The notes below the pieces were generated by a model. It saw only the letters and a list, made by a program, of their open reading frames with translations. It ran no database searches and was not told where the DNA came from. Below, one piece after another: positions 1 to 64,000 of a stretch of 64,000 bases of DNA. Both the position numbers and the translations under genes were made by a program. Origin of the DNA: Acidobacteriaceae bacterium (GTDB lineage Bacteria > Acidobacteriota > Terriglobia > Terriglobales > Acidobacteriaceae); contig PLHW01000046.1 of assembly GCA_003139095.1 (NCBI GenBank), forward strand, positions 1-64,000, in the 5' to 3' direction. Numbering within the stretch: the stretch's first letter is position 1; every line of letters starts with the position of its first letter.

Positions 1-52
1 CGCGACCTCTGCCGTGACAGGGCAGCGTTCTAACCAACTGAACTACGTCCCC
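1..52 (-). tRNA. tRNA-Asp (GTC), 3' part missing at window edge
   Basis: Read on the minus strand from 52 downwards, the sequence gives acceptor strand GGGGACG, T8-A9, D stem GTTC/GAAC with loop AGTTGGTTA, anticodon stem CTGCC/GGCAG and loop CTGTCAC, so the anticodon is GTC (positions 16-18) and the tRNA carries aspartate. The T arm, the 3' acceptor strand and CCA lie outside the window. All visible stems pair without mismatch, so the gene looks intact. Confidence 0.93.
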
Positions 53-446
53 ACTCGCCAAATCAACGAGATACGCAATCGCCGCTATCCATGCGGCCTT
101 GCGCGATTTGCATTGATTGCTCGAATTCTCCGATGCTCCGGAGTCTCCGTGGAAGGCTTGCTTCTCAAATCAAACCGGGCAGATCGATCGTCGATCCGAC
201 AACCAGGCTGATCTTTCAACGCACCTCTATCCTACCAGCTTCTTCATAAACCTGAAAAGGCCCGGGTGCCACCGATCCCGCCACTGATCCCGGGTGCCAC
301 TGGCTCGTGTTCCGCTCGTCCGATTGCATGCTGTCTTGGGCGCGTTACCGCAGACACTTCACTTTCGCGCCGCTTTCGCGAACAATAGAATCCGCGTGGC
401 GGAGCTCTCCATAAAATCCGGCCCCATTCGCCCCGGCCGCATCACC
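53..446. other. Intergenic region between tRNA-Asp and the transglutaminase gene
   Basis: About 390 bases with no convincing gene. Positions 258-303 hold a short direct repeat (CCCGGGTGCCAC twice, about 30 nt apart). TAGAAT at 385-390 is a possible -10 element for the downstream gene, which would leave a leader of about 50 nt. Open frames here lack start signals and are ignored. Confidence 0.5.
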
Positions 447-2609
447 ATGGCCAGGGCCATCGAGCGCTATTTTAATGTTGCGCTCTTTCTCCTTGTGCTC
501 ACCGGGTTCGGAATGCTCGCCTCCACCGGCAACCTCGATCTTCCTGCCGTATTTCTGGTCGGCCTGGCGCTGCTCGTTCGCGGCTATCAGCTTGCCACGC
601 GCCGCGAGTTCGTCATCCGCGAAAGCTGGACAACTTATCTCACCCTGATTTACGTCGTGGTGTACTTCGCCGACTATTTTTTCGTCTCCGGCAGTTTTCT
701 CACCGCAACCATCCACCTGGTTTTGTTTCTGATCGTCGCCCGCCTCTTCTCCTTGCAGCGCCCGCGCGATCATTACCTGCTCGCGGTTCTTTCCTTCCTC
801 ATGGTGTTGGCCTCCGCCGTCCTTACTGTGGGCAGCACCTTCCTCTTCGCCTTCGCCGGTTTTCTGATGGTCGCCGTCGTCACCTTCGTGCTCATGGAAA
901 TGCGCCACGCGGTCGCCGAGACGCCCGCCATCGCGCACGACGCCCGCACGCCCGCGCCGCACCGCCAAATGGCGTACGGCTTGCTCGCCATCGCTCCCGC
1001 GCTCATGCTGCTCATCCTCGCCGGCAGCTTTCTGATCTTCTTTTTTCTGCCGCGCGTTTCCTCCCGCTATTTGACCGCCTATGCCCCCAGCAGCGATGTT
1101 TCCACCGGCTTCAGTGATCGTCTGCAACTGGGAAGGATCGGCCAGATCCAGCAGTCCAGCGCTGTCGTCATGCATATTGAGGTCGATCACGATACGCAGG
1201 GTCTTTACGATCTTAAGTGGAGAGGAGTCGCGCTCAACGCCTTCGACGGGCGCGTCTGGTCCAATACGTTCGCTTCGCGGCCGCTTCCGGCGTCCGCCAG
1301 TGGCACTTATCGCCTTGGCCCGCCCGCTTCAATAGCGGCTCCGGGGCGCTCCATCCACTACCGCGTTCTGATGGAGCCGCTCGGAACAAATGTTTTTTTT
1401 CTCGCCGAAAAGCCGCATAGCCTCACGGGAAATTACCGGGCAATCGCCACCGACGCCGCCGGCGCCGTCTACAATCTCGATCTCGATCATCCGATCAACC
1501 GCTACGAAGCCGAATCCATTCTGCCCGACGTCGACGCCAGCGCGCTCCGCCTCGCTCCCAATGCCGAGCCGGAAGGCGCCGCACCCTATCTCAAGCTGCC
1601 CCCGCTCGACCTGCGCGTCTCGCAACTGGCCGAGCGCATTACCGTCTCATTGCCCAGCAACTATGACAAAGCGCTTGCCCTTGAGCAATACCTGCGCACC
1701 CATTTCGGCTACACGCTGGAGCTTCCGCGCGCGCGGCCGCAAGACCCGCTGGCTAATTTTCTGTTCGAAAGAAAGCAGGGCCACTGCGAGTATTTCGCCA
1801 GCTCGATGGCCGTTATGCTGCGCACCCTCGGCATTCCCTCGCGAATCGTGAACGGTTTCCGCACCGGCGAATTCAACGATCTCACCGGGCAATATGTCAT
1901 TCGCGCGAACAACGCGCACTCCTGGGTTGAGGCCTACTTTCCCGATGTCGGCTGGATCAGCTTCGATCCCACTCCCGCCGCCAGTGCGCCGCCGCACACC
2001 AGTTGGTCTCGCTTCCAGCTCTATCTCGATGCCGCCGCCTCATTCTGGCGCGAGTGGATCATCAACTACGATGCCGGCCACCAGCGGTCGCTCGGCAAAG
2101 ATGCGGCCACCAACACGCGCCGTTTTGTCGACGACGCCCGGCTATGGATCGAACGGCAGCACCGCATGCTGTTGCGATACGCGCGTCGCACTCACAATCA
2201 CATCGCTAGTTTTCCCGCCGAGTGGCTGGGCGGCGGCGGCGCGCTTGCGGCTGTCCTCTTAATTCTGCTGAATTTCCGCCCGCTGCTGCACGCGATTCGC
2301 GCCCGCAGGCTCCGTGCCCATCCCGGCGACGCGCCCCGCGAATCCGCCACGCTCTGGTATGAGCGCATGGTGGTGCGCCTGGCACGGCGCGGATGGCGCA
2401 AGTCTCCCGCGCAAACGCCGGCGGATTTTGTCGCCGCGATTCAGGAGCCCGTCCTGAAGACCAAAGTCGCGCGCTTCACCCGTTACTATGAATCCGCGCG
2501 CTTCGGCAGGTCCGTCGAAGCCGCCGAGACTTTGCCCCAACTTTTCGAAGAGATCGCCGCCGGTGAGAGGCACGGCTCGAATCGCAAGCCGAGTCCCGCG
2601 GACGATTAA
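447..2609 (+). CDS. TgpA-family membrane transglutaminase (DUF3488 - transglutaminase - DUF4129)
   Basis: A 720-residue membrane protein. The N-terminal third is a run of hydrophobic helices of the DUF3488 type. A periplasmic transglutaminase-like core follows, with catalytic triad Cys447 (in GHCEYFASS), His491 (in NAHSWVEAY) and Asp507 (in SFDPTP). One further membrane segment lies near residues 590-610, then a short DUF4129-like tail. The open frame extends upstream to 294, but ATG 447 directly precedes the first hydrophobic helix and gives the family's usual N-terminus. In relatives this gene follows moxR and DUF58 genes; here those are absent and a tRNA lies upstream. The substrate is unknown. 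The gene converges on the beta-barrel gene with only 10 nt between stops. Confidence 0.88.
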   Translation: MARAIERYFNVALFLLVLTGFGMLASTGNLDLPAVFLVGLALLVRGYQLATRREFVIRESWTTYLTLIYVVVYFADYFFVSGSFLTATIHLVLFLIVARLFSLQRPRDHYLLAVLSFLMVLASAVLTVGSTFLFAFAGFLMVAVVTFVLMEMRHAVAETPAIAHDARTPAPHRQMAYGLLAIAPALMLLILAGSFLIFFFLPRVSSRYLTAYAPSSDVSTGFSDRLQLGRIGQIQQSSAVVMHIEVDHDTQGLYDLKWRGVALNAFDGRVWSNTFASRPLPASASGTYRLGPPASIAAPGRSIHYRVLMEPLGTNVFFLAEKPHSLTGNYRAIATDAAGAVYNLDLDHPINRYEAESILPDVDASALRLAPNAEPEGAAPYLKLPPLDLRVSQLAERITVSLPSNYDKALALEQYLRTHFGYTLELPRARPQDPLANFLFERKQGHCEYFASSMAVMLRTLGIPSRIVNGFRTGEFNDLTGQYVIRANNAHSWVEAYFPDVGWISFDPTPAASAPPHTSWSRFQLYLDAAASFWREWIINYDAGHQRSLGKDAATNTRRFVDDARLWIERQHRMLLRYARRTHNHIASFPAEWLGGGGALAAVLLILLNFRPLLHAIRARRLRAHPGDAPRESATLWYERMVVRLARRGWRKSPAQTPADFVAAIQEPVLKTKVARFTRYYESARFGRSVEAAETLPQLFEEIAAGERHGSNRKPSPADD

Positions 2610-2619
2610 AATCACGCGC

Positions 2620-3261
2620 TTAAAACCGGTGCACTACGCCCGCACCCACGTAGTAGTTGTGCATCCGGCTGCGATTGGTGTCCACATTCACCGCCGGCTC
2701 GCCCGAATAAAAGTCGCGCGCCTCCCCGCGAAATCCCCAGTGCTTCCATACCCAGATGTCGAGCCCCGCGCCGAACTGCACCACCCCGGTATTGGTGCCC
2801 GTCGGACCGGGATTCGTCCCATAGAATTCTTCGTTTGACGATTCCCAGAACCTGCCATACCCTCCGCCAACGCTCACCCACGGACTGACGCCCTCATCCT
2901 GAAAAATGTTCACTCGAACCGAGGGCGTAAGAAAAACTGCTCCAATATCGTTCGGGATTCCGTGCGCGGCCAGGTTCAGACCCATGTTCCGGTAAAATGC
3001 CACCGGCAATTCCGCGCGAAAGCCGAAGACGCCCTTGGATTTCAGCAGCCGGCTGTAATTGAACGCGAAGCTCCAGGGCGTGCCGAAATGAAGCTGCGGA
3101 TTAAAAGAAAGCCCGGTGTTGTAAACCGTCTGCGTGCTGACGAACGTCGCCCCCACGGTCACCGAATCATCGTTCACTGTGTACGTGCCAAACTGCGCCT
3201 TTGCGCTGGATACAAGCAACAAAATCGGCACAATCTTACCCAATAGGCCCTTGGCCGACAT
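2620..3261 (-). CDS. Outer-membrane beta-barrel protein
   Basis: A 213-residue protein with a Sec signal peptide (MSAKGLLGKIVPILLLVSSAKA, cut before QFG) followed by alternating amphipathic strands. It ends in VVHRF, a terminal aromatic residue typical of barrels inserted by BAM. It resembles OmpA/OmpW-sized eight-strand porin-like barrels, but no ligand can be inferred. The start is ATG 3261, because GGAGG lies 5 nt upstream and the signal peptide begins there; the longer frame to 3369 has neither. It diverges from rimO across 224 bases. Confidence 0.75.
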   Translation of the reverse strand: MSAKGLLGKIVPILLLVSSAKAQFGTYTVNDDSVTVGATFVSTQTVYNTGLSFNPQLHFGTPWSFAFNYSRLLKSKGVFGFRAELPVAFYRNMGLNLAAHGIPNDIGAVFLTPSVRVNIFQDEGVSPWVSVGGGYGRFWESSNEEFYGTNPGPTGTNTGVVQFGAGLDIWVWKHWGFRGEARDFYSGEPAVNVDTNRSRMHNYYVGAGVVHRF

Positions 3262-3485
3262 CGCTCCTCCGAATATGGCGGATGACTCCTGTTCACGCCA
3301 GACTAGCACGCGCCGCACAAAGCTCAGCCCTTCGTAAGTTACCGTCGTGATACCCACCCCCGGCGTCATCCCCGCCCCGAATACGGACCGGTGACAGAAA
3401 GATGACCGCCCGATCGCAGGCAGATGAGCGGCAAAGACAATGCTAAAATTGACTCAGATCCAAGCGGCTTCGCCGGCCCCAACCA

Positions 3486-4973
3486 GTGCCTATCAGGAAA
3501 ACTCTATCTTCGTCTCCAACCGCGTCCGTTGCGGCGCCTGCCAAGGTAGGCTTCGTCAGCCTCGGCTGCCCCAAAAACCTCGTCGACAGTGAGGTCATGA
3601 TGGGCCTGCTCACTCAGGCTGGAGCCGAACTCACCCCGGACGCCGAGGACGCCGACGTCATCGTCGTCAATACCTGCTCCTTTATCGGCAGCGCCCAGCA
3701 GGAATCCGTCGATGCCATCCTCGAAATGGCTCGCCACAAAACCGGCGGCAAAGCCAAACGCCTCGTGGTTGCCGGATGCCTGGTGGAGCGCTTTCGCGAC
3801 CAGATTGCAAAAAATATTCCCGAGGTTGACGCCGTAGTCGGCACCGGCGAATTGGATAAGATTCTCGCCGCTGCCGGCCTCGAATCTGCGCCCTCCGCTC
3901 CCGGCCCCTTCAACATCCTCACCTCGCGCCCCGAAGGCGATCATCGCCGCTCCCATGGCCGCTTCGCCCGCGACGCCTGGGCTGGCGCCGTCTCCGATCT
4001 TCCCAACTATCTTTACGACGACCGCACGCCCCGCGTCCTCGCCACGCCCGGCTACACCGCTTACATCAAGATCGCGGAGGGCTGCGATCATCCCTGCACC
4101 TTCTGCATCATTCCTCAGCTGCGCGGCCAGTTCCGCTCCCGCCGCTTCGAGTCCGTCATCGCCGAGGCTGAGCGCCTCGCGCAGTCCGGCGTGCGCGAAA
4201 TCACCCTCATCGGCCAGGACACGACCTGCTACGGCGAGGACCTCGGCCTGAAAGATGGGTTGGCGCTGCTGCTCGAAAAACTAGCTGCCGTCGACGGTCT
4301 CCGCTGGATCCGCTTCCTCTACGCCTATCCCAACAAAATCACCGGCCGCCTGCTGGAAACTATCGCCGCCCACGAAAACATCTGCTCCTACATCGACGTG
4401 CCCTTGCAGCACGCCTCGGCCAGCGTTCTAAAGCGCATGAAGCGCGGCGGCGGCGCCGACGTGTTCCTGCGCTCGATCGAAAAAATGCGCCGCATGATTC
4501 CCGGCGTAACCCTGCGGACCTCGTTCATCGTCGGCTTTCCCGGCGAAACCGAAAAAGAATTTGAAGAGCTGCAAGGTTTCGTAAAGGAAGCCGCCTTCGA
4601 CTGGATGGGCGCGTTTGGCTATTCCGACCAGGAAGGCGCCTCTGCGTTCAACGACGGCAAGAAACTTTCCGCGCGCGAAATTGAAAGCCGCCGCAAGGCG
4701 CTCATGTCCGCGCAGAAGAAAATCAGCCGCGCAAAAAAGAAGGCGCTGGTCGGCCGCGAATTCGATCTGCTCCTCATGGGCCCGTCGGAAGAGACAGACC
4801 TTCTGCTCGAAGGACGCACCACCATGCACGCTCCCGAAATCGACGGCAAAGTCTTCGTCAACGACTACCCCGCCGGCAAATTTCCCGAGGGCGCGCCGCC
4901 GCAAAAAGGCGAGTTTTATCGTTGTCGCATCACCGCCGCCCACGACTATGATCTAGTAGCCGAAATTATTTGA
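3486..4973 (+). CDS. rimO: Ribosomal protein uS12 methylthiotransferase RimO
   Basis: A 495-residue radical-SAM enzyme that adds a methylthio group to the conserved aspartate of ribosomal protein uS12. Seen in order: the N-terminal UPF0004 domain (VGFVSLGCPKNLVDSE, with further cysteines in NTCSF and VAGCLVE) that binds the auxiliary cluster; the radical-SAM triad Cys200-x3-Cys204-x2-Cys207 (CDHPCTFC); and a C-terminal TRAM domain. The GCPKNLVDSE signature separates RimO from MiaB, whose gene begins at 63144 in this window. The chosen start is GTG 3486 and lacks a clear Shine-Dalgarno sequence, so the first 15-20 residues are uncertain. TAAAAT at 3443-3448 is a possible -10. A run of word repeats starts 8 nt after the stop. 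Confidence 0.95.
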   Translation: MPIRKTLSSSPTASVAAPAKVGFVSLGCPKNLVDSEVMMGLLTQAGAELTPDAEDADVIVVNTCSFIGSAQQESVDAILEMARHKTGGKAKRLVVAGCLVERFRDQIAKNIPEVDAVVGTGELDKILAAAGLESAPSAPGPFNILTSRPEGDHRRSHGRFARDAWAGAVSDLPNYLYDDRTPRVLATPGYTAYIKIAEGCDHPCTFCIIPQLRGQFRSRRFESVIAEAERLAQSGVREITLIGQDTTCYGEDLGLKDGLALLLEKLAAVDGLRWIRFLYAYPNKITGRLLETIAAHENICSYIDVPLQHASASVLKRMKRGGGADVFLRSIEKMRRMIPGVTLRTSFIVGFPGETEKEFEELQGFVKEAAFDWMGAFGYSDQEGASAFNDGKKLSAREIESRRKALMSAQKKISRAKKKALVGREFDLLLMGPSEETDLLLEGRTTMHAPEIDGKVFVNDYPAGKFPEGAPPQKGEFYRCRITAAHDYDLVAEII

Positions 4974-4980
4974 AGCCAGC

Positions 4981-5205
4981 AGGAGGAAGTGAGAAGTCAG
5001 AAGTAAGAAGTCAGAAGTAAGAAGTCAAAAAGAAGAAGTGAGAAAGAAAAAGTCAGAAGGAAGAAGTGAGAAGTCAGAAGTGAGAAGGAAGAAATCAGAA
5101 GTAAGAAAAGCAAGAGAAGAAATCAAATTGAAGAAGTAAAGCTCCAGGCACTCTCGCTCTTACTTCTGCCTTCTGACTTCTTAATTCTGACTTCTGACTT
5201 TCCCC
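4981..5205. repeat. Word-repeat run forming a large imperfect inverted repeat
   Basis: From 4981 to about 5140 the + strand is built from near-copies of GAAGTCA and GAAGTAA (AGAAGTCAGAAGTAAGAAG and variants). From about 5157 to 5203 the complement appears (TTACTTCTGCC, TTCTGACTTCTTAATTCTG). The arms could pair over tens of bases if transcribed. The run begins 8 nt after the rimO stop and ends directly before the yacG ATG, so it may both stabilise or end the rimO transcript and affect yacG translation. It belongs to the 3'-end repeat family described in the findings. Confidence 0.85.
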
Positions 5206-5206
5206 C

Positions 5207-5410
5207 ATGCCCCGCGTCCTCAAACTTCGCTGCCCCATCTGCAAAAAGACGGTGAAATCCGCCGAGCCCGACTTTCCTTTCTGCAGCGACCGCTGCCGCC
5301 AGATTGACCTCGGCAAGTGGGCCACCGGCCAGTACGTCATTCCGTCAGAGGCCACCGACACCGAAGACACGGTTCGCCAGGACACCGTCGAAGACGAGGA
5401 CGAATCTTAA
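5207..5410 (+). CDS. yacG: DNA gyrase inhibitor YacG
   Basis: A 67-residue zinc protein with four cysteines arranged CPIC (residues 10-13) and CSDRC (about 26-30), the YacG zinc-ribbon pattern, followed by the conserved stretch IDLGKWA and an acidic tail. In E. coli YacG binds GyrB and inhibits gyrase. The stop overlaps the pgpA start (TAATG), so the two genes are probably translationally coupled. No Shine-Dalgarno sequence precedes the ATG, which instead follows the pyrimidine-rich arm of the upstream repeat. Confidence 0.9.
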   Translation: MPRVLKLRCPICKKTVKSAEPDFPFCSDRCRQIDLGKWATGQYVIPSEATDTEDTVRQDTVEDEDES

Positions 5411-5943
5411 TGTCCGCGCCGACCAACCTTTCCAGCGCCGCCCCGCCGCCTTCGGTCTCTGCATCCCGGGCCCCGCTCTGGGCCACTCTCGTCGCCACCT
5501 TCTTCGGCATCGGCCGCGTCAAGCCCGGTCCCGGCACATGGGCCTCCGTCGCCACCGTAATCCTCTGGGCCGCAGCCATCTCCCGCATTCCCCTCCACAG
5601 TCAGCCTTGGGCCACCACCGTCGCCGCGGCCATCGTCACTCTCATCGGCATCCCGGCCGCCACCCGCGTCGCCCGCGCCGCCCGCCTCAAAGATCCCCAA
5701 TTCGTCGTCATCGACGAAGTCGCCGGCCAACTCGTCGCCCTCATCGCCGTCCCGCTTGCCTGGAAAACGTTTCTCGCCGGCCTTATACTCTTTCGTGTCT
5801 TCGACATTTTGAAGCCATTTCCAATCCGCCGATTGGAGCGGCTTCCCGAAGGCACCGGCATTGTGGTGGATGACCTCGGCGCGGGCCTCTACGCGCTCAT
5901 TATCATGCATCTCTTGCTGCACTTTGGCCTTCTAACAACGTAG
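5410..5943 (+). CDS. pgpA: Phosphatidylglycerophosphatase A
   Basis: A 177-residue inner-membrane enzyme that dephosphorylates phosphatidylglycerol phosphate in phospholipid synthesis. Family hallmarks are FFGIGRVKPGPGTWAS near the N-terminus, the acidic catalytic stretch VVIDEVAGQLVAL, and FRVFDILKPFPI with the following DDLGAG. Three to four hydrophobic segments are visible. ATG 5410 overlaps the yacG stop by one base and gives the normal family length. The upstream extension to 5317 is only the yacG gene read in another frame. Confidence 0.92.
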   Translation: MSAPTNLSSAAPPPSVSASRAPLWATLVATFFGIGRVKPGPGTWASVATVILWAAAISRIPLHSQPWATTVAAAIVTLIGIPAATRVARAARLKDPQFVVIDEVAGQLVALIAVPLAWKTFLAGLILFRVFDILKPFPIRRLERLPEGTGIVVDDLGAGLYALIIMHLLLHFGLLTT

Positions 5944-5961
5944 CTTGATCCACAAACGACT

Positions 5962-7020
5962 ATGAGCATCTCCGAGCGCCTGCTGGGAAAAAAAACCGCC
6001 AACGGCAAGCCCCACATCGAGGCCGTCTCTCCCTGCCTGGCCTTGCCCGGCGGCGAGGTTCGCATCATCGGCAAAGGTCTGCGCCCGCAAGAACTCCGCC
6101 GCCCCAGCGTCCGCTTCGGCGAAATTGAAGCCTCGGTCCTTATCAGCTCCGACGAGTTCGTGATCGCTCGCGTTCCCGACGAAGCCGCCTCCGGCCCCGT
6201 CGTCGTCGGCACTAACGGCCACGTCAGCAACCCGCATGCCGTCCGCGTGGCGACCCCCATCGCCGACGATGTTAATCCCGTCGCCAATCCTGCCTTCGAC
6301 CCCGCCGGCAATCTCTTCGTCACTTTCTCCGGGCCGCGCGGTCAAAAAGTACCGGTTTCCATCTTCAAGATCGACACCGATCTCAAAGTCACACCCTTTC
6401 TCGACGGCATGATGAACGCCACCGCCATTGCCTTCGATCGCGACGGCCAGATGTATGTTTCCTCGCGCCACGAGGAGGCCGTCTACAAAGTCACTCCCAG
6501 CGCCAAAGTTTCCACCTACGCCGAAGGCATGGGCGTCGCCACCGGCATCGCCTTCGATCGCGACGAGAACCTCTTCGTCGGCGACCGCAGCGGGACCATT
6601 TTCAAAATTGCCCGCGACCGCCAGATTTTCGTCTACGCTACCCTCGAGCCCAGCGTCTCCGCCTATCACCTCGCCATCGGTCCCCACGGAGATCTTTTTG
6701 TCACCGGCCCCACTACCTCCAGTTTCGACTCGATTTACAAAGTCGATCCGCACGGCAGCGTTTCGATTTTTTATCGCGGCCTCGGCCGCCCGCAAGGCAT
6801 GGCGTTCGATATCGAGGGCAATCTCTACGTCGCGGCGTCGCTGGCCGGCAAACGCGGCATCGTAAAAATCACGCCGCAAGGCCAGGCCAGCCTCGAAGTC
6901 GCTGGCCAAAACCTCGTCGGATTAGCCTTCGGCGCGGGCAAGAACGCCGTTCTCGCCACTCACGACGCCGTCTACAGCATCCCCTGGAATACAGCCGGCC
7001 TGCCCTTGCCTCCGGTTTAA
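5962..7020 (+). CDS. IPT/TIG-domain and NHL-type beta-propeller protein
   Basis: A 352-residue protein. Residues about 15-85 look like an IPT/TIG immunoglobulin-like fold (SPCLALPGGEVRIIGKGL). The rest holds five to six repeats of the form AFDRDGQMYVSSR, AFDRDENLFVGDR, AFDIEGNLYVAAS, typical of NHL or SMP-30-like six-bladed propellers. There is no signal peptide, so it may be cytoplasmic. It starts 18 nt after pgpA and is probably cotranscribed with yacG-pgpA. The substrate or partner is unknown; NHL propellers often bind proteins, sugars or lactones. Confidence 0.75.
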   Translation: MSISERLLGKKTANGKPHIEAVSPCLALPGGEVRIIGKGLRPQELRRPSVRFGEIEASVLISSDEFVIARVPDEAASGPVVVGTNGHVSNPHAVRVATPIADDVNPVANPAFDPAGNLFVTFSGPRGQKVPVSIFKIDTDLKVTPFLDGMMNATAIAFDRDGQMYVSSRHEEAVYKVTPSAKVSTYAEGMGVATGIAFDRDENLFVGDRSGTIFKIARDRQIFVYATLEPSVSAYHLAIGPHGDLFVTGPTTSSFDSIYKVDPHGSVSIFYRGLGRPQGMAFDIEGNLYVAASLAGKRGIVKITPQGQASLEVAGQNLVGLAFGAGKNAVLATHDAVYSIPWNTAGLPLPPV

Positions 7021-7071
7021 TCGCGTCCGCCGAGCCCGCCGGGAGATCGGCCCGAGTCAGATCGCTCGCAT

Positions 7072-7084
7072 TAAAATAACGGCG
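7072..7084 (+). promoter_or_regulatory. -10-like element for a possible leaderless transcript
   Basis: TAAAAT at 7072-7077 lies 6 nt before the GTG start at 7084, so a transcript beginning at the usual distance would start on the start codon. No Shine-Dalgarno sequence is present. There is no recognisable -35. Confidence 0.35.
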
Positions 7085-7437
7085 TGTACTCCGCCGAACT
7101 CCTCGACCACTTTGAGCATCCCCGCAACAGCGGCGAAGTCGAGCGCCCCGATTCCATCGAGCGCGTCGAAAATCCAGCCTGCGGCGACATTCTGGAACTC
7201 AGCGTGAAATTAGATGGCAATCGCATCGCCGAGATCCGCTTCCGCGCCAAAGGCTGCGTGCCGTCGATAGCCTGCGGCTCCGCAATTACAGAGTTGGTAA
7301 AAGGAAAAAGCGTGGAGCAAGCCCGCGTACTCAGCAGGGAAGAGCTGCTAAGGAAGGTTGGAGGTCTGCCAGACGCCTCCAGCCATGCTGCCGCGCTGGC
7401 TATGGATGCGCTGAAGGCCATTTTGCGGAGAATTTAA
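7084..7437 (+). CDS. NifU/SufU-like iron-sulfur scaffold protein, third ligand cysteine missing
   Basis: A 117-residue protein of the IscU/SufU/NifU-N fold. It begins MYSAELLDHFEHPRNSG, a typical opening. Cys33 and Asp35 sit in NPACGD and Cys64 in ACGSA, matching two cluster-ligand cysteines and the conserved Asp. The usual third site (HC or equivalent) reads SSHAAAL: His101 is kept but the cysteine is replaced by alanine. An extra Cys58 precedes the second site. It may therefore bind metal or a cluster differently, or act as a carrier rather than a scaffold. No cysteine desulfurase is adjacent. Confidence 0.8.
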   Translation: MYSAELLDHFEHPRNSGEVERPDSIERVENPACGDILELSVKLDGNRIAEIRFRAKGCVPSIACGSAITELVKGKSVEQARVLSREELLRKVGGLPDASSHAAALAMDALKAILRRI

Positions 7438-7449
7438 CGCGAAAAACTC

Positions 7450-8163
7450 TCAGCGCTCGCGATGATTGAGATCAGGCTGATACACCGGCCAGCCCTTTTC
7501 CACCGCAATCTCCAGCAAATTCGGAAATGGGTTAATCACGAACGGGTACTTGGCGAGCGCAAGCATCTCCCGATCCCAGATTGCGTTGCCGAATGCGCAA
7601 TCCGGTTTTGCAGGAATCGCGGCCTCAATCGCCTCCACCTTGCCAGGCCCGCTCGGCACGCGGATCAGGCGGTTCGTAATCACGCCATCGTCGACTGCGC
7701 ACTCGGCTGCCAGAATCCGATTCCGCGGAATGCCGAAGGTTTGCATGGCCGAGCGGATGATCCACACGTTCGACGACGAAACCGCCCACACGTCACAACC
7801 GGTTTCCGCGAGGCGCCGCACCAACTCGCGCATCTCCGGAAAGACGTTCGCTTCCACTCCCGCCGCAAAGTACTCATCGCACGCCCGCTGCACCTCGTCC
7901 TCGCGCAAGCCCGCGTGCATCGTGACCATCTCTCCGCACATTAGGTCTTCCGCGACCAGCCCGGCTTTGTAGTCGGCATAGCGCGCCCGCCCCCACCGCG
8001 CGATTTCCGGCCGCACCAGTCCCCGCTCCAACTCCCACCAGAAAAATCCCTCGCCCGCGTCACCCGACCACAGCGTCCCGTCGCAGTCAAAAGTCGCAAT
8101 GCGCGGCCCCAGTCGCACTACACTCGCGATGAATTCGGTTTGCTTTGCTTCGAGATTCGCCAT
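7450..8163 (-). CDS. HAD-IB family phosphatase
   Basis: A 237-residue haloacid dehalogenase-like hydrolase. Motif I is FDCDGTLW (nucleophile Asp and acid/base Asp), motif II is the Ser in AVSSSNVW, motif III the Lys in GPGKVEAIE, and motif IV GNAIWDREML. The helical cap resembles phosphoserine phosphatase and related IB enzymes; the substrate cannot be assigned. It lies 21 nt downstream of the nucleotidyltransferase gene and is probably cotranscribed. It converges on the NifU-like gene with 12 nt between stops. Confidence 0.85.
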   Translation of the reverse strand: MANLEAKQTEFIASVVRLGPRIATFDCDGTLWSGDAGEGFFWWELERGLVRPEIARWGRARYADYKAGLVAEDLMCGEMVTMHAGLREDEVQRACDEYFAAGVEANVFPEMRELVRRLAETGCDVWAVSSSNVWIIRSAMQTFGIPRNRILAAECAVDDGVITNRLIRVPSGPGKVEAIEAAIPAKPDCAFGNAIWDREMLALAKYPFVINPFPNLLEIAVEKGWPVYQPDLNHRER

Positions 8164-8184
8164 GAAGGATGAATGTGAGGAAAA

Positions 8185-8823
8185 TCAGCTTGCAGGCGCA
8201 GTCGGCAGCTCCGCGTATTGCTCCGGCGTGTCAACATTGCTGACCACGAGTGGATCGTTCACCGCAACGTACACGATCTTTTCGCGGTTCGCCTGCTCAA
8301 TCTCCCGCGCATTCGACGTAAAGGGCGCTTTCAGGAACGCTTCCATCATCTCGCGTCCCACCAGAATCGGATGCCCGTGCTGCCCCTTATATTCCGGCGC
8401 AACCGTCCACTTCGCTTGTCCAAGCGCTTCTTCAAACGCGTCTTCCAGCGTCTGAATCGTCGCTGGCTGTACCGGCGGCCGGTCCACCAGCGTAATCAAG
8501 GCTGCATCTCGCCCCCGATTCAGCACTTCCCGCAAGCCGGCTTGCAGCGAGCTGAATTGTCCGCGCTCCGGATGCGGATTCACCACCAGCGACGCCCCGT
8601 TCGCATAAATCACCGGCGCAAGTTCATTCTGATTTTTCCCCGCGACCACCAGCACCACGTCGACGAAAGGATCGAAAAGCTGAATCCCCGCGGAAAGAAA
8701 CGTCCCCGCCGCAAACGATCCCGTCGCCAGCGGAGGCCACGGCAGCAGCGCCTTGTCCCGGCCCATGCGCGAAGAGTCCCCCGCCGCCAGGATCACGCCG
8801 CACAAGCTCCACGTCCGTCCCAT
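8185..8823 (-). CDS. MobA-like nucleotidyltransferase (MocA/NTP_transf_3 type)
   Basis: A 212-residue protein beginning MGRTWSLCGVILAAGDSSRMG, with the nucleotide-binding loop LAAGDSSRMGRDKALLPW. VDRPPVQP and GQHGHPILVGREM are the other family landmarks, matching molybdenum cofactor cytidylyltransferase (MocA) and related enzymes. The start is ATG 8823 because the motif begins about 8 residues later; the frame upstream to 8931 is not conserved-looking and includes a GC hairpin. A role in molybdopterin maturation is plausible, but no other Mo-cofactor gene is nearby. Confidence 0.85.
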   Translation of the reverse strand: MGRTWSLCGVILAAGDSSRMGRDKALLPWPPLATGSFAAGTFLSAGIQLFDPFVDVVLVVAGKNQNELAPVIYANGASLVVNPHPERGQFSSLQAGLREVLNRGRDAALITLVDRPPVQPATIQTLEDAFEEALGQAKWTVAPEYKGQHGHPILVGREMMEAFLKAPFTSNAREIEQANREKIVYVAVNDPLVVSNVDTPEQYAELPTAPAS

Positions 8824-8908
8824 GTGGCAAAGATAACAGTCTGACCTCGCCCTGCCAAGGCCGAACCTCACCCGTCTGGTCGTAGCGTCAGTATCCTCGC
8901 CGGCTGTC

Positions 8909-8929
8909 GCGAGGGCGTCGCGCCCTCGC
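8909..8929. repeat. GC-rich hairpin, GGGCGTC family
   Basis: GCGAGGGCG-TCG-CGCCCTCGC is a perfect 9-bp stem with a 3-nt loop, between the DedA-rhodanese stop and the nucleotidyltransferase start. There is no T run, so it is not a standard terminator. A very similar hairpin stands at 25030-25051. Confidence 0.8.
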
Positions 8930-8958
8930 ATGCCGTTCGCAATTCCGCTCCAGAACGT

Positions 8959-9930
8959 TCAGCTGAACATCGGCAGCTTCACCACATCGTCGTGCGGCAC
9001 CGGTTCCACCGCATGCCCGGCCCTGCGCCACGCGCGCAACCCGCCCGCGATTACAAATACTTTGAATCCGTCTCGCTGCAAGATTTGCGCCACCCGGGCG
9101 CTTGTGCCTTCGCGCACTCAAGTACAGTAAAGGTAGATCTCTTTTTCGTTCGAAAGCGCCTTGATCTCCTCCGCCAGGTGATTGGGCTCGAGGCGAACCG
9201 ATCCCGCAATGCGCTCCGAGTCGGCGTCGTAATAGCCGTGGCTGCGCACATCGGCGATCACAATGCTTCCCGGCGGCGCCGTCGCCAGGCGTTCCGCCAA
9301 CTCTTCGGCTGACACGCGCGGCGCCGTATCCATTAGCCGGTATTTTCGGTAGATGAGGACGCGATACACAATGTATGCGGCCAGCCCGATCCCCAACACG
9401 GCTTCCGCCGCCGATCCCGCTGACCGCAGTCCGTTCGTGATCGCTCGCAGCGCATCGCTGAACACGTAGCCTGCCGCCGCGTACGCCCCAATGTAGAGCG
9501 CCGCGCCCATGGTATCGAACGCCAGAAATTGCTCCGGCCGCATCCGCATGCTTCCCGCCAGCGGCGGAGACATCGTATTGATCCCGGGAATAAATTTGGC
9601 AAACAGCAACGTCAGCTTGCCGCGCCGGTAAAAATATTCCGCCGAGCGTAATATGCACGTCTCCGGATTCGCCGACAACCGGCACAGAAAGCCAAGCAGC
9701 GCCCAGCCACTCGCTCTGCCCGCGTAATACAAAAGAATGTCGCCGCAGAGCATCGCCAACATCCCGGTGAGAAATACCACATAAAAATGCATCTGCCCAA
9801 AAGCGGCAATCGCGCCCGCCGTCAAAATCGCAAGCGCCGCCGGCAGCGGCAGCCCAATCGCTTCCGCAAAACAAATCGCCGCCAGCAGCGCGTACCCATG
9901 GCGCGACACAAGTGTCAGCAGATCGTTCAT
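8959..9930 (-). CDS. DedA-family membrane protein fused to rhodanese domain, read through an in-frame TGA (possible selenocysteine)
   Basis: Residues 1 to about 200 form a DedA/SNARE-associated membrane domain (MNDLLTLVSRHGYALLAA, then FAKFIPGINTMSPPLAGS). A C-terminal rhodanese domain follows (VSAEELAERL, IVIADVRSHGYYDAD, GSVRLEPNHL). The frame meets TGA at 9118-9120 directly after EIYLYCT. In the same frame 52 more codons encode a normal rhodanese end (VREGTSARVAQIL, AGGLRAWRRAGH, KLPMFS) to a TGA at 8959-8961. In DedA-rhodanese relatives I expect Cys at the TGA position (YCTCxxExTSAR). Either TGA encodes selenocysteine, helped by the hairpin at 9079-9104, or this is a nonsense mutation or sequencing error. 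The full product would be 323 residues, the stopped form 270. The start is ATG 9930; TATACT about 30 nt upstream may be the -10. Confidence 0.78.
9079..9104 (-). promoter_or_regulatory. Candidate bacterial SECIS hairpin downstream of the in-frame TGA
   Basis: Reading the minus strand and counting from the base after TGA, bases 17-21 (GCGCC) pair perfectly with 27-31 (GGCGC) around loop CGGGT (22-26). CAA at 14-16 can pair with TTG at 37-39 below an internal bulge. Bacterial SECIS elements usually place a small G-containing apical loop about 16-37 nt after the UGA, and this fits. A competing stem (TGCGC at 2-6 with GCGCA at 28-32) is possible. The stem is also coding, so codon bias in a GC-rich gene could produce it by chance. 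Confidence 0.4.
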
Positions 9931-10044
9931 AGCAGACCATTCACCGCAGAATAATTTGTGTAGTATAGCAACCGAAGCGCGGCCGCTAGTAGAGAGCAAC
10001 ACGGGGAAGGGAAGTGCACTCCGTCAAAAGGAAACTTCGCTCAT

Positions 10045-10088
10045 AGCTCGAAGCTCGTAACTCGAGGCTCGCGGCTCAAAACTCGCGG
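10045..10088. repeat. Word-repeat run at the 3' end of the polyprenyl synthase gene
   Basis: Near-copies of a 7-8-nt word (AGCTCGA, AGCTCGTA, ACTCGAG, GCTCGCG, GCTCAAA, ACTCGCG) run straight into the stop codon of the minus-strand polyprenyl synthase gene at 10089-10091. Confidence 0.85.
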
Positions 10089-11075
10089 CTACTTCTCCCG
10101 CGCCACCACAAACTCCGGAGCCCACAGCAACGCCCTCTTGATCTCCGAGTCCGGAAACACGCAAATCGCCTGCCGCGCCGATTCCGCATACCGCGCTGCC
10201 TCGCCCGTCGCATACTCGAGCGAGCCATAACGGCTGAGAATCGTCAGAATGTCCGCATGCGTCACGCCATTAAACGCGCGGTCGCGCAGCACGGCTTCGA
10301 TCTGTACGCGCTCTGTCCCCGTACACCGTTCCAGCGCGTGAATCACCGCCATCGTCGCCTTGCCTTCGCGCAAATCGCTCGCCACCGGCTTGCCCAGCAC
10401 GCTCTCTGACGCGGTCAGGTCCAGCACATCGTCCACAATCTGGAACGCCATTCCCAGGTCGCGTCCATACTGCCCCAGCCGCTCTTCCTGCTGCACCGTC
10501 GCGCCCCCCAGAATCCCGCCCACCCGCATGCACACCGAAAACAGGCACGCCGTCTTGCGGTAAATCAGGTCCAGGTATTCCGCCACTGAGATCGGCCTTC
10601 CCAGCTTTTCCATTTGCAGCAGTTCGCCCTCAACCATCTGCTGCGTCAGTTCCGTCAGCACGTCCAGAATGCGGAAATTCCGCTCCTGCACCGCGATCTT
10701 GAACGCCTGCATGTACAGCCAGTCGCCCGCCAGCACGCATTTCGAATTTCCCCACTGCGTGTTGGCCGCCGGCCGCCCGCGCCGGATCTCCGCCTCATCG
10801 ATAATGTCGTCGTGCACCAGCGTCGCCGTATGAATGATCTCCACCACCGACGCCAGCTTCACCGCGCCCGCGCCTTTATAGCCGAGCAGCTTTGCCGAAA
10901 GCAGCAGCAGCGCCGGCCGAATGCGCTTGCCCCCGCCCGCCCGCAAATACTCGCCAATCTCCGTTATGGCCGCTACGTTTGAGACCGTGTCCTGCCCGAA
11001 CTGCTCCTCGATCGCGACAATGTCGTCGCGCAGCAGGTCGAAAATCTCTTTCCCGTTAATGGCGGTTGTGCTCAA
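10089..11075 (-). CDS. Trans-prenyl (polyprenyl) diphosphate synthase
   Basis: A 328-residue IspB/HepT-like enzyme that condenses isopentenyl diphosphate with allylic diphosphates to make long-chain precursors, probably the menaquinone side chain. The first aspartate-rich motif is LVHDDIIDEAEIRRG and the second FQIVDDVLDLTAS; GGGKRIRPALLLL is the N-terminal substrate motif. The start appears to be TTG 11075 (TTGAGCACAACC), with a weak GGAAA upstream. Chain length cannot be read with confidence, though long-chain synthesis is usual for this length. The stop lies in a word-repeat run. Confidence 0.9.
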   Translation of the reverse strand: MSTTAINGKEIFDLLRDDIVAIEEQFGQDTVSNVAAITEIGEYLRAGGGKRIRPALLLLSAKLLGYKGAGAVKLASVVEIIHTATLVHDDIIDEAEIRRGRPAANTQWGNSKCVLAGDWLYMQAFKIAVQERNFRILDVLTELTQQMVEGELLQMEKLGRPISVAEYLDLIYRKTACLFSVCMRVGGILGGATVQQEERLGQYGRDLGMAFQIVDDVLDLTASESVLGKPVASDLREGKATMAVIHALERCTGTERVQIEAVLRDRAFNGVTHADILTILSRYGSLEYATGEAARYAESARQAICVFPDSEIKRALLWAPEFVVAREK

Positions 11076-11102
11076 GTTTTATTTCCGCTTGCCAATAATC
11101 AT

Positions 11103-11148
11103 GAACCGCAGAGATCGCTGAGGTCGCAGAGACTTCTGACTTCTCACT
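11103..11148. repeat. Word-repeat run at the 3' end of yajQ
   Basis: CCGCAGAGATCGCTGAGGTC is followed by GACTTCTGACTTCTCACTTC. The second part runs into the yajQ stop codon on the minus strand (reading TGAAGTGAGAAGTCAGAAGT), so the TGA is the first word of the run. It uses the same words as the run after rimO. Confidence 0.8.
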
Positions 11149-11646
11149 TCAATTCGTCCGGTAATTCACAAACTGCATATCGATCCCAAAATCCTTCTGC
11201 TTCAGCAGCGCAATAATCTCCTGCAGCGTATCCCGATCCTTGCCGCTGATCCGCACGAGGTCGCCCTGAATCGACGCCTGTATCTTCTTCTTCGAATCCT
11301 TCACGGTTTTGACGATCTCTCTCGCCTTCTCGATCGGGATGCCTTGCTGCATGGTGATCTTTTGCTTCGCCGTGCTCCCCGCCGCCGGCTCGATCGTGCC
11401 GTAAATCAGACCCTTCAGCGGCACTCCGCGCTTCACCAGCTTTTGCTGAAAAATATCGTTGATCGCCTTCAACTTGTATTCGTCCGCCGAATGCAGCACG
11501 ATCGCGTCCTTGCCCTCCATCGCGATCTGCGACTTCGAGTCTTTCAGGTCAAAGCGGGTGGTGATTTCCTTCATCGCCTGCTGGATCGCGTTCGAAACTT
11601 CTTGCAGGTCAATCTTGCTCACAATGTCAAAACTGTTATCGGGCAT
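11149..11646 (-). CDS. yajQ: YajQ family nucleotide-binding protein
   Basis: A 165-residue UPF0234 protein starting MPDNSFDIVSKIDLQEVSNA, the family's conserved opening. FDLKDSKSQI and the C-terminal KDSKKKIQASIQGD with RDTLQEIIALLK are further hallmarks. Some members bind cyclic di-GMP and act with transcription factors, while others bind RNA; the function here is inferred only from family. The start is ATG 11646; the ten upstream codons derive from a repeat-like stretch (CTCTCGGCTCGCGGCTC at 11655-11671) and are excluded. Confidence 0.9.
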   Translation of the reverse strand: MPDNSFDIVSKIDLQEVSNAIQQAMKEITTRFDLKDSKSQIAMEGKDAIVLHSADEYKLKAINDIFQQKLVKRGVPLKGLIYGTIEPAAGSTAKQKITMQQGIPIEKAREIVKTVKDSKKKIQASIQGDLVRISGKDRDTLQEIIALLKQKDFGIDMQFVNYRTN

Positions 11647-11753
11647 AGTTCTGTTCGCTCTCGGCTCGCGGCTCAAACGTCAAATTGCCCGCGCCGGTGC
11701 TGCACACTTGAGGTTATCAGAAGAAGCAAACTCTGGGGCGCGGAAACCGTTTG

Positions 11754-12635
11754 TCAACCGAGCGGCTTTTCGGCGGATCTCACTCCAGCGGCGCGGTCTT
11801 TGACGCGCTCCGCGATCTTGAAAAATGCGCGAAAATTCTTCCCCGTCCGCTCCCCGATTTCCTCCGCCGTCACTCCGCGCAGTTCCCCAATCTGCCGCGC
11901 AACTTCCACTACAAAGCCGGGCTCGTTCCGTTTCCCCCGATGCGGAATCGGCGCCAGATACGGCGAATCCGTCTCGATCAGCATCCGGTCGAGCGGCACA
12001 AACTGCGCCGCCTCGCGAATATTCTGCGCCTTCGGAAACGTCACATTGCCGGCAAACGAAATCATGAAGCCCATCTCCAGCGCCCGCCGCGCATGTTCCA
12101 CATTCCCGGTGAAGCAATGCAAAACGCCGCCCAACGCGCTCGAACTCAAATGCGGCGCCGCCCAATTCTCGCCGATTATTCCCAGGCAATCGTCCCACGC
12201 GTCCTCGCTGTTGTCCGAAGGCCGGCAATGAATAATGATCGGCAGCTTCGCCGTCTGCGCCAGTTCCATCTGCCGCCGGAAAACCGCTTTCTGCTGCTCG
12301 CGCGGTGAGTGATCGTAAAAATAATCCAGCCCGATCTCTCCCCACCCAATCACCCTTGGATGCCGCGCCCACTCCAGCAATCGCGCATAAGCCGCATCGT
12401 TCGCCAAACTCGCCTCGTGCGGATGCACGCCCACGCTCGCCCAAATTTCCGGATACTGCGCCTGCCCGCCAAACTCCTCCGCCAGCCGAATCCCGCAATC
12501 CGCCGTCTCCGGCCCGTCCCCGTTTCCGATCGCAAGATACGTCTCAACTCCCGCCGCCTTCGCCCGTGCCAAAACCTCGGCGCGATCCGCGTCGTACCGC
12601 TTGCCCTCAAGATGCGCGTGCGAATCAATAAACAT
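11754..12635 (-). CDS. TatD family metal-dependent hydrolase
   Basis: A 293-residue TIM-barrel hydrolase. Metal ligands are visible in FIDSHAHLEG (start), GEIGLDYFY, IIHCRPSD, LHCFTGN and IETDSPYLAPIPHRG. TatD enzymes act as 3'-5' exonucleases on DNA or RNA and in oxidative DNA repair; YcfH-type members are often adjacent to metG, as here (upstream on the same strand, 175 nt away). ATG 12635 starts MFIDSHAHLE; an alternative TTG at 12647 is better placed relative to GGAAGGAA, so four more residues are possible. Confidence 0.9.
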   Translation of the reverse strand: MFIDSHAHLEGKRYDADRAEVLARAKAAGVETYLAIGNGDGPETADCGIRLAEEFGGQAQYPEIWASVGVHPHEASLANDAAYARLLEWARHPRVIGWGEIGLDYFYDHSPREQQKAVFRRQMELAQTAKLPIIIHCRPSDNSEDAWDDCLGIIGENWAAPHLSSSALGGVLHCFTGNVEHARRALEMGFMISFAGNVTFPKAQNIREAAQFVPLDRMLIETDSPYLAPIPHRGKRNEPGFVVEVARQIGELRGVTAEEIGERTGKNFRAFFKIAERVKDRAAGVRSAEKPLG

Positions 12636-12810
12636 CTGTCCTGACAATTCCTTCCGCTATGTGCGCTCGGCAGTTTTTCTCGGCGCGCTCCGCGGTCTTC
12701 TCCGCGAACTCTGCGGTTAAGGGCTTTCTTCTGCGGAACGAGAACTGACTTGATCCCTTGTGCGAGCGGGTCAGCCGCCGGTCCTACAGAAAGCCCACCC
12801 AGCCGCGCCC

Positions 12811-14847
12811 CTACTTCAGCCGCGCCCCCACCGGCACGTCCTCCAAAAAGCTCGCCAGCACCGGCTTTCCGCCCTCAATCGACGCCGCCACAATCATCCC
12901 ATTCGACTCCAGCCCGCGTAATTTTCGCGGCGCCAGGTTCGCCACAATCACCACCTTGCGCCCAATCAGCGTTTCCGGCGCATACGCCTCCGCAATCCCC
13001 GCTACCAGTTGCCGCACTTCGTTCCCCAGGTCCACTTCCAGCCGCAGCAATTTATCCGCACCCTTCACGCGCTCTGCCACCTTCACCTGCGCCACCCGCA
13101 ACTCAATCTTGGCAAAATCGTCGATGCTGATTTTCCCCTCCGCAACCGCGCCCGCCTTGCCTGCCTCAGTTTTAACCGGCGCAGCCGAACTTCCCGGCGC
13201 AACCGGAGTCGCCGCCGTCTGCGTGCTCCCGCCCACTACACTCGCTCCAGCCGCCGCGCTCGCCCCACCATCTTTCGCCTCTTCCATCTTCTGCATCCTC
13301 TCAATCGCCGATTTGTCCGCCCGCGGAAACACCGCCTGCACCTCGCCCAGCTTCGTTCCTAGTTGCAACTGTCCCCAGCGCAGTTGCGTCAAGTCGAATT
13401 TTCCAATTTCTCCCAGCCCCAGCTGCGCCCAGATCTTCGCCGTTGCTTCCGGCATCACCGGATGCGCCAGCGCCGCCACAATCCGCAACGCCTCCGCGCT
13501 CGTATACAGCACGGTCGCCAGCCGCGACCGGCTGTCCTCATCCTGCTTCTCGCCGAGCGCCCACGGCTCGTTTTCTACGATGTACTTATCCACCGCAGAA
13601 ACCAGTCCCCATGCCGCTTCCAGCGCTTTTGAAAACTGGCATTGATCGAAGAGCGCGCCGAAATCCGCAATCGTTTTCGCCGCCGCCTCCGCAATCGCGG
13701 CGTCCTGCGGTGACCGCGCCGCATTCGATGGATACGGCACCTCGCCCTTAAAATACCGAGTAATCATCGTCAGCGTCCGGCTCGCCAGATTTCCCAGCCC
13801 GTTCGCCAGGTCTGAGTTATAGCGCTGCACCAGCGCATCGAAGCTGAACGATCCGTCCTGCCCAAACACGATTTCCCGCAGCAAAAAATACCGCAGCGCG
13901 TCCGCGCCCAGCACATCCAGAATTGTCTCAGCCCGCACAATATTCCCGCGCGACTTCGACATTTTATTTTCTTCAAACAGCAGCCAGCCGTGCGCCGTAA
14001 TCCCCTTTGGCAGCGGCAAGCCCGCCGCCATCAGAAACGCCGGCCAGTACACACAGTGAAACCGCACAATCTCTTTTCCGATCATGTGTACGTCCGCCGG
14101 CCAGTAGCGTTCAAACTTTGTTGTGTCCTCCGACCCGTACCCGAGCGCCGTCACATAATTCGCCAGCGCATCCAGCCACACATAAATCACGTGCCTCGGA
14201 TCGTCCGGAACCGGGATGCCCCATCCAAACGTGCTGCGGCTGATCGAAAGATCGCGCAGCCCGCCGCTCACAAACGACAGCACCTCGTTCCGCCGCGTCT
14301 CCGGGCGAATAAAATCCGGCTGCTTCGTGTACAGCTCAATCAGCCGCTCCTGAAATGCCGACAGCTTGAAAAAATAATTCTCTTCCTGCACCGTCTCCGT
14401 CGGCCGCCCGCACTCCGGGCACGGCGCTCCCGCCCCCACCGCATCCACATACAGTTCGTCATACACGCAATATTGGCCAGTGTAATGGCTCTTGTAGATG
14501 TAGCCCGCGTCCGCAATCCGCTTCCACAGCGCCTGCACGCCGCGCTTGTGCCGCTCCGAAGTCGTGCGGATAAAGTCGTCGTACGTGAGCCCCATGCGGT
14601 CCCACAGCGCGCGAAATTTTCCCGACACTTCGTCGGTAAACTGCTGCGGAGTCGTGCCCGCCGCCTGCGCCGCCCGCTCAATCTTCTGTCCATGCTCGTC
14701 GGTTCCCGTCAGGAACCACGTGTCGTCGCCGAGCATCCGATGCCGCCGCGCAATCGTGTCGCAGGCTATCGTGGTGTACGCATGCCCGATGTGCGGCCGC
14801 GCATTGACGTAATAAATAGGAGTCGTGATGTAAAACGTTTTGCTCAT
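12811..14847 (-). CDS. metG: Methionyl-tRNA synthetase with C-terminal tRNA-binding domain
   Basis: A 678-residue class I synthetase that charges tRNA-Met. Seen in order: the HIGH motif in ARPHIGHAY, a zinc-knuckle remnant with CPECG near residue 145, the KMSKSRGNIV motif, the anticodon-binding helical domain, an Ala/Gly-rich linker near residues 530-575, and an EMAP/Trbp111-type OB domain (IDDFAKIELRVAQVKVAE to the end) that aids tRNA binding or dimerisation. The start overlaps the methyltransferase stop by 4 nt (ATGA), so they are coupled. Confidence 0.96.
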   Translation of the reverse strand: MSKTFYITTPIYYVNARPHIGHAYTTIACDTIARRHRMLGDDTWFLTGTDEHGQKIERAAQAAGTTPQQFTDEVSGKFRALWDRMGLTYDDFIRTTSERHKRGVQALWKRIADAGYIYKSHYTGQYCVYDELYVDAVGAGAPCPECGRPTETVQEENYFFKLSAFQERLIELYTKQPDFIRPETRRNEVLSFVSGGLRDLSISRSTFGWGIPVPDDPRHVIYVWLDALANYVTALGYGSEDTTKFERYWPADVHMIGKEIVRFHCVYWPAFLMAAGLPLPKGITAHGWLLFEENKMSKSRGNIVRAETILDVLGADALRYFLLREIVFGQDGSFSFDALVQRYNSDLANGLGNLASRTLTMITRYFKGEVPYPSNAARSPQDAAIAEAAAKTIADFGALFDQCQFSKALEAAWGLVSAVDKYIVENEPWALGEKQDEDSRSRLATVLYTSAEALRIVAALAHPVMPEATAKIWAQLGLGEIGKFDLTQLRWGQLQLGTKLGEVQAVFPRADKSAIERMQKMEEAKDGGASAAAGASVVGGSTQTAATPVAPGSSAAPVKTEAGKAGAVAEGKISIDDFAKIELRVAQVKVAERVKGADKLLRLEVDLGNEVRQLVAGIAEAYAPETLIGRKVVIVANLAPRKLRGLESNGMIVAASIEGGKPVLASFLEDVPVGARLK

Positions 14848-15509
14848 GATTTTGTAGTCACTTGCTTGCAGGCAAATATGTAGGCCCTACGGCTCTGGTA
14901 TTCAACCTCTGGAGGATACGGCTCGCGCTCGATCAGTTCGTCGACTGAAAAACCGGCCGCGCGCAAGCACTCTGTCACTTGCCCAGTACGAAAAAAATAA
15001 AAATCCAGCGCTGTAGCGCAGCCCCACAAATTGTCCACATGCACGATCTCTCCGCCCACATGGAAGCTGAGCAGCAGCCACCCTCCCGGCTTCAGCGCCC
15101 TGCACATCTCGCGCATCGCGAGCGCGTGATCGTCGGGCGGAAGATTGACAATCGCGTAAAAGGCCGCAATTCCCGCCCAATTCTCGTCCGCTACCGGCAG
15201 CGCCAACATGTCGCCCTCACTGAATTCAATTCCGGGGCTCAACCGCCGTGCCTGTTCAACCATTTTCGGCGACAAATCCATGCCGCAGACCGCAACTCCC
15301 CGATCCCGCAGATAATGCGCAACCTGTCCCGGCCCGCAGCCCAAGTCGCACACCAATCCCGCGCCCTTCACTCGCGCCGCAAAACGATCGAGCAGTTCGC
15401 AATCGAGTGGCTTCTGTCGCAATTCATCAAAAAGATGGCTCGCATATTCTTCGGCGACGAAGTCGTATCCAACCCGCACTTCGCCAGTTTTCTGTTCCGT
15501 AGTCGCCAT
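14844..15509 (-). CDS. Class I SAM-dependent methyltransferase
   Basis: A 221-residue Rossmann-fold methyltransferase. Motif I is LVCDLGCGPGQVAHYL, motif II MDLSPKM, and the post-core segment CRALKPGGWLLLSFHVGG. The substrate is unknown; it resembles UbiE/Methyltransf_25 members. ATG 15509 is preferred because AGGGG lies 4 nt upstream. ATG 15521 and a start inside larC at 15560 are also open. It sits between larC (16 nt upstream) and metG (4-nt overlap), and no link between these functions is obvious. Confidence 0.85.
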   Translation of the reverse strand: MATTEQKTGEVRVGYDFVAEEYASHLFDELRQKPLDCELLDRFAARVKGAGLVCDLGCGPGQVAHYLRDRGVAVCGMDLSPKMVEQARRLSPGIEFSEGDMLALPVADENWAGIAAFYAIVNLPPDDHALAMREMCRALKPGGWLLLSFHVGGEIVHVDNLWGCATALDFYFFRTGQVTECLRAAGFSVDELIEREPYPPEVEYQSRRAYIFACKQVTTKS

Positions 15510-15525
15510 CGTCCCCTGCATTGCG

Positions 15526-16773
15526 CTACGCGGAGCCTCGGCCGCTGGCGGGATACGCACGCAGCGCCTCTTCCATCACTCGCTTCAGCGGCACTCGATT
15601 TTCTTCGGCAATCTTCCGGCAGTCTTCAAACTCCGGCGCATAATTCGACACCGTTCCATTCATATTCGCAATCTTAATCCGCACCGGTCCCCACGAGGTC
15701 TCCACCATCTCCCACCGCCGCTCCAGCACGCGCCGCTGCTCATCGCGCCGCCGCACGCCCAGCGTCGTAGTCTCCGCAAAAATTAGTTTCGTCAGCCGCT
15801 CCGCATCCTCGGGCTTCGCCAACACCGTCAACAGCGCCCCCGGACGGTTCTTCTTCATCTGCACCGGAACGCTGAACACATCCAGCGCGCCCTCGCTGAG
15901 CAACCGCTCCATCGCATACGCCAGCACCTGCGGGCTCAGATCGTCAAGGTTCGCCTCCAGCACCGTAATCCTTTCCTCCGCGATTCCACCGGGCAATGCA
16001 CCCGCCTTCGCCGAAGTAATCGCTTCGGACTTTGAGTCCGCCTCCCCAATCGTCAGCCGCAACAAATTCGGATGCTCCGCGAACTCGCGGCTCCCCGCGC
16101 CATATCCCGACTTCTCCATTCTCATCGCAGGCAGCGCTCCAAACCTCCCCACCAGCGTCTTCACAATGGCCGCGCCCGTCGGCGTCACCAGCTCCACCTG
16201 CGGTCCCAGCGAAAATACCGGCACGCCCTCCAGCAATTTCACCGTTGCCGGAGCCGGCACCGGCAGCGTCCCATGCGCGCATTTCACCGTTCCGCCGCCC
16301 ACGTTCAGCGCCGAGCACACCCACTCATCCACGCCCAGCGCTTCCGCTCCCACCGCGGCACACACAATATCGACCATCGCATCCACCGCGCCCACTTCGT
16401 GGAAGTGCACTCGCTCAATCGAGGTATTGTGAACCGCGGCCTCCGCCGCCCCCAGCGCCTCAAACATGCGGATCGCCGTCGCCTTCGCCCCCGGCGCAAT
16501 CGCCGCCTTCTCAATAATCCCGCGAATCTCCGTCAGCCCCCGTGCATGACTATGACTATGCCCATGCCAATCCTTCTCCCCTCCGGCACGCACATCCACT
16601 TTAGTGGCCGCGATCCCTCCGCGCATCACCCGCGAGATCTCCAGCCGCGCCCCCAAGTCCAGCGCCGCCACCGCTGCCTCCAGCAATTTCGGCCGAACTC
16701 CCGCATCCACCAGCGCGCCCAGAAACATGTCGCCGCTGATCCCGGAAAAGCAGTCAAGGTAAGCAATGCGCAT
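15526..16773 (-). CDS. larC: Nickel-pincer cofactor biosynthesis protein LarC
   Basis: A 415-residue LarC homologue. It opens MRIAYLDCFSGISGDMFLGA and contains RVHFHEVGAVDAMVDIV, LNVGGGTVKCAHGTLPVPAPA and ETTTLGVRRR, all family landmarks. LarC uses CTP to insert nickel into the pyridinium bis-thiocarboxylate cofactor of lactate racemase and related enzymes. Residues about 68-75 form a His-rich patch (HGHSHSHAR) that may bind nickel. In Lactobacillus the gene is split by a programmed frameshift; here it is one continuous frame. LarA, LarB and LarE genes are not in the window. Confidence 0.93.
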   Translation of the reverse strand: MRIAYLDCFSGISGDMFLGALVDAGVRPKLLEAAVAALDLGARLEISRVMRGGIAATKVDVRAGGEKDWHGHSHSHARGLTEIRGIIEKAAIAPGAKATAIRMFEALGAAEAAVHNTSIERVHFHEVGAVDAMVDIVCAAVGAEALGVDEWVCSALNVGGGTVKCAHGTLPVPAPATVKLLEGVPVFSLGPQVELVTPTGAAIVKTLVGRFGALPAMRMEKSGYGAGSREFAEHPNLLRLTIGEADSKSEAITSAKAGALPGGIAEERITVLEANLDDLSPQVLAYAMERLLSEGALDVFSVPVQMKKNRPGALLTVLAKPEDAERLTKLIFAETTTLGVRRRDEQRRVLERRWEMVETSWGPVRIKIANMNGTVSNYAPEFEDCRKIAEENRVPLKRVMEEALRAYPASGRGSA

Positions 16774-16857
16774 AAAACCTGGTCCCTGGTCGTTCGTCGA
16801 CGGTCGTTAGCAAGCAAATCTGTGCGGAGACCCCGAACGACCCCCGATGAGTGGCAA

Positions 16858-16925
16858 ACGGTAGCGCCGGCGTTCTAGCCGCGCCTCGGCTTTACCGTAG
16901 CGCCGGCGTCTCGCCCTCGCCCCCG
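16858..16925. repeat. Duplicated GTAGCGCCGGCGT element
   Basis: GGTAGCGCCGGCGTTCTAG (starting near 16861) recurs as CGTAGCGCCGGCGTCTCG about 38 nt later, followed by GCCCTCGCCCCCGG. The CGGCGTCTCGCC core resembles the hairpins at 8909 and 25030. The whole stretch 16774-17053 between larC and higB otherwise shows no gene. Confidence 0.55.
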
Positions 16926-17053
16926 GATGACGATTACAAGCGACGAATTTTCATCATAGGTTTCGCTCATCTCCCCGTCAAACCGCCCGCAAATATTCGG
17001 CCGCACAATTGAATATGTCAGCGCGTGGTTTCTCGTTAGAATTCCGAAACCGC

Positions 17054-17082
17054 TTGACACGATATAGTGATGTTACTATATT
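17054..17082 (+). promoter_or_regulatory. higBA promoter with operator palindrome over the -10
   Basis: TTGACA (17054-17059), a 17-nt spacer and TATATT (17077-17082) form a near-consensus sigma-70 promoter. A perfect inverted repeat ATATAGT (17062-17068) / ACTATAT (17075-17081) with a 6-nt centre covers the -10, the expected place for an autorepressor site of the HigA-type antitoxin. Transcription would start near 17089, about 3 nt before the ATG at 17092, giving an almost leaderless mRNA. Confidence 0.75.
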
Positions 17083-17091
17083 GAAGTGGTC

Positions 17092-17460
17092 ATGTCCGGC
17101 CAACCGTCGCTAAAGCCGGTAACTTGGATCGGGACTAGCCTCAAAGACTTGCGCAGCTTCCCCGAGCCTGTGCAGGACCTTATCGGCTATGCGTTATACG
17201 TTGCCCAGCGCGGGGGCAAGCATCAGGATGCCAAGGTGCTGAGCGGCTTTGGCGGAGCAGGCGTCTTAGAACTCATTAAGGACCATCGCGGTGACACATT
17301 CCGCGCCGTCTATACCTTGAGATATGCGGGCAGCGTCTATGTTCTTCACGCCTTCCAGAAGAAATCCAAGACCGGCCGGCAAACACCGCTTCATGACATT
17401 GCACTAATCAAGCAGCGACTGCGCGAGGCCGAACGGACTGCTCGGGAGAGATCGCTATGA
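17092..17460 (+). CDS. HigB/RelE-like toxin (phage Gp49-like family)
   Basis: A 122-residue protein of the Gp49-like/DUF891 branch of RelE toxins, which are ribosome-dependent mRNA endonucleases. Visible landmarks are LRSFPEPVQDLIGYAL, FRAVYTLRYAGSVYVLHAFQKKSKTGRQTP and a C-terminal basic helix (IKQRLREAERTARER). The FQKKS segment carries the usual basic catalytic residues. ATG 17092 fits the promoter; GTG 17086 would lie upstream of the predicted transcript start. Its stop overlaps the antitoxin start (ATGA). Confidence 0.85.
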   Translation: MSGQPSLKPVTWIGTSLKDLRSFPEPVQDLIGYALYVAQRGGKHQDAKVLSGFGGAGVLELIKDHRGDTFRAVYTLRYAGSVYVLHAFQKKSKTGRQTPLHDIALIKQRLREAERTARERSL

Positions 17461-17780
17461 GCCAGAAAAAGGGATACAAAATCGGAAGCCGCAATGTGTT
17501 CAAGGATATCGGTGTGCCGAACTCCGAGGAGCATTTCGTCAAGGCGCAGCTTGTCTTTAAGATCCACACGCTCCTGAAAGCGCGAGGCCTTAAACAGGTC
17601 GAGGCCGCCGCCTTGTTCGGAGTCCGCCAGCCCGATATTTCCAACATGCTGCGCGGTGAGTTCCGCCAGTTTTCCGTGGAGCGCCTCCTCCGCTTCCTGG
17701 TAGCTCTCGACCAGAATGTGCAGATTGTCGTCAAGCCCCACCGTAACCCTAACCACCCCCCAGCCCTTCAGGTTCTCTGA
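17457..17780 (+). CDS. HigA-like XRE-family antitoxin
   Basis: A 107-residue helix-turn-helix protein. The segment HTLLKARGLKQVEAAALFGVRQPDISNMLRGE forms the HTH (split here as ARGLKQVEAAALFG and VRQPDISNMLRGE). It matches the HigA2/XRE antitoxins encoded after Gp49-like toxins. It should neutralise the toxin and repress the pair through the palindrome at 17062-17081. The toxin-first order is typical of higBA. The pair lies just upstream of lhr, 92 nt away. Confidence 0.87.
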   Translation: MSQKKGYKIGSRNVFKDIGVPNSEEHFVKAQLVFKIHTLLKARGLKQVEAAALFGVRQPDISNMLRGEFRQFSVERLLRFLVALDQNVQIVVKPHRNPNHPPALQVL

Positions 17781-17834
17781 AGAGAGATGCTTGCTGCCTA
17801 TGTGTGGTGAAGACTTTTACCTCCTCAGGCGAAC

Positions 17835-17865
17835 ATTTTACGAAACCACAGTTTTCTCGTAAAAT
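17835..17865. promoter_or_regulatory. 9-bp inverted repeat just upstream of lhr
   Basis: ATTTTACGA (17835-17843) and TCGTAAAAT (17857-17865) form a perfect 9-bp inverted repeat with a 13-nt spacer, ending 7 nt before the lhr ATG. It could be an operator, or an RNA hairpin that masks the lhr start or ends higBA transcription. No T run follows, and no Shine-Dalgarno sequence is visible between it and the ATG. Confidence 0.65.
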
Positions 17866-17872
17866 ACCTCCA

Positions 17873-20800
17873 ATGTCTGCCGTCCCCTCCTCTCTTGCCT
17901 GGGCTCATCCTCTCGTTCAGGAGTGGTTCGTCTCCCGCTTCGGCACCCCCACTGAGCCGCAAGAGCAGGGCTGGCCCCACATCCTCGCCGGTGACACCAC
18001 GCTCATCGCCGCTCCCACCGGCTCCGGCAAAACCCTCGCCGCCTTTCTCGCCTGCATCGACCGCCTCGTGCGCAAGGCCCTCGCCGGCCATCTCAGCGAC
18101 CGCACCGAGGTGCTCTACGTCTCGCCCCTCAAGGCCCTCGGCAACGACATTCAGAAAAATCTCGAAATCCCCCTCGGCGAAATCCTGCAAATGGCCGCCG
18201 AGCGCGGCTTCCTCATGCCCGCCATCCGCACCGCCGTCCGCACCGGCGACACGCTCGCCAAAGATCGCCAGCTGATGCTGAAGCGTCCGCCGCACATTCT
18301 CGTCACCACCCCCGAGTCACTCTACATTCTCCTCACCGCCGAAAAGAGCCGCGCCGTCCTGCGCACCGTCGAAACCGTAATCGTCGACGAAATTCACGCC
18401 GTCGCCGACGACAAACGTGGCGTCCACCTCGCGCTCTCCCTCGAGCGCCTCGAAGCCCTCACCGACAAGCCGCCCGTCCGCATCGGCCTCTCCGCCACGC
18501 AGAAGCCCATCGAAGAGGTCGCTCGCTTCCTCGCCGGAAATTCCGACGAGCAAAATCCCCGCCCCCAGCCCGTCATCGTCGATGTCGGCCACAAGCGCCC
18601 CATGAATCTCGGCGTCGAGGTCCCCGCCTCCGAACTCGGCCCCGTCGCCTCCAACGAAATGTGGGACGAGATTTATAACCGCATCGTCGAACTCGTTAAC
18701 TCACATCGCTCCACCCTCGTCTTCGTCAATACTCGCCGCCTCGCCGAGCGCATCTCTCATCAACTTGGCGAGCGCCTCGGCGAAGAAAATGTTGCCGCCC
18801 ATCACGGCAGCCTCTCCCGCAAGCTCCGCCTCGAAGCCGAGCGCAAACTCAAAGAAGGCCAGGTCAAAGTCCTCATCGCCACCGCCTCGCTCGAACTTGG
18901 CATCGACGTCGGCTTCGTCGATCTCGTCTGCCACATCAGTTCGCCGCGCTCCATCGCCGTCGCCCTCCAGCGCGTCGGCCGCAGCGGTCACTGGCGCGGT
19001 GCCATTCCCAAAGGCCGTTTCTTCGTCACCACGCGCGACGATCTCGCCGAGTGCGCCGCCCTCGTCCGCGCCATTCGCCAGGGCGAACTCGACCGCCTCA
19101 TCTTTCCCGAAGCCTCGCTCGACGTTCTCGCCCAGCAAATCGTCGCCAGTTGCGCGGCCATCAACACCGCCGCCGGCGACTCCGCGGAAACGACCACCGG
19201 CTGGGATGAAGACGAGCTCTTTGCCCTCGCCAAGCGCGCCTATCCCTATCGCAACCTCACGCGCAAAACTTTCGACGAGGTCATCGCCATGTTGTCCGAG
19301 GGCATCGCCTCCCAGCGCGGACGCTACGGCGCTTACCTGCATCACGACCGCGTCAATCGCAAGCTGCGCGCCCGCCGCGGCGCTCGCCTCGCCGCCATTA
19401 CCAGCGGCGGCGCTATCCCTGACAACGCTCTCTTCACCGTCGTCGCCGAACCCGATGGCGCCGTCGTCGGCACCGTCGACGAAGATTTCGCCGTCGAAAG
19501 CATGGCCGGCGAGGTCATGCTCCTCGGCAACACTTCCTGGCGCATTCGCCGAATTGAGGGCAAATCGTCGCGCATTCTCGTCGAAGACGCTCACGGCCAG
19601 CCCCCGGGAATCCCGTTCTGGCGCGGCGAAGCGCCCGCTCGCACCGAAGAGCTCTCGCACCAGCTGGGCCAGTTGCGCCTCGAAATCAGCAATCGCCTCG
19701 CCGGAGTTTTGCCCGTCGAAGGCTGGCGCAATCTCCCCGTCGTCGCCGAAGTCGTCACCTGGCTCGGCGTCGAGTGCGGCCTCGACCACTCCGGCGCCGA
19801 GCAATTAATTCAATATGTGATCGAAGGCCGCGCCGTCCTCGGCGACGTCCCCACCCAGTCCACCATCATCGCCGAGCGCTTCTTCGACGAAGGCGGCGGC
19901 ATGCAGCTCATCATCCACGCGCCCTTCGGCGGCCGCATCAACAAGGCCTGGGGACTCGCTCTCCGCAAGCGTTTCTGCCGCGGCTTCAACTTCGAACTCC
20001 AGGCCGCCGCGACCGACAACGGTCTCAACATCGCGCTCGCCGAGCAGCACAGTTTCCCGCTCGCCGATGTCTTTCACTTCCTGCACTCCGAAACCATGGC
20101 TCCCATCCTCGAGCAGGCCGCCCTCGCCTCGCCCATCTTTCAAACTCGCTGGCGCTGGGATGCCACTCGCGCCCTCGCCCTCTTGCGCTTCCAGGGGGGC
20201 AAAAAGGTTCCGCCGCAAATTCAGCGCATCCGCTCCGACGATTTGCTCGCCTCCGTCTTTCCCGACGTCGCCGCCTGCTTCGAAAATATCGAGGGCGACA
20301 TCAAAGTCCCCGATCATCCCCTCGTCCACGAGGTCATGAAGGATGTCCTCACCGAGGCCCTCGACACCGACGGTCTCGCCGCCGTTCTGCGCGGCATCGA
20401 GCAGGGAAGCATTCGCTGCCTCGCCGTCGATACGCCCGTGCCCTCGCAGTTCTCGCACGAAATCCTCAACGCCAACCCCTACGCCTATCTTGATGACGCG
20501 CCCCTCGAAGAGCGCCGCGCCCGTGCTGTCGAAATGCGCCGCGTCCTGCCCGCGTCGGTCCTCGAAGAAGTGGGCGCGCTTGATCCCGCCGCCATCGCCC
20601 AAGTCCAGTCCGAAGCATGGCCCGATGTCCGCGACCCCGACGAACTCCACGACGTCCTCCACACGCTGATAGCCGTCCCCGAGTTCGACGCGCGTCTAGA
20701 AACCAGCGCGGAACCCGAAACCAGCGCAGAACGCGAAAGTACCGCCGCATCGATGCCGATGTTCGCCTCGAACGACGCCTCCACTGCGGCAAGCCCAGAA

Positions 20801-22600
20801 AAGCTCGCAACTCGAGACTCGCAACTCGCGGCTCGCACGCAACTCGCAGCTCCCTGGCACCCTTTCTTCCACCGTCTGCTCTCTGAGCATCGCACGGTCG
20901 CAGCCGAAGCCGCCGGTCGCCGCTATTGGATCGCCACCGAGCGCATGCCGTGGTGGCGCGCTCTTCATCCCAACTCGCAAATCGAAGCCTCATCCGGAAC
21001 ATTGCGCGCCCTCGAGACGACGAACCCCACCTTCGACGACGCCATCCTGACCGCTGTTCAAGGATGGATAGCCCATCTCGGTCCAACCACCGCCCCCGAA
21101 ATCGGCGCACTGCTCGGCCTCCCGCCCGCCGAAATTGAAAAAGCTCTCCTCCGCGTCGAAACCAGCGGCGCCATCCTCCGCGGCAAGTTCCGCCCGCAAG
21201 GCTTCCAACCGCAACCCGCCGCGGATCTCGCCGCCCCAACCGCGCTTTCAGAAGCCCCCGTCATCGAGTGGTGTGACCGCCGTCTCCTCGCCCGCATCCA
21301 TCGCCTCACCGTCGCCACTCTCCGCAAGCAGATTGAGCCCGTAACCGCCGCTCAATTCATGAACTGGCTACTCCGCTGGCAGCACGTCGCGCCCGGTACT
21401 CAAGTGCGCGCCGAGCACGGCACCCTCGAAGTCATTCGTCAATTGCAGGGCTTCGAAGCTCCCGCCAATACCTGGGAGCGCTTCCTCCTCGCCCGCCGCA
21501 TCGCCGACTACGAGCCCGCATATCTCGACCAGCTTTGTCTCGCAGGCGCAGTGGGCTGGGGACGTCTCTCCCCGCATCCCGCGGCCATTCCCGTAGAAAT
21601 CATCAAGCCCGCGCCGCGCGCCAGCGCCAGCCAGTCGGCAATCGATGGATTGCATGCGCCTGCCTCTCACGCACACGGATCAAATGGCAACGGTCCCCAC
21701 GAACACACCTCATCGCCAGAGCCCCGCCAGCGCCGCGTCATCCCCACGCGCGTCGCTCCCATCGCATTCTTCGTTCGCGAGGAAGCCGACTGGATGACGC
21801 CGCACCACTCTCACACCGACGATTCGCCCATGTCGTTCCTCAGCCCCGTCGCCCGCGAATTGCTCGACCTCATGAAGCAGCGCGGCGCGCTCTTTTTCCC
21901 CGACATGGTGCGCGCCACCGGCCGCCTCAAGGCCGAGGTCGAAACCGGCCTCTGGGAACTCGTTGCCGTCGGTCTCGTCACCGCCGATGGCTTCGAAAAT
22001 CTTCGCGCTCTCGTCGCCCTCAAATCCTCCGGCTCATCCGCGCCCGCCGGCTCCAAAATCTATAGCGCCGGTTTAGCGAACGCCCAGTCCCACGGCCTCC
22101 GTCTCGCCAAAACCCGCCGCCCGCGCCACGCCGCCGGCCGCTGGTCGCTGCTCTACACGGCTTTTTTCGACAAGCCAAAAACCGGCTCCGAGCGCGACCG
22201 CAGCGTCGAATCCTGTTGCTGGATGCTCCTCCGCCGTTATGGCGTTGTCTTCCGCGACCTGCTCGCCCGCGAAACCAACCTGCCCCGCTGGCGCGAATTG
22301 CAAATCGGTTTCCGCCGCCTCGAGGATCGCGGCGAAATTCGCGGCGGCCGCTTCATCGACGGTTTCCTCGGCGAGCAATTCGCTCTCCCCGTCGCGGTCG
22401 AATCGCTGCGCGCCCATCGCAAACTCCCCATGACCGGCGGGCGCGTCGTCCTCGCCGCCGCCGATCCCCTCAACCTCGTCGGCATCGTCATCCCCGGCGA
22501 CCGCATCCCCGCCATCTCCGGCCGCAGCGTCACCCTCCGCAACGGCCAGTGGGAGCCCGATCCCGACACCCTGACCGCAGCTCTCCCCGCCGCCCTCTAA
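17873..22600 (+). CDS. lhr: Lhr family ATP-dependent helicase
   Basis: A 1575-residue superfamily 2 helicase, near the length of full bacterial Lhr (about 1500). Walker A is LIAAPTGSGKTLAAF, motif Ia LYVSPLKALGND, motif II VDEIHAV, motif III GLSATQKP, motif VI ALQRVGRSGHW. Winged-helix and Lhr-core segments follow, then the bacterial C-terminal extension (Lhr-CTD). Lhr unwinds DNA and RNA-DNA hybrids in repair. ATG 17873 begins MSAVPSSLAWAHPLVQEWF; the upstream extension crosses the inverted repeat. Residues about 940-990 are an unusual linker encoded by word repeats, and residues about 1250-1310 form a second low-complexity segment. The stop overlaps the convergent M23 gene by 4 nt. Confidence 0.94.
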   Translation: MSAVPSSLAWAHPLVQEWFVSRFGTPTEPQEQGWPHILAGDTTLIAAPTGSGKTLAAFLACIDRLVRKALAGHLSDRTEVLYVSPLKALGNDIQKNLEIPLGEILQMAAERGFLMPAIRTAVRTGDTLAKDRQLMLKRPPHILVTTPESLYILLTAEKSRAVLRTVETVIVDEIHAVADDKRGVHLALSLERLEALTDKPPVRIGLSATQKPIEEVARFLAGNSDEQNPRPQPVIVDVGHKRPMNLGVEVPASELGPVASNEMWDEIYNRIVELVNSHRSTLVFVNTRRLAERISHQLGERLGEENVAAHHGSLSRKLRLEAERKLKEGQVKVLIATASLELGIDVGFVDLVCHISSPRSIAVALQRVGRSGHWRGAIPKGRFFVTTRDDLAECAALVRAIRQGELDRLIFPEASLDVLAQQIVASCAAINTAAGDSAETTTGWDEDELFALAKRAYPYRNLTRKTFDEVIAMLSEGIASQRGRYGAYLHHDRVNRKLRARRGARLAAITSGGAIPDNALFTVVAEPDGAVVGTVDEDFAVESMAGEVMLLGNTSWRIRRIEGKSSRILVEDAHGQPPGIPFWRGEAPARTEELSHQLGQLRLEISNRLAGVLPVEGWRNLPVVAEVVTWLGVECGLDHSGAEQLIQYVIEGRAVLGDVPTQSTIIAERFFDEGGGMQLIIHAPFGGRINKAWGLALRKRFCRGFNFELQAAATDNGLNIALAEQHSFPLADVFHFLHSETMAPILEQAALASPIFQTRWRWDATRALALLRFQGGKKVPPQIQRIRSDDLLASVFPDVAACFENIEGDIKVPDHPLVHEVMKDVLTEALDTDGLAAVLRGIEQGSIRCLAVDTPVPSQFSHEILNANPYAYLDDAPLEERRARAVEMRRVLPASVLEEVGALDPAAIAQVQSEAWPDVRDPDELHDVLHTLIAVPEFDARLETSAEPETSAERESTAASMPMFASNDASTAASPEKLATRDSQLAARTQLAAPWHPFFHRLLSEHRTVAAEAAGRRYWIATERMPWWRALHPNSQIEASSGTLRALETTNPTFDDAILTAVQGWIAHLGPTTAPEIGALLGLPPAEIEKALLRVETSGAILRGKFRPQGFQPQPAADLAAPTALSEAPVIEWCDRRLLARIHRLTVATLRKQIEPVTAAQFMNWLLRWQHVAPGTQVRAEHGTLEVIRQLQGFEAPANTWERFLLARRIADYEPAYLDQLCLAGAVGWGRLSPHPAAIPVEIIKPAPRASASQSAIDGLHAPASHAHGSNGNGPHEHTSSPEPRQRRVIPTRVAPIAFFVREEADWMTPHHSHTDDSPMSFLSPVARELLDLMKQRGALFFPDMVRATGRLKAEVETGLWELVAVGLVTADGFENLRALVALKSSGSSAPAGSKIYSAGLANAQSHGLRLAKTRRPRHAAGRWSLLYTAFFDKPKTGSERDRSVESCCWMLLRRYGVVFRDLLARETNLPRWRELQIGFRRLEDRGEIRGGRFIDGFLGEQFALPVAVESLRAHRKLPMTGGRVVLAAADPLNLVGIVIPGDRIPAISGRSVTLRNGQWEPDPDTLTAALPAAL
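20691..20860. repeat. Word-repeat run inside the lhr coding sequence
   Basis: Within lhr, GAAACCAGCGCGGAACCC is followed by near-repeats of it, then at about 20807-20852 by AAGCTCGCAACTCGAGACTC and GCAACTCGCGGCTCGCACGC. These are the same words as the intergenic run at 10045-10088. They encode a polar linker (TSAEPETSAERES, then KLATRDSQLAARTQLAA) between the helicase core and the C-terminal part. Confidence 0.75.
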
Positions 22601-23520
22601 TTGTGAGTTTGTTTTTTCCGTGAAGAAGTTTTCGCAGAATCTCCCGCGTCCGGCAAACGCAGCCCCAGCAGCACCTGCGGATTTAAATATTCCCCCTGCC
22701 ACCGCACCGCCAGATGCAGATGCGGTCCCGTTGCCCGTCCCGTCCCGCCGCTCAGCCCGATCCGCTGCCCCTTCCGAACCTCGTCGCCTTCCGCCACCAG
22801 AAATTTCGACAAGTGCAGATACAGCGTCATCAGCCCCTGCCCATGGTCAATCACCACGCAATTTCCTTCGAAAAATAAAGCTCGCGCCAGAATCACCCTC
22901 CCGCGATTCACCGCCGCCACCGCCGTCCCCGTCGGCACGCGAAAATCCAGCCCCTGGTGCGTCGCTCCGACCGTGCCATTAAAAATCCGCTGCACTCCAA
23001 ACACTTCAGAAATCTTCGCCGCAACCGGCGTAGCAAAATTCCCGCGCCATTCCCGCCCCGCGCTCACCGTCTTAAAGGCCTCATCTTTGATCTTCTTATC
23101 CTGCTCGATCTCCCGCTGCTCCTCGGCGCTCGGCGCGGTATAGCGCTCCGGAACTTTCAGCGTCACGCGCGGATACCGCCGCCAGCGAACCGGAATTTCC
23201 TTCTCCCATGAAATCGCCTGCCCATCCGGCGTTTCCGCGTCCAGCTCGATCGCATACGATCCCGCCTTCGTCTCCAGCCCCGCCCCCGCCAGCGCCGTCC
23301 ACACCTTCGCCCGCTCATCGAAGTCGAACCGAAACTCATGCCCCAGCCAAACGCCCGTCAGCGAGCGCACGAATCGCGGAATGGTTACGCGAATTACCAC
23401 CGGCGATCCATTCACGATCTGCGCCGGCGCATAAGTCAGCGTCCATCCCGCCGCCGCAGCCGCAGGCAGATGAACGCAAAGCAATAAAAGGGAGCCCGCA
23501 ACAAGAAAGAAAAATCGCAT
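22597..23520 (-). CDS. Secreted M23-family metallopeptidase
   Basis: A 307-residue exported protein with a signal peptide (MRFFFLVAGSLLLLCVHLPA, cut near AAAAAG). The N-terminal half is a beta-rich domain; the C-terminal half is a LytM/M23 domain with zinc ligands in THQGLDFRVP (H and D) and GPHLHLAVRW (the HxH of HLH). It likely cuts peptidoglycan cross-bridges or serves as an envelope-division activator. Both key motifs are intact, so it should be catalytically active. It converges on lhr with a 4-nt overlap of the 3' ends. Confidence 0.9.
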   Translation of the reverse strand: MRFFFLVAGSLLLLCVHLPAAAAAGWTLTYAPAQIVNGSPVVIRVTIPRFVRSLTGVWLGHEFRFDFDERAKVWTALAGAGLETKAGSYAIELDAETPDGQAISWEKEIPVRWRRYPRVTLKVPERYTAPSAEEQREIEQDKKIKDEAFKTVSAGREWRGNFATPVAAKISEVFGVQRIFNGTVGATHQGLDFRVPTGTAVAAVNRGRVILARALFFEGNCVVIDHGQGLMTLYLHLSKFLVAEGDEVRKGQRIGLSGGTGRATGPHLHLAVRWQGEYLNPQVLLGLRLPDAGDSAKTSSRKKQTHN

Positions 23521-23618
23521 CCCGCTCAGGCTAGCATTTTGGAAAACACTTCGGCACCGGTCGACTCAACTGCATTAACGCCCTTCGGTGCGGAATCATC
23601 GTCGACGCAAAGCGACCG

Positions 23619-23765
23619 TTACTCGAACCACCCACTCCGGTAAGCCACCCACCACGAAAACACCCCAATCGGAATCGTCGAAGCCAGCGCCCACCAGAGC
23701 GGCAGCACAAAATCCGCCACCAGCCCCACCACCGTAAACGTCAGCCAGAAAATCCTCTTCTCCAT
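23619..23765 (-). CDS. Small hydrophobic membrane protein (48 residues)
   Basis: A short frame, ATG 23765 to TAA 23619, encodes MEKRIFWLTFTVVGLVADFV and then LPLWWALAST, IPIGVFSWWV, AYRSGWFE. It is two hydrophobic helices joined by a short polar turn, with four tryptophans clustered at the helix ends. The even hydrophobic pattern and Trp belts suggest a real small membrane protein; I have an impression of similar short proteins in Acidobacteria but cannot confirm it. No strong Shine-Dalgarno sequence is visible. The rest of 23521-23950 shows no gene except the motif TGCCTCTGTGTCTCCGTGG near 23910, a common-looking intergenic word. Confidence 0.55.
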   Translation of the reverse strand: MEKRIFWLTFTVVGLVADFVLPLWWALASTIPIGVFSWWVAYRSGWFE

Positions 23766-23950
23766 CCTAGAATTCTAGCCCCTTGCGCTCCCCGGCATCG
23801 CGCCAACATTAGCACCACAGTTCATTGTCTGTTTGCGTGGCGAGTGGCCCAACCGCCGCACGCACTACCAGCACGCGGAAGGGAAGTAAGAAGAAAAAAG
23901 AATTCTCCGTGCCTCTGTGTCTCCGTGGTGAGCGCACCTCAAGCCGCCTC

Positions 23951-24205
23951 TCACCTTTTCTTCCGCAGCTCTTCCATCACGCTCTGGATCAGCTCTTTCG
24001 CGTCCGTCAAATTCTTCATAATGAGCTGCACATCCATCGCCGGCTTCCCCGGCCAGCGCTGGCTCTGGCAATACACCCCGTGCTGCCCCACCAGCGCCAT
24101 CGCATCCGTCATCAGATCCATCGTCACGGCGAGCCGCCCGCGCGGTACCCCCATCCGTGTCTCAAAGTTGTCCAGCTCTTCCCGCTTTTCCTCAAATATT
24201 GCCAT
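23951..24205 (-). CDS. Small hypothetical protein (84 residues)
   Basis: A small soluble, largely helical protein beginning MAIFEEKREELDNFETRMGV and ending KELIQSVMEELRKKR. The middle, RLAVTMDLMTDAMALVGQHG, looks amphipathic. No known motif is recognised. ATG 24205 is chosen over TTG 24211. It diverges from the DUF2911 gene; the shared upstream region holds the 15-nt tandem repeat at 24240-24320. Codon use resembles neighbouring genes, which supports it being coding. Confidence 0.55.
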   Translation of the reverse strand: MAIFEEKREELDNFETRMGVPRGRLAVTMDLMTDAMALVGQHGVYCQSQRWPGKPAMDVQLIMKNLTDAKELIQSVMEELRKKR

Positions 24206-24239
24206 CCTCAAATTGTAACGGCAGCCTCACTCCTCCAGT

Positions 24240-24320
24240 GATTGTCGGTGAAAAGATTGTCGGTGAAAAGACTGTCGCTGCAATGATTGTCTCTGGGAAG
24301 ATTGTCGCTGCGACGATTGC
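24240..24320. repeat. 15-nt tandem repeat, five copies plus a partial
   Basis: Units begin at 24240, 24255, 24270, 24285 and 24300: GATTGTCGGTGAAAA twice exactly, then GACTGTCGCTGCAAT, GATTGTCTCTGGGAA and GATTGTCGCTGCGAC, then GATTGC. The array lies between the divergent small hypothetical gene and the DUF2911 gene. The even 15-nt period and decay toward one end suggest replication slippage followed by drift. Confidence 0.9.
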
Positions 24321-24460
24321 AGAGCCGGAAGCTATCGCGTCGAAATGCGTATAATTCCTGAGAGCAGGGCAATATGGGTCAGCGCCGTTGTTAGCCGTCC
24401 AATGTTATCCGTCAAGCCCGGGCAACTCTCGCAGCTACAAATTTCAGGAGGACGAACGTC

Positions 24461-25018
24461 ATGAAAAAGCTCGTAATCATCCCAATGGCTCTCTTCGCCA
24501 TTGCCACTCTCGCGTCCGCGCAAATGAACATGTCGCACGACAAGTCCACGCGCCCCAGTCCGCCCGCTTCCGCCGAGTGCAAGTTCTCCGACGGCAAGAC
24601 CGTCAAAATCGATTACTCCAGCCCCCGCGCCAAGGGCCGCAAAATTTTCGGCGACGCTGGCGACAAAGCTCTCGTCCCCTTCGGCGAAGTCTGGCGCACC
24701 GGCGCTAATGAGGCCACCACCTTCGTCTCCACAGCCAACATCAAACTCGGCGGCAATATCTTTCCCGGCGGCAGCTACACCCTCTTCACCATCCCCAAAG
24801 CCGACGCCTGGACTCTCATCATCAGCAAGAAAACCGGCGAGTGGGGCACCGATTATCCCGGCGAGAAAGAAGATCTCGCTCGCCTCCCCATGTCCGTCTC
24901 CAAAACGTCGGCCCCAGTCGAAAACTTCACCATCGCCTTCGATCAGGGCGGCAGCAAATGCACCCTCCGCATCGAATGGGAAAACACCACCGCCAAAATC
25001 GATATCGCCGAAAAGTAG
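24461..25018 (+). CDS. Exported DUF2911 domain protein
   Basis: A 185-residue protein with a signal peptide (MKKLVIIPMALFAIATLASA, cut before QMN) and a DUF2911 domain: VKIDYSSPRAKGRKIFGD, FGEVWRTGANEATTF, FPGGSYTLFTIP and the C-terminal LRIEWENTTAKIDI. The function of DUF2911 is unknown; it is a beta-sandwich-like periplasmic domain common in Bacteroidetes and Acidobacteria. AGGAGGA lies about 7 nt before the ATG. A GC hairpin follows the stop. Confidence 0.9.
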   Translation: MKKLVIIPMALFAIATLASAQMNMSHDKSTRPSPPASAECKFSDGKTVKIDYSSPRAKGRKIFGDAGDKALVPFGEVWRTGANEATTFVSTANIKLGGNIFPGGSYTLFTIPKADAWTLIISKKTGEWGTDYPGEKEDLARLPMSVSKTSAPVENFTIAFDQGGSKCTLRIEWENTTAKIDIAEK

Positions 25019-25029
25019 CGCTAGCTGCC

Positions 25030-25051
25030 GCGGGGGCGTCCTCGCCCCCGC
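25030..25051. repeat. GC-rich hairpin after the DUF2911 gene, GGGCGTC family
   Basis: GCGGGGGCG-TCCT-CGCCCCCGC is a perfect 9-bp stem with a TCCT loop, starting 11 nt after the DUF2911 stop. It may act as a 3' stabiliser or a weak terminator; no T run follows. It resembles 8909-8929. Confidence 0.8.
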
Positions 25052-25236
25052 CCCGCATCCATCCACCCGTCCGTGAAAATCCGCGCAAATCCACGGGAAA
25101 GAAGTTCTCCCAAAAACTAGAACGACTTATGTGTTCTGATGCCCGTCCTTTATCACTGCCCTCGCCGTCCTATACCACCCTCCCCCGTGACCCTCATCAC
25201 TGCCCTGCGCCCGCCCAAAGCCCATCCTTAATATGA

Positions 25237-26178
25237 ATGGTTGCGCCTTCCATGCTGGTCGTGCTAGCCGTCTTCATCGTCGGCCTTGCTGTCTGGCACA
25301 TCTATCAGGTCGGCAAATTAAGCCGCCAGATTGACGAGACACGCCGCCTCGCCGACGAGAGCGATCGCCAGCGCAACCAGGTTCAGGAAGAGCTCTTCCG
25401 CCGCCTCTACGAGCAGCGCGAACTCGATCGCCAGAAGCTTCAGTTCCAGGCCCAGCTCTCCGAATACGAAAAATACGCCGCCCTCGCCCAACTCGCCCTC
25501 GGCGCCGCCCACGAAATCAACAATCCTCTACTCGGCATCCTCTCTCATCTCGAACTCGAGCTCCGCACCACCGAAGACCCCGCCGACCGCTCCGAAATCG
25601 AGCAATGCATCGCCGGCGCCAAGCGCATTTCCTCCACCCTTCGCGGCCTCGTCAACTATGCCCGCCCGTCCCCGCCCGTGCTCAGCCGCATCAGCCTCGC
25701 TCGTCTCGTCGCCGATACCGTCGCCTTCCTCGAAAACCAGCCCATGCTGCGCGGAAAAATTCTCCAGATCGACGTCCCCTCCGACCTTTCCCTCATCCGC
25801 GTTGACGCCAATCAGCTCTCGCAAGTCCTCATGAATCTTCTGCTCAACGCCGCCGAGGCCACGCCCGAGAACGGCCGCATCGTCGTCTCCGCCTACAAAC
25901 TCGCCTATGTCGAGAGCCTCGAAGTCCGCGTCAGCGACACCGGCTGCGGCATGCCGCCCGAAGTTCTCGCCCACGTCTTCGAGCCCTTTTACACTACCAA
26001 GCGCGGTCGCGGCACCGGCCTCGGTCTCAGCATCAGCTATGCTTACATCCGCAGCCACGGCGGCGATATGCGCGTCGATAGCGTCGTCGACCGCGGCACC
26101 ACCGTTACCTTTACCCTCCCTCTGCGCGCCGACGAGCAGACGGACGAAGAGAAAGAAAAGTCGTTGATCGTCGGTTAG
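25237..26178 (+). CDS. NtrB-type sensor histidine kinase
   Basis: A 313-residue kinase with one N-terminal membrane helix (residues 6-24), a coiled coil (about 35-75), then the dimerisation/phosphoacceptor H-box GAAHEINNPLLG, the N box NLLLNAAEA, G1 DTGCGMPPEV, the F box FEPFYTTK and G2 GRGTGLGLSISY. It has no extracellular sensor domain, so the signal is probably cytoplasmic or membrane-borne. It precedes a sigma-54 response regulator by 121 nt and should phosphorylate it. Confidence 0.9.
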   Translation: MVAPSMLVVLAVFIVGLAVWHIYQVGKLSRQIDETRRLADESDRQRNQVQEELFRRLYEQRELDRQKLQFQAQLSEYEKYAALAQLALGAAHEINNPLLGILSHLELELRTTEDPADRSEIEQCIAGAKRISSTLRGLVNYARPSPPVLSRISLARLVADTVAFLENQPMLRGKILQIDVPSDLSLIRVDANQLSQVLMNLLLNAAEATPENGRIVVSAYKLAYVESLEVRVSDTGCGMPPEVLAHVFEPFYTTKRGRGTGLGLSISYAYIRSHGGDMRVDSVVDRGTTVTFTLPLRADEQTDEEKEKSLIVG

Positions 26179-26299
26179 TGTTGAGTCGGTACCGAAATAT
26201 ATGTACGGAAATGGAACGTCAGAAATGAACGTATATAAATACACATATGAAACTATCCGTATAAATCTGTCCCGCTCGAATTGTAAGAGGTGATTCGCC
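26179..26299. promoter_or_regulatory. AT-rich spacer between kinase and regulator genes
   Basis: The 26190-26275 segment is strikingly AT-rich for this window. It holds several TATA-like hexamers (ATATATG, GTATATAAAT, CGTATAAAT) and an inverted pair TACGGA (26204-26209) / TCCGTA (26256-26261). AGAGGTGA lies before the ATG at 26300. No sigma-54 consensus (TGGC-N8-TTGC) is seen. It may hold a separate promoter for the regulator. Confidence 0.5.
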
Positions 26300-27700
26300 A
26301 TGCCATACAGCGTCCTGGTCGTCGATGACGAGGAGCTAACCCTCCGCACCATCTCCCGCGGTCTCCGCGCCGAGGGTTACGAGGTCTTTACCGCCGCCTC
26401 CGGCGAAGACGCCCTGCGCATTTTCGAGGAGCAGGATCCCGAACTCATTCTCCTCGACATCATTCTCCCCGGCATCGACGGCGTCGAAGTTCTCCGCCGC
26501 ATGAAGTCCGCCAACCCCGCTGCCATCGTCCTCATGATGAGCGCCTATCACATGGTCGATCGCGCCGTCGAAGCCATGAAGGCTGGCGCCTACGATTACC
26601 TCGTCAAGCCCTTCCATCTCGCCGACCTCATGAGCACGCTCGAGCGCGCCGGCGAAATGCTTGCCCTGCGCGTCCGCGTTCGCGACAACGTCGAGCGCGC
26701 CAAGGGCCAGTACGATTTCGGCCGCGTCGTTACCCACAACCCGGCCATGCGCGCCATGCTCGAGATGGCCAAAAAAGCCGCCGAGTCCGATCACACCACC
26801 ATCCTCATCCTCGGCGAAAGCGGCACCGGCAAAGGCGTTCTCGCCCGCGCCATCCACTACGCCAGCCCGCGCGCCAATATGCCCCTGCTCGAACTAAACT
26901 GTGCCGCGCTTCCGGAAAATCTCCTCGAAAGCGAACTCTTCGGCTTTGAGCCCGGCGCCTTTACCGACGCGCGCCGCCGCAAAGAAGGCCTCCTCGAGCG
27001 TGCCCACCGCGGCACTCTTTTCCTCGACGAGATCGGCAACATGGCCGCCGCCGTGCAAGCCAAGCTTCTTCGCGTTCTCGAAGAGGGAACGTTCATGCGC
27101 CTCGGCGGCACGCGCAACATCACCATCAGCGTCCGCCTCGTCGCCGCCACCAACACCGAACTAAAGGAAGCCGTCGCCAAGGGCCAGTTTCGCGAAGATC
27201 TCTACTACCGCCTCAACGTCGTTCCCCTCCTCATTCCGCCCCTCCGCGACCGCAAGGAAGACATTCTCCCCCTCGCCCTCGAAATGGTGCGCCACTTCAA
27301 TGAAGAGCTCCACAAATCCTTCACGGGATTCTCCCCCGCCGCCGCCGAACTCCTCCAGAGTTATCCCTGGCAGGGCAATATCCGCGAATTGAAGAACGTA
27401 ATCGAGCGCACCATGATCCTCGCCCCCGACGGCGAAATCGATGCCACCTTTCTGCCCGAAGAAATTCGCGAATACCGCCCGCCGGAGGGCGACGCGAAGC
27501 GTCCGGCCGAAAGTGACAATGGGTCGGCCTTCGACGCCGTCGCCAACGGCGACAATTTCATTACCCTCCGTGAATTCGAAGACGAGTACATCCAGCGCGT
27601 CCTCACCGCCACGGCCAACAACAAAACCCACGCCGCCAGAGTCTTAGGCATCCACCCAACCTCATTACTACGCCGCCTGAAAAAACTCTCCCCAGAATAA
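26300..27700 (+). CDS. Sigma-54-dependent response regulator (NtrC family)
   Basis: A 466-residue regulator. Residues 1-120 are the receiver, with acidic pocket VVDDEE, phosphoacceptor Asp in LLDIILPG and Lys in LVKPFH. The AAA+ domain has Walker A GESGTGKGVLA, the sigma-54 loop FEPGAFTDARR and Walker B GTLFLDEIG. The C-terminus is a Fis-type HTH (TANNKTHAARVLGIHPTSLL). The loop reads GAFTDA instead of GAFTGA, a variant that also occurs elsewhere in the family. It forms a two-component pair with the upstream kinase; the targets are not visible. Confidence 0.93.
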   Translation: MPYSVLVVDDEELTLRTISRGLRAEGYEVFTAASGEDALRIFEEQDPELILLDIILPGIDGVEVLRRMKSANPAAIVLMMSAYHMVDRAVEAMKAGAYDYLVKPFHLADLMSTLERAGEMLALRVRVRDNVERAKGQYDFGRVVTHNPAMRAMLEMAKKAAESDHTTILILGESGTGKGVLARAIHYASPRANMPLLELNCAALPENLLESELFGFEPGAFTDARRRKEGLLERAHRGTLFLDEIGNMAAAVQAKLLRVLEEGTFMRLGGTRNITISVRLVAATNTELKEAVAKGQFREDLYYRLNVVPLLIPPLRDRKEDILPLALEMVRHFNEELHKSFTGFSPAAAELLQSYPWQGNIRELKNVIERTMILAPDGEIDATFLPEEIREYRPPEGDAKRPAESDNGSAFDAVANGDNFITLREFEDEYIQRVLTATANNKTHAARVLGIHPTSLLRRLKKLSPE

Positions 27701-27783
27701 AAACTCGACCAAAAAGTAGAGTCAGATTTAGTCTTCCTGAGACCTGAGATCTGAGACCTGGCATCCGCGCTATACTTACCAAA

Positions 27784-28017
27784 ATGCTGCCGATGCTCCG
27801 CTTCCTCTGGAACTCAACTCGCGGACACCGCATCGCCCCCTGGCGCAGCCCCTATCTTCTCTGGCGCATTGAAACCTATACCGGCGTAAAGATGACGCAA
27901 ATCGGCTTCCTCGAATTCTGGGAATTTCTCTGGACCGAGCGCTCCAACCTATGGCGCTTCCTCAAGTGGACCGCCGAAATGGACCACTACGTCCACCCCA
28001 AAGCCAAAAAAACCTGA
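27784..28017 (+). CDS. Small hypothetical protein rich in Trp and Arg (77 residues)
   Basis: A 77-residue protein starting MLPMLRFLWNSTRGHRIAPW, with IETYTGVKMTQIGFLEFWEF and a basic tail ending HPKAKKT. There is no membrane helix or known motif; the aromatic and basic content suggests a small soluble or membrane-peripheral protein. TATACT at 27771-27776 stands 7 nt before ATG 27784, so the mRNA may be leaderless. A word-repeat run (CTGAGACCTGAGATCTGAG, from 27737) lies just upstream, after the regulator gene. Confidence 0.6.
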   Translation: MLPMLRFLWNSTRGHRIAPWRSPYLLWRIETYTGVKMTQIGFLEFWEFLWTERSNLWRFLKWTAEMDHYVHPKAKKT

Positions 28018-28120
28018 GTTTTCAAGAGGAAATAGTTGAGAAGAGGAAGGAAACCCAAACCACTCTGCGATCTCCGCGATCTCCGCGTTCAAAAACTTCA
28101 GCCTGATTGTAATCGCTGAG

Positions 28121-28142
28121 AACTGAGAGCTGAGAGCTACTA
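28121..28142. repeat. Word-repeat run ending in the SAM hydrolase stop codon
   Basis: CTGAGAA, CTGAGAG, CTGAGAG and CTA run into the minus-strand stop at 28140-28142. Upstream, at 28060-28090, CTCTGCGATCTCCGCGATCT belongs to another group of similar short words. Region 28018-28139 holds no gene. Confidence 0.8.
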
Positions 28143-28937
28143 CAGCACCACATTCACCTCGCTGCCTTTTCCCGCCCCCAGCGCCTGATACGCCGACCCG
28201 CGATTCGTTGCAATCTCCAGAAACCCCATGCTGCCTATAATCCCAAACGCCTCGCCCGGCGCGCCTTCCGCGTAGTTCGTGCAGATCCGCGTCACCTGTC
28301 CCTTGCCGATCGCAATCTTGAACGCCGCCGGCGTCGCCTCGAACATCTTCGGCACATCCCCCGGCAAAATGTTCGTAATCAGATTGCCAAACCGGTCCAC
28401 CTTCAGCACGATGCCCCGCAACGTGTGCTCGTCCACCGGCTTCGGCCGCGGCGCCGCGAACCGCACATAATCCGTAATCTCTTCCCCAAACCGGTTCGGC
28501 TCCACTCCCTTCGCCAGAAACGCCGCCACCGGCGAAAAAATGTCCCGCCCATGAAACGTATTGCTCCGCGGCTGCAAAAAATAATGTTCCGCCGTCACGT
28601 GCCTCACCGACAGCCGCTGCTCCCGGTCGTACACCATCGACAGCACGCCATTATCCGGCGCCACAAAAAAGTGCCGGTCGCCGGTCAGCACAATCGGCCG
28701 CCGCGCCGTTCCCACCCCCGGGTCCACCACCACCATGTGCACGGTCCCCGACGGAAAATACGAGTACGCCTGCGAAATCGTCAGCGCCCCGTCCAGTATG
28801 TCGAACGGCTGCACCGCATGGCTGATGTCCACGATGTTGGCCTCGGGTGCCGCTTCCAGAATCACACCCTTCATGGCCCCAACAAAGTGATCGTTAACTC
28901 CAAAGTCCGTAGTAAGCGTAATGATGGCGTGCGGCAA
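28140..28937 (-). CDS. SAM hydrolase / S-adenosyl-L-methionine hydroxide adenosyltransferase (DUF62)
   Basis: A 265-residue protein that hydrolyses S-adenosylmethionine to adenosine and methionine. The family opening is IITLTTDFGVNDHFVGAMKG, followed by VVVDPGVGTARRPIVL, APDNGVLS and the C-terminal KVDRFGNLITNI. The Asp-Arg-His type catalytic side chains are consistent (Asp in TTDFG, His in TFHGRDIF). The start is TTG 28937 (TTGCCGCACGCC) with AGG upstream. The last codons merge into a word-repeat run. Confidence 0.9.
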   Translation of the reverse strand: MPHAIITLTTDFGVNDHFVGAMKGVILEAAPEANIVDISHAVQPFDILDGALTISQAYSYFPSGTVHMVVVDPGVGTARRPIVLTGDRHFFVAPDNGVLSMVYDREQRLSVRHVTAEHYFLQPRSNTFHGRDIFSPVAAFLAKGVEPNRFGEEITDYVRFAAPRPKPVDEHTLRGIVLKVDRFGNLITNILPGDVPKMFEATPAAFKIAIGKGQVTRICTNYAEGAPGEAFGIIGSMGFLEIATNRGSAYQALGAGKGSEVNVVL

Positions 28938-29090
28938 TCTTTACCTCGTGCGAAAAGAATGAAACGCAAATCGCAGTATCACGTCTCATGCGACCGAACG
29001 TCAAGGCGTGAGAGTAGAGGACCAAAAGTTACTATTACCTTGCCAGAAGGGAAGTGCGCCCGCCCAGCGCCCCGCGCTCCATCCCGCGAA

Positions 29091-30140
29091 TTACGCCGTC
29101 TCCCGCCGCCGTGGCTTGCGCATCTTGGCCGCCGTCGATCCCGGTGTCTCCGGCTCCGCCAGCGACTCCCAGAACTTGTTCCCGCGCACGTCCTGCCTGC
29201 CTTTGTAGCTGAACCCGTTCCTCGAAATCAGCTTCATCACGCTTTCAATTCCCGTCGCCGTATACAAAAAAGGTTGCACCGGCCACTTGGGATCGATCAA
29301 TCCCTTCAAGCGCGAAATCAAATTGCGGAACACCGCCTTCCGTATCTCCTCCCGCTCCAGTTCGTGCGCAATGTTCATCCCCAGAATGTAAATCGCCAGC
29401 CCGCCCTCCCCGCTCGCCGGTATCGTTCCGTCTTTATATTTTGCGAGCGTCGCCGCGGTCTGCGCCGAGTCCAGAAAAAACGCGTCATCCTGATCGAATA
29501 AATTGCACTCCGCGAATAAGTGCCTTTGATACGACGCAATTGGCAGCGGCACCACCGCTGTATATCCCACGCACTTCACCGTCGAAGAGTTCTGGTAATA
29601 CATCAGCGTCACCGAAATTCCTTCCGGATACTTTCTCGCCAGCGTCCGAAAAAATCTCCGCCTTCCGTCCAGCGTCGCATTGAACGTCCACCGGTTGTAA
29701 GCCAGAATCGCCATCGACTCCGCGCAATCGTCCTGCTTGTCCGACGGCAAATCCGTAAAGTTGCAGATGCAGTAACACGTCGGCGCATCGCCGTGAAACC
29801 GCCCCACCAGTTGCGACTCCAGCCGCGACAGCAGCGTCGTCCGCAGAATCGTCAACCCCAGCCACGTAGCGAATATCAGCAGCGCCACCACGTCCGCCAC
29901 TTCGTGAAACCTGTGCTTTGCGCTCTCCGCTGCGAACGGAACAAAAATCCGCAGCCCCAGCGTCACCGCCACGATCATCCCCAGCACCCGCGCAAACCAC
30001 TCCTCGCTCAGCTCCAGCCAGTCCCCAATCCGCTTGATCGGCCACCCCAGCCGCACCACCGCCAGGATTCGCGGAAATTTAAAACGGGTATCCGCCCTCT
30101 TCAGCCTCTCCACCAGGCTGAACGCGCATTCTCTAATCAT
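29091..30140 (-). CDS. Membrane-anchored protein of unknown function with possible acetyltransferase-like domain
   Basis: A 349-residue protein not recognised as a named family. Two hydrophobic helices lie near residues 48-70 and 79-100. A soluble C-terminal region of about 250 residues follows, with CYCICNFTDLPSDKQDD, YNRWTFNATLDGRRRFF, ISVTLMYYQNSSTVKCVGYT and GLAIYILGMNIA. The alternation of strands and helices and the mid-domain strand pair loosely recall GNAT acetyltransferases, but no acetyl-CoA loop is clear. The C-terminal tail is basic (KMRKPRRRETA). It stands alone between SAM hydrolase and DUF4097 genes. Confidence 0.65.
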   Translation of the reverse strand: MIRECAFSLVERLKRADTRFKFPRILAVVRLGWPIKRIGDWLELSEEWFARVLGMIVAVTLGLRIFVPFAAESAKHRFHEVADVVALLIFATWLGLTILRTTLLSRLESQLVGRFHGDAPTCYCICNFTDLPSDKQDDCAESMAILAYNRWTFNATLDGRRRFFRTLARKYPEGISVTLMYYQNSSTVKCVGYTAVVPLPIASYQRHLFAECNLFDQDDAFFLDSAQTAATLAKYKDGTIPASGEGGLAIYILGMNIAHELEREEIRKAVFRNLISRLKGLIDPKWPVQPFLYTATGIESVMKLISRNGFSYKGRQDVRGNKFWESLAEPETPGSTAAKMRKPRRRETA

Positions 30141-30484
30141 CTTTCAATCCCAATCCCAACCCCCCGGGTTCCAATGCCGGATGGATGTCGCACCGGAATC
30201 TAAAGATCCCGCGCAAGCAATCCCGCATCGCTCTCTGGAATAATCCTGCATTGCCGCTCTGGAATTCAGCGCAGACAGTGTAAACCGCTCCGCCCGCCGA
30301 GCGCACACAATGTCTCAAGTTGTAAGGATGGATTGTCTTTGCTGTTGCTGTTGCCGAGGTAGGAACGGGGGCGTGCTTTTGCTGTTGCTCTAGGTTGGCT
30401 CTTGCCTCAGCCTTTGCTGAGAGCTGAGAGCTGAGAGCTGAGAGCTGAGAGCTGAGAGCTGAGAGCTGAGAGCTGAGAACTGTC
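30141..30484. other. Intergenic region with word repeats
   Basis: No gene is seen. From 30338 to 30392 there are loose repeats of TTTGCTGTTGCTGTTGC-type words. From 30417 a tight 7-nt repeat runs up to the DUF4097 stop. No promoter is obvious for the minus-strand gene at 30140. Confidence 0.6.
30417..30479. repeat. 7-nt tandem repeat (CTGAGAG), eight copies plus one variant
   Basis: Eight exact copies of CTGAGAG (30417-30472) and one CTGAGAA end 5 nt before the stop codon of the minus-strand DUF4097 gene. On the gene's strand the unit reads CTCTCAG. It is the purest member of the 3'-end repeat family here and a likely slippage hotspot. Confidence 0.92.
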
Positions 30485-31408
30485 CTACTCCACGTCCACG
30501 TCCCCCGACCCCGTGTGCACCGAAATCGTCGGCCCGCCGCCGCGCACCTTCCCCATCACGCTCTTGTGCGACTCCACCTTCCCCTGCACCGTCGTCGTCA
30601 CCGGATGCCCCATCGTCACCGATCCCGAACTCGACGAAATATCCACGTCAAAGGCCGCATCCGGCGGCACTTTCAGCCGCACGTTCCCCGATCCCGTCCG
30701 GATGCTCCACAAATTCTTCGGCGCGCCCTCCCCATGAATGTCGCCGCTCCCCGCCTCCGCGTGGAACCCGCCATTGATGCCCTTCACGGTAATGTCGCCC
30801 GAGCCGGTGCGAATGTCCACATCGCCCTGTCCCGTCTCTTCAATGTTGATGTCGCCGCTTCCCGCCTTCACCCGAGCCGGTCCCGCCAGCTCGCGCCCGT
30901 GCACGTTTCCCGAGCCCGTCTGAAAACGCATGTCGCCCGTCAGCTTCGCCAGCGTCAAGTCGCCCGATCCGCTCTCCAGATCGATTCGCCCCTTCAACCC
31001 TTCCACCGTCTGATCGCCGCTGCCCGTGTGCGCCCGCACCGCCGTGTCATACGGCACCGTGATTTCGTAGTCGATCGATATGTTGTTGTAGTTGATGTAA
31101 TCGATCCGCACGCTGTTCCCGTTCTGCCGCACCGGAGGATTCTTCTCGATCTCCTGCACCTCCGACTTATGATCGCTCCCAAACCACGAGTTACCCACCT
31201 GAATCTTGGCGTGAATCGAGACCGTGCCCGCCGCCCCGTTGCGCACCGTAATGTCCCCCGACTTACTCAACACCTCTAGGTCCACCGGCCCGCTCACCTG
31301 AAACGACCGGTCAAACGTCCCCGCCACCGATGCGAACCCAGGCGCCGCCAGGGTCAGTACAATCGCCAATCCAAGAGCATAAAAGCGAAATTGAATTCTT
31401 TTGTCCAT
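30485..31408 (-). CDS. Exported DUF4097 beta-helix-like protein
   Basis: A 307-residue protein with a signal peptide (MDKRIQFRFYALGLAIVLTL, cut near FASVAG). A DUF4097 domain follows, built from repeats of the motif GSGD (TGSGDQTVEG, SGSGDLTLAK, AGSGDINIEE, TGSGDITVKG, AGSGDIHGEG), each forming a strand of a right-handed solenoid. The function of DUF4097 is unknown; such genes often sit near anti-sigma or envelope-stress genes. Its leader holds a 15-nt repeat, and its stop abuts the CTGAGAG array. It lies downstream of the efflux adaptor gene, separated by 180 nt. Confidence 0.88.
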   Translation of the reverse strand: MDKRIQFRFYALGLAIVLTLAAPGFASVAGTFDRSFQVSGPVDLEVLSKSGDITVRNGAAGTVSIHAKIQVGNSWFGSDHKSEVQEIEKNPPVRQNGNSVRIDYINYNNISIDYEITVPYDTAVRAHTGSGDQTVEGLKGRIDLESGSGDLTLAKLTGDMRFQTGSGNVHGRELAGPARVKAGSGDINIEETGQGDVDIRTGSGDITVKGINGGFHAEAGSGDIHGEGAPKNLWSIRTGSGNVRLKVPPDAAFDVDISSSSGSVTMGHPVTTTVQGKVESHKSVMGKVRGGGPTISVHTGSGDVDVE

Positions 31409-31422
31409 AGCCGTGTGAACCC

Positions 31423-31479
31423 CGTGTCACTCAACGCCGTGTTATTTAACTCAGTGTTACTCGACTCCGTGTCGTAACT
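31423..31479. repeat. 15-nt-period repeat in the DUF4097 leader
   Basis: Units begin at 31423, 31438, 31453 and 31468: CGTGTCACTCAACGC, CGTGTTATTTAACTC, AGTGTTACTCGACTC, CGTGTCGTAACT. The period is exact but the units have diverged. The array lies 15 nt upstream of the minus-strand ATG at 31408. In the gene's frame it contains stops, so it is not coding. Further on, 31537-31588 holds word repeats ending at the adaptor gene's stop. Confidence 0.75.
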
Positions 31480-31588
31480 TCTGCGGTTCAAGTCAAAGGT
31501 TAGAGTTTCAAGCCTTCACCGCAACGATCTAATCTTGAGCTGAGAGCTGAGAGCGCATACTCGTAGCTCGTAGCTCGCGGCTCGAAGC

Positions 31589-32809
31589 TCACTGCAACAC
31601 CACCTGATCCCCCTCTTTCAATCCCTTCAGCAATTCCGTCTTCGCGCCATTTGAAATCCCAATATTCACCGCCACTTTCCGCTTCCCGTCTTTCGCCTTC
31701 GGGTCCGGCACTTCCACCGACGCGTTCTTATCCTTGTCGTAAATAATCGATCCCTCCGGAATCTGCAGCACGCCCTTGTGCTCATCCAGAATGATCTCGG
31801 CATTCGCCGTCATCATCGCTTTCAGCACGCCCTCCGGATTATTGATCGACACTCGCACCTCAAACGTAGTCACATTATCTTTCTCGACGCCCATCGGCGA
31901 AATCTTCGTCACCTTCCCCGTAAACGTCTTATCCTTGAACGACTCCACCTTGATCCGCGCCGGCTGCCCCAGATACACCTTTCCGATATCGCTCTCGTCC
32001 ACCTTGCCCTTTACGTACACTTCGCTCGTGTCGCCCAGGGTCATTACCAGCGTCGCCGTCGACCCCAGCACCAGAATCGAGCTCACCGCATCGCCAATCT
32101 CCACATCGCGCGACAGCACGATCCCGTCCAGCGGCGATTCAATCGTCGTGTATGACAACTGCTCTTCCAGTTGCTTCAAATTTGCGCGGTCCTGCGACAA
32201 CTGCCCCTGCGCCTGCCCGATCTTCGCCTGCAAAACCTGCAACTGCGCCTTCGCCACGTTCTGCTTGTTCAGCGCCAGCTCGTAATTCTTCTCCGCGTCG
32301 TCCAGCGCCGACGCCGACACCACGCCCTCTTTCGCCATTCCCTGCGCCCGTTCATATGCCCGCTTCAGCAGCGGCACATCCGGCCCCTCCGCATCCACAC
32401 GAGCCCGCACCAGGTCCGCCTTCGTACCATTCAAACTCGCTTCTGAGGCTTCCACCTGCGCCCGCGCCTGGTCCACTCGCGCCTGAATTTCTTCCCGGTC
32501 CAGTTCCGCCAGCACCTCGCCCTTCGTCACCTTGTCTCCATAATCCACGTACAGCTTCTTCACAATCCCGCTGGCCTTGGACTTCACTTCCACCTTCGTG
32601 ATCGGCTCGATCTTCCCCGTCGCCACCACGCTCTTCGCCAGGTCGCCTTTTTCCACCTTCGCCAGTTTCGACGGATCGATCTTCGTCCCGCTCGACGACG
32701 CAATCACCACGCCGGTCACCACCAGAACCAGCAACACCACCCCGACCGAACTCCAGATGATGATTCGCTTCCGGCGCCTCTTCGCTTTGCCGTTGCCATT
32801 ACCGTTCAC
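31589..32809 (-). CDS. Efflux RND/MacA-type periplasmic adaptor (membrane fusion protein)
   Basis: A 406-residue protein starting VNGNGNGKAKRRRKR with a single membrane helix (WSSVGVVLLVLVVTGVVIAS). A split biotinyl-lipoyl domain follows (TKVEVKSKASGIVKKLYVDYGDKVTKGEVLAELD and IESPLDGIVLSRDVEIGDAV, each quoted in part), then a long coiled-coil hairpin (about residues 105-220) and beta-barrel and membrane-proximal domains. It should bridge an inner-membrane pump (ABC MacB-like or RND) to an outer-membrane channel, but no pump gene is adjacent. GTG 32809 is chosen because AGGAGG lies 5 nt upstream; the frame to 32920 is an 18-nt repeat. Confidence 0.88.
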   Translation of the reverse strand: MNGNGNGKAKRRRKRIIIWSSVGVVLLVLVVTGVVIASSSGTKIDPSKLAKVEKGDLAKSVVATGKIEPITKVEVKSKASGIVKKLYVDYGDKVTKGEVLAELDREEIQARVDQARAQVEASEASLNGTKADLVRARVDAEGPDVPLLKRAYERAQGMAKEGVVSASALDDAEKNYELALNKQNVAKAQLQVLQAKIGQAQGQLSQDRANLKQLEEQLSYTTIESPLDGIVLSRDVEIGDAVSSILVLGSTATLVMTLGDTSEVYVKGKVDESDIGKVYLGQPARIKVESFKDKTFTGKVTKISPMGVEKDNVTTFEVRVSINNPEGVLKAMMTANAEIILDEHKGVLQIPEGSIIYDKDKNASVEVPDPKAKDGKRKVAVNIGISNGAKTELLKGLKEGDQVVLQ

Positions 32810-32820
32810 GAACGCCTCCT

Positions 32821-32910
32821 GCCGAGATTGAAACCAATGCCGCGATTGAGATTCCTGTCCAGATTGACCGCCCTGCCCAGATTGATCTTCGCGTCGAGTT
32901 TGAAACCGTA
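32821..32910. repeat. 18-nt tandem repeat, five copies, upstream of the adaptor gene
   Basis: Units begin at 32821, 32839, 32857, 32875 and 32893. Each fits G-Y-C-x-x-GATTGA or a close variant: GCCGAGATTGAAACCAAT, GCCGCGATTGAGATTCCT, GTCCAGATTGACCGCCCT, GCCCAGATTGATCTTCGC, GTCGAGTTTGAAACCGTA. The array ends directly beside the Shine-Dalgarno sequence of GTG 32809. Read in frame it would add a Gln/Ser-rich extension to the adaptor, which I consider leader rather than coding. Confidence 0.88.
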
Positions 32911-33260
32911 GAACTGCCATTCACTTCTTATTACGCTATGAACGCCAAAATAGTTCCGCCGCAAATTTCGCAGCGCCGGCATCCTGCCGCTGTCCTGAGG
33001 GCATCTCGCCCCCGGCCCGCCGCTAGCGCCCGCTCTGCTGGTTAGACCGCTAACCCAAGAAAAGGAAAGCGATCCCATAGATTCAAATGTCGGCTGTTCG
33101 ATTTAATTGTACCTCGGCAGGAAACCAAGTCAGCGTTGGTTATGTGGTGTTTCTTATGTGGTGACGAGGCGGGTGTAGTGACGAGGCGGGTGCACACATC
33201 GCGTTCTGTGCGATGTGTGGGCTTTCACCCCTGACCGCGAACCTCTAACCTCGAACCCCC
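32911..33260. other. Intergenic region between adaptor and HEAT-repeat genes
   Basis: No gene is seen. At 32970-33020 there are GCCGGCATCCTGCCG and GAGGGCATCTCGCCC hairpins of the GGGCGTC type. At 33140-33195 there are paired direct repeats (TTATGTGGTG and GTGACGAGGCGGGTG, each twice). At 33193-33219 stands a CATCGCG hairpin. At 33230-33260 words like CCTCTAACCTCGAACC run into the stop of the HEAT gene. Confidence 0.6.
33193..33219. repeat. Hairpin of the CATCGCG-N5-TGCGATG family (copy 1)
   Basis: CACACATCGC (33193-33202), loop GTTCTGT, GCGATGTGTG (33210-33219): a perfect 10-bp stem. Copies 2 and 3 are at 43215-43243 and 43644-43678. Loop bases 1 (G) and 7 (T) are constant and the central five vary. 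Confidence 0.85.
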
Positions 33261-34268
33261 TCAGCTATTCCCCAGCACCGCCCACCCTTCCTTCCCAAAC
33301 TCCCGCATCTTCTCCGCCCCATGTGCCGCGTACCAGTTCCGCCACGCCGCCGGATCGTTCCCCAGATTCACGTTCGTGATCTCCCGCAGCGCCTGGTACA
33401 CCCAATTCCGCGTCGTCCCGTCCAGCGACGCGTCCCCCGCCAGCTCAATCAATCCCGGCACCGCTTTCATCCGCTGCTCCCGCGTCAGCATCCCCGACTT
33501 CGCCAGGCTGCAGCCCGCCCGCTCCCGCACCTCCAGCGACGGGTCGTTCCGCAGCACATCCAGAAAGTTCTTAATCGTCTCATCTGTCCCGATGTGTGCC
33601 AGCCCCTCCACGGACCAGAACCGCGTCTGCTGATTCGGATCGTGAATCCACTCCGCCAGCAACTCATGAATCCTCTCTGTCCGCACCCCGCGATTCGCCA
33701 GCATCCCCAACTCCCACGCGAAATAAGGCCGGCTCCCCGAAAGCTTATGCGCCGTCTCCATCAGCCGATCGGCGTTCTCGTCGGTCTTCGCAATACTCCT
33801 CACCGCGAGATTAATCTCAATCGCCGCCGCCCGCACCCGCAGGTCATTCGAGTACAGCGCCGTGTCCTGCAACGTCTCCCACCGCGGCGTCGCCTTCAAT
33901 TTTCCGCGCCACCCCTCCACCATCCCCGCAATCAAATTCGTCGCGCCGATGTCATGGTTTACCGCCGCCCCCAGCAAATATTCCATCTGCGCCTGCGCCG
34001 GCTGCGTCTCCAGCCACTCCAAATTGTGCTCTGAGACCTTTCCATGATCCGCCGCCACCGCATGCCCCGGCACCGCCAAATTCTCCCCCGATTGCACCTG
34101 ATTCCCCGAGGGCGTCATGTTCTGCGCCCCCGCGGCTAAGCTGAAAACAGCCGCCGACAGCAGCGCAACAACTAAAGGAGAGCACTCGCTGAGAAGGGAA
34201 GACCTGATAAACGAAGCCCGCTCGCTCGCAAAGAAGACCCGCATACGCCAACTCGTCCGATTCCACAT
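33261..34268 (-). CDS. Exported HEAT-repeat protein
   Basis: A 335-residue protein. A hydrophobic segment (SPLVVALLSAAVFSLAAGAQ) near residues 30-49 marks a late signal peptide if ATG 34268 is used; ATG 34244 would give a more usual length. The mature part is all helical, with HEAT-like units such as DLRVRAAAIEINLAVRSI, RFWSVEGLAHIGTDETI and SLEVRERAGCSLAKSGML. HEAT solenoids bind proteins; the partner is unknown. The stop is followed at once by word repeats. It diverges from the first FG-GAP gene. Confidence 0.78.
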   Translation of the reverse strand: MWNRTSWRMRVFFASERASFIRSSLLSECSPLVVALLSAAVFSLAAGAQNMTPSGNQVQSGENLAVPGHAVAADHGKVSEHNLEWLETQPAQAQMEYLLGAAVNHDIGATNLIAGMVEGWRGKLKATPRWETLQDTALYSNDLRVRAAAIEINLAVRSIAKTDENADRLMETAHKLSGSRPYFAWELGMLANRGVRTERIHELLAEWIHDPNQQTRFWSVEGLAHIGTDETIKNFLDVLRNDPSLEVRERAGCSLAKSGMLTREQRMKAVPGLIELAGDASLDGTTRNWVYQALREITNVNLGNDPAAWRNWYAAHGAEKMREFGKEGWAVLGNS

Positions 34269-34324
34269 AAAACTAAGTCTAGAGCTCGCTCCAAACCGGG
34301 CAAGTTACCAACGTTCAAATCCAC

Positions 34325-34376
34325 GGCTGCCAGACGAACGCCCGGCGCGCTCGACCCCGCGACTGGCAGCCTTTTT
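34325..34376 (+). terminator. Intrinsic terminator-like hairpin with no upstream gene on its strand
   Basis: GGCTGCCAG (34325-34333) pairs perfectly with CTGGCAGCC (34363-34371), followed by TTTTTCTT. The loop is 29 nt and GC-rich, with possible inner pairing. It lies on the + strand between divergent genes, 134 nt before ATG 34511. It could be a leader attenuator or the end of a small RNA starting near 34270. Confidence 0.6.
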
Positions 34377-34510
34377 CTTGCTCACCCCTCCCTGTGACCA
34401 CCCTCACTGACAGCGCCTGCCTGCTTTCCTATCATGGGCGGTTTTTCAGGCGCAGTTTCCCCGCTGGCCGCCTTTGGCCGTTCGCTACTACCATCTCAAG
34501 GAGAATCACT

Positions 34511-36682
34511 ATGCCTCGCCTTCTTCTTCTGCCCGCCTTATTCTCCCTTCTTGTCGCCATCGCCAGCGCGGCCTCTCCCGAATTTCCCCAAGCCCCCTCC
34601 CTCAATTTCGCGAACGTCGTCGCCTATCCCTCCGGCGGCTACGCACAATCGGTGGCTGTGGCCGATGTAAATCGCGACGGCAAGCCCGACTTACTCGTCG
34701 CCAACGGCTGTCTTAACATCAGCAGCGGTTGCCGGCCCAACGGCTCGGTAAGTGTGCTGCTCGGCAATGGCGACGGCACTTTCCAGTCGCCCGTCACTTA
34801 CTCCTCCGGCGGCGTTCTCGCCACCGCCGTGGTCGTCGCTGACCTCAACCACGACGGCAAACTCGACCTTCTCGTCTCCAACCTATGTGCAACTACGCAA
34901 GGGTCGTGCAGCGTAGGAGCCATTGGCGTGCTCCTCGGCAACGGCGACGGCACCTTTCAGCCCGCGGCTTCTTACTCATCGGTTGGCTTCGGCGCCATTT
35001 CCCTCGCGGTCGCCGATTTTAATCGCGACGGCAACCTGGACGTGGTCGCCACCAACATGCAAGGCCCCAGCGTGGCCGTGCTTCTCGGCAACGGCGACGG
35101 CACCTTCCAAACCGCGCTCACCTACGACTCCGCCGGCGACTCCCCGGTTTTTGTCGCTGCCGCCGACCTCAACGGTGACGGTAAAGTCGATATCCTGGTC
35201 TCCAACGAATGTGGCACCGGCAGCGGCGGCTGCGGCGTTGTCGATGGCACCGTCGCCATCCTCCTCGGCAATGGCGACGGCACTTTCCAGCCCGCTGTCA
35301 CCTATGACTCCGGCGGTTACTTCGCCGGTTCTATCGCCCTCGCCGACGTCAACCAGGATGGCAAGCTCGACTTACTCGTCACCAACGGCTGTCACCTCTA
35401 CAATTGTGGTTTCACTTCCGGCTCCGTCGGAGTCCTCTTAGCCAGTGGCAATGGAACTTTTCAGCCTCCCGTCGCCTACAGTTCCGGTGGCGTGAATGCT
35501 CAATCCCTCGCGGTCCAGGATATCGACGGGGATGGCAAACTCGACATCGTCGTCAATAACCAGTGCCCCAGCGATTCCCTCTGCCCCGACGGCGGCAACG
35601 TGGCCGTCTTACTCGGCAAAGGCAACGGTAACTTTCAGTCGCCCGTCACCTTCAGTTCGGGCGGTTTCGACGCCTTCGGCCTCGCCGTCGCCGACTTCAA
35701 TGCCGACGGCAAGCCCGACATCGCCGTCGCCAACGCCTGCAACGTCCTCGAACTGAACCAGGTCTGCGACAGCAGCAATAGCGCGGTCGGCGTCCTCCTA
35801 GACGTACTCCCCGGAACGAAGACCAGCACCACCACGGTGGCATCCAATCTCAACCCCTGGGCGTTCGGCCAGCCGCCCGTAACTTTCTCGGCCACGGTTA
35901 CTCCGCCCTCAGGTGGCCAAGCCACCGGCACTATCACCTTCTACGATGGCTGGATCGAAATCGGCTCCGCCAGCCTCGTCAACAACGTCGCCACTCTAGG
36001 TGGAGTTACTCCCGCCTACGGCTACCACATGATTACGGCCAGATACGGAGGCGATAGTAATACCCCACCCAGTAATTCCGCCCAACTGATAGAAACGTCT
36101 GACCTCGCGGCCACCACAACCTCACTCGTGTCTAGTGTCAATCCTTCTTACCCCAACCAAAGCGTCTCCTTTACCGCAACCGTCGCCGGACAGTTCGGTG
36201 GCCCGGTCACGGGTACAGTCGTATTCGCCCAGGGCAAGAAAATCCTAGCCACCATCACCCTAGCCAATGGACAGGCGGTTTACACCACAACCTTCTCCGC
36301 ATCGGGCACGCACAAGATTTACGCCGTCTATTACGGCGATGCCAACAATCTCGGGAGCTCTTCTCCTGTTGTTAAACAGGCAGTGAAGCCGTTGCCCGCC
36401 GCGACCAGCACCACCGTTACAACTTCCGGGTCGCCCTCCAAGATTGGCCAGCCAGTGACCTTTACGGCTGTCGTCAGCTCAAACTTACCCGTTCCCGATG
36501 GCGAGACCGTTGCCTTCTACAACGGCAAGATCGAGATTGGCACAGGCACATTGGCCAATGGCACCGCGAGCGCGACCACGTCCTTCTCCAAGGCAGGTAA
36601 GTTCACCATCAAAGCTATTTATCCCGGAGACACTTCCCACAAGACAAGCTCAGGAACGGTGAATCAGATAGTAAATCCCTGA
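34511..36682 (+). CDS. Secreted FG-GAP/VCBS repeat protein with C-terminal Ig-like domains
   Basis: A 723-residue protein with a signal peptide (MPRLLLLPALFSLLVAIASA). Residues about 40-430 hold six to seven FG-GAP/VCBS repeats with calcium-type loops such as DVNRDGKPDLL, DLNHDGKLDLL and DFNRDGNLDVV, and the recurring VLLGNGDGTFQ: a beta-propeller. Residues about 440-723 are three Big_3-like immunoglobulin domains (SGSPSKIGQPVTFTAVV and similar). It is probably a surface or secreted adhesion or binding protein. The start at ATG 34511 has AAGGAGA 6 nt upstream; the frame from 34394 crosses leader sequence. It is a paralogue of the gene at 46251. Confidence 0.88.
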   Translation: MPRLLLLPALFSLLVAIASAASPEFPQAPSLNFANVVAYPSGGYAQSVAVADVNRDGKPDLLVANGCLNISSGCRPNGSVSVLLGNGDGTFQSPVTYSSGGVLATAVVVADLNHDGKLDLLVSNLCATTQGSCSVGAIGVLLGNGDGTFQPAASYSSVGFGAISLAVADFNRDGNLDVVATNMQGPSVAVLLGNGDGTFQTALTYDSAGDSPVFVAAADLNGDGKVDILVSNECGTGSGGCGVVDGTVAILLGNGDGTFQPAVTYDSGGYFAGSIALADVNQDGKLDLLVTNGCHLYNCGFTSGSVGVLLASGNGTFQPPVAYSSGGVNAQSLAVQDIDGDGKLDIVVNNQCPSDSLCPDGGNVAVLLGKGNGNFQSPVTFSSGGFDAFGLAVADFNADGKPDIAVANACNVLELNQVCDSSNSAVGVLLDVLPGTKTSTTTVASNLNPWAFGQPPVTFSATVTPPSGGQATGTITFYDGWIEIGSASLVNNVATLGGVTPAYGYHMITARYGGDSNTPPSNSAQLIETSDLAATTTSLVSSVNPSYPNQSVSFTATVAGQFGGPVTGTVVFAQGKKILATITLANGQAVYTTTFSASGTHKIYAVYYGDANNLGSSSPVVKQAVKPLPAATSTTVTTSGSPSKIGQPVTFTAVVSSNLPVPDGETVAFYNGKIEIGTGTLANGTASATTSFSKAGKFTIKAIYPGDTSHKTSSGTVNQIVNP

Positions 36683-37028
36683 TTCCGTCTGTCGTGACGG
36701 TGGTCCCCCGACCAGGCATTCCCGGCAGGGCGGGGATTTTGACCTCCTATCCCAACAGGGCTCCATCCGCTTCCGCGACTCAATCCCCTCCACTGTCCAT
36801 CCGCCGCGCCCGCCAAACCACCCCACAAAAGCCGCCAGCCCTCGTGCGATTGAGTGGGCGACTTCGATCCCTCCCCGCACCTCGACACTCCGGTAGGGAC
36901 GCCAACGCCAAGAGCTTTCAAGCAAGGCCCTGACGGTCGAAACAACCATCCTCGCAAGAGGCACAAGCGTCGACTACCCAGCTACTCGCCTTAACTAGCT
37001 GTATAGTGATGTAAATACCGGAGGGACG
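36683..37028. other. Intergenic region after the FG-GAP gene
   Basis: About 345 bases without a convincing gene. The open frames on both strands lack start signals and conserved patterns. GTGATGTAAATACC and GGAGGG near 37010-37025 lead into the next gene. No repeat or hairpin of note is seen. Confidence 0.5.
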
Positions 37029-37490
37029 ATGCCTCACCGAATTCTGCATCTGATGTCCGTCTTAGTTCTTATGACCGCCGCCTATGCGCAGCCAAGCCAC
37101 TGGGCCACTCCTGACGACAAGACCGCCAAGTTCATGATCGACATGGAGCGCAAATGGGCCGAAGGCGTTTGCACGAATAATGGAGTTGTCTCTGAGTTGT
37201 TAGCCGACGATTTCCAGGGCACCAGCACTCGCGGCGAGCGCTACAACAAAGAGGATGAGCTACGCGATGAAAAAGGCCCCCGCTCGGCGCACGGCTGCGC
37301 CCTCGACGATGCCAGGGTGCGCTTCTTCGGCGAAAACGTGGCCATCATTTACGGCAGCGAGCACGCCGTCGGCAAAGACAAGACCCATCCCGACACCAAG
37401 CAGTGCCAGGTCTGGACCGATACCTGGTTCAAGCGCGACGGTAAGTGGCAGATCGCTGCCGCGCAGGACAACAAAGTAGATTGCAAGTAA
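37029..37490 (+). CDS. Exported SnoaL/NTF2-like (DUF4440) protein
   Basis: A 153-residue protein with a signal peptide (MPHRILHLMSVLVLMTAAYA, cut before QPS). The mature domain opens with a long helix (FMIDMERKWAEGVCTNN), followed by LLADDFQGTSTRGERYNKED and VAIIYGSEHAV and WTDTWFKRDGKWQIAAAQ, matching DUF4440/nuclear transport factor 2 folds. Members range from enzymes to binding proteins, so no reaction is assigned. GGAGGG lies 3 nt before the ATG. Confidence 0.85.
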   Translation: MPHRILHLMSVLVLMTAAYAQPSHWATPDDKTAKFMIDMERKWAEGVCTNNGVVSELLADDFQGTSTRGERYNKEDELRDEKGPRSAHGCALDDARVRFFGENVAIIYGSEHAVGKDKTHPDTKQCQVWTDTWFKRDGKWQIAAAQDNKVDCK

Positions 37491-37525
37491 CCAGAGGAAT
37501 GTTCCACGTAGAACATTCGAAAATC

Positions 37526-39277
37526 TCACCGTCCCCTCCCCGCTTGCAGCACTGCCTCCCGCAGCTGCGCATGCCGCTGCGTAAGGTGCAGGTAAAGCAT
37601 CTCATCCGCCCCAGCTTTCGCCCGAATGATTCGCACCAACCTTGACTTATCCTCCTCCGGCCAGCCTTGAACGTCCCTCGCTCCGAGCGCGAGGGCGAAG
37701 TTATCAAACGCCTTTCTCTCCATCTCCGACCACGAACGACCGCTGTTGCCCCCGCCCTCAATCCTCGCTCCCAAGCCTCGCTCCAGCTCCCGCCGCACGT
37801 GCGCGCGCATTGTCTCCGCATCGCCTCCGAACTCGCGCGCCATTCGCCGATTCACGTGCAACCCAATATTTCGCGTCGAGAACTTATCCCACGCGCCCAC
37901 CTCAGCTCCCGGCAATTCGTAGAACACATGCCCCGCAGCCAGCCTCCGCAAAGTCCGCGCCGAAGTCCGATACCTCCGATCCGCCGCAATCTTCTTCTCC
38001 TCACTCTCCACCAGCTTCAGCAAATCCGCTCGACCCGGACGAAATCCCAGCTTGCGATAAAACCAGAACGCCCCCGACTCGATCGCCTCCTCATTGTCAT
38101 GTCCGAGTTGATACGGATACACCGACACCACCGTCGTCCCCATCCACGAGCACAAGCAGCGGAGCACTTGGGCGTAAATCCATCCTGCCTCGCCGCCGCG
38201 AAACGTATAAAAGGTGTTGAACCCAACCTCCATCCACTCGCAGATCCCAATGGCCTCGATGTAGTTGATCGGCACCCCGTTCTTCAGCGTGAAGCCCGCC
38301 ACATACGCGCGCAACGGCAAACGCCGCTCTCGGGGCAGGTTCCACAGGTAGATCGCAACTCCGCGTCCCACATCTGCGCGCACCACCGACCGCGGATCCG
38401 CCAGCGTAGTGCCATACAGTTCGCGATACCGCACCAGCATCACCTCGCGAATGAAGTCGGCGATCCGTTCTCCCTCGCGCAGCGAGAGCCGCTCAAACGT
38501 CGGCGGCCGCTTCGCCAGTTCCTCCCCGAGCGACACCTCACTCCGGCTCATCAGCGGACCTTCGTGATAGAAGACCTTCCTTGCCGCACTCCAGTTCCGA
38601 GTCCGCGACAGCCGCGCGTTCCCCAGCTTCCATCGCAGCGGGATGCGCAGCGATTCATAGAGCTCAGCCTTCTCCCGCTCCGGCAACGCCAGGCGCTCGA
38701 ACCGCCCAATCAGCCAATCCGCAGTGGCAGCCCGATCCCGCGAGTGTTTCCCATCCGCGCCGGCGGCGGCCTCCAGCCACTGTCGCCAAGGTGTGTCCGC
38801 CTCGACAAACGCATCATCCTCAAGCAGCGGCATCAAGCGAGGGCCGGTGGTCCCCAACTCGCGCCCCGGCTCGTAGTTCTCCCACGCAATCTCGACCGCG
38901 CCCGGCATGCGACGCACCAGCCACCGCGCCACATCGAAGCTCAACGTGTCCTCCATCGTTGTGCCGGCAATGCCGCCGACCTCGAACGTGTCGAATGCGT
39001 CCATGTCAGCGCCCGCCTCGACCAGCGCTTCCACCTTCGTATGAAAGTTATTGAGAATGCGCTCCGCCGCACGGAGCACAGCCGCACTCTGTGGAAACGC
39101 CCGCACAAACATCAGCGCCTCATGGAATCGAATCAGCGAAGCGGAGTCGGTGAAGCGGGCGGCATCGAGCGCGGTCAGGAGTTTGAGGACGTGGACGTGG
39201 ATGTCGTCGCCGCGGCCAAAGCGGTAGCGGGCGGCTTCGAGTTCGGAGAGTTGGCGGTCGAGGGTTCTTGTGGCCAT
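37526..39277 (-). CDS. Large soluble protein of unknown function with a GNAT-like segment
   Basis: A 583-residue protein I do not recognise. It has no signal peptide or membrane helix and is largely helical and Arg-rich. The segment NEEAIESGAFWFYRKLGFRP (about residues 405-424) matches the end of a GNAT acetyltransferase fold, where an Ala-x2-hydrophobic-Tyr-x-Lys-x-Gly-Phe pattern is typical. The stretch before it (VGRGVAIYLWNLPRERRLPL, and YIEAIGICEWMEVGFNTFYT) could supply preceding strands. The long N-terminal part looks all-alpha. It lies alone between an NTF2-like gene and vapC. Confidence 0.6.
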   Translation of the reverse strand: MATRTLDRQLSELEAARYRFGRGDDIHVHVLKLLTALDAARFTDSASLIRFHEALMFVRAFPQSAAVLRAAERILNNFHTKVEALVEAGADMDAFDTFEVGGIAGTTMEDTLSFDVARWLVRRMPGAVEIAWENYEPGRELGTTGPRLMPLLEDDAFVEADTPWRQWLEAAAGADGKHSRDRAATADWLIGRFERLALPEREKAELYESLRIPLRWKLGNARLSRTRNWSAARKVFYHEGPLMSRSEVSLGEELAKRPPTFERLSLREGERIADFIREVMLVRYRELYGTTLADPRSVVRADVGRGVAIYLWNLPRERRLPLRAYVAGFTLKNGVPINYIEAIGICEWMEVGFNTFYTFRGGEAGWIYAQVLRCLCSWMGTTVVSVYPYQLGHDNEEAIESGAFWFYRKLGFRPGRADLLKLVESEEKKIAADRRYRTSARTLRRLAAGHVFYELPGAEVGAWDKFSTRNIGLHVNRRMAREFGGDAETMRAHVRRELERGLGARIEGGGNSGRSWSEMERKAFDNFALALGARDVQGWPEEDKSRLVRIIRAKAGADEMLYLHLTQRHAQLREAVLQAGRGR

Positions 39278-39329
39278 GTCGGAACTGAGGAGCTTGCGGA
39301 ACTAATTAGCCTACAGCAAGGACACGCGA

Positions 39330-39725
39330 TTAGCGGAGCAGCTTCATCCCGGCAGCGCTCGCCGCATTCTGGTCGAAGGTTACGGTGTGTTGACATCCCG
39401 CCGCATGGCCGCAGCGCTCAATCAGGCAGTCGACAAAATCGGCGCGACTGTCGCTGAACTTTCGCAATGCCTGCGCGACGACTTCCGCTTGCTCAATCAC
39501 CAGTTCCTTACTTCGCAGTAATGTCTCTAGCACATGCTCAATTTCGCTCTTTTTGAAGCGGTAAGAAACCTCCAACACCCAAACCAGTTCCGCGATGACA
39601 ATGAGGGAAAGGAATCCGGGCGAATTCTGGGAAAGTGAGTCCATGACTCTCACGGCCGCGGCCGCTTGGGCAGCATCGTCGTGGGTGAGATAGCGGACGA
39701 CAATATTCGTGTCGAGGCCGATCAT
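39330..39725 (-). CDS. VapC-type PIN-domain ribonuclease toxin
   Basis: A 131-residue PIN-domain protein. The acidic active site is visible: Asp5 in IGLDTNIVVRYL, Glu in VIAELVWVLE, Asp in SRADFVDCLIE and Asp in TFDQNAAS. Such toxins cleave tRNA or rRNA. It lies 21 nt downstream of the antitoxin gene and is cotranscribed with it. All four acidic residues are present, so the toxin is probably active. Confidence 0.88.
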   Translation of the reverse strand: MIGLDTNIVVRYLTHDDAAQAAAAVRVMDSLSQNSPGFLSLIVIAELVWVLEVSYRFKKSEIEHVLETLLRSKELVIEQAEVVAQALRKFSDSRADFVDCLIERCGHAAGCQHTVTFDQNAASAAGMKLLR

Positions 39726-39746
39726 CTCAGTTCGATCCGAAGACCA

Positions 39747-39992
39747 TCATCGGGACCCTGATGCACGCCTCGCAATGGCGGCGTTCATCTCTTCAATCGA
39801 TACCGGCTTGTTTCGCCTGCCCTGGAACATCCCTTTCAGTTCCCGTACCGAGCGGGTGGCGGCGACGATCGCGAATTGACCGTTCCCCTGCTCGACGAAT
39901 TCCACGCGATCTCCCGCTTCCAGCCCCAGCACATTGCGCACCCGGGCAGGTATCGTGATTTGGCCTTTCGAAGTCAGGGTAGCGATCGCCAT
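39747..39992 (-). CDS. AbrB/MazE-type antitoxin (VapB-like)
   Basis: An 81-residue protein with an N-terminal SpoVT/AbrB swapped-hairpin DNA-binding domain (ATLTSKGQITIPARVRNVLG, then GDRVEFV) and a C-terminal toxin-binding tail (FQGRRNKPVSIEEMNAAI). ATG 39992 begins the domain directly; the frame up to 40133 covers the promoter and operator and is not coding. AAGGAG, part of the operator, lies about 11 nt upstream. Confidence 0.88.
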   Translation of the reverse strand: MAIATLTSKGQITIPARVRNVLGLEAGDRVEFVEQGNGQFAIVAATRSVRELKGMFQGRRNKPVSIEEMNAAIARRASGSR

Positions 39993-40004
39993 CGCCGCTC
40001 GATT

Positions 40005-40041
40005 CTCCTTACATAATAGTAAGGAGCAAAATAAAGCGCAA
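40005..40041 (-). promoter_or_regulatory. vapBC promoter with perfect operator palindrome
   Basis: CTCCTTAC (40005-40012), ATAATA, GTAAGGAG (40019-40026) is a perfect 8-bp inverted repeat. On the minus strand its centre TATTAT is a good -10, and TTGCGC (40036-40041 complement) lies 17 nt upstream as a weak -35. The palindrome also contains the AAGGAG that can serve as ribosome binding site. This is the expected place for VapBC autorepression. Nothing else is found in 39993-40310 except TATAAT at 40196-40201, a likely -10 for yebC. Confidence 0.7.
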
Positions 40042-40310
40042 GGACCGATAATGTCTAAAAGAAACGCCGTCGGACCCCGCATCTTCAACTCGACCTTTGG
40101 GCGGCGCGGCGCGGCCAAAACCGCTCCCTCCAAGACCTCTTGGGGCGAGCTCTACCGAGCCGATTCGAAAAATACTACCCTCCTGCGCCCCATGCTATAA
40201 TCGACGTTCGCCGGGGCTTTGCAGTCGAGGCTGTCGTTTATCCGATGATTTCCTCCGTAGGCGAATCCGCGCACAGCGCAATTTAAGTTCTTTCGATCCG
40301 AGGTATTCCC

Positions 40311-41057
40311 ATGTCCGGCCATTCAAAATGGGCAACAATTAAACATAAGAAGGGCGCGCTCGACGCTAAGCGCGGCAAGATTTTTACCCGCCTCATCAAG
40401 GAAATCGCCATGGCCGCCAAGAGCGGCGGCGACCCCGACATGAACCCGCGCCTCCGCACCGCCATCCTGGCAGCGAAGTCCGAGAACATGCCCGCCGACA
40501 ACATCAAGCGCGCCATCCAGCGCGGCACCGGCGAACTCCCCGGCCTCACCTACGAAGAGTTCGTGCTCGAAGGCTACGGCCCCGGGGGCGTCGCTCTGCT
40601 CGCCGAAATTTCCACCGACAATCGCAACCGCACCGTCAGCGAGATTCGCCACGTCTTTGGCAAGAACAACGGCAACATGGCCGCTGCCGGCGCCGTCGCC
40701 TACATGTTCCACAAGAAGGGCGACATCATTATTCCGAAGTCCGCCGCCAAAGAAGACGATTTGATGAATATTATCCTTGAAGCCGGCGGCGAGGATTTGA
40801 AGGACGATGGCGAGAATTGGGAAATTCTCACCGACACCTCCGCTTACGAAACCGTGCTGGAGGCTGTAAAAAAGGCGGGCATCACTCCCGCGTCGTCGAG
40901 CATCGCGATGGTGCCCGATACTTATATCAAGCTGGAAGGGCAGCAGGCAGCGCAGATGATCCGCTTGCTCGAAGCGCTGGAAGACAACGAAGACGTGCAA
41001 AACGTCCACGCCAACTTCGATATCGATCAGAAAGTGCTGGAAGAGGTCGCCGGATAA
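40311..41057 (+). CDS. yebC: YebC/PmpR family regulatory protein
   Basis: A 248-residue protein of the YebC/TACO1 family. It opens MSGHSKWATIKHKKGALDAK, with NPRLRTAILAAKSENMPADN and YEGYGPGGVALLAE-like (here LEGYGPGGVALLAEISTDNR) signatures. Members act as DNA-binding regulators or as ribosome-associated factors that relieve stalling at proline stretches. The length is normal. A TATAAT at 40196 suggests its own promoter with a leader of about 105 nt, and an intrinsic terminator follows at 41106. Confidence 0.95.
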   Translation: MSGHSKWATIKHKKGALDAKRGKIFTRLIKEIAMAAKSGGDPDMNPRLRTAILAAKSENMPADNIKRAIQRGTGELPGLTYEEFVLEGYGPGGVALLAEISTDNRNRTVSEIRHVFGKNNGNMAAAGAVAYMFHKKGDIIIPKSAAKEDDLMNIILEAGGEDLKDDGENWEILTDTSAYETVLEAVKKAGITPASSSIAMVPDTYIKLEGQQAAQMIRLLEALEDNEDVQNVHANFDIDQKVLEEVAG

Positions 41058-41105
41058 TTCCGCTCTTGCGTTTTCCAGCTAAAATCGTTTCCCAGCTAGA
41101 ATCTA

Positions 41106-41131
41106 GCCGCCCGGATCGGGGCGGCTTTTTT
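41106..41131 (+). terminator. Intrinsic terminator after yebC
   Basis: GCCGCCCG-GAT-CGGGGCGGC (41106-41125, one bulged base) is followed by TTTTTT (41126-41131). It lies 48 nt after the yebC stop and is a standard rho-independent terminator. Confidence 0.88.
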
Positions 41132-41136
41132 GTGAC

Positions 41137-41223
41137 ATGGTGAACGTCGATCTGGTGGGAATTGCCTCCCGGCTGGCGATCGTGCTGAAGGTTTTCAACA
41201 GTATTGAGGAAAAGTTTGTGTAA
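41137..41223 (+). CDS. Possible 28-residue peptide
   Basis: ATG 41137 to TAA 41223 encodes MVNVDLVGIASRLAIVLKVF then NSIEEKFV, an amphipathic helix-like peptide. There is no ribosome binding site, and the frame begins 5 nt after a terminator T run, so support is weak. The 3' part (GTTTTCAACAG and TTTGTGTAAAAG) recalls DnaA-box-like sequence (TTTTACACA on the minus strand). The rest of 41058-41387 holds no gene. Confidence 0.2.
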   Translation: MVNVDLVGIASRLAIVLKVFNSIEEKFV

Positions 41224-41387
41224 AAGTGGGAAATTATCTTTGTAACCTTCTGTTAACCAATCATTTTCTGCAGTCTGCACTGTAGTAAGGGCTAGGCATA
41301 AGTAGAACGAGCGCCAAACTCGGGTTCATCGCTCGGGTTGGGAGTTGGCTGTGCCCCGGCCATTGCGCAACAGCCCATGAGGCCACT

Positions 41388-42164
41388 TTGAAAACGCGTC
41401 TCGACAAATTGCTTCTGGAGAAAGGCCTCACACCGTCGCGCGAGCGCGCCCAGGCCCTCATCCTTGCCGGCAAGGTCCTCGTCAACGAGCAGAAGATCGA
41501 CAAAGCCGGCGCTTTGATCGACCCGGCCGCCGCGCTCCGTCTGCTCGGCGACGATCTCCGCTACGTCAGCCGCGGCGGCCTTAAACTTGAAAAGGCTCTC
41601 GCTCACTGGCGGATCGACTTGCACGAAAAGCTCTGCCTCGACGTCGGCGCGTCCACCGGCGGCTTCAGCGACTGCATGCTTCAGCACGGCGCCGCACGCG
41701 TGATTGCCATCGATACCGGCTACGGTCAGATGGATTTCGCCCTGCGCAAGGATCCGCGCATCGTGCTGATGGAAAAAACCAACGCCCGCTATCTGACGCG
41801 TGCCGATCTTGTTGAGCACACAAATGACGGTGACATCGCCTTCATCGCCATGGACGTCTCCTTCATTTCCGCGACGCAAGTGCTGCCCGCCGTCATCGAG
41901 GCCGCGGGATGGCGCTCATCTTCGACTTCCACTGACCGCCGCATTGTCGTCCTCGTCAAGCCACAATTCGAGGTCGGCAGGGAACTGGTCGGCAAAGGCG
42001 GCATCGTTCGCGACGAGGCCGCCCAGCACTCCGCCGTAATAAAGGTGCAGTCGGCCCTCGCCGAACTAGGCGCCCAGAATCTCGAATCCATCGACTCGCC
42101 TATCCTCGGCGGAGAAGGGAACCGCGAATTCCTCCTCCGCGGTATTTTCAACTCTGCCCGCTGA
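41388..42164 (+). CDS. tlyA: TlyA-family rRNA 2'-O-methyltransferase
   Basis: A 258-residue protein with an N-terminal S4 RNA-binding domain (RLDKLLLEKGLTPSRERAQA, GKVLVNEQ) and a FtsJ-like methyltransferase domain (CLDVGASTGGFSDCML, IDTGYGQMDFALR, FIAMDVSFIS, VVLVKPQFEVG). TlyA methylates cytidines in 16S and/or 23S rRNA; the old hemolysin name is misleading. The start is TTG 41388, with GAGG 5 nt upstream. Word-like CCTCAAACCTCCGTCCTCCC follows the TGA directly. Confidence 0.92.
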   Translation: MKTRLDKLLLEKGLTPSRERAQALILAGKVLVNEQKIDKAGALIDPAAALRLLGDDLRYVSRGGLKLEKALAHWRIDLHEKLCLDVGASTGGFSDCMLQHGAARVIAIDTGYGQMDFALRKDPRIVLMEKTNARYLTRADLVEHTNDGDIAFIAMDVSFISATQVLPAVIEAAGWRSSSTSTDRRIVVLVKPQFEVGRELVGKGGIVRDEAAQHSAVIKVQSALAELGAQNLESIDSPILGGEGNREFLLRGIFNSAR

Positions 42165-42227
42165 CCTCAAACCTCCGTCCTCCCTGCACCCTCGCACTTC
42201 TGTACAATCAAAAGTTCAATCTCGCCC

Positions 42228-43115
42228 ATGCCCGACTCCGCCAACTCCGGCCAGCCAAAAATGAAATCGGTCGCCATCCTCTCCAAGCCCGACCGGCCCG
42301 AGTTGGTCCAGGTTCTCCCCGCTCTTGAAAGTTGGTTGCGCGCCCGCAGCTATGAAGTCGTCATGGACGAGGAGAGCGCGAATTATTATTCCGCCCCCAA
42401 AATCGTTCCCCGCAGCGAACTCGCCCATTTCGCGCCCAGTCTCGCGCTTGTGCTCGGCGGAGACGGCACGCTGCTTTCCGCCGCCCGCGCCGTTTCCAGT
42501 TGCGGCACGCTGATTCTCGGCGTCAATCTGGGCACGCTCGGATTCTTGACCGAAGTGCCGCTCACCGGCCTCTATACCGCGCTCGAATCCATCGCGCGCG
42601 GCGCCTTCGTCATCGACAGCCGCTCCATGCTCTCCTGCTCGCTCATCCGCAACCGCGAAACCCTCGCCACCCATTGCGCGCTGAACGATCTCGTCGTCAG
42701 CAAAAGCGCCATCTCCCGCCTCAACCATTTTGAGCTTTATGTCGACGGAGAGTTTGTTTCCAGCTACAAGGCCGATGGCTTGATCATTGCCTCGCCCACC
42801 GGTTCGACCGCCTATTCGCTGGGCGCGGGCGGCCCCATCCTCAAGCCCGACGTTCAGGCCTTCGTCGTCACTCCGGTCTCGCCCCACGGATTGACGCATC
42901 GCCCCGTGGTCGTGCGCGACACGGTGCTGATTGAAATCCAGGTGATGACTGGACAGGAAGAGGCCTACCTCAGCCTCGACGGCCAGGTCGGAATGCCGCT
43001 TCAGGATGGCGATCGCGTGCGTTGCGTCAAATCCGAATATCCCGCCAAACTCGTCCGCTTCCAAAAAACTTTCTTCGAGGTCCTCTCCACCAAGCTCAAG
43101 TGGGGCGACCGGTAG
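42228..43115 (+). CDS. nadK: NAD kinase
   Basis: A 295-residue enzyme that phosphorylates NAD to NADP. The catalytic GGDG lies in LVLGGDGTLLSAAR, followed by GVNLGTLGFLTEV, ALNDLVVSKS, and the NAD-binding loop GLIIASPTGSTAYSLGAGGP. The C-terminal EAYLSLDGQVG is also conserved. The length is normal. ATG 42228 and ATG 42261 are both possible starts. TACAAT about 20 nt upstream may be the -10. It probably forms a short transcript with tlyA or its own. Confidence 0.95.
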   Translation: MPDSANSGQPKMKSVAILSKPDRPELVQVLPALESWLRARSYEVVMDEESANYYSAPKIVPRSELAHFAPSLALVLGGDGTLLSAARAVSSCGTLILGVNLGTLGFLTEVPLTGLYTALESIARGAFVIDSRSMLSCSLIRNRETLATHCALNDLVVSKSAISRLNHFELYVDGEFVSSYKADGLIIASPTGSTAYSLGAGGPILKPDVQAFVVTPVSPHGLTHRPVVVRDTVLIEIQVMTGQEEAYLSLDGQVGMPLQDGDRVRCVKSEYPAKLVRFQKTFFEVLSTKLKWGDR

Positions 43116-43214
43116 CTGGGCTGTCGTACTCATTCACCTCGGTGCCGCACTGATTCAGCTTTCCCGATTTTTTTGTGCCTCGGTGGTGAAGTAGACACAA
43201 TTAGCCGCCGCCCT

Positions 43215-43243
43215 CCACTCATCGCGCTCGGTGCGATGAGTGG
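43215..43243. repeat. Hairpin of the CATCGCG-N5-TGCGATG family (copy 2)
   Basis: CCACTCATCGC (43215-43225), loop GCTCGGT, GCGATGAGTGG (43233-43243): a perfect 11-bp stem. It lies about 100 nt after nadK and upstream of the GloVer-repeat remnant. Just before it, TTTTTGTGCCTCGGTGGTG (near 43170) is another common intergenic word. Confidence 0.88.
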
Positions 43244-43375
43244 GTTTCTGCGCAATGTGAACCTACCGCGTCCGCCCGTCCCCGGCGTCGAAATCGCGTC
43301 ATTCTTCCTTTCTCATCGGACGAGACCCTGGGGCCAAGCGCAATCTCCCTGCTAAGCCAAGCCATAAGCAAGAAC

Positions 43376-43633
43376 TTTCATCTTGACCCCGGTCAGAACG
43401 GGAGGACAATCGCCGGAACTTTCGACTGCCGCGCAAATCCCTACCCTCGCACGGCAGCCAAGCCTGCCGGGGGCAGGGGCAGCTATAAAGAGAAGGTTCT
43501 CTGGTTTTTCGACGGCACGGACGGAGCCAATCCGGACGGCAGCCTGATTCTGGACGGCGCAGGCAATCTCTATGGCACGACCGGCGGGGGTGGATCGAAC
43601 GATAGCGGCGTTGTGTTCGACCTGACCCCGTAG
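43376..43633 (+). pseudogene. Remnant of a GloVer-type tandem-repeat protein
   Basis: In frame from 43481 to TAG 43631-43633, 50 codons read SYKEKVLWFFDGTDGANPDG, then SLILDGAGNLYGTT and GGGGSNDSGVVFDLTP. This matches the choice-of-anchor GloVer repeat (G-N-L-Y-G-T-T ... G-V-F-x-L-T-P), which normally occurs many times in large secreted proteins. TTTCATCTTGACCCCGG near 43380 may be the end of the preceding repeat in a broken frame. No start codon, signal peptide or continuous frame precedes it, so it is a decayed fragment. It is bracketed by two CATCGCG hairpins. Confidence 0.75.
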
Positions 43634-43643
43634 GACGCCAAAT

Positions 43644-43678
43644 GCCCCATTCATCGCGCACTTTGCGATGAGTGGGGC
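43644..43678. repeat. Hairpin of the CATCGCG-N5-TGCGATG family (copy 3)
   Basis: GCCCCATTCATCGC (43644-43657), loop GCACTTT, GCGATGAGTGGGGC (43665-43678): a 14-bp stem with one G-T pair. It begins 11 nt after the stop of the GloVer remnant and could also act as a 3' processing hairpin. Confidence 0.88.
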
Positions 43679-43780
43679 TCCCTCCGCATCAGCCTACGAC
43701 CTATGCGCCCTCTTACCTCCGTAACTGGAGCCGCTCCCGCCTCCATGCCAACATCAGGAATCTCTACCGGGAGCGATCTC

Positions 43781-44863
43781 ATGCGAAAAGCCGCCGCCAT
43801 CTTCTTCTCTCTCATCTTGTCCGCCGCCGCACTCTCGGCCCAAACGACAGCCGCTCACTCCACGCAAACCGCACGCCAGGCCTTGTACGAAATGTTCTTC
43901 GGCAAACAGTCTGGAACCTTTCTCAAGCACCTGCCCGCCATCACGCGCGCTACCCTCGAAAAATCCGGCGCGCTCGCCGGGCTTCAGCAATATTCGCTGC
44001 TCGCCAGCCAGTTCCACACACAAGGTTCGACCTTGCAGACCTTCGAGACCGGCCCCGTGCTGCTCACCACCACCGATGCCAAAACCGGCCAGAAATCCGA
44101 GTTCGTCGTCGACAGCGACTCCCTCGTCGGCGACCTCGACCAAATCCAACTCTCCATCCACACCTACAAAGACGGCCAGCCGCAACGCACTCCCTTCATG
44201 CCGGTGTTTCTCGTGACCATGAAGTTGGAATCCGGCGTCTGGACGCTCAATGAGATCGGCATCTCCGTCAAGCTCTCGCTCGCCGATCCCGACCTTCTCA
44301 AATCCATCTCCGACGGCATGAAGCGCGCCACCGCCCCGCCGCAAATCGCCATGCAAGGCGCGCAATCGCAATCGCATATCCAATGGCAGCCCCAGAAAAC
44401 GCCCACCCAGCCCGCGGTCCAGATGCAATGGCAGACCCAAAATCAAATGCCCGGCATGCCATCCGAGTCGCCGGTTCAGTCCGCGCGCACCTTTGCCCCG
44501 GACACGACCGCCCTCGCCGACCTCCGCAAAATTCTCGCCGCCGAAACCACTTACGCCGCCACTTATCCCAACGTCGGTTTCACCTGCGCGCTCTCCGATC
44601 TCGACGGCTTCGGTGCCGCCGAATCGAGCGAACATCAGGCCATGCTTATTAGTAGTGGCCTCGCCGGCGGCAAGCAACACGGGTATGCCTTCTCGCTCTC
44701 GCAGTGCGCGGGCGCGCCCGCAAAAGCATTCCACCTCACCGCCACTCCCATTGGAGAAGCCTTCGGCCGCCGCGCCTTTTGCGCCGACCAATCCGGCGCC
44801 GTCCATTCCTCCGCCGACGGCAACCCCGCCACCTGCCAAACCAGCGGCACGCCAGTCCCGTAA
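43781..44863 (+). CDS. Exported protein with Gln-rich linker and pilin-like C-terminal domain
   Basis: A 360-residue protein with a Sec signal peptide (MRKAAAIFFSLILSAAALSA, cut before QTT). Residues about 25-180 form an alpha/beta domain of unknown family. Residues about 185-235 are Gln/Met/Pro-rich (QSQSHIQWQPQKTP, MQWQTQNQMPGMP). Residues about 241-360 resemble the globular part of type IV pilin-like proteins: ALADLRKILAAETTYAATYP, NVGFTCALSDLDG, and a C-terminal CADQSGAVHSSADGNPATC. The usual pilin N-terminal helix and prepilin cleavage site are absent. GGGAG lies before the ATG. Confidence 0.68.
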   Translation: MRKAAAIFFSLILSAAALSAQTTAAHSTQTARQALYEMFFGKQSGTFLKHLPAITRATLEKSGALAGLQQYSLLASQFHTQGSTLQTFETGPVLLTTTDAKTGQKSEFVVDSDSLVGDLDQIQLSIHTYKDGQPQRTPFMPVFLVTMKLESGVWTLNEIGISVKLSLADPDLLKSISDGMKRATAPPQIAMQGAQSQSHIQWQPQKTPTQPAVQMQWQTQNQMPGMPSESPVQSARTFAPDTTALADLRKILAAETTYAATYPNVGFTCALSDLDGFGAAESSEHQAMLISSGLAGGKQHGYAFSLSQCAGAPAKAFHLTATPIGEAFGRRAFCADQSGAVHSSADGNPATCQTSGTPVP

Positions 44864-45011
44864 TCCAGGACTCTTTCAGCTCCAAGCTCGAAACTCCAAG
44901 TCCGATGTAAACTGATTTTGCTGAGCGCTTGGGGTTGAGAGCTTGGAGCTTTCGCTTTTCACCTCGCCAGTTTGATCTCTGACCTCTGCAATCGGACCTC
45001 TAACCTCTCTC

Positions 45012-45386
45012 GTGTCCCGCGCCCCCAATCCCGAGACCTTTGACGAAATCGTTGAGTGGGCCTACTCCACGCTCCCGCAGAAAGTCCGCGACCAGCCCGA
45101 CTTTCCCGGGATTGAAGTTGCCGAAGAACCGCCCGCCGAAATCTTGAAGAAAAAAAACTGGCCTCCCGGAACTGAAATGCTCGGCTGCTACAGCGGCATC
45201 ATCCGCACCAAACGCTCACTCAACCAAATTCCGCTCGCCCCCGACATGATTTTTGTTTTTCGCGGTCCCATGCTGCGCTGCTCCAAGGGAAATTTGCGCG
45301 CCGAAGTCAAGCGCGTGGTCTGGCACGAGGTCGCCCACTGGCTCGGCTACGAAACCGAAGAGCAAGTCCAGGCCCTCGGCCTATAA
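45012..45386 (+). CDS. Minimal zincin-like metallopeptidase family protein
   Basis: A 124-residue protein with an HExxH zinc site in VVWHEVAHWLGYETEEQVQALGL (written here as WHEVAHWLGY and EEQVQALGL). It matches the small zincin family (formerly DUF1025) common in Actinobacteria and Acidobacteria. The glutamate after GYETEE may be the third ligand. No substrate is known. The start is GTG 45012, preceded by words such as CCTCTAACCTCTC. The stop is followed at once by a run of CCAACCAACTACTAACAACC-type words. Confidence 0.85.
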   Translation: MSRAPNPETFDEIVEWAYSTLPQKVRDQPDFPGIEVAEEPPAEILKKKNWPPGTEMLGCYSGIIRTKRSLNQIPLAPDMIFVFRGPMLRCSKGNLRAEVKRVVWHEVAHWLGYETEEQVQALGL

Positions 45387-45555
45387 CCGACCACCACCAA
45401 CCAACTACTAACAACCAACCCGCCATTAACCAGACTAGCCGATCCTTCGGCCGTTGGACTTCTCCCGCTCCGTGCCCGTCCCCTGCAAGCGCCGCACATC
45501 GGCATGTGACTCTCTTCACAGACATCCCTCTTCTCCGGGTGTTAACTGACCTGTC

Positions 45556-45879
45556 ATGAGCAAAGCAGGAAAGTCGCGCTTTGCTGTCGTCTTCCTGATG
45601 CTCTTCGGTTTAGGAATGTCTCTGGGTCTGGCGGCAGAGGACGTCCTCGAGGTCGTGTACGACGAATGCGAGGTTCTGCCCTTCGAGACGATTCCGCAAT
45701 TCTCCGTCGCGCTGCGGCCAACGGTTGCCCAGGCATCTCCAGCGCCCCTGAGTCCTTTCCTCCTCCATCCTGATGTTCCGTCCTCATCTCCCCCTGTAAG
45801 CCGGCGCGACGAGACGGTTCCCCATCGGTCCCCCGACGCGCGAGCCTCCCTGGCGCTCCTCTGCACTCTCCTTTGTTAA
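45556..45879 (+). CDS. Small exported protein of unknown function
   Basis: A 107-residue frame with a clear N-terminal signal-like segment (SRFAVVFLMLFGLGMSLGLA, then AEDVLEVVYDECEVLPFETI). The rest is Pro/Ser-rich (SPAPLSPFLLHP, VPSSSPPVSRR) and ends in a second short hydrophobic stretch with two cysteines. No family is recognised. The signal peptide and acidic start of the mature part favour a real gene; no strong ribosome binding site is seen. Confidence 0.5.
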   Translation: MSKAGKSRFAVVFLMLFGLGMSLGLAAEDVLEVVYDECEVLPFETIPQFSVALRPTVAQASPAPLSPFLLHPDVPSSSPPVSRRDETVPHRSPDARASLALLCTLLC

Positions 45880-46250
45880 CCCCTGAAATCGTCTTGGCCA
45901 GCTGAAAGACCGTTCCGCCTTTCCCAGCTCAATTTCTTGAGGCGAACGGCCCGACTCGCTGGAACAACACATTCGAACCCAAAAACAAATAGAAAATCAT
46001 GCAGAAGACTGCGGTGCATTTCTTCCCCCCAGTAGCAGGGCTCGTACTGGAGAAGAGCCCCGCGACCTTCTTCCATTCACGCCGACCTTGAACGGTCGGT
46101 TCCGAAGCATCAAAGCGCGACCGCTTCATCGTTTCGCGCGAGCTTCGCAAGGCGTTGCTAACTGAAGTCATTTCGGCGGGAGTCCGGAGGCCCACGCCCG
46201 CCGCTCATTGTTCGACGGGGCCCGATTTCATCCCTAAAGGAGACCGTTCT
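45880..46250. other. Intergenic region upstream of the second FG-GAP gene
   Basis: About 370 bases. Open frames on the minus strand have no family resemblance and weak starts. The leader of the next gene ends in AAAGGAGA. No hairpin or repeat stands out. Confidence 0.5.
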
Positions 46251-48389
46251 ATGATTGGCTTTCTTCGCAGCTTCTACGCTCTGGCGCTCATCGTAATTTT
46301 GAGCGTGACTGTTCTATCCCTTGCAACCGCACAAGCTCAGCAGGACCCACTGTTTCTGCCGGGCGTAATCTACGATACCGGTGGTGCGAACCCGAATGCG
46401 GTGGTCATCGCCGACGTCAACGGCGACGGCAAGCCCGACCTGATCATCGCCAATGGCCCCCCTAACCTCGATCACGGAACGGTGGGCGTGTTGCTGGCCA
46501 ACGGCGATGGAACCTTTCAGCCTGCCGTCATCTACGACGCATGGAACCAGGAAGATTACTCCGCCAGCCCGCAAACCATCGCGGTCGCTGACATCAACGG
46601 TGACCACAAGCCCGATATTGTCATTGGCAGCCAACCGTCGATCTACAGGTTTAGCGTGCTCTTTGGCAACGGAGACGGCACGTTCCAACCTCTCGTCGGC
46701 GTTGGCCTGAACTCCGGCGCCTTCCCCGTATCTCTTGTTCTCGCCGACGTTAACGGAGATGGCTTCCTCGATGTCGTGGCAGGCAGCGTTTGCTACAGCC
46801 AGGACGATTGCTCGACCGGTGCCATTAGCGTCACCCTCGGGAACGGCGACGGAACTTTTCAGCCCACCGTCAGCTATCGCGTCGCGAGCAGTGGTGGTTC
46901 GATCGCGGTCGCCGTCGCGGATCTGAACGGCGACGGCAAGCCCGATGTGGCCGCCTCCGTTTGTGTCAACGGCAACTGTCTCGATCGCGGAACGGGCGCG
47001 GTAGACGTGCTGCTCGGCCGCGGCGACGGCACCTTCAATCCGTCGGTCACCTACAACTCGGTCGGCAACGCAGGTTGGTCAATCGCCATCTCCGATGTCA
47101 ATCGTGATGGCAAGCCCGACCTCGTGCTCGCCGGTGGCGATAACCCCGGCGGAAGCGGCGGCGTACTCGGCTTGCTCTTGGGCAATGGCGATGGCACCTT
47201 CCAACCCGCCATCTCCCTCAATCCTGGCACCGGCAGAACCAGAGCCGTTGCCGCCCAGGACATCGATGCCGACGGCGCACCTGACCTTCTCGTCGTGCCT
47301 TACTATGTGTTTCAAGACCCCATCACGGTCCTTGTTGGCCATGGCGACGGCACTTTTACTCCCACCGCTTTAAACGAGTTGTATCCGCTCGAAACTGCCA
47401 CCTCCATTATCGCGGGAGACTTAAACGGCGACGGCCGGCCCGACATTGTCGTCACGGCCCATCCCGTCTACGGTGGCGGATTGGCTGTGCTCCTCAACAA
47501 TACCGGACCCCACACTCCTTCCACCACCACGTTGGTCTCCGACGTGAATCCCATCGCTCCCCGGCAACCCGTCACCTACTCGGCTGCTGTTTCCGGCGTG
47601 ACAGGCGGCGAGTTGGCTGGAACCATTACATTCATGGATGGCAGTTCTACTTTGGCCGAGGTGAAGTTGGTCAACGATCAGGCCGCTTATACCATGACCT
47701 ACAAATGGAACGAGCCTCCCCGCGCTCATTTCATCACAGCTAAGTACTCGGGTGATCTTTACAACGCCAGCAGCATTTCGCCCACGCTCACAGAGTACGT
47801 GGGCTATTTTCCGGTGGGATCCAAGACCGCCGTCACTACCTCTGGTTCGCCCTCGCGCGTGGGCCAGCCCGTCACCTTCACAGCGAACGTCAAACCGGCG
47901 AACGCGAAGTATGGCGCCATTCCAGATGGCGAACTGGTCTGGTTCTACGACGGAGCTTCGGTATTGGGTTCGGCGGCCCTGGTCAGCGGCAGGGCAGAGT
48001 ACACCACCTCCACTCTTTCTGCCAAGTCGCACGCCATCAAAGCCACCTACCCCGGCAATGCCATCTTCAAGCCGAGCTCTGCCACCGTCACGCAGGTCGT
48101 CAACAAGTACGCAACCACCGCCGCCTTGACCTCCAGCCTCAATCCATCGCATCATGGCCAGGCTGTAACCTTCACGGCGACGGTGACATCGTCCGGACCG
48201 GCGCCGACTGGCACCGTGCAATTCTTGGATGGAACCAAAACGCTACGAAAGGTCGCGTTGAGCGGAGGCGTCGCTACGCTCACCACCTCCACTCTCGCCG
48301 TCGGCACGCACCCCATCACGGCCCAGTACCTTGGGGATGCCGCCAACGACAAAAGCCAGTCGCCCGTCCTGAACCAGGTCGTGCAATAG
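46251..48389 (+). CDS. Secreted FG-GAP/VCBS repeat protein with C-terminal Ig-like domains (paralogue)
   Basis: A 712-residue protein with a signal peptide (MIGFLRSFYALALIVILSVT, ending near ATAQAQQ). Residues about 35-415 are FG-GAP/VCBS repeats (DVNGDGKPDLI, DINGDHKPDIV, DLNGDGKPDVA, with GNGDGTFQP between). Residues about 423-712 are three Ig-like Big_3 domains (SGSPSRVGQPVTFTANV, SLNPSHHGQAVTFTATV). It has the same layout as the protein at 34511 but is clearly diverged. AAGGAGA lies 8 nt before ATG 46251; the upstream frame is not coding. Confidence 0.88.
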   Translation: MIGFLRSFYALALIVILSVTVLSLATAQAQQDPLFLPGVIYDTGGANPNAVVIADVNGDGKPDLIIANGPPNLDHGTVGVLLANGDGTFQPAVIYDAWNQEDYSASPQTIAVADINGDHKPDIVIGSQPSIYRFSVLFGNGDGTFQPLVGVGLNSGAFPVSLVLADVNGDGFLDVVAGSVCYSQDDCSTGAISVTLGNGDGTFQPTVSYRVASSGGSIAVAVADLNGDGKPDVAASVCVNGNCLDRGTGAVDVLLGRGDGTFNPSVTYNSVGNAGWSIAISDVNRDGKPDLVLAGGDNPGGSGGVLGLLLGNGDGTFQPAISLNPGTGRTRAVAAQDIDADGAPDLLVVPYYVFQDPITVLVGHGDGTFTPTALNELYPLETATSIIAGDLNGDGRPDIVVTAHPVYGGGLAVLLNNTGPHTPSTTTLVSDVNPIAPRQPVTYSAAVSGVTGGELAGTITFMDGSSTLAEVKLVNDQAAYTMTYKWNEPPRAHFITAKYSGDLYNASSISPTLTEYVGYFPVGSKTAVTTSGSPSRVGQPVTFTANVKPANAKYGAIPDGELVWFYDGASVLGSAALVSGRAEYTTSTLSAKSHAIKATYPGNAIFKPSSATVTQVVNKYATTAALTSSLNPSHHGQAVTFTATVTSSGPAPTGTVQFLDGTKTLRKVALSGGVATLTTSTLAVGTHPITAQYLGDAANDKSQSPVLNQVVQ

Positions 48390-48445
48390 CCGTCGTGCAA
48401 TCGCTTCGTCAAACGACCTACAGCCGTTGTCGACTCCTCACAGAC

Positions 48446-48475
48446 GAGCCGCCCGAACCTGGGCGGCTCATCTTT
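48446..48475. terminator. Hairpin between the convergent FG-GAP and sthA genes
   Basis: GAGCCGCCC (48446-48454), loop GAACCT, GGGCGGCTC (48461-48469) form a perfect 9-bp stem, followed by ATCTTTC on the + strand. The T run is short, but position and strength suggest a terminator for the FG-GAP gene. Confidence 0.7.
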
Positions 48476-48529
48476 CATATCTCACAACTGTCATATCCCC
48501 ACAACGCGAGGACAAAACTCAAACTCCGC

Positions 48530-49918
48530 TCACAGTTTGTTCAGCCCGTCCAACGCCGCTACCTTGTACGCTTCCGCCAGCGTCGGATAATTGAATACCG
48601 TGTCGCGAAAATATTCGATCGTCGCTCCCATCGCCAGCACCGCTTGCCCGATGTGTACGATCTCCGCCGCTCGATCCCCAATAATATGCACGCCCAGCAG
48701 CTTCAGCGTATCCGGGTCGAACAGGATCTTCAGCAATCCCTGATCGTCGCCCAGCATCTGCCCCTTCGCCAGTTCCGAGTAGCGCGCCAGCCCACTCTCA
48801 TACGGCCTCTTCTGGCGCGTCAGCTCTTCCTCCGTCGCGCCCACCATCGAAATCTCTGGAATGGTGTAAATACCATAGGGAATTAAATTCGGCAGCATCA
48901 CGCTCGGCTTGCCGAACATGTGGCAGCCCGCCAGCCGCCCCTGCTCCATCGATGTGCCGGCGAGCGCCGGAAATCCAATCACATCTCCTGCCGCGTAAAT
49001 ATGCGGCACCGCCGTCTGAAAATTTTCGTTGACCTCCAGCTTCCCGCGTCCGTCCGCCGTCAGACCAACCGTCTCGATCCTCAAATGATCGCTGTTCGCC
49101 TGCCTTCCAATCGTGTAGAGCAGCGCCTGCCCCCGCACTTTTTTTCCGCTTTCCAGAGTCGCCGACACTTTGTCCCGCTCGTCGTCGAAACCCACCGATA
49201 CCACTTTCTCCCCAACACGAAACACCGTTCCCAGTTGCCGCAACTGAAAACACAAACTCTCCACTATCTCCCGATCTACAAAATCCAGCAGCGTCGGCCG
49301 CTGGTCCAGCACCGTTACCTTCACCCCTAGCGCCGTAAACATCGACGCATATTCCAGCCCAATGATCCCCGCTCCCACCACGATCAACTCGCGCGGAATC
49401 TCTTCCAGGCAATGCACCTGGTCGGAATCGAAGATGCGCTTCCCGTCCACCGGGATTCCCTCGATGTGCGAAGGCCGCGTCCCGCAAGCGATCAGAATTT
49501 TCTCTCCGCATACCCGCTGCACTCCCCCTTCGTTCACGATCTCGATCGTGTGCGGATCGCTGAAGTGTGCGTCGCCCTCCAGCGCCGTCACGTAATTGCG
49601 CCGCAGTTGCGCCTTGATCACGTCCACTTCCCGCGTCATCACCGCCGTCGCGCGCAGCACCAGGTCCGACATTACGATCCGGTCCTTCACCACGTATCCC
49701 CGCCCGTAAAACGACCGTTGCCGCAACCCGCTCAGGTACAGCACCGCCTCCCGCATCACTTTGCTCGGGATCGTTCCCGTATGAACGCAAACTCCTCCCA
49801 TCGTCAGCCGCCGGTCGACGATCGCCACTTTCTTGCGCATCTTCGCCGCGCAAATTGCCCCCTTCTGTCCCGCCGGTCCGCTCCCAATGACCACCAGATC
49901 GTATTCATTCGTCTGCAT
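48530..49918 (-). CDS. sthA: Soluble pyridine nucleotide transhydrogenase
   Basis: A 462-residue flavoprotein that moves hydride between NAD(H) and NADP(H). The FAD motif is VVIGSGPAGQKGAI, the active-site region GGVCVHTGTIPSKVMRE, the NAD(P) motif VVGAGIIGLEYASMF, and the second FAD motif IYAAGDVIGFPALA. Like known SthA and unlike lipoamide dehydrogenases, only one cysteine of the redox pair is present (CVHTGT). ATG 49918 gives the standard MxxxYDLVVIGSG start; the frame to 49993 is leader. Confidence 0.93.
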   Translation of the reverse strand: MQTNEYDLVVIGSGPAGQKGAICAAKMRKKVAIVDRRLTMGGVCVHTGTIPSKVMREAVLYLSGLRQRSFYGRGYVVKDRIVMSDLVLRATAVMTREVDVIKAQLRRNYVTALEGDAHFSDPHTIEIVNEGGVQRVCGEKILIACGTRPSHIEGIPVDGKRIFDSDQVHCLEEIPRELIVVGAGIIGLEYASMFTALGVKVTVLDQRPTLLDFVDREIVESLCFQLRQLGTVFRVGEKVVSVGFDDERDKVSATLESGKKVRGQALLYTIGRQANSDHLRIETVGLTADGRGKLEVNENFQTAVPHIYAAGDVIGFPALAGTSMEQGRLAGCHMFGKPSVMLPNLIPYGIYTIPEISMVGATEEELTRQKRPYESGLARYSELAKGQMLGDDQGLLKILFDPDTLKLLGVHIIGDRAAEIVHIGQAVLAMGATIEYFRDTVFNYPTLAEAYKVAALDGLNKL

Positions 49919-50040
49919 AAAGTTTTCTTGGCCGATGCAAGAAACTAACATTTTCCAACGGCCCGCGATAGATGTCTTCGGTCCCAAGGGCAAAACTTAA
50001 GAGTCCTCTAATAATCGCCGGCGTATGTTCAGTTTGGATT

Positions 50041-50088
50041 GTCCCCAAAAAGGAAAACTGGCGTCGCCCTTTCGCGCGACGCCAGTTT
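50041..50088 (-). terminator. Intrinsic terminator after the G1 peptidase gene
   Basis: On the minus strand AAACTGGCGTCGC (50088-50076 complement) and GCGACGCCAGTTT (complement of 50067-50055) form a perfect 13-bp stem with an 8-nt loop, followed by TCCTTTTTGGGG. It begins 19 nt after the stop at 50107. This is the strongest terminator in the window. Confidence 0.9.
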
Positions 50089-50106
50089 GGCTGGTATGGA
50101 TCAGCT

Positions 50107-51444
50107 CTATCGGAAGTTGATCCACAGGAACGTCACCTCTGTGCTGCCGGTGCCGCCCCAGATTGCTTCTGACAACAGGTCCTTACCGTTATACATCGAG
50201 ATGTTACGGTTGGCTGCGGTGCCGCAGGGAACCCACTTTGTCCCGCTGACCTGCAGCGCCGTTGCATCCACCATGCTGGTGATGAGGTAGGCGGCGAGTT
50301 CGGGAAGCGAGCCGTTCACCTGGGGCCGCTCCATAATCCACTCCGCCTCGGTGCCGTTGTAGTACGTGCCCGCGAGCGGCACGTAGAACTGGGCTTGCTC
50401 GTTCTGCGTGACGTCGACGACGCGGAAGGCGCCGTATCCGCCATTCGGGTTGGGCGCGCCCGAGCCGGTGCTAATCCAGACCTCGACGCTGATTTCGTCG
50501 CCGGCATTCACGGAAAACAATTCCTGCTCCGTCGGTTCATTGGGCAGCAGCTCGGACCAGGCGTAGTAGCCGGTGAACAGAATGCCGAATGCTTCGATCG
50601 CGTTCTGCTCCGTTCCGGCCTGCACCAGATCGCTGGTGCCGTCGCCGTCAAGACCGATCCAATAGGCGGAAAAGTCCTCGGCGCCGTCGGAGGAAGCCTC
50701 AACGATGGTGGGCACATCCCAGACTCCGCTCACCGCACTATAGGTGCGCTTGTTGGAGCTGTGCGCTTCCAGTCCACTCCAGTTCGACGCGGTGTAGCTT
50801 CCGGGTCCGGCGGTAATATCGGAGCGCCTGACGAAGTGCGTAGGAAGCATGGTCATCGGCCGGGAAACGCGGTCCAGCCACTTGGCGTACTGGTCGGGCG
50901 AACTCAAAACGTTGGGCCGCTCCGGATAGCCGAGGGTCCTCAGTTCGTCATCGGTAAACGACTGCGCTTGCGCCTCGCTCAGCCCGGGGCGAACCGTCGA
51001 GCCCTTCGGCGTCGGTATCTTGCTCTGCGGAGCTGGCATCTCGCTGGTTGGCGATGAGCTGGCAATCAGGTGCAGCGGATAGCTGATGGATTTGCCGTTG
51101 GATGAGCAATCCAGTTGGACGCGAGCTTCCATCCCCTCGCGGGCGGTGGCGTTGATTTTCACGTAGCCGTCGCCGTTGGCGTAGGAACGCATCGTGCGCG
51201 TGTCGCTGGTGCCGACGCCGTGCAGATCACAAGCCGCGTCGGGCAGAGTCTTGAGAACGATCCCAGTCTCAGCGTCGGGTGTAATGGTGAAACCCTTCTC
51301 CGCGGCAACCTTCGGGCTCTGGGCCGAGGCGGCGAGGCCACACAGCAGAACCGCGGCCAGAGTGAGCAGACCGCTCGTGTGCTTCCGTGGGGCGGTGGTG
51401 AAAGCGCTGTGGTTGATGGTGCTGATTTCGCTGATGTTTTTCAT
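50107..51444 (-). CDS. Secreted G1-family (eqolisin-like) glutamic peptidase
   Basis: A 445-residue exported protein with a signal peptide after a polar start (TSGLLTLAAVLLCGLAASAQ). Residues about 45-210 are a propeptide-like region. The C-terminal 230 residues match peptidase G1: YTASNWSGLEAH, SGVWDVPTIV, YWIGLDGDGTSDLVQAGTEQ, YYAWSELLPNEP, EWIMERPQVNG. The likely catalytic pair is Gln275 (LVQAG) and a Glu in AEWIMERP (368 or 372). These acid endopeptidases are best known in fungi and occur in acid-soil bacteria. GAGGG precedes the ATG; a strong terminator follows. Confidence 0.9.
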   Translation of the reverse strand: MKNISEISTINHSAFTTAPRKHTSGLLTLAAVLLCGLAASAQSPKVAAEKGFTITPDAETGIVLKTLPDAACDLHGVGTSDTRTMRSYANGDGYVKINATAREGMEARVQLDCSSNGKSISYPLHLIASSSPTSEMPAPQSKIPTPKGSTVRPGLSEAQAQSFTDDELRTLGYPERPNVLSSPDQYAKWLDRVSRPMTMLPTHFVRRSDITAGPGSYTASNWSGLEAHSSNKRTYSAVSGVWDVPTIVEASSDGAEDFSAYWIGLDGDGTSDLVQAGTEQNAIEAFGILFTGYYAWSELLPNEPTEQELFSVNAGDEISVEVWISTGSGAPNPNGGYGAFRVVDVTQNEQAQFYVPLAGTYYNGTEAEWIMERPQVNGSLPELAAYLITSMVDATALQVSGTKWVPCGTAANRNISMYNGKDLLSEAIWGGTGSTEVTFLWINFR

Positions 51445-52211
51445 GATCCCTCTCTTTTTAAGTGCTCCTTTTCGGAGCCTGATTTAATTTCCTTGTTGCA
51501 AAGAACTATTTGCGGGCTTGTCGAGGGCTAGCGTTCCCATCTGCCCTGAAAGCCCGTCACTGGATGTAGCGGGAAGTGTGCGATCGAGGGGTCATGCTCG
51601 GGAAAAAAATTGGGATTGGATATTTCTTCGGGAATGTTCAGTCCCAAGCTTGTTGGGAAGGAGGGTTCTACCGTGCGGGATTACGGAAGGTTCGTCGGTG
51701 ATTCCAGGACTTGGCGCCAGGGGATGATGGCGGTATTACTCTTACGAAGTGCCGATATCTAGTGCCGACGATACTGCCAGCGCGAAAAACCACTCCCTCC
51801 GCACTGCGCGGAGTCCGTCCACCCATCCCAACTCGCTAAATTCAGAGTTCCCGACGTCGCGCAAGAAACCGTCGGCCCATCCTACCGTCTTCCGTGGTCA
51901 TCTCGATCCAGGCAAGGACCCCAACCGCGGCTCGACTCGCAGCCCCACCTAGCTTGGACCGAAGACCACCATGCGGGGTCAATGGATCCATCGGCAAAAT
52001 AATCTTGACTTAACAGTCCCAACCGGACTCACATAGAACTAGGACGGCGGGCGCCTATTCTCTCGCTTTGCTCCTTGCTTCGAAAATGCCTCTCACGAGG
52101 CGAGGGTTGGGGACCGGCACCCGTAAATACATGGATCCAAATGACATAAAGTAAAGCATTTATTGTGAATACTTTGGCTCAAATAGATTTCCCCCGGATG
52201 GGGTTCAACTT
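51445..52211. other. Long intergenic region between G1 peptidase and lysA genes
   Basis: About 770 bases. Short open frames (for example 51518-51727 and 51749-51952 on +) have no family resemblance or ribosome binding site. TTGACT near 52013 could be a -35. At 52207-52235 words of the GAAGT type (ACTTCTAACTTCTGACTTCC on +) run into the lysA 3' end. I see no tRNA, riboswitch or transposon signature. Confidence 0.5.
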
Positions 52212-53579
52212 CTAACTTCTGACTTCCAACTTCATCTGGTCCTCGGGCGTCTCGCGCTTTCTTATCAATCGCGCGTTCGTCCCGTCAACCAGCACTTCGC
52301 TCGCTCGCCCGCGCGTGTTGTAGTTGGAACTCAGCGACGCCCCGTAAGCTCCGGCATCGAGAATTGCGAGCAGATCGCCTTCTCGCACGATGGGGAGTTC
52401 GCGATCACGGGCAAAAAAATCTCCCGTCTCGCAAATCGGCCCGACCACATCGACCTTCTCCGTCTCGCGCGACCGAGCATCGGTAGAAGACGAAGAGGGA
52501 GAGAAAGAAGAAGAGGAAATCGAGGACGGCAAACCAAGCTGCACCGGCACGATCTCGTGATACGCGCCATACAGCGACGGCCGCAGAAGATCGTTCATCG
52601 CCGCGTCGACGATCAGGAAGCGTTTCTCGTGATTCGTCTTTCGGTAAATCACGCGCGTCACCAGAACGCCGGCTGGTCCCACGATCGAGCGCCCCGGTTC
52701 AAGCAAAAGATGAATATCGAGGCCGCGCAGCGGCTCCATCACGGCCTTCGCATAAGCGGCCAGTTGTTTCGTGAACGGCTCGGCGTCTTCGCGGTAAGGA
52801 ATTCCGAGTCCTCCGCCCGCGTCGACGTATCGGATGTCTTGTCCCGAGCTGCGCAGCTCGCGCACCAGTTCGGCAACACGCCGCAGCGCGTCGGTAAAAG
52901 ATGTAAGGTCGGTAATCTGTGAGCCGATGTGTACGCTGACTCCCGCCACGCGCAGATGCGCATGTCGGGTGGCTTCGGCGTAAAGTTTGCGCGCCTCCGC
53001 AATCGGCACGCCGAACTTGTGCTCGCGCAGGCCGGTAGAAATATAGGGGTGCGTCTTCGCCGAAACGTCCGGATTGACGCGCAGCGCAATCGCCGCTTTT
53101 TTGTTGAGCCGAGCCGCGGCAGCGCCCAGCGCGGTCAACTCCGAAGCGCTCTCGACGTTAAAAAGCAGTATTCCCGACTGGAGCGCAAGCTCAATCTCCG
53201 GAACCGTTTTTCCGACGCCCGAAAACACGACGCGAGCCGCGCTTTGCGGCGCCGCTCGCAGCACGCGCTCCAGTTCGCCGCCGGAAACAACATCGAAGCC
53301 CGCTCCATCGCGCGCAATGAGCCGCAGAATCGCGAGCGTGGAATTGGCTTTTACGGAGTAGCAAACAGTATGTGGAATCGAACGGAATGCTTTACCGAAA
53401 GCCAGCAGCCGGGCGCGAATCGTCTGGGCAGAGTAAACGTAAAGCGGCGTTCCGAACCGCGCTGCCAGCCATGCCAGATCGGCCTGTTCGCAAAACAAAG
53501 CGCGCAACGCGCCGCGTCCTTCACGGCGGTAAACAAACGCCGGCGGTCGCACAACATCAATGCGGCGGTCGCGACTCAC
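52212..53579 (-). CDS. lysA: Diaminopimelate decarboxylase
   Basis: A 455-residue PLP enzyme, last step of lysine synthesis. The PLP lysine lies in CYSVKANSTLAIL, with VVSGGELERVL, VHIGSQITDL, YVDAGGGLGIPY, LLEPGRSIVGPAG, VVGPICETGDFFA and GAYGASLSSNYN as the other sites. Residues about 349-373 are an unusual Ser-rich insert (SSISSSSFSPSSSSTDARS) before VVGPICE. The C-terminal KLEVRS and the stop are encoded by a GAAGT word repeat. The start is GTG 53579, overlapping the upstream phosphatase stop by 4 nt (GTGA), so translation is coupled. Confidence 0.94.
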   Translation of the reverse strand: MSRDRRIDVVRPPAFVYRREGRGALRALFCEQADLAWLAARFGTPLYVYSAQTIRARLLAFGKAFRSIPHTVCYSVKANSTLAILRLIARDGAGFDVVSGGELERVLRAAPQSAARVVFSGVGKTVPEIELALQSGILLFNVESASELTALGAAAARLNKKAAIALRVNPDVSAKTHPYISTGLREHKFGVPIAEARKLYAEATRHAHLRVAGVSVHIGSQITDLTSFTDALRRVAELVRELRSSGQDIRYVDAGGGLGIPYREDAEPFTKQLAAYAKAVMEPLRGLDIHLLLEPGRSIVGPAGVLVTRVIYRKTNHEKRFLIVDAAMNDLLRPSLYGAYHEIVPVQLGLPSSISSSSFSPSSSSTDARSRETEKVDVVGPICETGDFFARDRELPIVREGDLLAILDAGAYGASLSSNYNTRGRASEVLVDGTNARLIRKRETPEDQMKLEVRS

Positions 53580-55372
53580 TTCCGCTTGCCCGCGCCGCTT
53601 TTCACTTTGATCGCGACCACGGTCTGATCGTCGAAGGCCTCGACTCCAGCAGCGTGTTCGCTCACGGCCTCAAAAATCTCGCGCACCACGCAATCCGCCG
53701 TTTTGTCCGCGCAACCGGCAACAATCTCTTCTACGCGCTCGGAGCCAAATGCTTGCCCATGACGATTGCGCGCATCCATAATTCCGTCGCTGAAGAACAC
53801 GAACATATCGCCCGGTTTCGCCTTAAAGTGAACCTCGTCGTACTCGGCATCGTCGAACAGCCCCAGCGGCAAACCTGTCGCATCGATGGTCTGGATCTTC
53901 CCTTCATGCACGTAAAGCGGTCGCGGCAAGCCGGAATTCGCCACCAGCAAGGTTCGCCGCTCGTCGTCCCACACCGCATAAATAATGGAGACAAACTGTG
54001 CCGCAATGCGCCGCTCCGCCAGCGACAGATTGATCGCCGAGAGCATTTCCGCGGGACCCGGTTCAATCGGCGCATGCGAACGCAGGATTCCGCTCACCAG
54101 CGCCGCGTAAATCGCCGCCGGCGCGCCTTTCCCGCTCACATCCCCAATCGCAATTCCCAGCCGCGAAAGCGAGTAGGGAACAAAGTCGTAGAGATCGCCT
54201 CCAATCGCGCGCGCCGGCACAAACTTTGCCTGCACTTCCAGATGCCGGCTTTGGGGAAGGGAATCGGGCAGCAGACGGAATTGCAGTTCGCGCGCCAGCG
54301 CCAATTCCCGCTCCAGGCGCGACTCCTGCCGCGCAATATGCTCATACAGCCGCGCATTCTCGATGGCAATCGCCAGTTGCGCTGCCAGCGTAGTCAGGAC
54401 GCGCTTGTGATCCTCCGTGAAATATCCGCGCCGCGTGTGCTCCAGATCGAGCACGCCAATCACTTTCTCCTGGTAGATCAGCGGAACAGCCAATTCCGAG
54501 CGCGTCTCCGGATTCACTGCGATATAACGCGTGCTCTTCGCCACGTCCGGAACCAGCACCGCCTCTTTCGCCTGCGCCGCATATCCCACAACTCCGCGGC
54601 CCATAGGAATGTCGTGCTTCAAGTGCAGTCGCTCCTCGAAGCGTTGCGAGAACCGGTGCTGCAGTTTCTCGCCGCTCGGATCAAGCAGAAGTATGCTGAA
54701 CATCTGGTAGTCGATCAGGCGCTTCAACAGCTCCGCGACGCGCTTCAGCAGTTCGTCGAGGTTCAGGATCGAGGTCAGTTCGCGCGCGATCTCGTTGAGC
54801 AGCAGCAGCGTTCGCGCCTGTCGCGTGATTCGTGTATGCAGCCGCGCGTTCTCGATGCCAACTGCCATGCGCGACGCGATCAGCGTCAGCAACCGCTTGT
54901 GCTCTTCCGTGAAGTAGCCCTTCTCCCGCGCCTCAATATCGATCACGCCAATCAGCCGGTTCTTCACGATCAGCGGAATCGCCAGTTCCGAATGCACATT
55001 CGGCACCGCCTCGATGTAGAGATCCTCCCGCGTCGCGTCCGCTACCAGTTGCGCCTGTCGCGTCTCCGCCGCGCGTCCTGTAATTCCTTGGCCCACTTTC
55101 ACTCGTATGCGCTCGGCAACATCGGGCGGATAACCGACCTGAAAGCGTACGTACAACTCCTGCCGCGGCTCGTTGAGCAGAAGGATGGCGAAGATTTCGT
55201 AGTCGATCACTTTGCGCACAAGCTCGGCTACCCGCCGCAAAGTGGTCTCAAGGTCGAGCGTAGTGTTAACGACATCCGCTACTTCGAGCAGAAGCGGCTC
55301 CGCCTCAGATGGACGGATCGTCGGGCTGGCAGGGGTGACGCTGGCAGTCGTCGTTTTCACAGGCATCATCAT
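53576..55372 (-). CDS. GAF-GAF-SpoIIE (PP2C) serine phosphatase
   Basis: A 598-residue cytoplasmic protein with two GAF domains (about 28-175 and 205-355), a short coiled coil (ERELALARELQFRLLPDSLP) and a SpoIIE/RsbU-type PP2C phosphatase domain with metal residues in AIGGDLYDFV, IAIGDVSGKGAPAAI, FFSDGIMDARN and FDDQTVVAIKV. It should dephosphorylate an anti-sigma antagonist in response to a ligand bound by GAF; the partner proteins are not in the window. It is translationally coupled to lysA, an unusual pairing. The two GAF domains look like an internal duplication (both contain Y-Q/E-x-FxILLL and GYFTEEHKR/GYFTEDHKR). Confidence 0.9.
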   Translation of the reverse strand: MMMPVKTTTASVTPASPTIRPSEAEPLLLEVADVVNTTLDLETTLRRVAELVRKVIDYEIFAILLLNEPRQELYVRFQVGYPPDVAERIRVKVGQGITGRAAETRQAQLVADATREDLYIEAVPNVHSELAIPLIVKNRLIGVIDIEAREKGYFTEEHKRLLTLIASRMAVGIENARLHTRITRQARTLLLLNEIARELTSILNLDELLKRVAELLKRLIDYQMFSILLLDPSGEKLQHRFSQRFEERLHLKHDIPMGRGVVGYAAQAKEAVLVPDVAKSTRYIAVNPETRSELAVPLIYQEKVIGVLDLEHTRRGYFTEDHKRVLTTLAAQLAIAIENARLYEHIARQESRLERELALARELQFRLLPDSLPQSRHLEVQAKFVPARAIGGDLYDFVPYSLSRLGIAIGDVSGKGAPAAIYAALVSGILRSHAPIEPGPAEMLSAINLSLAERRIAAQFVSIIYAVWDDERRTLLVANSGLPRPLYVHEGKIQTIDATGLPLGLFDDAEYDEVHFKAKPGDMFVFFSDGIMDARNRHGQAFGSERVEEIVAGCADKTADCVVREIFEAVSEHAAGVEAFDDQTVVAIKVKSGAGKRK

Positions 55373-55383
55373 ATCAGCCAGTG

Positions 55384-55494
55384 AATTGATAGATTTGCAA
55401 TTTGCGATTGGTAATTTGTAATTGTGCCCGAATGCGCAAAAGAGGCTGTTCCCTCGAGCAATTGCAAATTACAAATCAAAAATTGCGCATTGTA
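55384..55494. repeat. AT-rich word repeats with imperfect inverted symmetry
   Basis: GATTTGCAATTTGCGATTGG and TAATTTGTAATTG (55394-55426) are followed, after a GC-rich centre, by CAATTGCAAATTACAAATC and AAAAATTGCGCATTG (55460-55490). The right part is roughly the reverse complement of the left. It reaches the hpt stop codon at 55495, so this is another 3'-end word run, made from a different word set. Confidence 0.8.
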
Positions 55495-56052
55495 TTACGG
55501 GTTTTCAATCACGCAAATGTCCGGAAGATTACGGTACTTCTCCGCGTAATCGAGACCGTATCCGACCACATACGCATCCGGAATCGTGAACCCGATGTAT
55601 TGTGCATGAATCGGCTGCTTCCGCCGCGATGGCTTATCGAGCAACGCCGCAATGCGCAAGGTTCGCGGCTGGTGGGCCTCGATCAGCTTCGAAATGTAGT
55701 TGAGCGTCAGGCCCGTATCTAAAATGTCCTCCACCAGAATCACGTTCCGGTCCGCCAGCGACTGGTCCATGTCCTTTGTCAGCCGCACTTCGCCCAGCGA
55801 ATCCCACGCCGCGTGCCCCGCTGGATCTTCCTTTGCCGTCGGACGATTGCCATAACTGGAGACGCCGATGAAGTCGAATGTGGCGTCCAGCGGAACGTGC
55901 CGCGCAAGGTCGCTCAGGAAAATCGCTGCGCCCTTCAACACGCCCACAAAAATCACGGATTGTCCCCGGAAGTCGCGCGCAATCTCCTCCCCCAGTTCGG
56001 CAACCCGTTTGGCAATCTGCTCCCGCGATAGCAATACTTTGAGGTCGGTCAT
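55495..56052 (-). CDS. hpt: Hypoxanthine phosphoribosyltransferase
   Basis: A 185-residue purine salvage enzyme that makes IMP/GMP from hypoxanthine/guanine and PRPP. The PRPP-binding motif is VILVEDILDTGLTLNYI, with VGVLKGAAIFLSDL, DFIGVSSYGN and YVVGYGLDYAEKYRNLP as further signatures. ATG 56052 is preferred to an upstream TTG at 56061. Length and motifs are normal. Confidence 0.94.
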   Translation of the reverse strand: MTDLKVLLSREQIAKRVAELGEEIARDFRGQSVIFVGVLKGAAIFLSDLARHVPLDATFDFIGVSSYGNRPTAKEDPAGHAAWDSLGEVRLTKDMDQSLADRNVILVEDILDTGLTLNYISKLIEAHQPRTLRIAALLDKPSRRKQPIHAQYIGFTIPDAYVVGYGLDYAEKYRNLPDICVIENP

Positions 56053-56249
56053 CGAGAGCAATGTTATACACGACTTTGGCCCGGAGCGAAATGGCCGTCA
56101 TTGCATGACGGTCCTCGCGTTGCGCTGCCTTCCCGCACATCTCTAGAATGTTAGTTCGCATCGAAGTTCGATTCGGCGAGTGAACGTTGCCGAGCCAATG
56201 GCGCGCCGAGCTTTGCACGCCGATGCGATGAGCGGAGGCCGGAGAACCT

Positions 56250-56957
56250 ATGGATCTGAAGGGAATCAAACTCACCTGGCTGGGCCATGCCACGTTTCGC
56301 ATCGAAACGCCCGAAGGCAGCATGTTCTACGTCGATCCCTGGGTCGGCGGCAACCCGATGTGCCCGGAGAATGAGAAAAATGTAAAGAAGGCCGACGTGC
56401 TCGTCTGCACGCATGGCCACGGCGATCACATTGCCGATGCCGTCGAGATCGGCACAAAGCACAACGCCACCGCGGTCGGCATTTTCGAGCTTTGCACCTG
56501 GCTGCAAAAAAAAGGCGTCAAGCAAATTGCTCCCATGAATAAAGGAGGCACGCAGACCGTGGCCGGCGTGAAAATCACCATGGTCCATGCCGTACACTCC
56601 TGCGGAATCCAGGATGGCGACGAGATCGTCTACGGCGGCGAGGCCTGCGGCTACGTGCTCGAGTTCTCCAACGGTGTGAAGATGTATCACGCCGGCGACA
56701 CGAATGTCTTCAGCGACATGGCAATTATTCGCGATCTCTATGCGCCGAAGATCGCCATGCTGCCTATCGGCGACCACTTTACGATGTCGCCGCGCGAAGC
56801 TGCCTACGCCTGCAAACTGCTTCAGCCCGAGATTGTCATCCCCATGCACTTTGGCACCTTTCCCATGCTCACCGGTAGGCCAAGCGAACTGCAGCAACTC
56901 GCGCCCCAGGTGAAGGTGTTTGAGATGAAACCCGGCCAGACGATGGCGTCGCTTTAA
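56250..56957 (+). CDS. UPF0173-type metal-dependent hydrolase (metallo-beta-lactamase fold)
   Basis: A 235-residue MBL-fold protein like UlaG/UPF0173. It opens GIKLTWLGHATFRIETPEGS, with the metal motif CTHGHGDHIAD, ligands in MVHAVHS and YHAGDTNVFSDM, and the final His in VIPMHFGTFP. The substrate is unknown; relatives act on lactones or phosphodiesters. GGAG lies 6 nt before ATG 56250. It is followed 63 nt later by an O-methyltransferase gene. Confidence 0.9.
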   Translation: MDLKGIKLTWLGHATFRIETPEGSMFYVDPWVGGNPMCPENEKNVKKADVLVCTHGHGDHIADAVEIGTKHNATAVGIFELCTWLQKKGVKQIAPMNKGGTQTVAGVKITMVHAVHSCGIQDGDEIVYGGEACGYVLEFSNGVKMYHAGDTNVFSDMAIIRDLYAPKIAMLPIGDHFTMSPREAAYACKLLQPEIVIPMHFGTFPMLTGRPSELQQLAPQVKVFEMKPGQTMASL

Positions 56958-57020
56958 AATTGTGTCACCGCGGGATGATTTCGCTATAAATTGATCGCGG
57001 ACGATTTGTGAAAGGCGAAC

Positions 57021-57683
57021 ATGGCAGACAAGAAAACAGCGCCCGATTGGCGCATGGGCGGAATCACCGTTCCGGAGGTGGAAGACTATCTCTATGAAAT
57101 GCTCCCTCCGCGCGACGGGGTCTTAACCGAAATGGAGGGCGACGCCGCCCAGAACGATGTGGCAATCGTTGGCCCGGCCGTGGCCCGCATCTTGTACCAA
57201 CTCGCCGTCATCGCCAAGGCAAAAACGGTTTTCGAGATGGGTTCTGCCATCGGCTACTCCACAATCTGGTGGGCGCGCGCCGTCGGCGAGGACGGAAAGG
57301 TCGTCTATACCGACGGCGATAAAAAGCGCGCCGAGAAGGCTCGCCGTTATTTCGAGCGCGCCGGAGTGGCCGGCCGCATCGACGTTCGCGTCGGCGACGC
57401 GCTCGAATTTCTCTCGGAAGAAAAGCAGACCTACGACATCATCTTCAACGATGTCGATAAGGTCGACTACCCGCGCGTCTTTCGCCTCGCCCTGCCCAGG
57501 CTCAAGAGCGGCGGCCTGTTCATCACCGACAATGTGCTCTGGAGCGGCAAACTGCGTCAGCCGAATCCAGACGACGAAACCCGAGCCATCCTCGAATTCA
57601 ACCGCCTGATCTCGGACTCGAAGGACCTATTCACCACGATTCTTCCCATCCGCGATGGCGTCGCAGTGTGCATCAAGAAATAA
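57021..57683 (+). CDS. O-methyltransferase (Methyltransf_3 family)
   Basis: A 220-residue class I SAM methyltransferase of the COMT/CCoAOMT family. SAM motif I is TVFEMGSAIGYSTIWWA, followed by YTDGDKKRAEKARRYFERAG and the metal-binding aspartate region IIFNDVDKVDYPRV, then GGLFITDNVLWSG. The substrate is unknown. TATAAA about 38 nt upstream and GAAAGG before the ATG suggest its own promoter. Confidence 0.9.
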   Translation: MADKKTAPDWRMGGITVPEVEDYLYEMLPPRDGVLTEMEGDAAQNDVAIVGPAVARILYQLAVIAKAKTVFEMGSAIGYSTIWWARAVGEDGKVVYTDGDKKRAEKARRYFERAGVAGRIDVRVGDALEFLSEEKQTYDIIFNDVDKVDYPRVFRLALPRLKSGGLFITDNVLWSGKLRQPNPDDETRAILEFNRLISDSKDLFTTILPIRDGVAVCIKK

Positions 57684-57776
57684 TTCGCACGTTTGCGCGC
57701 AACCCCGAAAACGTGGCAGTTCGCGCGGTGTTAAAATAACCGGTTTCCACTTCGCGCGCCAAAGGTTCCTATTCTC

Positions 57777-58898
57777 TTGCCCGCCAATCGAATTCCCGAA
57801 ATCCAGCTTCCCGCGCCCCGGCTCTCCGAGACCCACGAACCGACTCCCGAAACCCTGACCCGCTCCCAGGCCCACGCGCGCCCGGAGTCGTTTCCTGACG
57901 TGGTGGTCGTCGGCGCCGGGCCCACCGGCCTGGCTTGCGCCATCGAGGCCGAGAAGGCCGGCTTTAAATCCCTGATCATCGATAAGGGATGCCTCGTCAA
58001 TTCCATCTACCACTATCCGACGAATATGGTTTTTTTCACCACGCCGGAACTGCTGGAGGTTGGCGACATTCCTTTTACCACCGCCCTCGCCAAGCCCACG
58101 CGCCTCGAGGCGCTGGAATATTACCGCCGCGTTGCCGACCATTTCCAATTACATATTCGTCAATACGAATGGGTAAAGACAATTACCGGCGAAGACGGCA
58201 AGTTCTGCGTCACCACAACCGATCGGCACAGCGCCATTCGTGACTACCGCACCCGGAAGATCGTGGTCGCCACGGGTTATTACGATCTCGCCAACAAGTT
58301 GAATATTCCCGGCGAAGAGCTGGAAAAGGTCTTCCACTATTACAAGGAGCCGCATCCTTATTACGACACCGATGTCCTGGTGATTGGCGGCAAGAACTCC
58401 GCCGCCGAGGCGGCCCTCGATCTTTGGCGGCATGGCGCGCGCGTGACCCTTGTGCATCGCGCCGCCCAGATGCATCCTCACGTCAAGTACTGGGTGCGGC
58501 CGGACATCGAGAATCGCATCAAGGCGGGAGAGATCGAAGCGCACTTCAACAGCACCGTGCAGGAAATTGGCCCTGACTCCGTCGTGGTCAAAACGCCGGG
58601 CGGCACCGTTCGCCTCAAAAATGATTTCGTCTTCGCGCTCACCGGTTACCATCCCGACTACGATTTTCTGCGGAGTGTCGGCATCGAACTTTCTCCCGAG
58701 CAACTGCGCCCGGTGTGCGACCCCGAAACGCTGGAGTCGAATGTGCCGGGAATTTATGTGGCGGGCGTGATTGTCGCAGGCTCGCGCACGAACGAGATTT
58801 TTATTGAGAACGGCCGTTTTCACGGCAAACTCATCGCCAACCATCTCAGCGAGCGCCTCGGCCGAGGCAACCCGAACTTTCCCCTCGATGCGACCTGA
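57777..58898 (+). CDS. YpdA-family bacillithiol disulfide reductase-like flavoprotein
   Basis: A 373-residue FAD/NAD(P)-binding oxidoreductase. FAD motif VVVVGAGPTGLACAIEAEKAG, the YpdA signature DKGCLVNSIYHYPTNMVFFT (an inner part), NADPH motif VLVIGGKNSAAEAALDLWR, and GIYVAGVIVAG near the end are visible (each quoted in part). In Bacillus and Staphylococcus YpdA reduces oxidised bacillithiol. TTG 57777 is the probable start with AAAGG upstream; the first 40 residues are not conserved-looking, so a later start is possible. It carries the single cysteine (DKGC) typical of this family. Confidence 0.87.
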   Translation: MPANRIPEIQLPAPRLSETHEPTPETLTRSQAHARPESFPDVVVVGAGPTGLACAIEAEKAGFKSLIIDKGCLVNSIYHYPTNMVFFTTPELLEVGDIPFTTALAKPTRLEALEYYRRVADHFQLHIRQYEWVKTITGEDGKFCVTTTDRHSAIRDYRTRKIVVATGYYDLANKLNIPGEELEKVFHYYKEPHPYYDTDVLVIGGKNSAAEAALDLWRHGARVTLVHRAAQMHPHVKYWVRPDIENRIKAGEIEAHFNSTVQEIGPDSVVVKTPGGTVRLKNDFVFALTGYHPDYDFLRSVGIELSPEQLRPVCDPETLESNVPGIYVAGVIVAGSRTNEIFIENGRFHGKLIANHLSERLGRGNPNFPLDAT

Positions 58899-58949
58899 TC
58901 GCGGCCCTTAACCCGGATCGCAACCTGCGGAACTTTTTTCCAAATACCC

Positions 58950-59013
58950 TTGACATTGAAAATATGTAACCGTATAGTTACGAATAAATGCGGAACCGTT
59001 CGGTTACATATTC
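58950..59013 (+). promoter_or_regulatory. arsR-cluster promoter with repeated operator half-sites
   Basis: TTGACA (58950-58955), 17 nt, TATAGT (58973-58978) is a near-consensus promoter. GTAAC (58965-58969) and GTTAC (58976-58980) form an inverted pair over the -10. A third GTTACATAT (59002-59010) inside the first codons is the exact complement of ATATGTAAC (58962-58970). CGAATA (58981-58986) and TATTCG (59008-59013) also pair. This suggests autorepression by the ArsR protein. Transcription would begin about 3 nt before ATG 58988. Confidence 0.72.
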
Positions 59014-59344
59014 GTCGGAAGCCACCTTCCAGGCCCTCTCCGATCCGACTCGTCGCGCTGTCCTCGATCTCCTCTGTCGAGGCGCCCAGCCGGCCGGCAA
59101 GATCGCCGCGTCGTTCCCTGTGAGCCGCCCGGCCATTTCCAGGCATTTGCGTCAGCTTCGCAAGGCCCGCCTGGTCGTCGAGCACCGCAGCGGCCGCCAC
59201 CGTCTTTACCAGCTCAATCCCGCGCCGCTCAAAGCGGTCGACTCGTGGCTCCAGCACTATCGACGCTTCTGGGAGATCAATCTTACGAACCTTAAGAACT
59301 TTGTGGAAAGCGAGTATGCGCGTGAAAGCGACTTGAAGAAATAG
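58988..59344 (+). CDS. ArsR-family winged-helix repressor
   Basis: A 118-residue winged-helix regulator: TFQALSDPTRRAVLDLLCRG, then AGKIAASFPVSRPAISRHLRQLRKARLV and EHRSGRHRLYQLN (quoted in part). There is no metal-binding cysteine pair (a single Cys in LLCRGAQ), so it is probably the metal-independent subtype often encoded with SRPBCC proteins, as here. It likely represses its own cluster through the GTTAC half-sites. The C-terminal DSWLQHYRRFWEINLTNLK is typical of that subtype. Confidence 0.9.
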   Translation: MRNRSVTYSSEATFQALSDPTRRAVLDLLCRGAQPAGKIAASFPVSRPAISRHLRQLRKARLVVEHRSGRHRLYQLNPAPLKAVDSWLQHYRRFWEINLTNLKNFVESEYARESDLKK

Positions 59345-59447
59345 TTTCGTGTGGGGTCCAGAGTCAGCAAAGGCCTGTGAATCGCCTCCCGCGAGCGCAG
59401 GTTTGAATTCGGTAGTGGAGAACAAAAATAAACTGAGGAGAAAATCT

Positions 59448-59948
59448 ATGAAGCACGTTCGCACATTGGTCACGGTATGCGCGGTTCTCGTCGTCTTTTC
59501 CGCCACCTTTGCGCTGGCTGAAAGCGACGCTCAGAAGTCCTTCCACCAACTGGCGGCGATGGAAGGGAAGTGGGTGGGCAAGAATTCCCAGGGCCAGCCC
59601 ATCGAAGTCACGTTCCGCATGACGGCGGGCGGCTCGGCGCTCATGAGCGAAATTCACGGCCACGGCCCAGAGAACATGATCACCATGTTTCACTTGGACG
59701 GCGACCGCCTGATCATGACGCACTACTGCGGAGCAGGGAATCAGCCGCGCATGAAAGTGGTCTCGTCCGACCCGAAATCAATCAGCTTCGAGTTTTTCGA
59801 CGGCACCAACATCGGGCCCGGTGACGGCCATATGCAACATGTGACCTTCACTCAGCCCGACGCGAATCATCACACCGAAGAGTGGGTCTTTCTGGATCAT
59901 GGAAAAGAAATGAAGGAGTTGTTCACTCTGGAGCGTGCAAAAGACTAG
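59448..59948 (+). CDS. Exported lipocalin-like/DUF1579-like protein
   Basis: A 166-residue protein with a signal peptide (MKHVRTLVTVCAVLVVFSAT, cut near FALAES). The mature part (FHQLAAMEGKWVGKNSQGQP, FRMTAGGSALMSEIHGHG, MFHLDGDRLIMTHYCGAGNQP, EEWVFLDHGKEM) has the strand pattern and H-x-D-G-D-x-L-x-x-T-H-Y motif of small heme/lipocalin-like proteins. The ligand is unknown. GAGGAG lies 8 nt before ATG 59448. It probably belongs to the arsR transcript. Confidence 0.8.
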   Translation: MKHVRTLVTVCAVLVVFSATFALAESDAQKSFHQLAAMEGKWVGKNSQGQPIEVTFRMTAGGSALMSEIHGHGPENMITMFHLDGDRLIMTHYCGAGNQPRMKVVSSDPKSISFEFFDGTNIGPGDGHMQHVTFTQPDANHHTEEWVFLDHGKEMKELFTLERAKD

Positions 59949-60114
59949 CGGGCACACTACCGCGGTGTTCCGTACAAATGTCGGTGGGAGCGAGATGTGG
60001 GTTGGGCTATGCCCGTCTCTACTCCCGCCGGTTATAAAACCAAGCGGCATTTTGCCCGCAGGTGCTCAAGAATTTTATTGAAGGCCGCCGGCCTGAACCG
60101 GGTAGCATGAAGCG

Positions 60115-60600
60115 ATGAAGCCACAAACCACCGTTACCGCCGATCGGGATGCGCTCATCACTGAGATCGAAGTGGCCGCGCCGCCCAGCCGGGTCTTTGA
60201 GGCGCTGTCCACTTCCTCTCAGCTCATGCAATGGTTCACGGACCCGAGCTGTCCCGTGAAGTTCTGGAACATGGATGCGCGCAAAGGCGGCGCTTACACC
60301 TACGCCACCGAGAAAGGCAACTTCGAGATTAATGGCGTGAGCGAGTTCGAGTGCCACGGCGAAATTGTCGAATTCGATCCGCCAACTTTGCTGGCCTACA
60401 CGTGGATCGGCAACTGGCACGCGGACGATAAGCGAAAGACTGTCGTGCGCTGGGAACTCACTCCCACCGCGACTGGCACGCACGTAAAGGTCACGCACAG
60501 CGGCCTCGCCCACGAGCCCGCGGCCCGCCGGGATTACAGCGGCGGCTGGCCGGGCGTTTTGGAAAAACTGAAGGAATTTTCCGAGCGCCTTTCAAAATAA
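60115..60600 (+). CDS. SRPBCC/AHSA1-family protein
   Basis: A 161-residue START-like domain of the Aha1 C-terminal type: LITEIEVAAPPSRVFEALST, MQWFTDPSCPVKFWNMDARKG (in part), FDPPTLLAYTWIGNW and the C-terminal GWPGVLEKLKEFSERL. Such proteins bind hydrophobic ligands and are often encoded with ArsR repressors; the ligand is unknown. No strong ribosome binding site is visible before ATG 60115. Confidence 0.88.
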   Translation: MKPQTTVTADRDALITEIEVAAPPSRVFEALSTSSQLMQWFTDPSCPVKFWNMDARKGGAYTYATEKGNFEINGVSEFECHGEIVEFDPPTLLAYTWIGNWHADDKRKTVVRWELTPTATGTHVKVTHSGLAHEPAARRDYSGGWPGVLEKLKEFSERLSK

Positions 60601-60639
60601 CAACGCTGCAAAGTATCGAGAGACGCCGAGTTGATTGGA

Positions 60640-60675
60640 GCAGTCGAATTCACCAACGCAGTCGAATTCACAAAG
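60640..60675. repeat. 18-nt direct repeat in the leader of the second SRPBCC gene
   Basis: GCAGTCGAATTCACCAAC (60640-60657) is followed by GCAGTCGAATTCACAAAG (60658-60675). AAAGGGA overlaps the end and serves the ATG at 60689. The frame is open through the repeat (encoding QSNSPTQSNSQ), but the start after it fits the SRPBCC family. Confidence 0.85.
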
Positions 60676-60688
60676 GGAATCCATCGCC

Positions 60689-61204
60689 ATGGCCACTGTA
60701 GCTGTTACTCCTGAGCAGGATGCGGTTCTTGGAGAAGTTTTCATCGCGGCCCCGCCCGCCCGCGTTTTCGCGGCCATCACCGATCCCGCTCAGGTTCCGC
60801 GATGGTGGGGTCAGCAGGGAATCTACCGCATCACGGAATGGAAAGGCGACGTGCGCCCGGGAGGGAAGTGGTCGAGCGTCGGTGTGAGCGCGGACGGCAG
60901 TTCGTTTACAGTGGACGGCGAGTACGTCGAAGTCGATCCCCCGCGCCTGCTCGTGCACACCTGGATCGCCAGTTGGAGCGGCAAGCTGGAAACGCTGGTG
61001 CGCTGGGAGCTAGAGCCAGCCGATGTCCATGGCCTGCATCCGAGCGGCCCGAAGCGAGCCGGCACGGGCACGCTGCTACGCATCCGCCACACCGGTTTTG
61101 CCGGCGCCCCCGAAGCCGCCAAAGGCCACGCGGACGGCTGGACTCGCGTTCTGGGCTGGATGCAGGCTTTTGTGGAAGTGGGCAAGACGATCGAGACAAG
61201 GTAG
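60689..61204 (+). CDS. SRPBCC/AHSA1-family protein (second copy)
   Basis: A 171-residue START-like protein: LGEVFIAAPPARVFAAITDP, QVPRWWGQQGIYRITEWKGD, RPGGKWSS, VDPPRLLVHTWIASWSG and GWTRVLGWMQAFVE. It shares the fold and the D-P-P-x-L-L-x-x-T-W-I motif with the preceding gene but is clearly diverged. It lies 88 nt downstream in the same direction, so the two are probably cotranscribed with arsR. ATG 60689 starts the domain after two 18-nt repeats. Confidence 0.88.
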   Translation: MATVAVTPEQDAVLGEVFIAAPPARVFAAITDPAQVPRWWGQQGIYRITEWKGDVRPGGKWSSVGVSADGSSFTVDGEYVEVDPPRLLVHTWIASWSGKLETLVRWELEPADVHGLHPSGPKRAGTGTLLRIRHTGFAGAPEAAKGHADGWTRVLGWMQAFVEVGKTIETR

Positions 61205-61330
61205 CTTCAAACACTTATGATGCCTCGCTCAACCAGGTTGCCCGACTGTCGAGCGTCGCACTAAATCGATGTTGCTGCGCGCCCCGCGGCATTTCCGATA
61301 GGGGCGCGCAGGTTGAGCCCTGATCGCGTG

Positions 61331-62731
61331 TCAGAACGGGCGCGGGGGCCACGCACTCAGCTGAGACCCCAGGACATTGCCGAAGTCAAAATACGGCGAC
61401 CCAGTCGGCTCGTTGGTGCACCCCGTGCCGAGCTGCACCCTCAACAAACCAACCGCGTCTGATGCGGGAATCACGTCGAACTCTCCCACATACACGCGCA
61501 ATGGATTAGGCGCCAATGTGATGGACGTCTGCATCCCGTTGGGATAAAACGGAATGCCGGGGACCGGCGGCCTCAAGGTTGTGGGGTTGGTGAAGACCGA
61601 GAGGCATGGGGGATTTGGAGGCGCGCCAGCCAGAGTCATGGTCGCCGCCGCCGGATATAAACTTTCGTTGAATTTTATGGTCGTGACCTGCTCAGAGCCA
61701 TTGTTGCTGACGAACAAGTTATGCTCTTCCGGACCGAGCCATACATTCGTCGAGTTAATGGCCGTGCCCAGGTAAAAGGGACCAACGTTGGAGTGGAGAG
61801 GCCCGCCCCAGTCGGTCGTGGTCGAACTGCAAGCGATCGGCAACTTGACCATTTCCACCTCCGTGATATTGGGACCGGAGCCTCCCGCGGGTTGGTCGCC
61901 GAAAATCGCATACTTGCTGTCAGCGGTCACATCCACGCCAGATGGCCAGCTCCCTTGAGAGACAAAGCCAGTCGAATTGACCGGGCAACCCGGCGAGATC
62001 GTAAAGCCCGGCACGGTTGGAAAGGACTCAATCGAGCCGTCCGCGTATGCCGCGACCAGGGTGGTGTCGTCCTGCGATTCGGCCATCCCATCAATCGCGC
62101 CCCCGTTTAGCGGGCTAGCGACCGCCTGTTGTTGGAACGTTAGAGCGCAGGTGTTCTGATTTATGCGCCATACCGTGACGTAGTTCGTTCCAGGAAAAGG
62201 AGCCGAGTAGCCGGCGAACAGCGCCGGCAGCTTGTGCCCCGGAGACAGCGCGATCCCATTGAACGGCGGAGTGATCCCGGCGGGGGTGGGATAGCTGGCC
62301 ACATACGTCAACGCTCCTGTGCCGGTGTTGATTGTGAACGCGGCAATGTCGCCATTGGGATAGCTGCCGGACGAGAGTTCGCCAACATACAAACAGGGCG
62401 GCAGATGCGGTGCATCTGTATTGGCATACAGGGCTTGGTCCTTCAGGGCATCGAAATAGACCGCACTGCTGCTGGTGGGGCTTGTAGACCACGGCGTGCC
62501 AAAAATGGGAGTCAGTGTGTTCGGGGGGCCTAATTCAAATCCCCCGACCGCATTCGGGCTGGTGAGGTTGAGGTTGGAGTACACAAACGGGGGTGCTGCC
62601 TGCAATGTGGCCGAAAGGAGCGCGACCGTTGCGGCGAGCAGCGACAGGCGGGAACATACTCTGAGAAAACGACTTATTGGGACTATTTCGTGCTTTCCCG
62701 TTCTTTGCGACAAGTTGTTAAAGCCTTTCAT
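61331..62731 (-). CDS. Secreted protein, probable beta-propeller
   Basis: A 466-residue exported protein with a signal peptide (SLLAATVALLSATLQAAPP) after a polar start. The mature part has repeated strands such as VYFDALKDQALYANTD, IAAFTINTGTGALTYVASYP, YVTVWRINQNTCALTFQQQ and VDVTADSKYAIFGDQPAGG, resembling YncE/lactonase-type seven-bladed propellers. Paired cysteines may form disulfides. There is no catalytic signature. AGGAGG lies 5 nt before ATG 62731, a strong ribosome binding site. It converges on the SRPBCC gene. Confidence 0.75.
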   Translation of the reverse strand: MKGFNNLSQRTGKHEIVPISRFLRVCSRLSLLAATVALLSATLQAAPPFVYSNLNLTSPNAVGGFELGPPNTLTPIFGTPWSTSPTSSSAVYFDALKDQALYANTDAPHLPPCLYVGELSSGSYPNGDIAAFTINTGTGALTYVASYPTPAGITPPFNGIALSPGHKLPALFAGYSAPFPGTNYVTVWRINQNTCALTFQQQAVASPLNGGAIDGMAESQDDTTLVAAYADGSIESFPTVPGFTISPGCPVNSTGFVSQGSWPSGVDVTADSKYAIFGDQPAGGSGPNITEVEMVKLPIACSSTTTDWGGPLHSNVGPFYLGTAINSTNVWLGPEEHNLFVSNNGSEQVTTIKFNESLYPAAATMTLAGAPPNPPCLSVFTNPTTLRPPVPGIPFYPNGMQTSITLAPNPLRVYVGEFDVIPASDAVGLLRVQLGTGCTNEPTGSPYFDFGNVLGSQLSAWPPRPF

Positions 62732-63143
62732 AACATCCTCCTGGAGTTAGTTTCCGGCTGGATTTGAAAAGCCGGGCTTCAGCCGGTCGACTTACGGACG
62801 ACCATCTGGCCGGCGGCGAGGAGCATGTTACGCCGACGCGCCAGATAGCCATTCCTGCCCTTCACTGGTAAACGCGACGTTCTAAAGATTTCGGGGTCAT
62901 TACTTACATCGATAGGCGATCTTGTGATATTGCCCCCGGTCGCTGGGGCGGAAATGGCAATGAATCCCTCTCGGCGAGGCGGATCGCTCAGACACGACCG
63001 CATAATTAGCGGCTGGCGCGTGCTGCGCTGGGGTTCGGATCCTATAGCCGCTGTGGTGGAGAGGATTTTCCCTCACCGGTCCCGGCCCACGTCGCCGCCC
63101 TCCCCTCGAAACTCCCCATCACGACTTGCTTTATACTGAAACG
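62732..63143. other. Intergenic region between the secreted propeller gene and miaB
   Basis: About 410 bases. Open frames here have no recognisable family. TATACT at 63132-63137 stands 6 nt before the miaB ATG, a -10-like element that would give a leaderless transcript. No -35 or hairpin is evident. Confidence 0.5.
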
Positions 63144-64000
63144 ATGTCGGGGACCGCTGACAAGACGTTTTACCTGGAGACCTTCGGCTGCCAGATGAAT
63201 GTGCACGACTCCGAAAAGGTGATCGGCACGCTCTTGCAGCAGGGCTATCGCCAGGTGCAAACCGTCGACGAGGCCGGCCTCATCCTTTACAACACCTGCT
63301 CCATTCGCGACAAAGCCGAGCAAAAGGTCTTCAACCGGCTGAACGACTACAAAAAGCTGCGCAAGCAAGGCAAAAAGTTCGGCGTCCTCGGCTGCGTCGC
63401 CCAGCAGGAAGGCGACCGCATTTTTGAAAAAGCCCCGCACGTCGATCTGGTTTGCGGCTCCGCCTCCTACCGCAATCTGCCGCAGATGCTGGTGCAACTG
63501 GAAACCGTGCAGACCGGGGCAGGGAATCGCCTCACCGGACTCGACGATCGCCAGACCGACCTCTGTTTCGAGACCGAATACACCGCCCGCACCAATCCCC
63601 ATCGCGGCTACATCACCATCATCGAAGGCTGCGACAAATTTTGCGCCTATTGCGTCGTGCCCTTTACCCGGGGCAAGGAGCGCAGCCGTACGTCAGGCTC
63701 GGTTCTAGCCGAAGCCCGCCAGCTCGCCGACCTCGGCTATACGGAAATTCAACTCCTCGGGCAAAACGTGAACTCCTACCGCGATCCCGATGAAAAAATG
63801 ACCTTTGCCGAACTCCTCGCTGCCGTCGCAGAGGTCCGCGGCATGCACCGTGTTCGCTTCACTACCTCGCATCCGCGGGACTTCGGTCGTGACATCGTCG
63901 ATGTCATCGATGCCATCCCCGCCCTCTGCGATCACGTTCATCTGCCCGTGCAAAGCGGCTCCACGCGCGTCCTCGATGCCATGCAGCGCCTCTACACCCG
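63144..64000 (+). CDS. miaB: tRNA methylthiotransferase MiaB (5' part, runs off the window)
   Basis: The first 285 codons of a radical-SAM enzyme that adds methylthio to i6A37 of tRNA. The N-terminal domain opens YLETFGCQMNVHDSEKV, with NTCSIRDKAEQKVF and VLGCVAQQEGDRI supplying the auxiliary cluster cysteines. The radical-SAM triad is Cys163-x3-Cys167-x2-Cys170 (CDKFCAYC), followed by VPFTRGKERSR and LLGQNVNSY. The FGCQMNVHDSE signature identifies MiaB rather than RimO. ATG 63144 has no Shine-Dalgarno sequence and may be translated from a leaderless mRNA. Confidence 0.94.
   Translation, partial: MSGTADKTFYLETFGCQMNVHDSEKVIGTLLQQGYRQVQTVDEAGLILYNTCSIRDKAEQKVFNRLNDYKKLRKQGKKFGVLGCVAQQEGDRIFEKAPHVDLVCGSASYRNLPQMLVQLETVQTGAGNRLTGLDDRQTDLCFETEYTARTNPHRGYITIIEGCDKFCAYCVVPFTRGKERSRTSGSVLAEARQLADLGYTEIQLLGQNVNSYRDPDEKMTFAELLAAVAEVRGMHRVRFTTSHPRDFGRDIVDVIDAIPALCDHVHLPVQSGSTRVLDAMQRLYT

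Follow-up and report, generated by a model that had tools for sequence, protein, structure and literature searches.

A predicted selenocysteine in the rhodanese active loop of a DedA-family membrane protein from Acidobacteriota

In the window, the stretch of 64,000 nucleotides of Acidobacteriaceae DNA analysed here, a minus-strand frame that begins with an ATG at 9930 and ends at a terminal TGA at 8959-8961 contains a further TGA within the coding sequence of a two-domain protein. The question raised by this locus is whether the internal codon is decoded as selenocysteine (Sec), is the outcome of a nonsense mutation or a sequencing error, or is read through by other means. The evidence from comparative sequence analysis makes it very probable that the gene encodes a selenoprotein with selenocysteine inserted at the UGA of residue 271. 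The features of the gene are as follows.

8959..9930, minus strand: predicted VTT(DedA)-rhodanese selenoprotein gene, 323 amino acids with Sec271
9118..9120, minus strand: predicted Sec codon TGA, residue 271; TGA in 94 recovered loci, Cys in 24
9466..9822, minus strand: VTT/DedA membrane domain, residues 37-155 (PF09335, 49.3 bits against a cut-off of 33.9)
9022..9312, minus strand: rhodanese domain, residues 207-303 (PF00581, 41.1 bits against a cut-off of 22.2)

The residues around the site read KEIYLYCT-TGA(9118-9120)-VREGTSARVAQILQ, and the corresponding read-through product is KEIYLYCT-U-VREGTSARVAQIL, with the terminal TGA 52 codons on. The initial annotation had described an in-frame TGA at 9118-9120 of the minus strand within a VTT/DedA-rhodanese fusion, which is borne out by frame reading and by the two Pfam matches, both exceeding the gathering score when the read-through protein is scanned; its statement that the frame is otherwise unbroken also holds, the 323-residue reading being interrupted at this codon only. 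In its account of the codons that follow the internal TGA, the 13 of the first part are correct and the remainder is 39 rather than 40. Those same-genus orthologues whose sequence is available in full terminate at an identical distance from their TGA. In another frame of the minus strand, an open frame of 350 codons (window 8888-9940) overlaps the gene and, given the many overlapping frames in the list of open reading frames, is probably a chance occurrence.

Among the fetched loci that were read, C-[TSA]-TGA is found at the aligned site in 94, nearly all of them from the window's phylum, and Cys replaces the TGA in 24. The 94 include two second copies (L095 of L039 and L097 of L045), which are excluded from the stem, residue and tree counts, and six loci without a DedA part (L074, L075, L076, L138, L139 and L140), which are excluded together with L086 from the genome and tree counts; additionally, L030, whose contig ends inside the SECIS, is left out of the stem counts, and frames of at most 250 residues are left out of the residue counts. 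The Cys set is a sample to which about 40 TGA-less fusion matches among the matches listed do not belong, and four Cys fusions read later (L161-L164) enter no count, L077 being omitted as well. Some match was obtained in 100 of the 101 genomes comprising the window's own and 100 relatives, and of the 24 genomes that represent the window's genus, the window's own genome among them, 23 have a fusion with TGA at the motif, whereas G007 gives no fusion match. In the phylum sample, some match is present in 292 of 396 genomes and the TGA forms extend to distantly related families: in the fusion tree, 16 family codes are represented among the 85 Sec rows. A scan of named genomes with a single protein query returned two loci, namely one weak Paenibacillus match and L086, an orthologue from a Terriglobia (Acidobacteriota) MAG that is 61% identical and reads C-S-TGA.

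The in-frame TGA aligns with Cys in homologues and its flanks are conserved, and homologues with either TGA or Cys show a context of the expected type, Y-C-T-C-x-x-E-x-T-S-A-R. Scattered other stops in the rhodanese part of close relatives had been named as a refuting observation; in 118 fusion or rhodanese frames (94 Sec and 24 Cys), no other internal stop was found. Within the genus, the median dN/dS is 0.107 after the TGA (228 pairs) and 0.093 before it (222 pairs); since the two values are close, the part 3' of the TGA appears to be translated and selected. The alternative already raised in the initial annotation is that TGC or TGT was changed to TGA, or was miscalled as such; the gene would then be dead, a pseudogene or simply misread. 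Such a change requires one step from either Cys codon and the source is a draft assembly of 75 contigs, but the constraint after the TGA, the lack of any other internal stop and a conserved and covarying hairpin, described below, all speak against it. It is contradicted by the TGA recurring at the same codon in the 94 loci, and because these lie in the genomes of many other species, mutation or base-call error is decisively disfavoured and was rejected, with a residual probability close to nil.

A bacterial SECIS element would be expected shortly after a decoded UGA, and the initial annotation had pointed to a hairpin at nucleotides 17-31 after the TGA, a position that proved accurate.

9087..9101, minus strand: predicted apical SECIS hairpin GCGCC-CGGGT-GGCGC, with its loop 21 nt after the TGA

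The stem is formed by 9097-9101 and 9087-9091 around the loop at 9092-9096. According to a published figure legend, bacterial SECIS elements have an upper stem of 4-16 bp, a loop of 3-9 nt with a G in its first two bases, a distance of 16-37 nt from the UGA and a minimum free energy of at most -7.5 kcal/mol (PMC13188914). The hairpin in the window agrees with these constraints, with 5 bp, a loop of CGGGU and a distance of 21 nt, and the 15-nt hairpin alone reaches -7.6 kcal/mol, just within the limit.

The inner 4 bp of the stem form in 89 of 91 Sec loci versus 3 of the 24 with Cys (Fisher p 9e-18, computed on rows that are related), and all five pairs form in 80 of 91 versus 2 of 24, the expectation from synonymous codons for the 91 Sec loci being 16.5 for the inner four and 4.6 for the five. 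A loop G with G or U as its 3' neighbour is present in 91/91 Sec loci and 7/24 Cys loci; a G anywhere in the first two loop bases, found in all 91 Sec loci, is by itself non-discriminating because 20 of the 24 Cys loci share it. The Arg codon CGC, the commonest Arg codon in these genes (47%), occupies the loop codon in none of the 91 Sec loci and in 9 of the 24 Cys loci, and the stem codons +6, +7, +9 and +10 top the codon-conservation ranking over the scored positions -60 to +44. In 66 distinct rows, 97.0% of the stem cells are paired versus 94.5% in shuffles, none of 500 being as high, and RNAalifold recovers the inner four pairs. Two stem pairs change on both sides with pairing kept, in 6 cells, of which three fall in one clade (L047-L049), one of the two covarying pairs being confined to a single clade; 18 of 500 shuffles reach two such pairs. 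Folding energy is not unusual, either for the window's 42 nt (z = -1.16) or for the 15-nt hairpin (z = -1.45), and 54-nt stretches compared with synonymous shuffles give mean z values of -0.10 for 59 Sec and -0.37 for 9 Cys loci, with no separation. Sec and Cys loci are separated by the position-specific stem test, the loop signature and the covariation, not by folding energy. Because the TGA recurs in 94 loci and the stem exceeds the codon expectation, the combination of TGA and hairpin is not attributable to chance.

The genome search for selA, selB, selC and selD suggested at the outset recovers all four genes. In the window's genome, selA (525.2 bits), selB (361.3 bits) and selD are over their cut-offs, and a tRNA-Sec of 69.5 bits, also over its cut-off, is assigned the anticodon tca by ARAGORN. 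The selD gene (L088, G000:C2:81181-82173) itself carries an in-frame TGA, where it reads KAAGUASKL, and is an internal control for the use of Sec. No stop codon other than TGA was seen at the position corresponding to residue 271, which would also accord with read-through by codon reassignment or a suppressor tRNA independent of a Sec system, yet the SECIS and the complete Sec machinery are present, and this explanation is considered very improbable. Reassignment of TGA throughout the genome was rejected because the same gene and several of its orthologues terminate at TGA.

Of the 102 genomes counted for their fetched fusion loci, 81 have a Sec fusion and 21 have Cys fusions only; selB is over the cut-off in 74 of the former and 6 of the latter (Fisher p 1.6e-8); in the phylum sample, selB status was taken from the best E-values. 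Seven Sec genomes have no selB over the cut-off, five of which possess a tRNA-Sec of 61-76 bits; in the other two, G018 (80% complete) and G047 (75%), no tRNA-Sec was found to score above the tRNA-Ser-like background either. Each of the 6 Cys-only genomes in which selB is present has a tRNA-Sec match of at least 64 bits. In the 15 Cys-only genomes without selB, the matches do not exceed 51.3 bits; three of them (51.3, 49.0 and 47.6 bits) exceed 47 bits, the gathering score set by Rfam, and lie near the tRNA-Ser match in the window's genome, which has 47.8 bits. The link between Sec and selB is not independent of descent, because the tree holds few independent switches between Sec and Cys: it needs 8 changes, 4 of them forced by well supported branches, and one Cys clade of 12 rows, all from selB-less genomes, carries much of the association. 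A phylogenetically controlled test with 4 independent pairs on well supported branches, typically 1 of which differs in selB, was not significant.

A paralogue in the window's genome (L060, G000:C32:5657-6565) has a Cys codon, TGT, in place of the TGA. All five pairs of the stem are retained around a loop of ATTTT, without G, whereas the sister row on the tree, the Sec form L070, has the loop AGTCT; the hairpin of L060 looks like a decayed, possibly fossil SECIS left by a Sec-to-Cys change, although the change may have run the other way.

For the selenoprotein reading, SelB and tRNA-Sec would decode the UGA at residue 271 under the guidance of the hairpin 21 nt downstream, and the product would be a membrane protein of the DedA (VTT) family that ends in a rhodanese domain with Cys269-Thr-Sec271 in its active loop. 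The residue preceding the loop Thr is located as follows.

9124..9126, minus strand: codon of Cys269 in the C-x-U motif; the catalytic Cys of 6mxv, a rhodanese, aligns here

Cys269 is kept in 87/87 Sec rows and 23/23 Cys rows. In the alignment with 6mxv (E 8.8e-8 for the whole chain), it stands at the catalytic place and the Sec lies in a loop longer by two residues; the alignment with 3nhv has no two-residue gap at this loop. The motifs that we take to mark an active rhodanese, namely a catalytic Cys whose loop follows a strand, D-x-R and GG...W, are represented by C269, D227 and R229, and G296, G297 and W301. In an AlphaFold model built from two sequences, of which no more than a portion of the rhodanese domain is usable, the loop is placed between a strand at 264-268 and a helix at 274-286, with low confidence at 271-274, and many PDB matches of the model, among the matches listed, carry rhodanese titles.

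Rhodaneses with a CxU motif are listed as a predicted selenoprotein form, rhodanese-like protein form 3 (PMC13188914, PMC9312934). The best NCBIfam match of the window protein is the corresponding model NF041203 (rhodanese_LYCAU, 'rhodanese-related (seleno)protein'), with which it shares the C-x-U in the active-site loop (YLYCTU), although its 80.7 bits remain below the cut-off of 115, and the 126 positions of the model cover the rhodanese only, whereas the window protein adds a DedA domain. Other Sec fusions score similarly against this model (L086 81.6, L058 93.9 and L117 76.8 bits), and of the DedA-less rhodanese frames scanned (L074, L075, L138 and L140), L138 passes with 125.2 bits, the other three reaching 105.9, 108.8 and 108.6 bits. 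The remaining forms in the same source, namely rhodanese selenoproteins of forms 1, 2 and 4 and the rhodanese/DsbD fusion TsoB of form 5 (PMC13188914), likewise have Sec in a rhodanese but differ in their motifs (UxxS, UxxG and UxxxxU) and in their fusion partner. The two-domain architecture of the window protein is the same as that of the Cys-type proteins annotated as DedA family protein/thiosulfate sulfurtransferase GlpE in Xanthomonas and Cupriavidus, in which Cys aligns with the Sec in the motif Y-C-A-C-P-x-E (three read), and PA1209 is described as a Cys-type VTT-rhodanese fusion (PMC12893004).

No report of a Sec-containing DedA-rhodanese fusion was found among the papers listed in searches of the open-licence literature on selenoproteins, rhodaneses, DedA and VTT proteins, selenite and Acidobacteriota, and no curated model of a Sec-containing DedA fusion was found, none of the NCBIfam models reaching its cut-off on the window protein. 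CxU rhodaneses and Cys-type DedA fusions are known, and within these searches the selenium form of the DedA fusion appears to be new. Because no NCBIfam model reaches its cut-off, standard annotation is expected to stop at residue 270, and such an annotation would lose about half of the rhodanese domain. For Acidobacteriota, a survey from 2006 tabulates 3 families with 4 selenoproteins (PMC1794560, Table 2), and 3 known selenoprotein genes are given for the test genome of this phylum in a 2025 study (PMC12013277).

Several related loci were observed in the course of the analysis. Five loci of the same phylum (L074, L075, L076, L138 and L140) encode C-T-TGA rhodaneses with a similar hairpin and no DedA part. 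At L139/L153 (G469:C13), the membrane part of the encoded protein matches potassium/proton antiporter models at scores under their cut-offs and is followed by a C-terminal C-S-TGA rhodanese; this locus is a candidate for a second transporter-rhodanese selenoprotein and suggests that CxU rhodaneses may serve more widely as modules of transporters. In L158 (G314:C8) and L159 (G420:C2), the rhodanese part is out of frame with the DedA part, and these are split or damaged genes.

In the membrane domain to which the rhodanese is attached, two Cys residues are conserved.

9682..9684, minus strand: codon of Cys83, first of the conserved VTT pair according to the row counts
9655..9657, minus strand: codon of Cys92, second of the VTT pair according to the row counts; lacking in fusion L161

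Both residues are present in 86/86 Sec and 23/23 Cys DedA fusions and in none of the first 12 rhodanese-less DedAs, which come from related genomes, and the pair is also found in three Pseudomonadota Cys fusions, one from Xanthomonas and two from Cupriavidus. It is not strictly tied to the rhodanese, because L157 and L160, with no rhodanese in the frame read, keep both Cys and L161 is without Cys92. Three of these 12 rhodanese-less DedAs (L149, L150 and L151) have His at both places, which suggests paired ligand or redox roles for these positions. In stand-alone DedAs, the positions of E23, D64 and K112 are occupied mostly by E, D and R/K, respectively, K112 standing where the rhodanese-less DedAs have R in 8 of 12 and K in 4 of 12. 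At the Arg position of the PG-x-R motif, Arg occurs in 0 of 109 DedA-rhodanese fusions with a letter there, which have N, S, A or G instead (N118 in the window protein), versus 9 of 12 rhodanese-less DedAs, the other three having Asp. We take this position to be that of Arg136 in YghB, a protein outside the alignment. Arg136 of YghB is called essential (PMC10127716). The membrane part of the model has a mean pLDDT of 51.7.

The VTT domain is shared with the COG0586 DedA proteins UptA, YghB and YqjA, and COG0586 DedAs, rhodanese fusions among them, are regarded as putative flippases of undecaprenyl phosphate (UndP) (PMC10127716). The selenoprotein could accordingly be an UndP flippase whose rhodanese acts as a redox or sulfur sensor regulating lipid recycling, a role that is possible on present evidence and is put forward with reserve. 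The COG0586-like VTT domain and the matches to the UptA models point in this direction, the latter below the cut-off (43.7 bits against 300 and 25.4 against 250), but in contrast to these flippases the window protein has no PG-x-R Arg and possesses the extra Cys pair and the rhodanese tail. The genes on either side are as follows.

10089..11075, minus strand: polyprenyl synthetase gene just upstream (PF00348, 245.5 bits)
8185..8844, minus strand: MobA-like NTP transferase gene just downstream (PF12804, 100.4 bits)

In 71 loci the DNA upstream extends for 1 kb or more; a polyprenyl synthetase lies directly upstream on the same strand in 27 of them and was not found in the other 44, so that the linkage is not phylum-wide. 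It was found in no locus of another family code with enough upstream DNA, and L086, whose family code is unassigned, has it. Within the lineage of the window itself, this neighbour favours the lipid reading. The MobA-like neighbour was matched in 21 of 118 loci, many of them with short flanks. Because the PG-x-R Arg is replaced, the substrate probably does not belong to the classical undecaprenyl-phosphate cycle.

Selenium or metalloid oxyanions might instead be handled by the protein, with the Cys pair and the C-x-U as ligands or reductant in the uptake or detoxification of selenite. A DedA protein was reportedly linked to selenite resistance by Ledgham in 2005, in a strain that was presumably Cupriavidus metallidurans CH34, and CH34 has a Cys-type DedA-rhodanese fusion, which may or may not be the reported protein. 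None of the 6 neighbour genes scanned with Pfam belongs to a metalloid-resistance family, and such a role is considered unlikely.

Another reading is a thiol/selenol or sulfur relay between the rhodanese and the membrane domain. Cys269, as the usual rhodanese nucleophile, would take up sulfane sulfur or become oxidised, Sec271 would then attack Cys269, with a Cys-Sec bridge forming as the load is released, and the rhodanese would serve as a fast thiol/selenol redox or sulfur relay with Cys83/Cys92 of the membrane domain. We lean to this relay because the VTT Cys pair is conserved in the fusions and the PG-x-R Arg is replaced; it is nonetheless a tentative proposal and is held equally likely with the UndP role. 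The fuller picture, a selenium-dependent membrane redox or sulfur-relay system in which a DedA-type transporter fold with a Cys pair in place and the phosphate-binding Arg missing would be driven by a Cys-Thr-Sec rhodanese, is rather doubtful.

The connection between rhodanese and UndP in DedA fusions has been called unclear (PMC10127716), and the pairs of Sec and Cys orthologues with a marked active site make this question testable. If the relay were true, sulfane sulfur or thiol-selenol chemistry would be coupled to the movement of a substrate other than UndP across the inner membrane, and a selenium-dependent DedA relay would be widespread in the phylum of the window.
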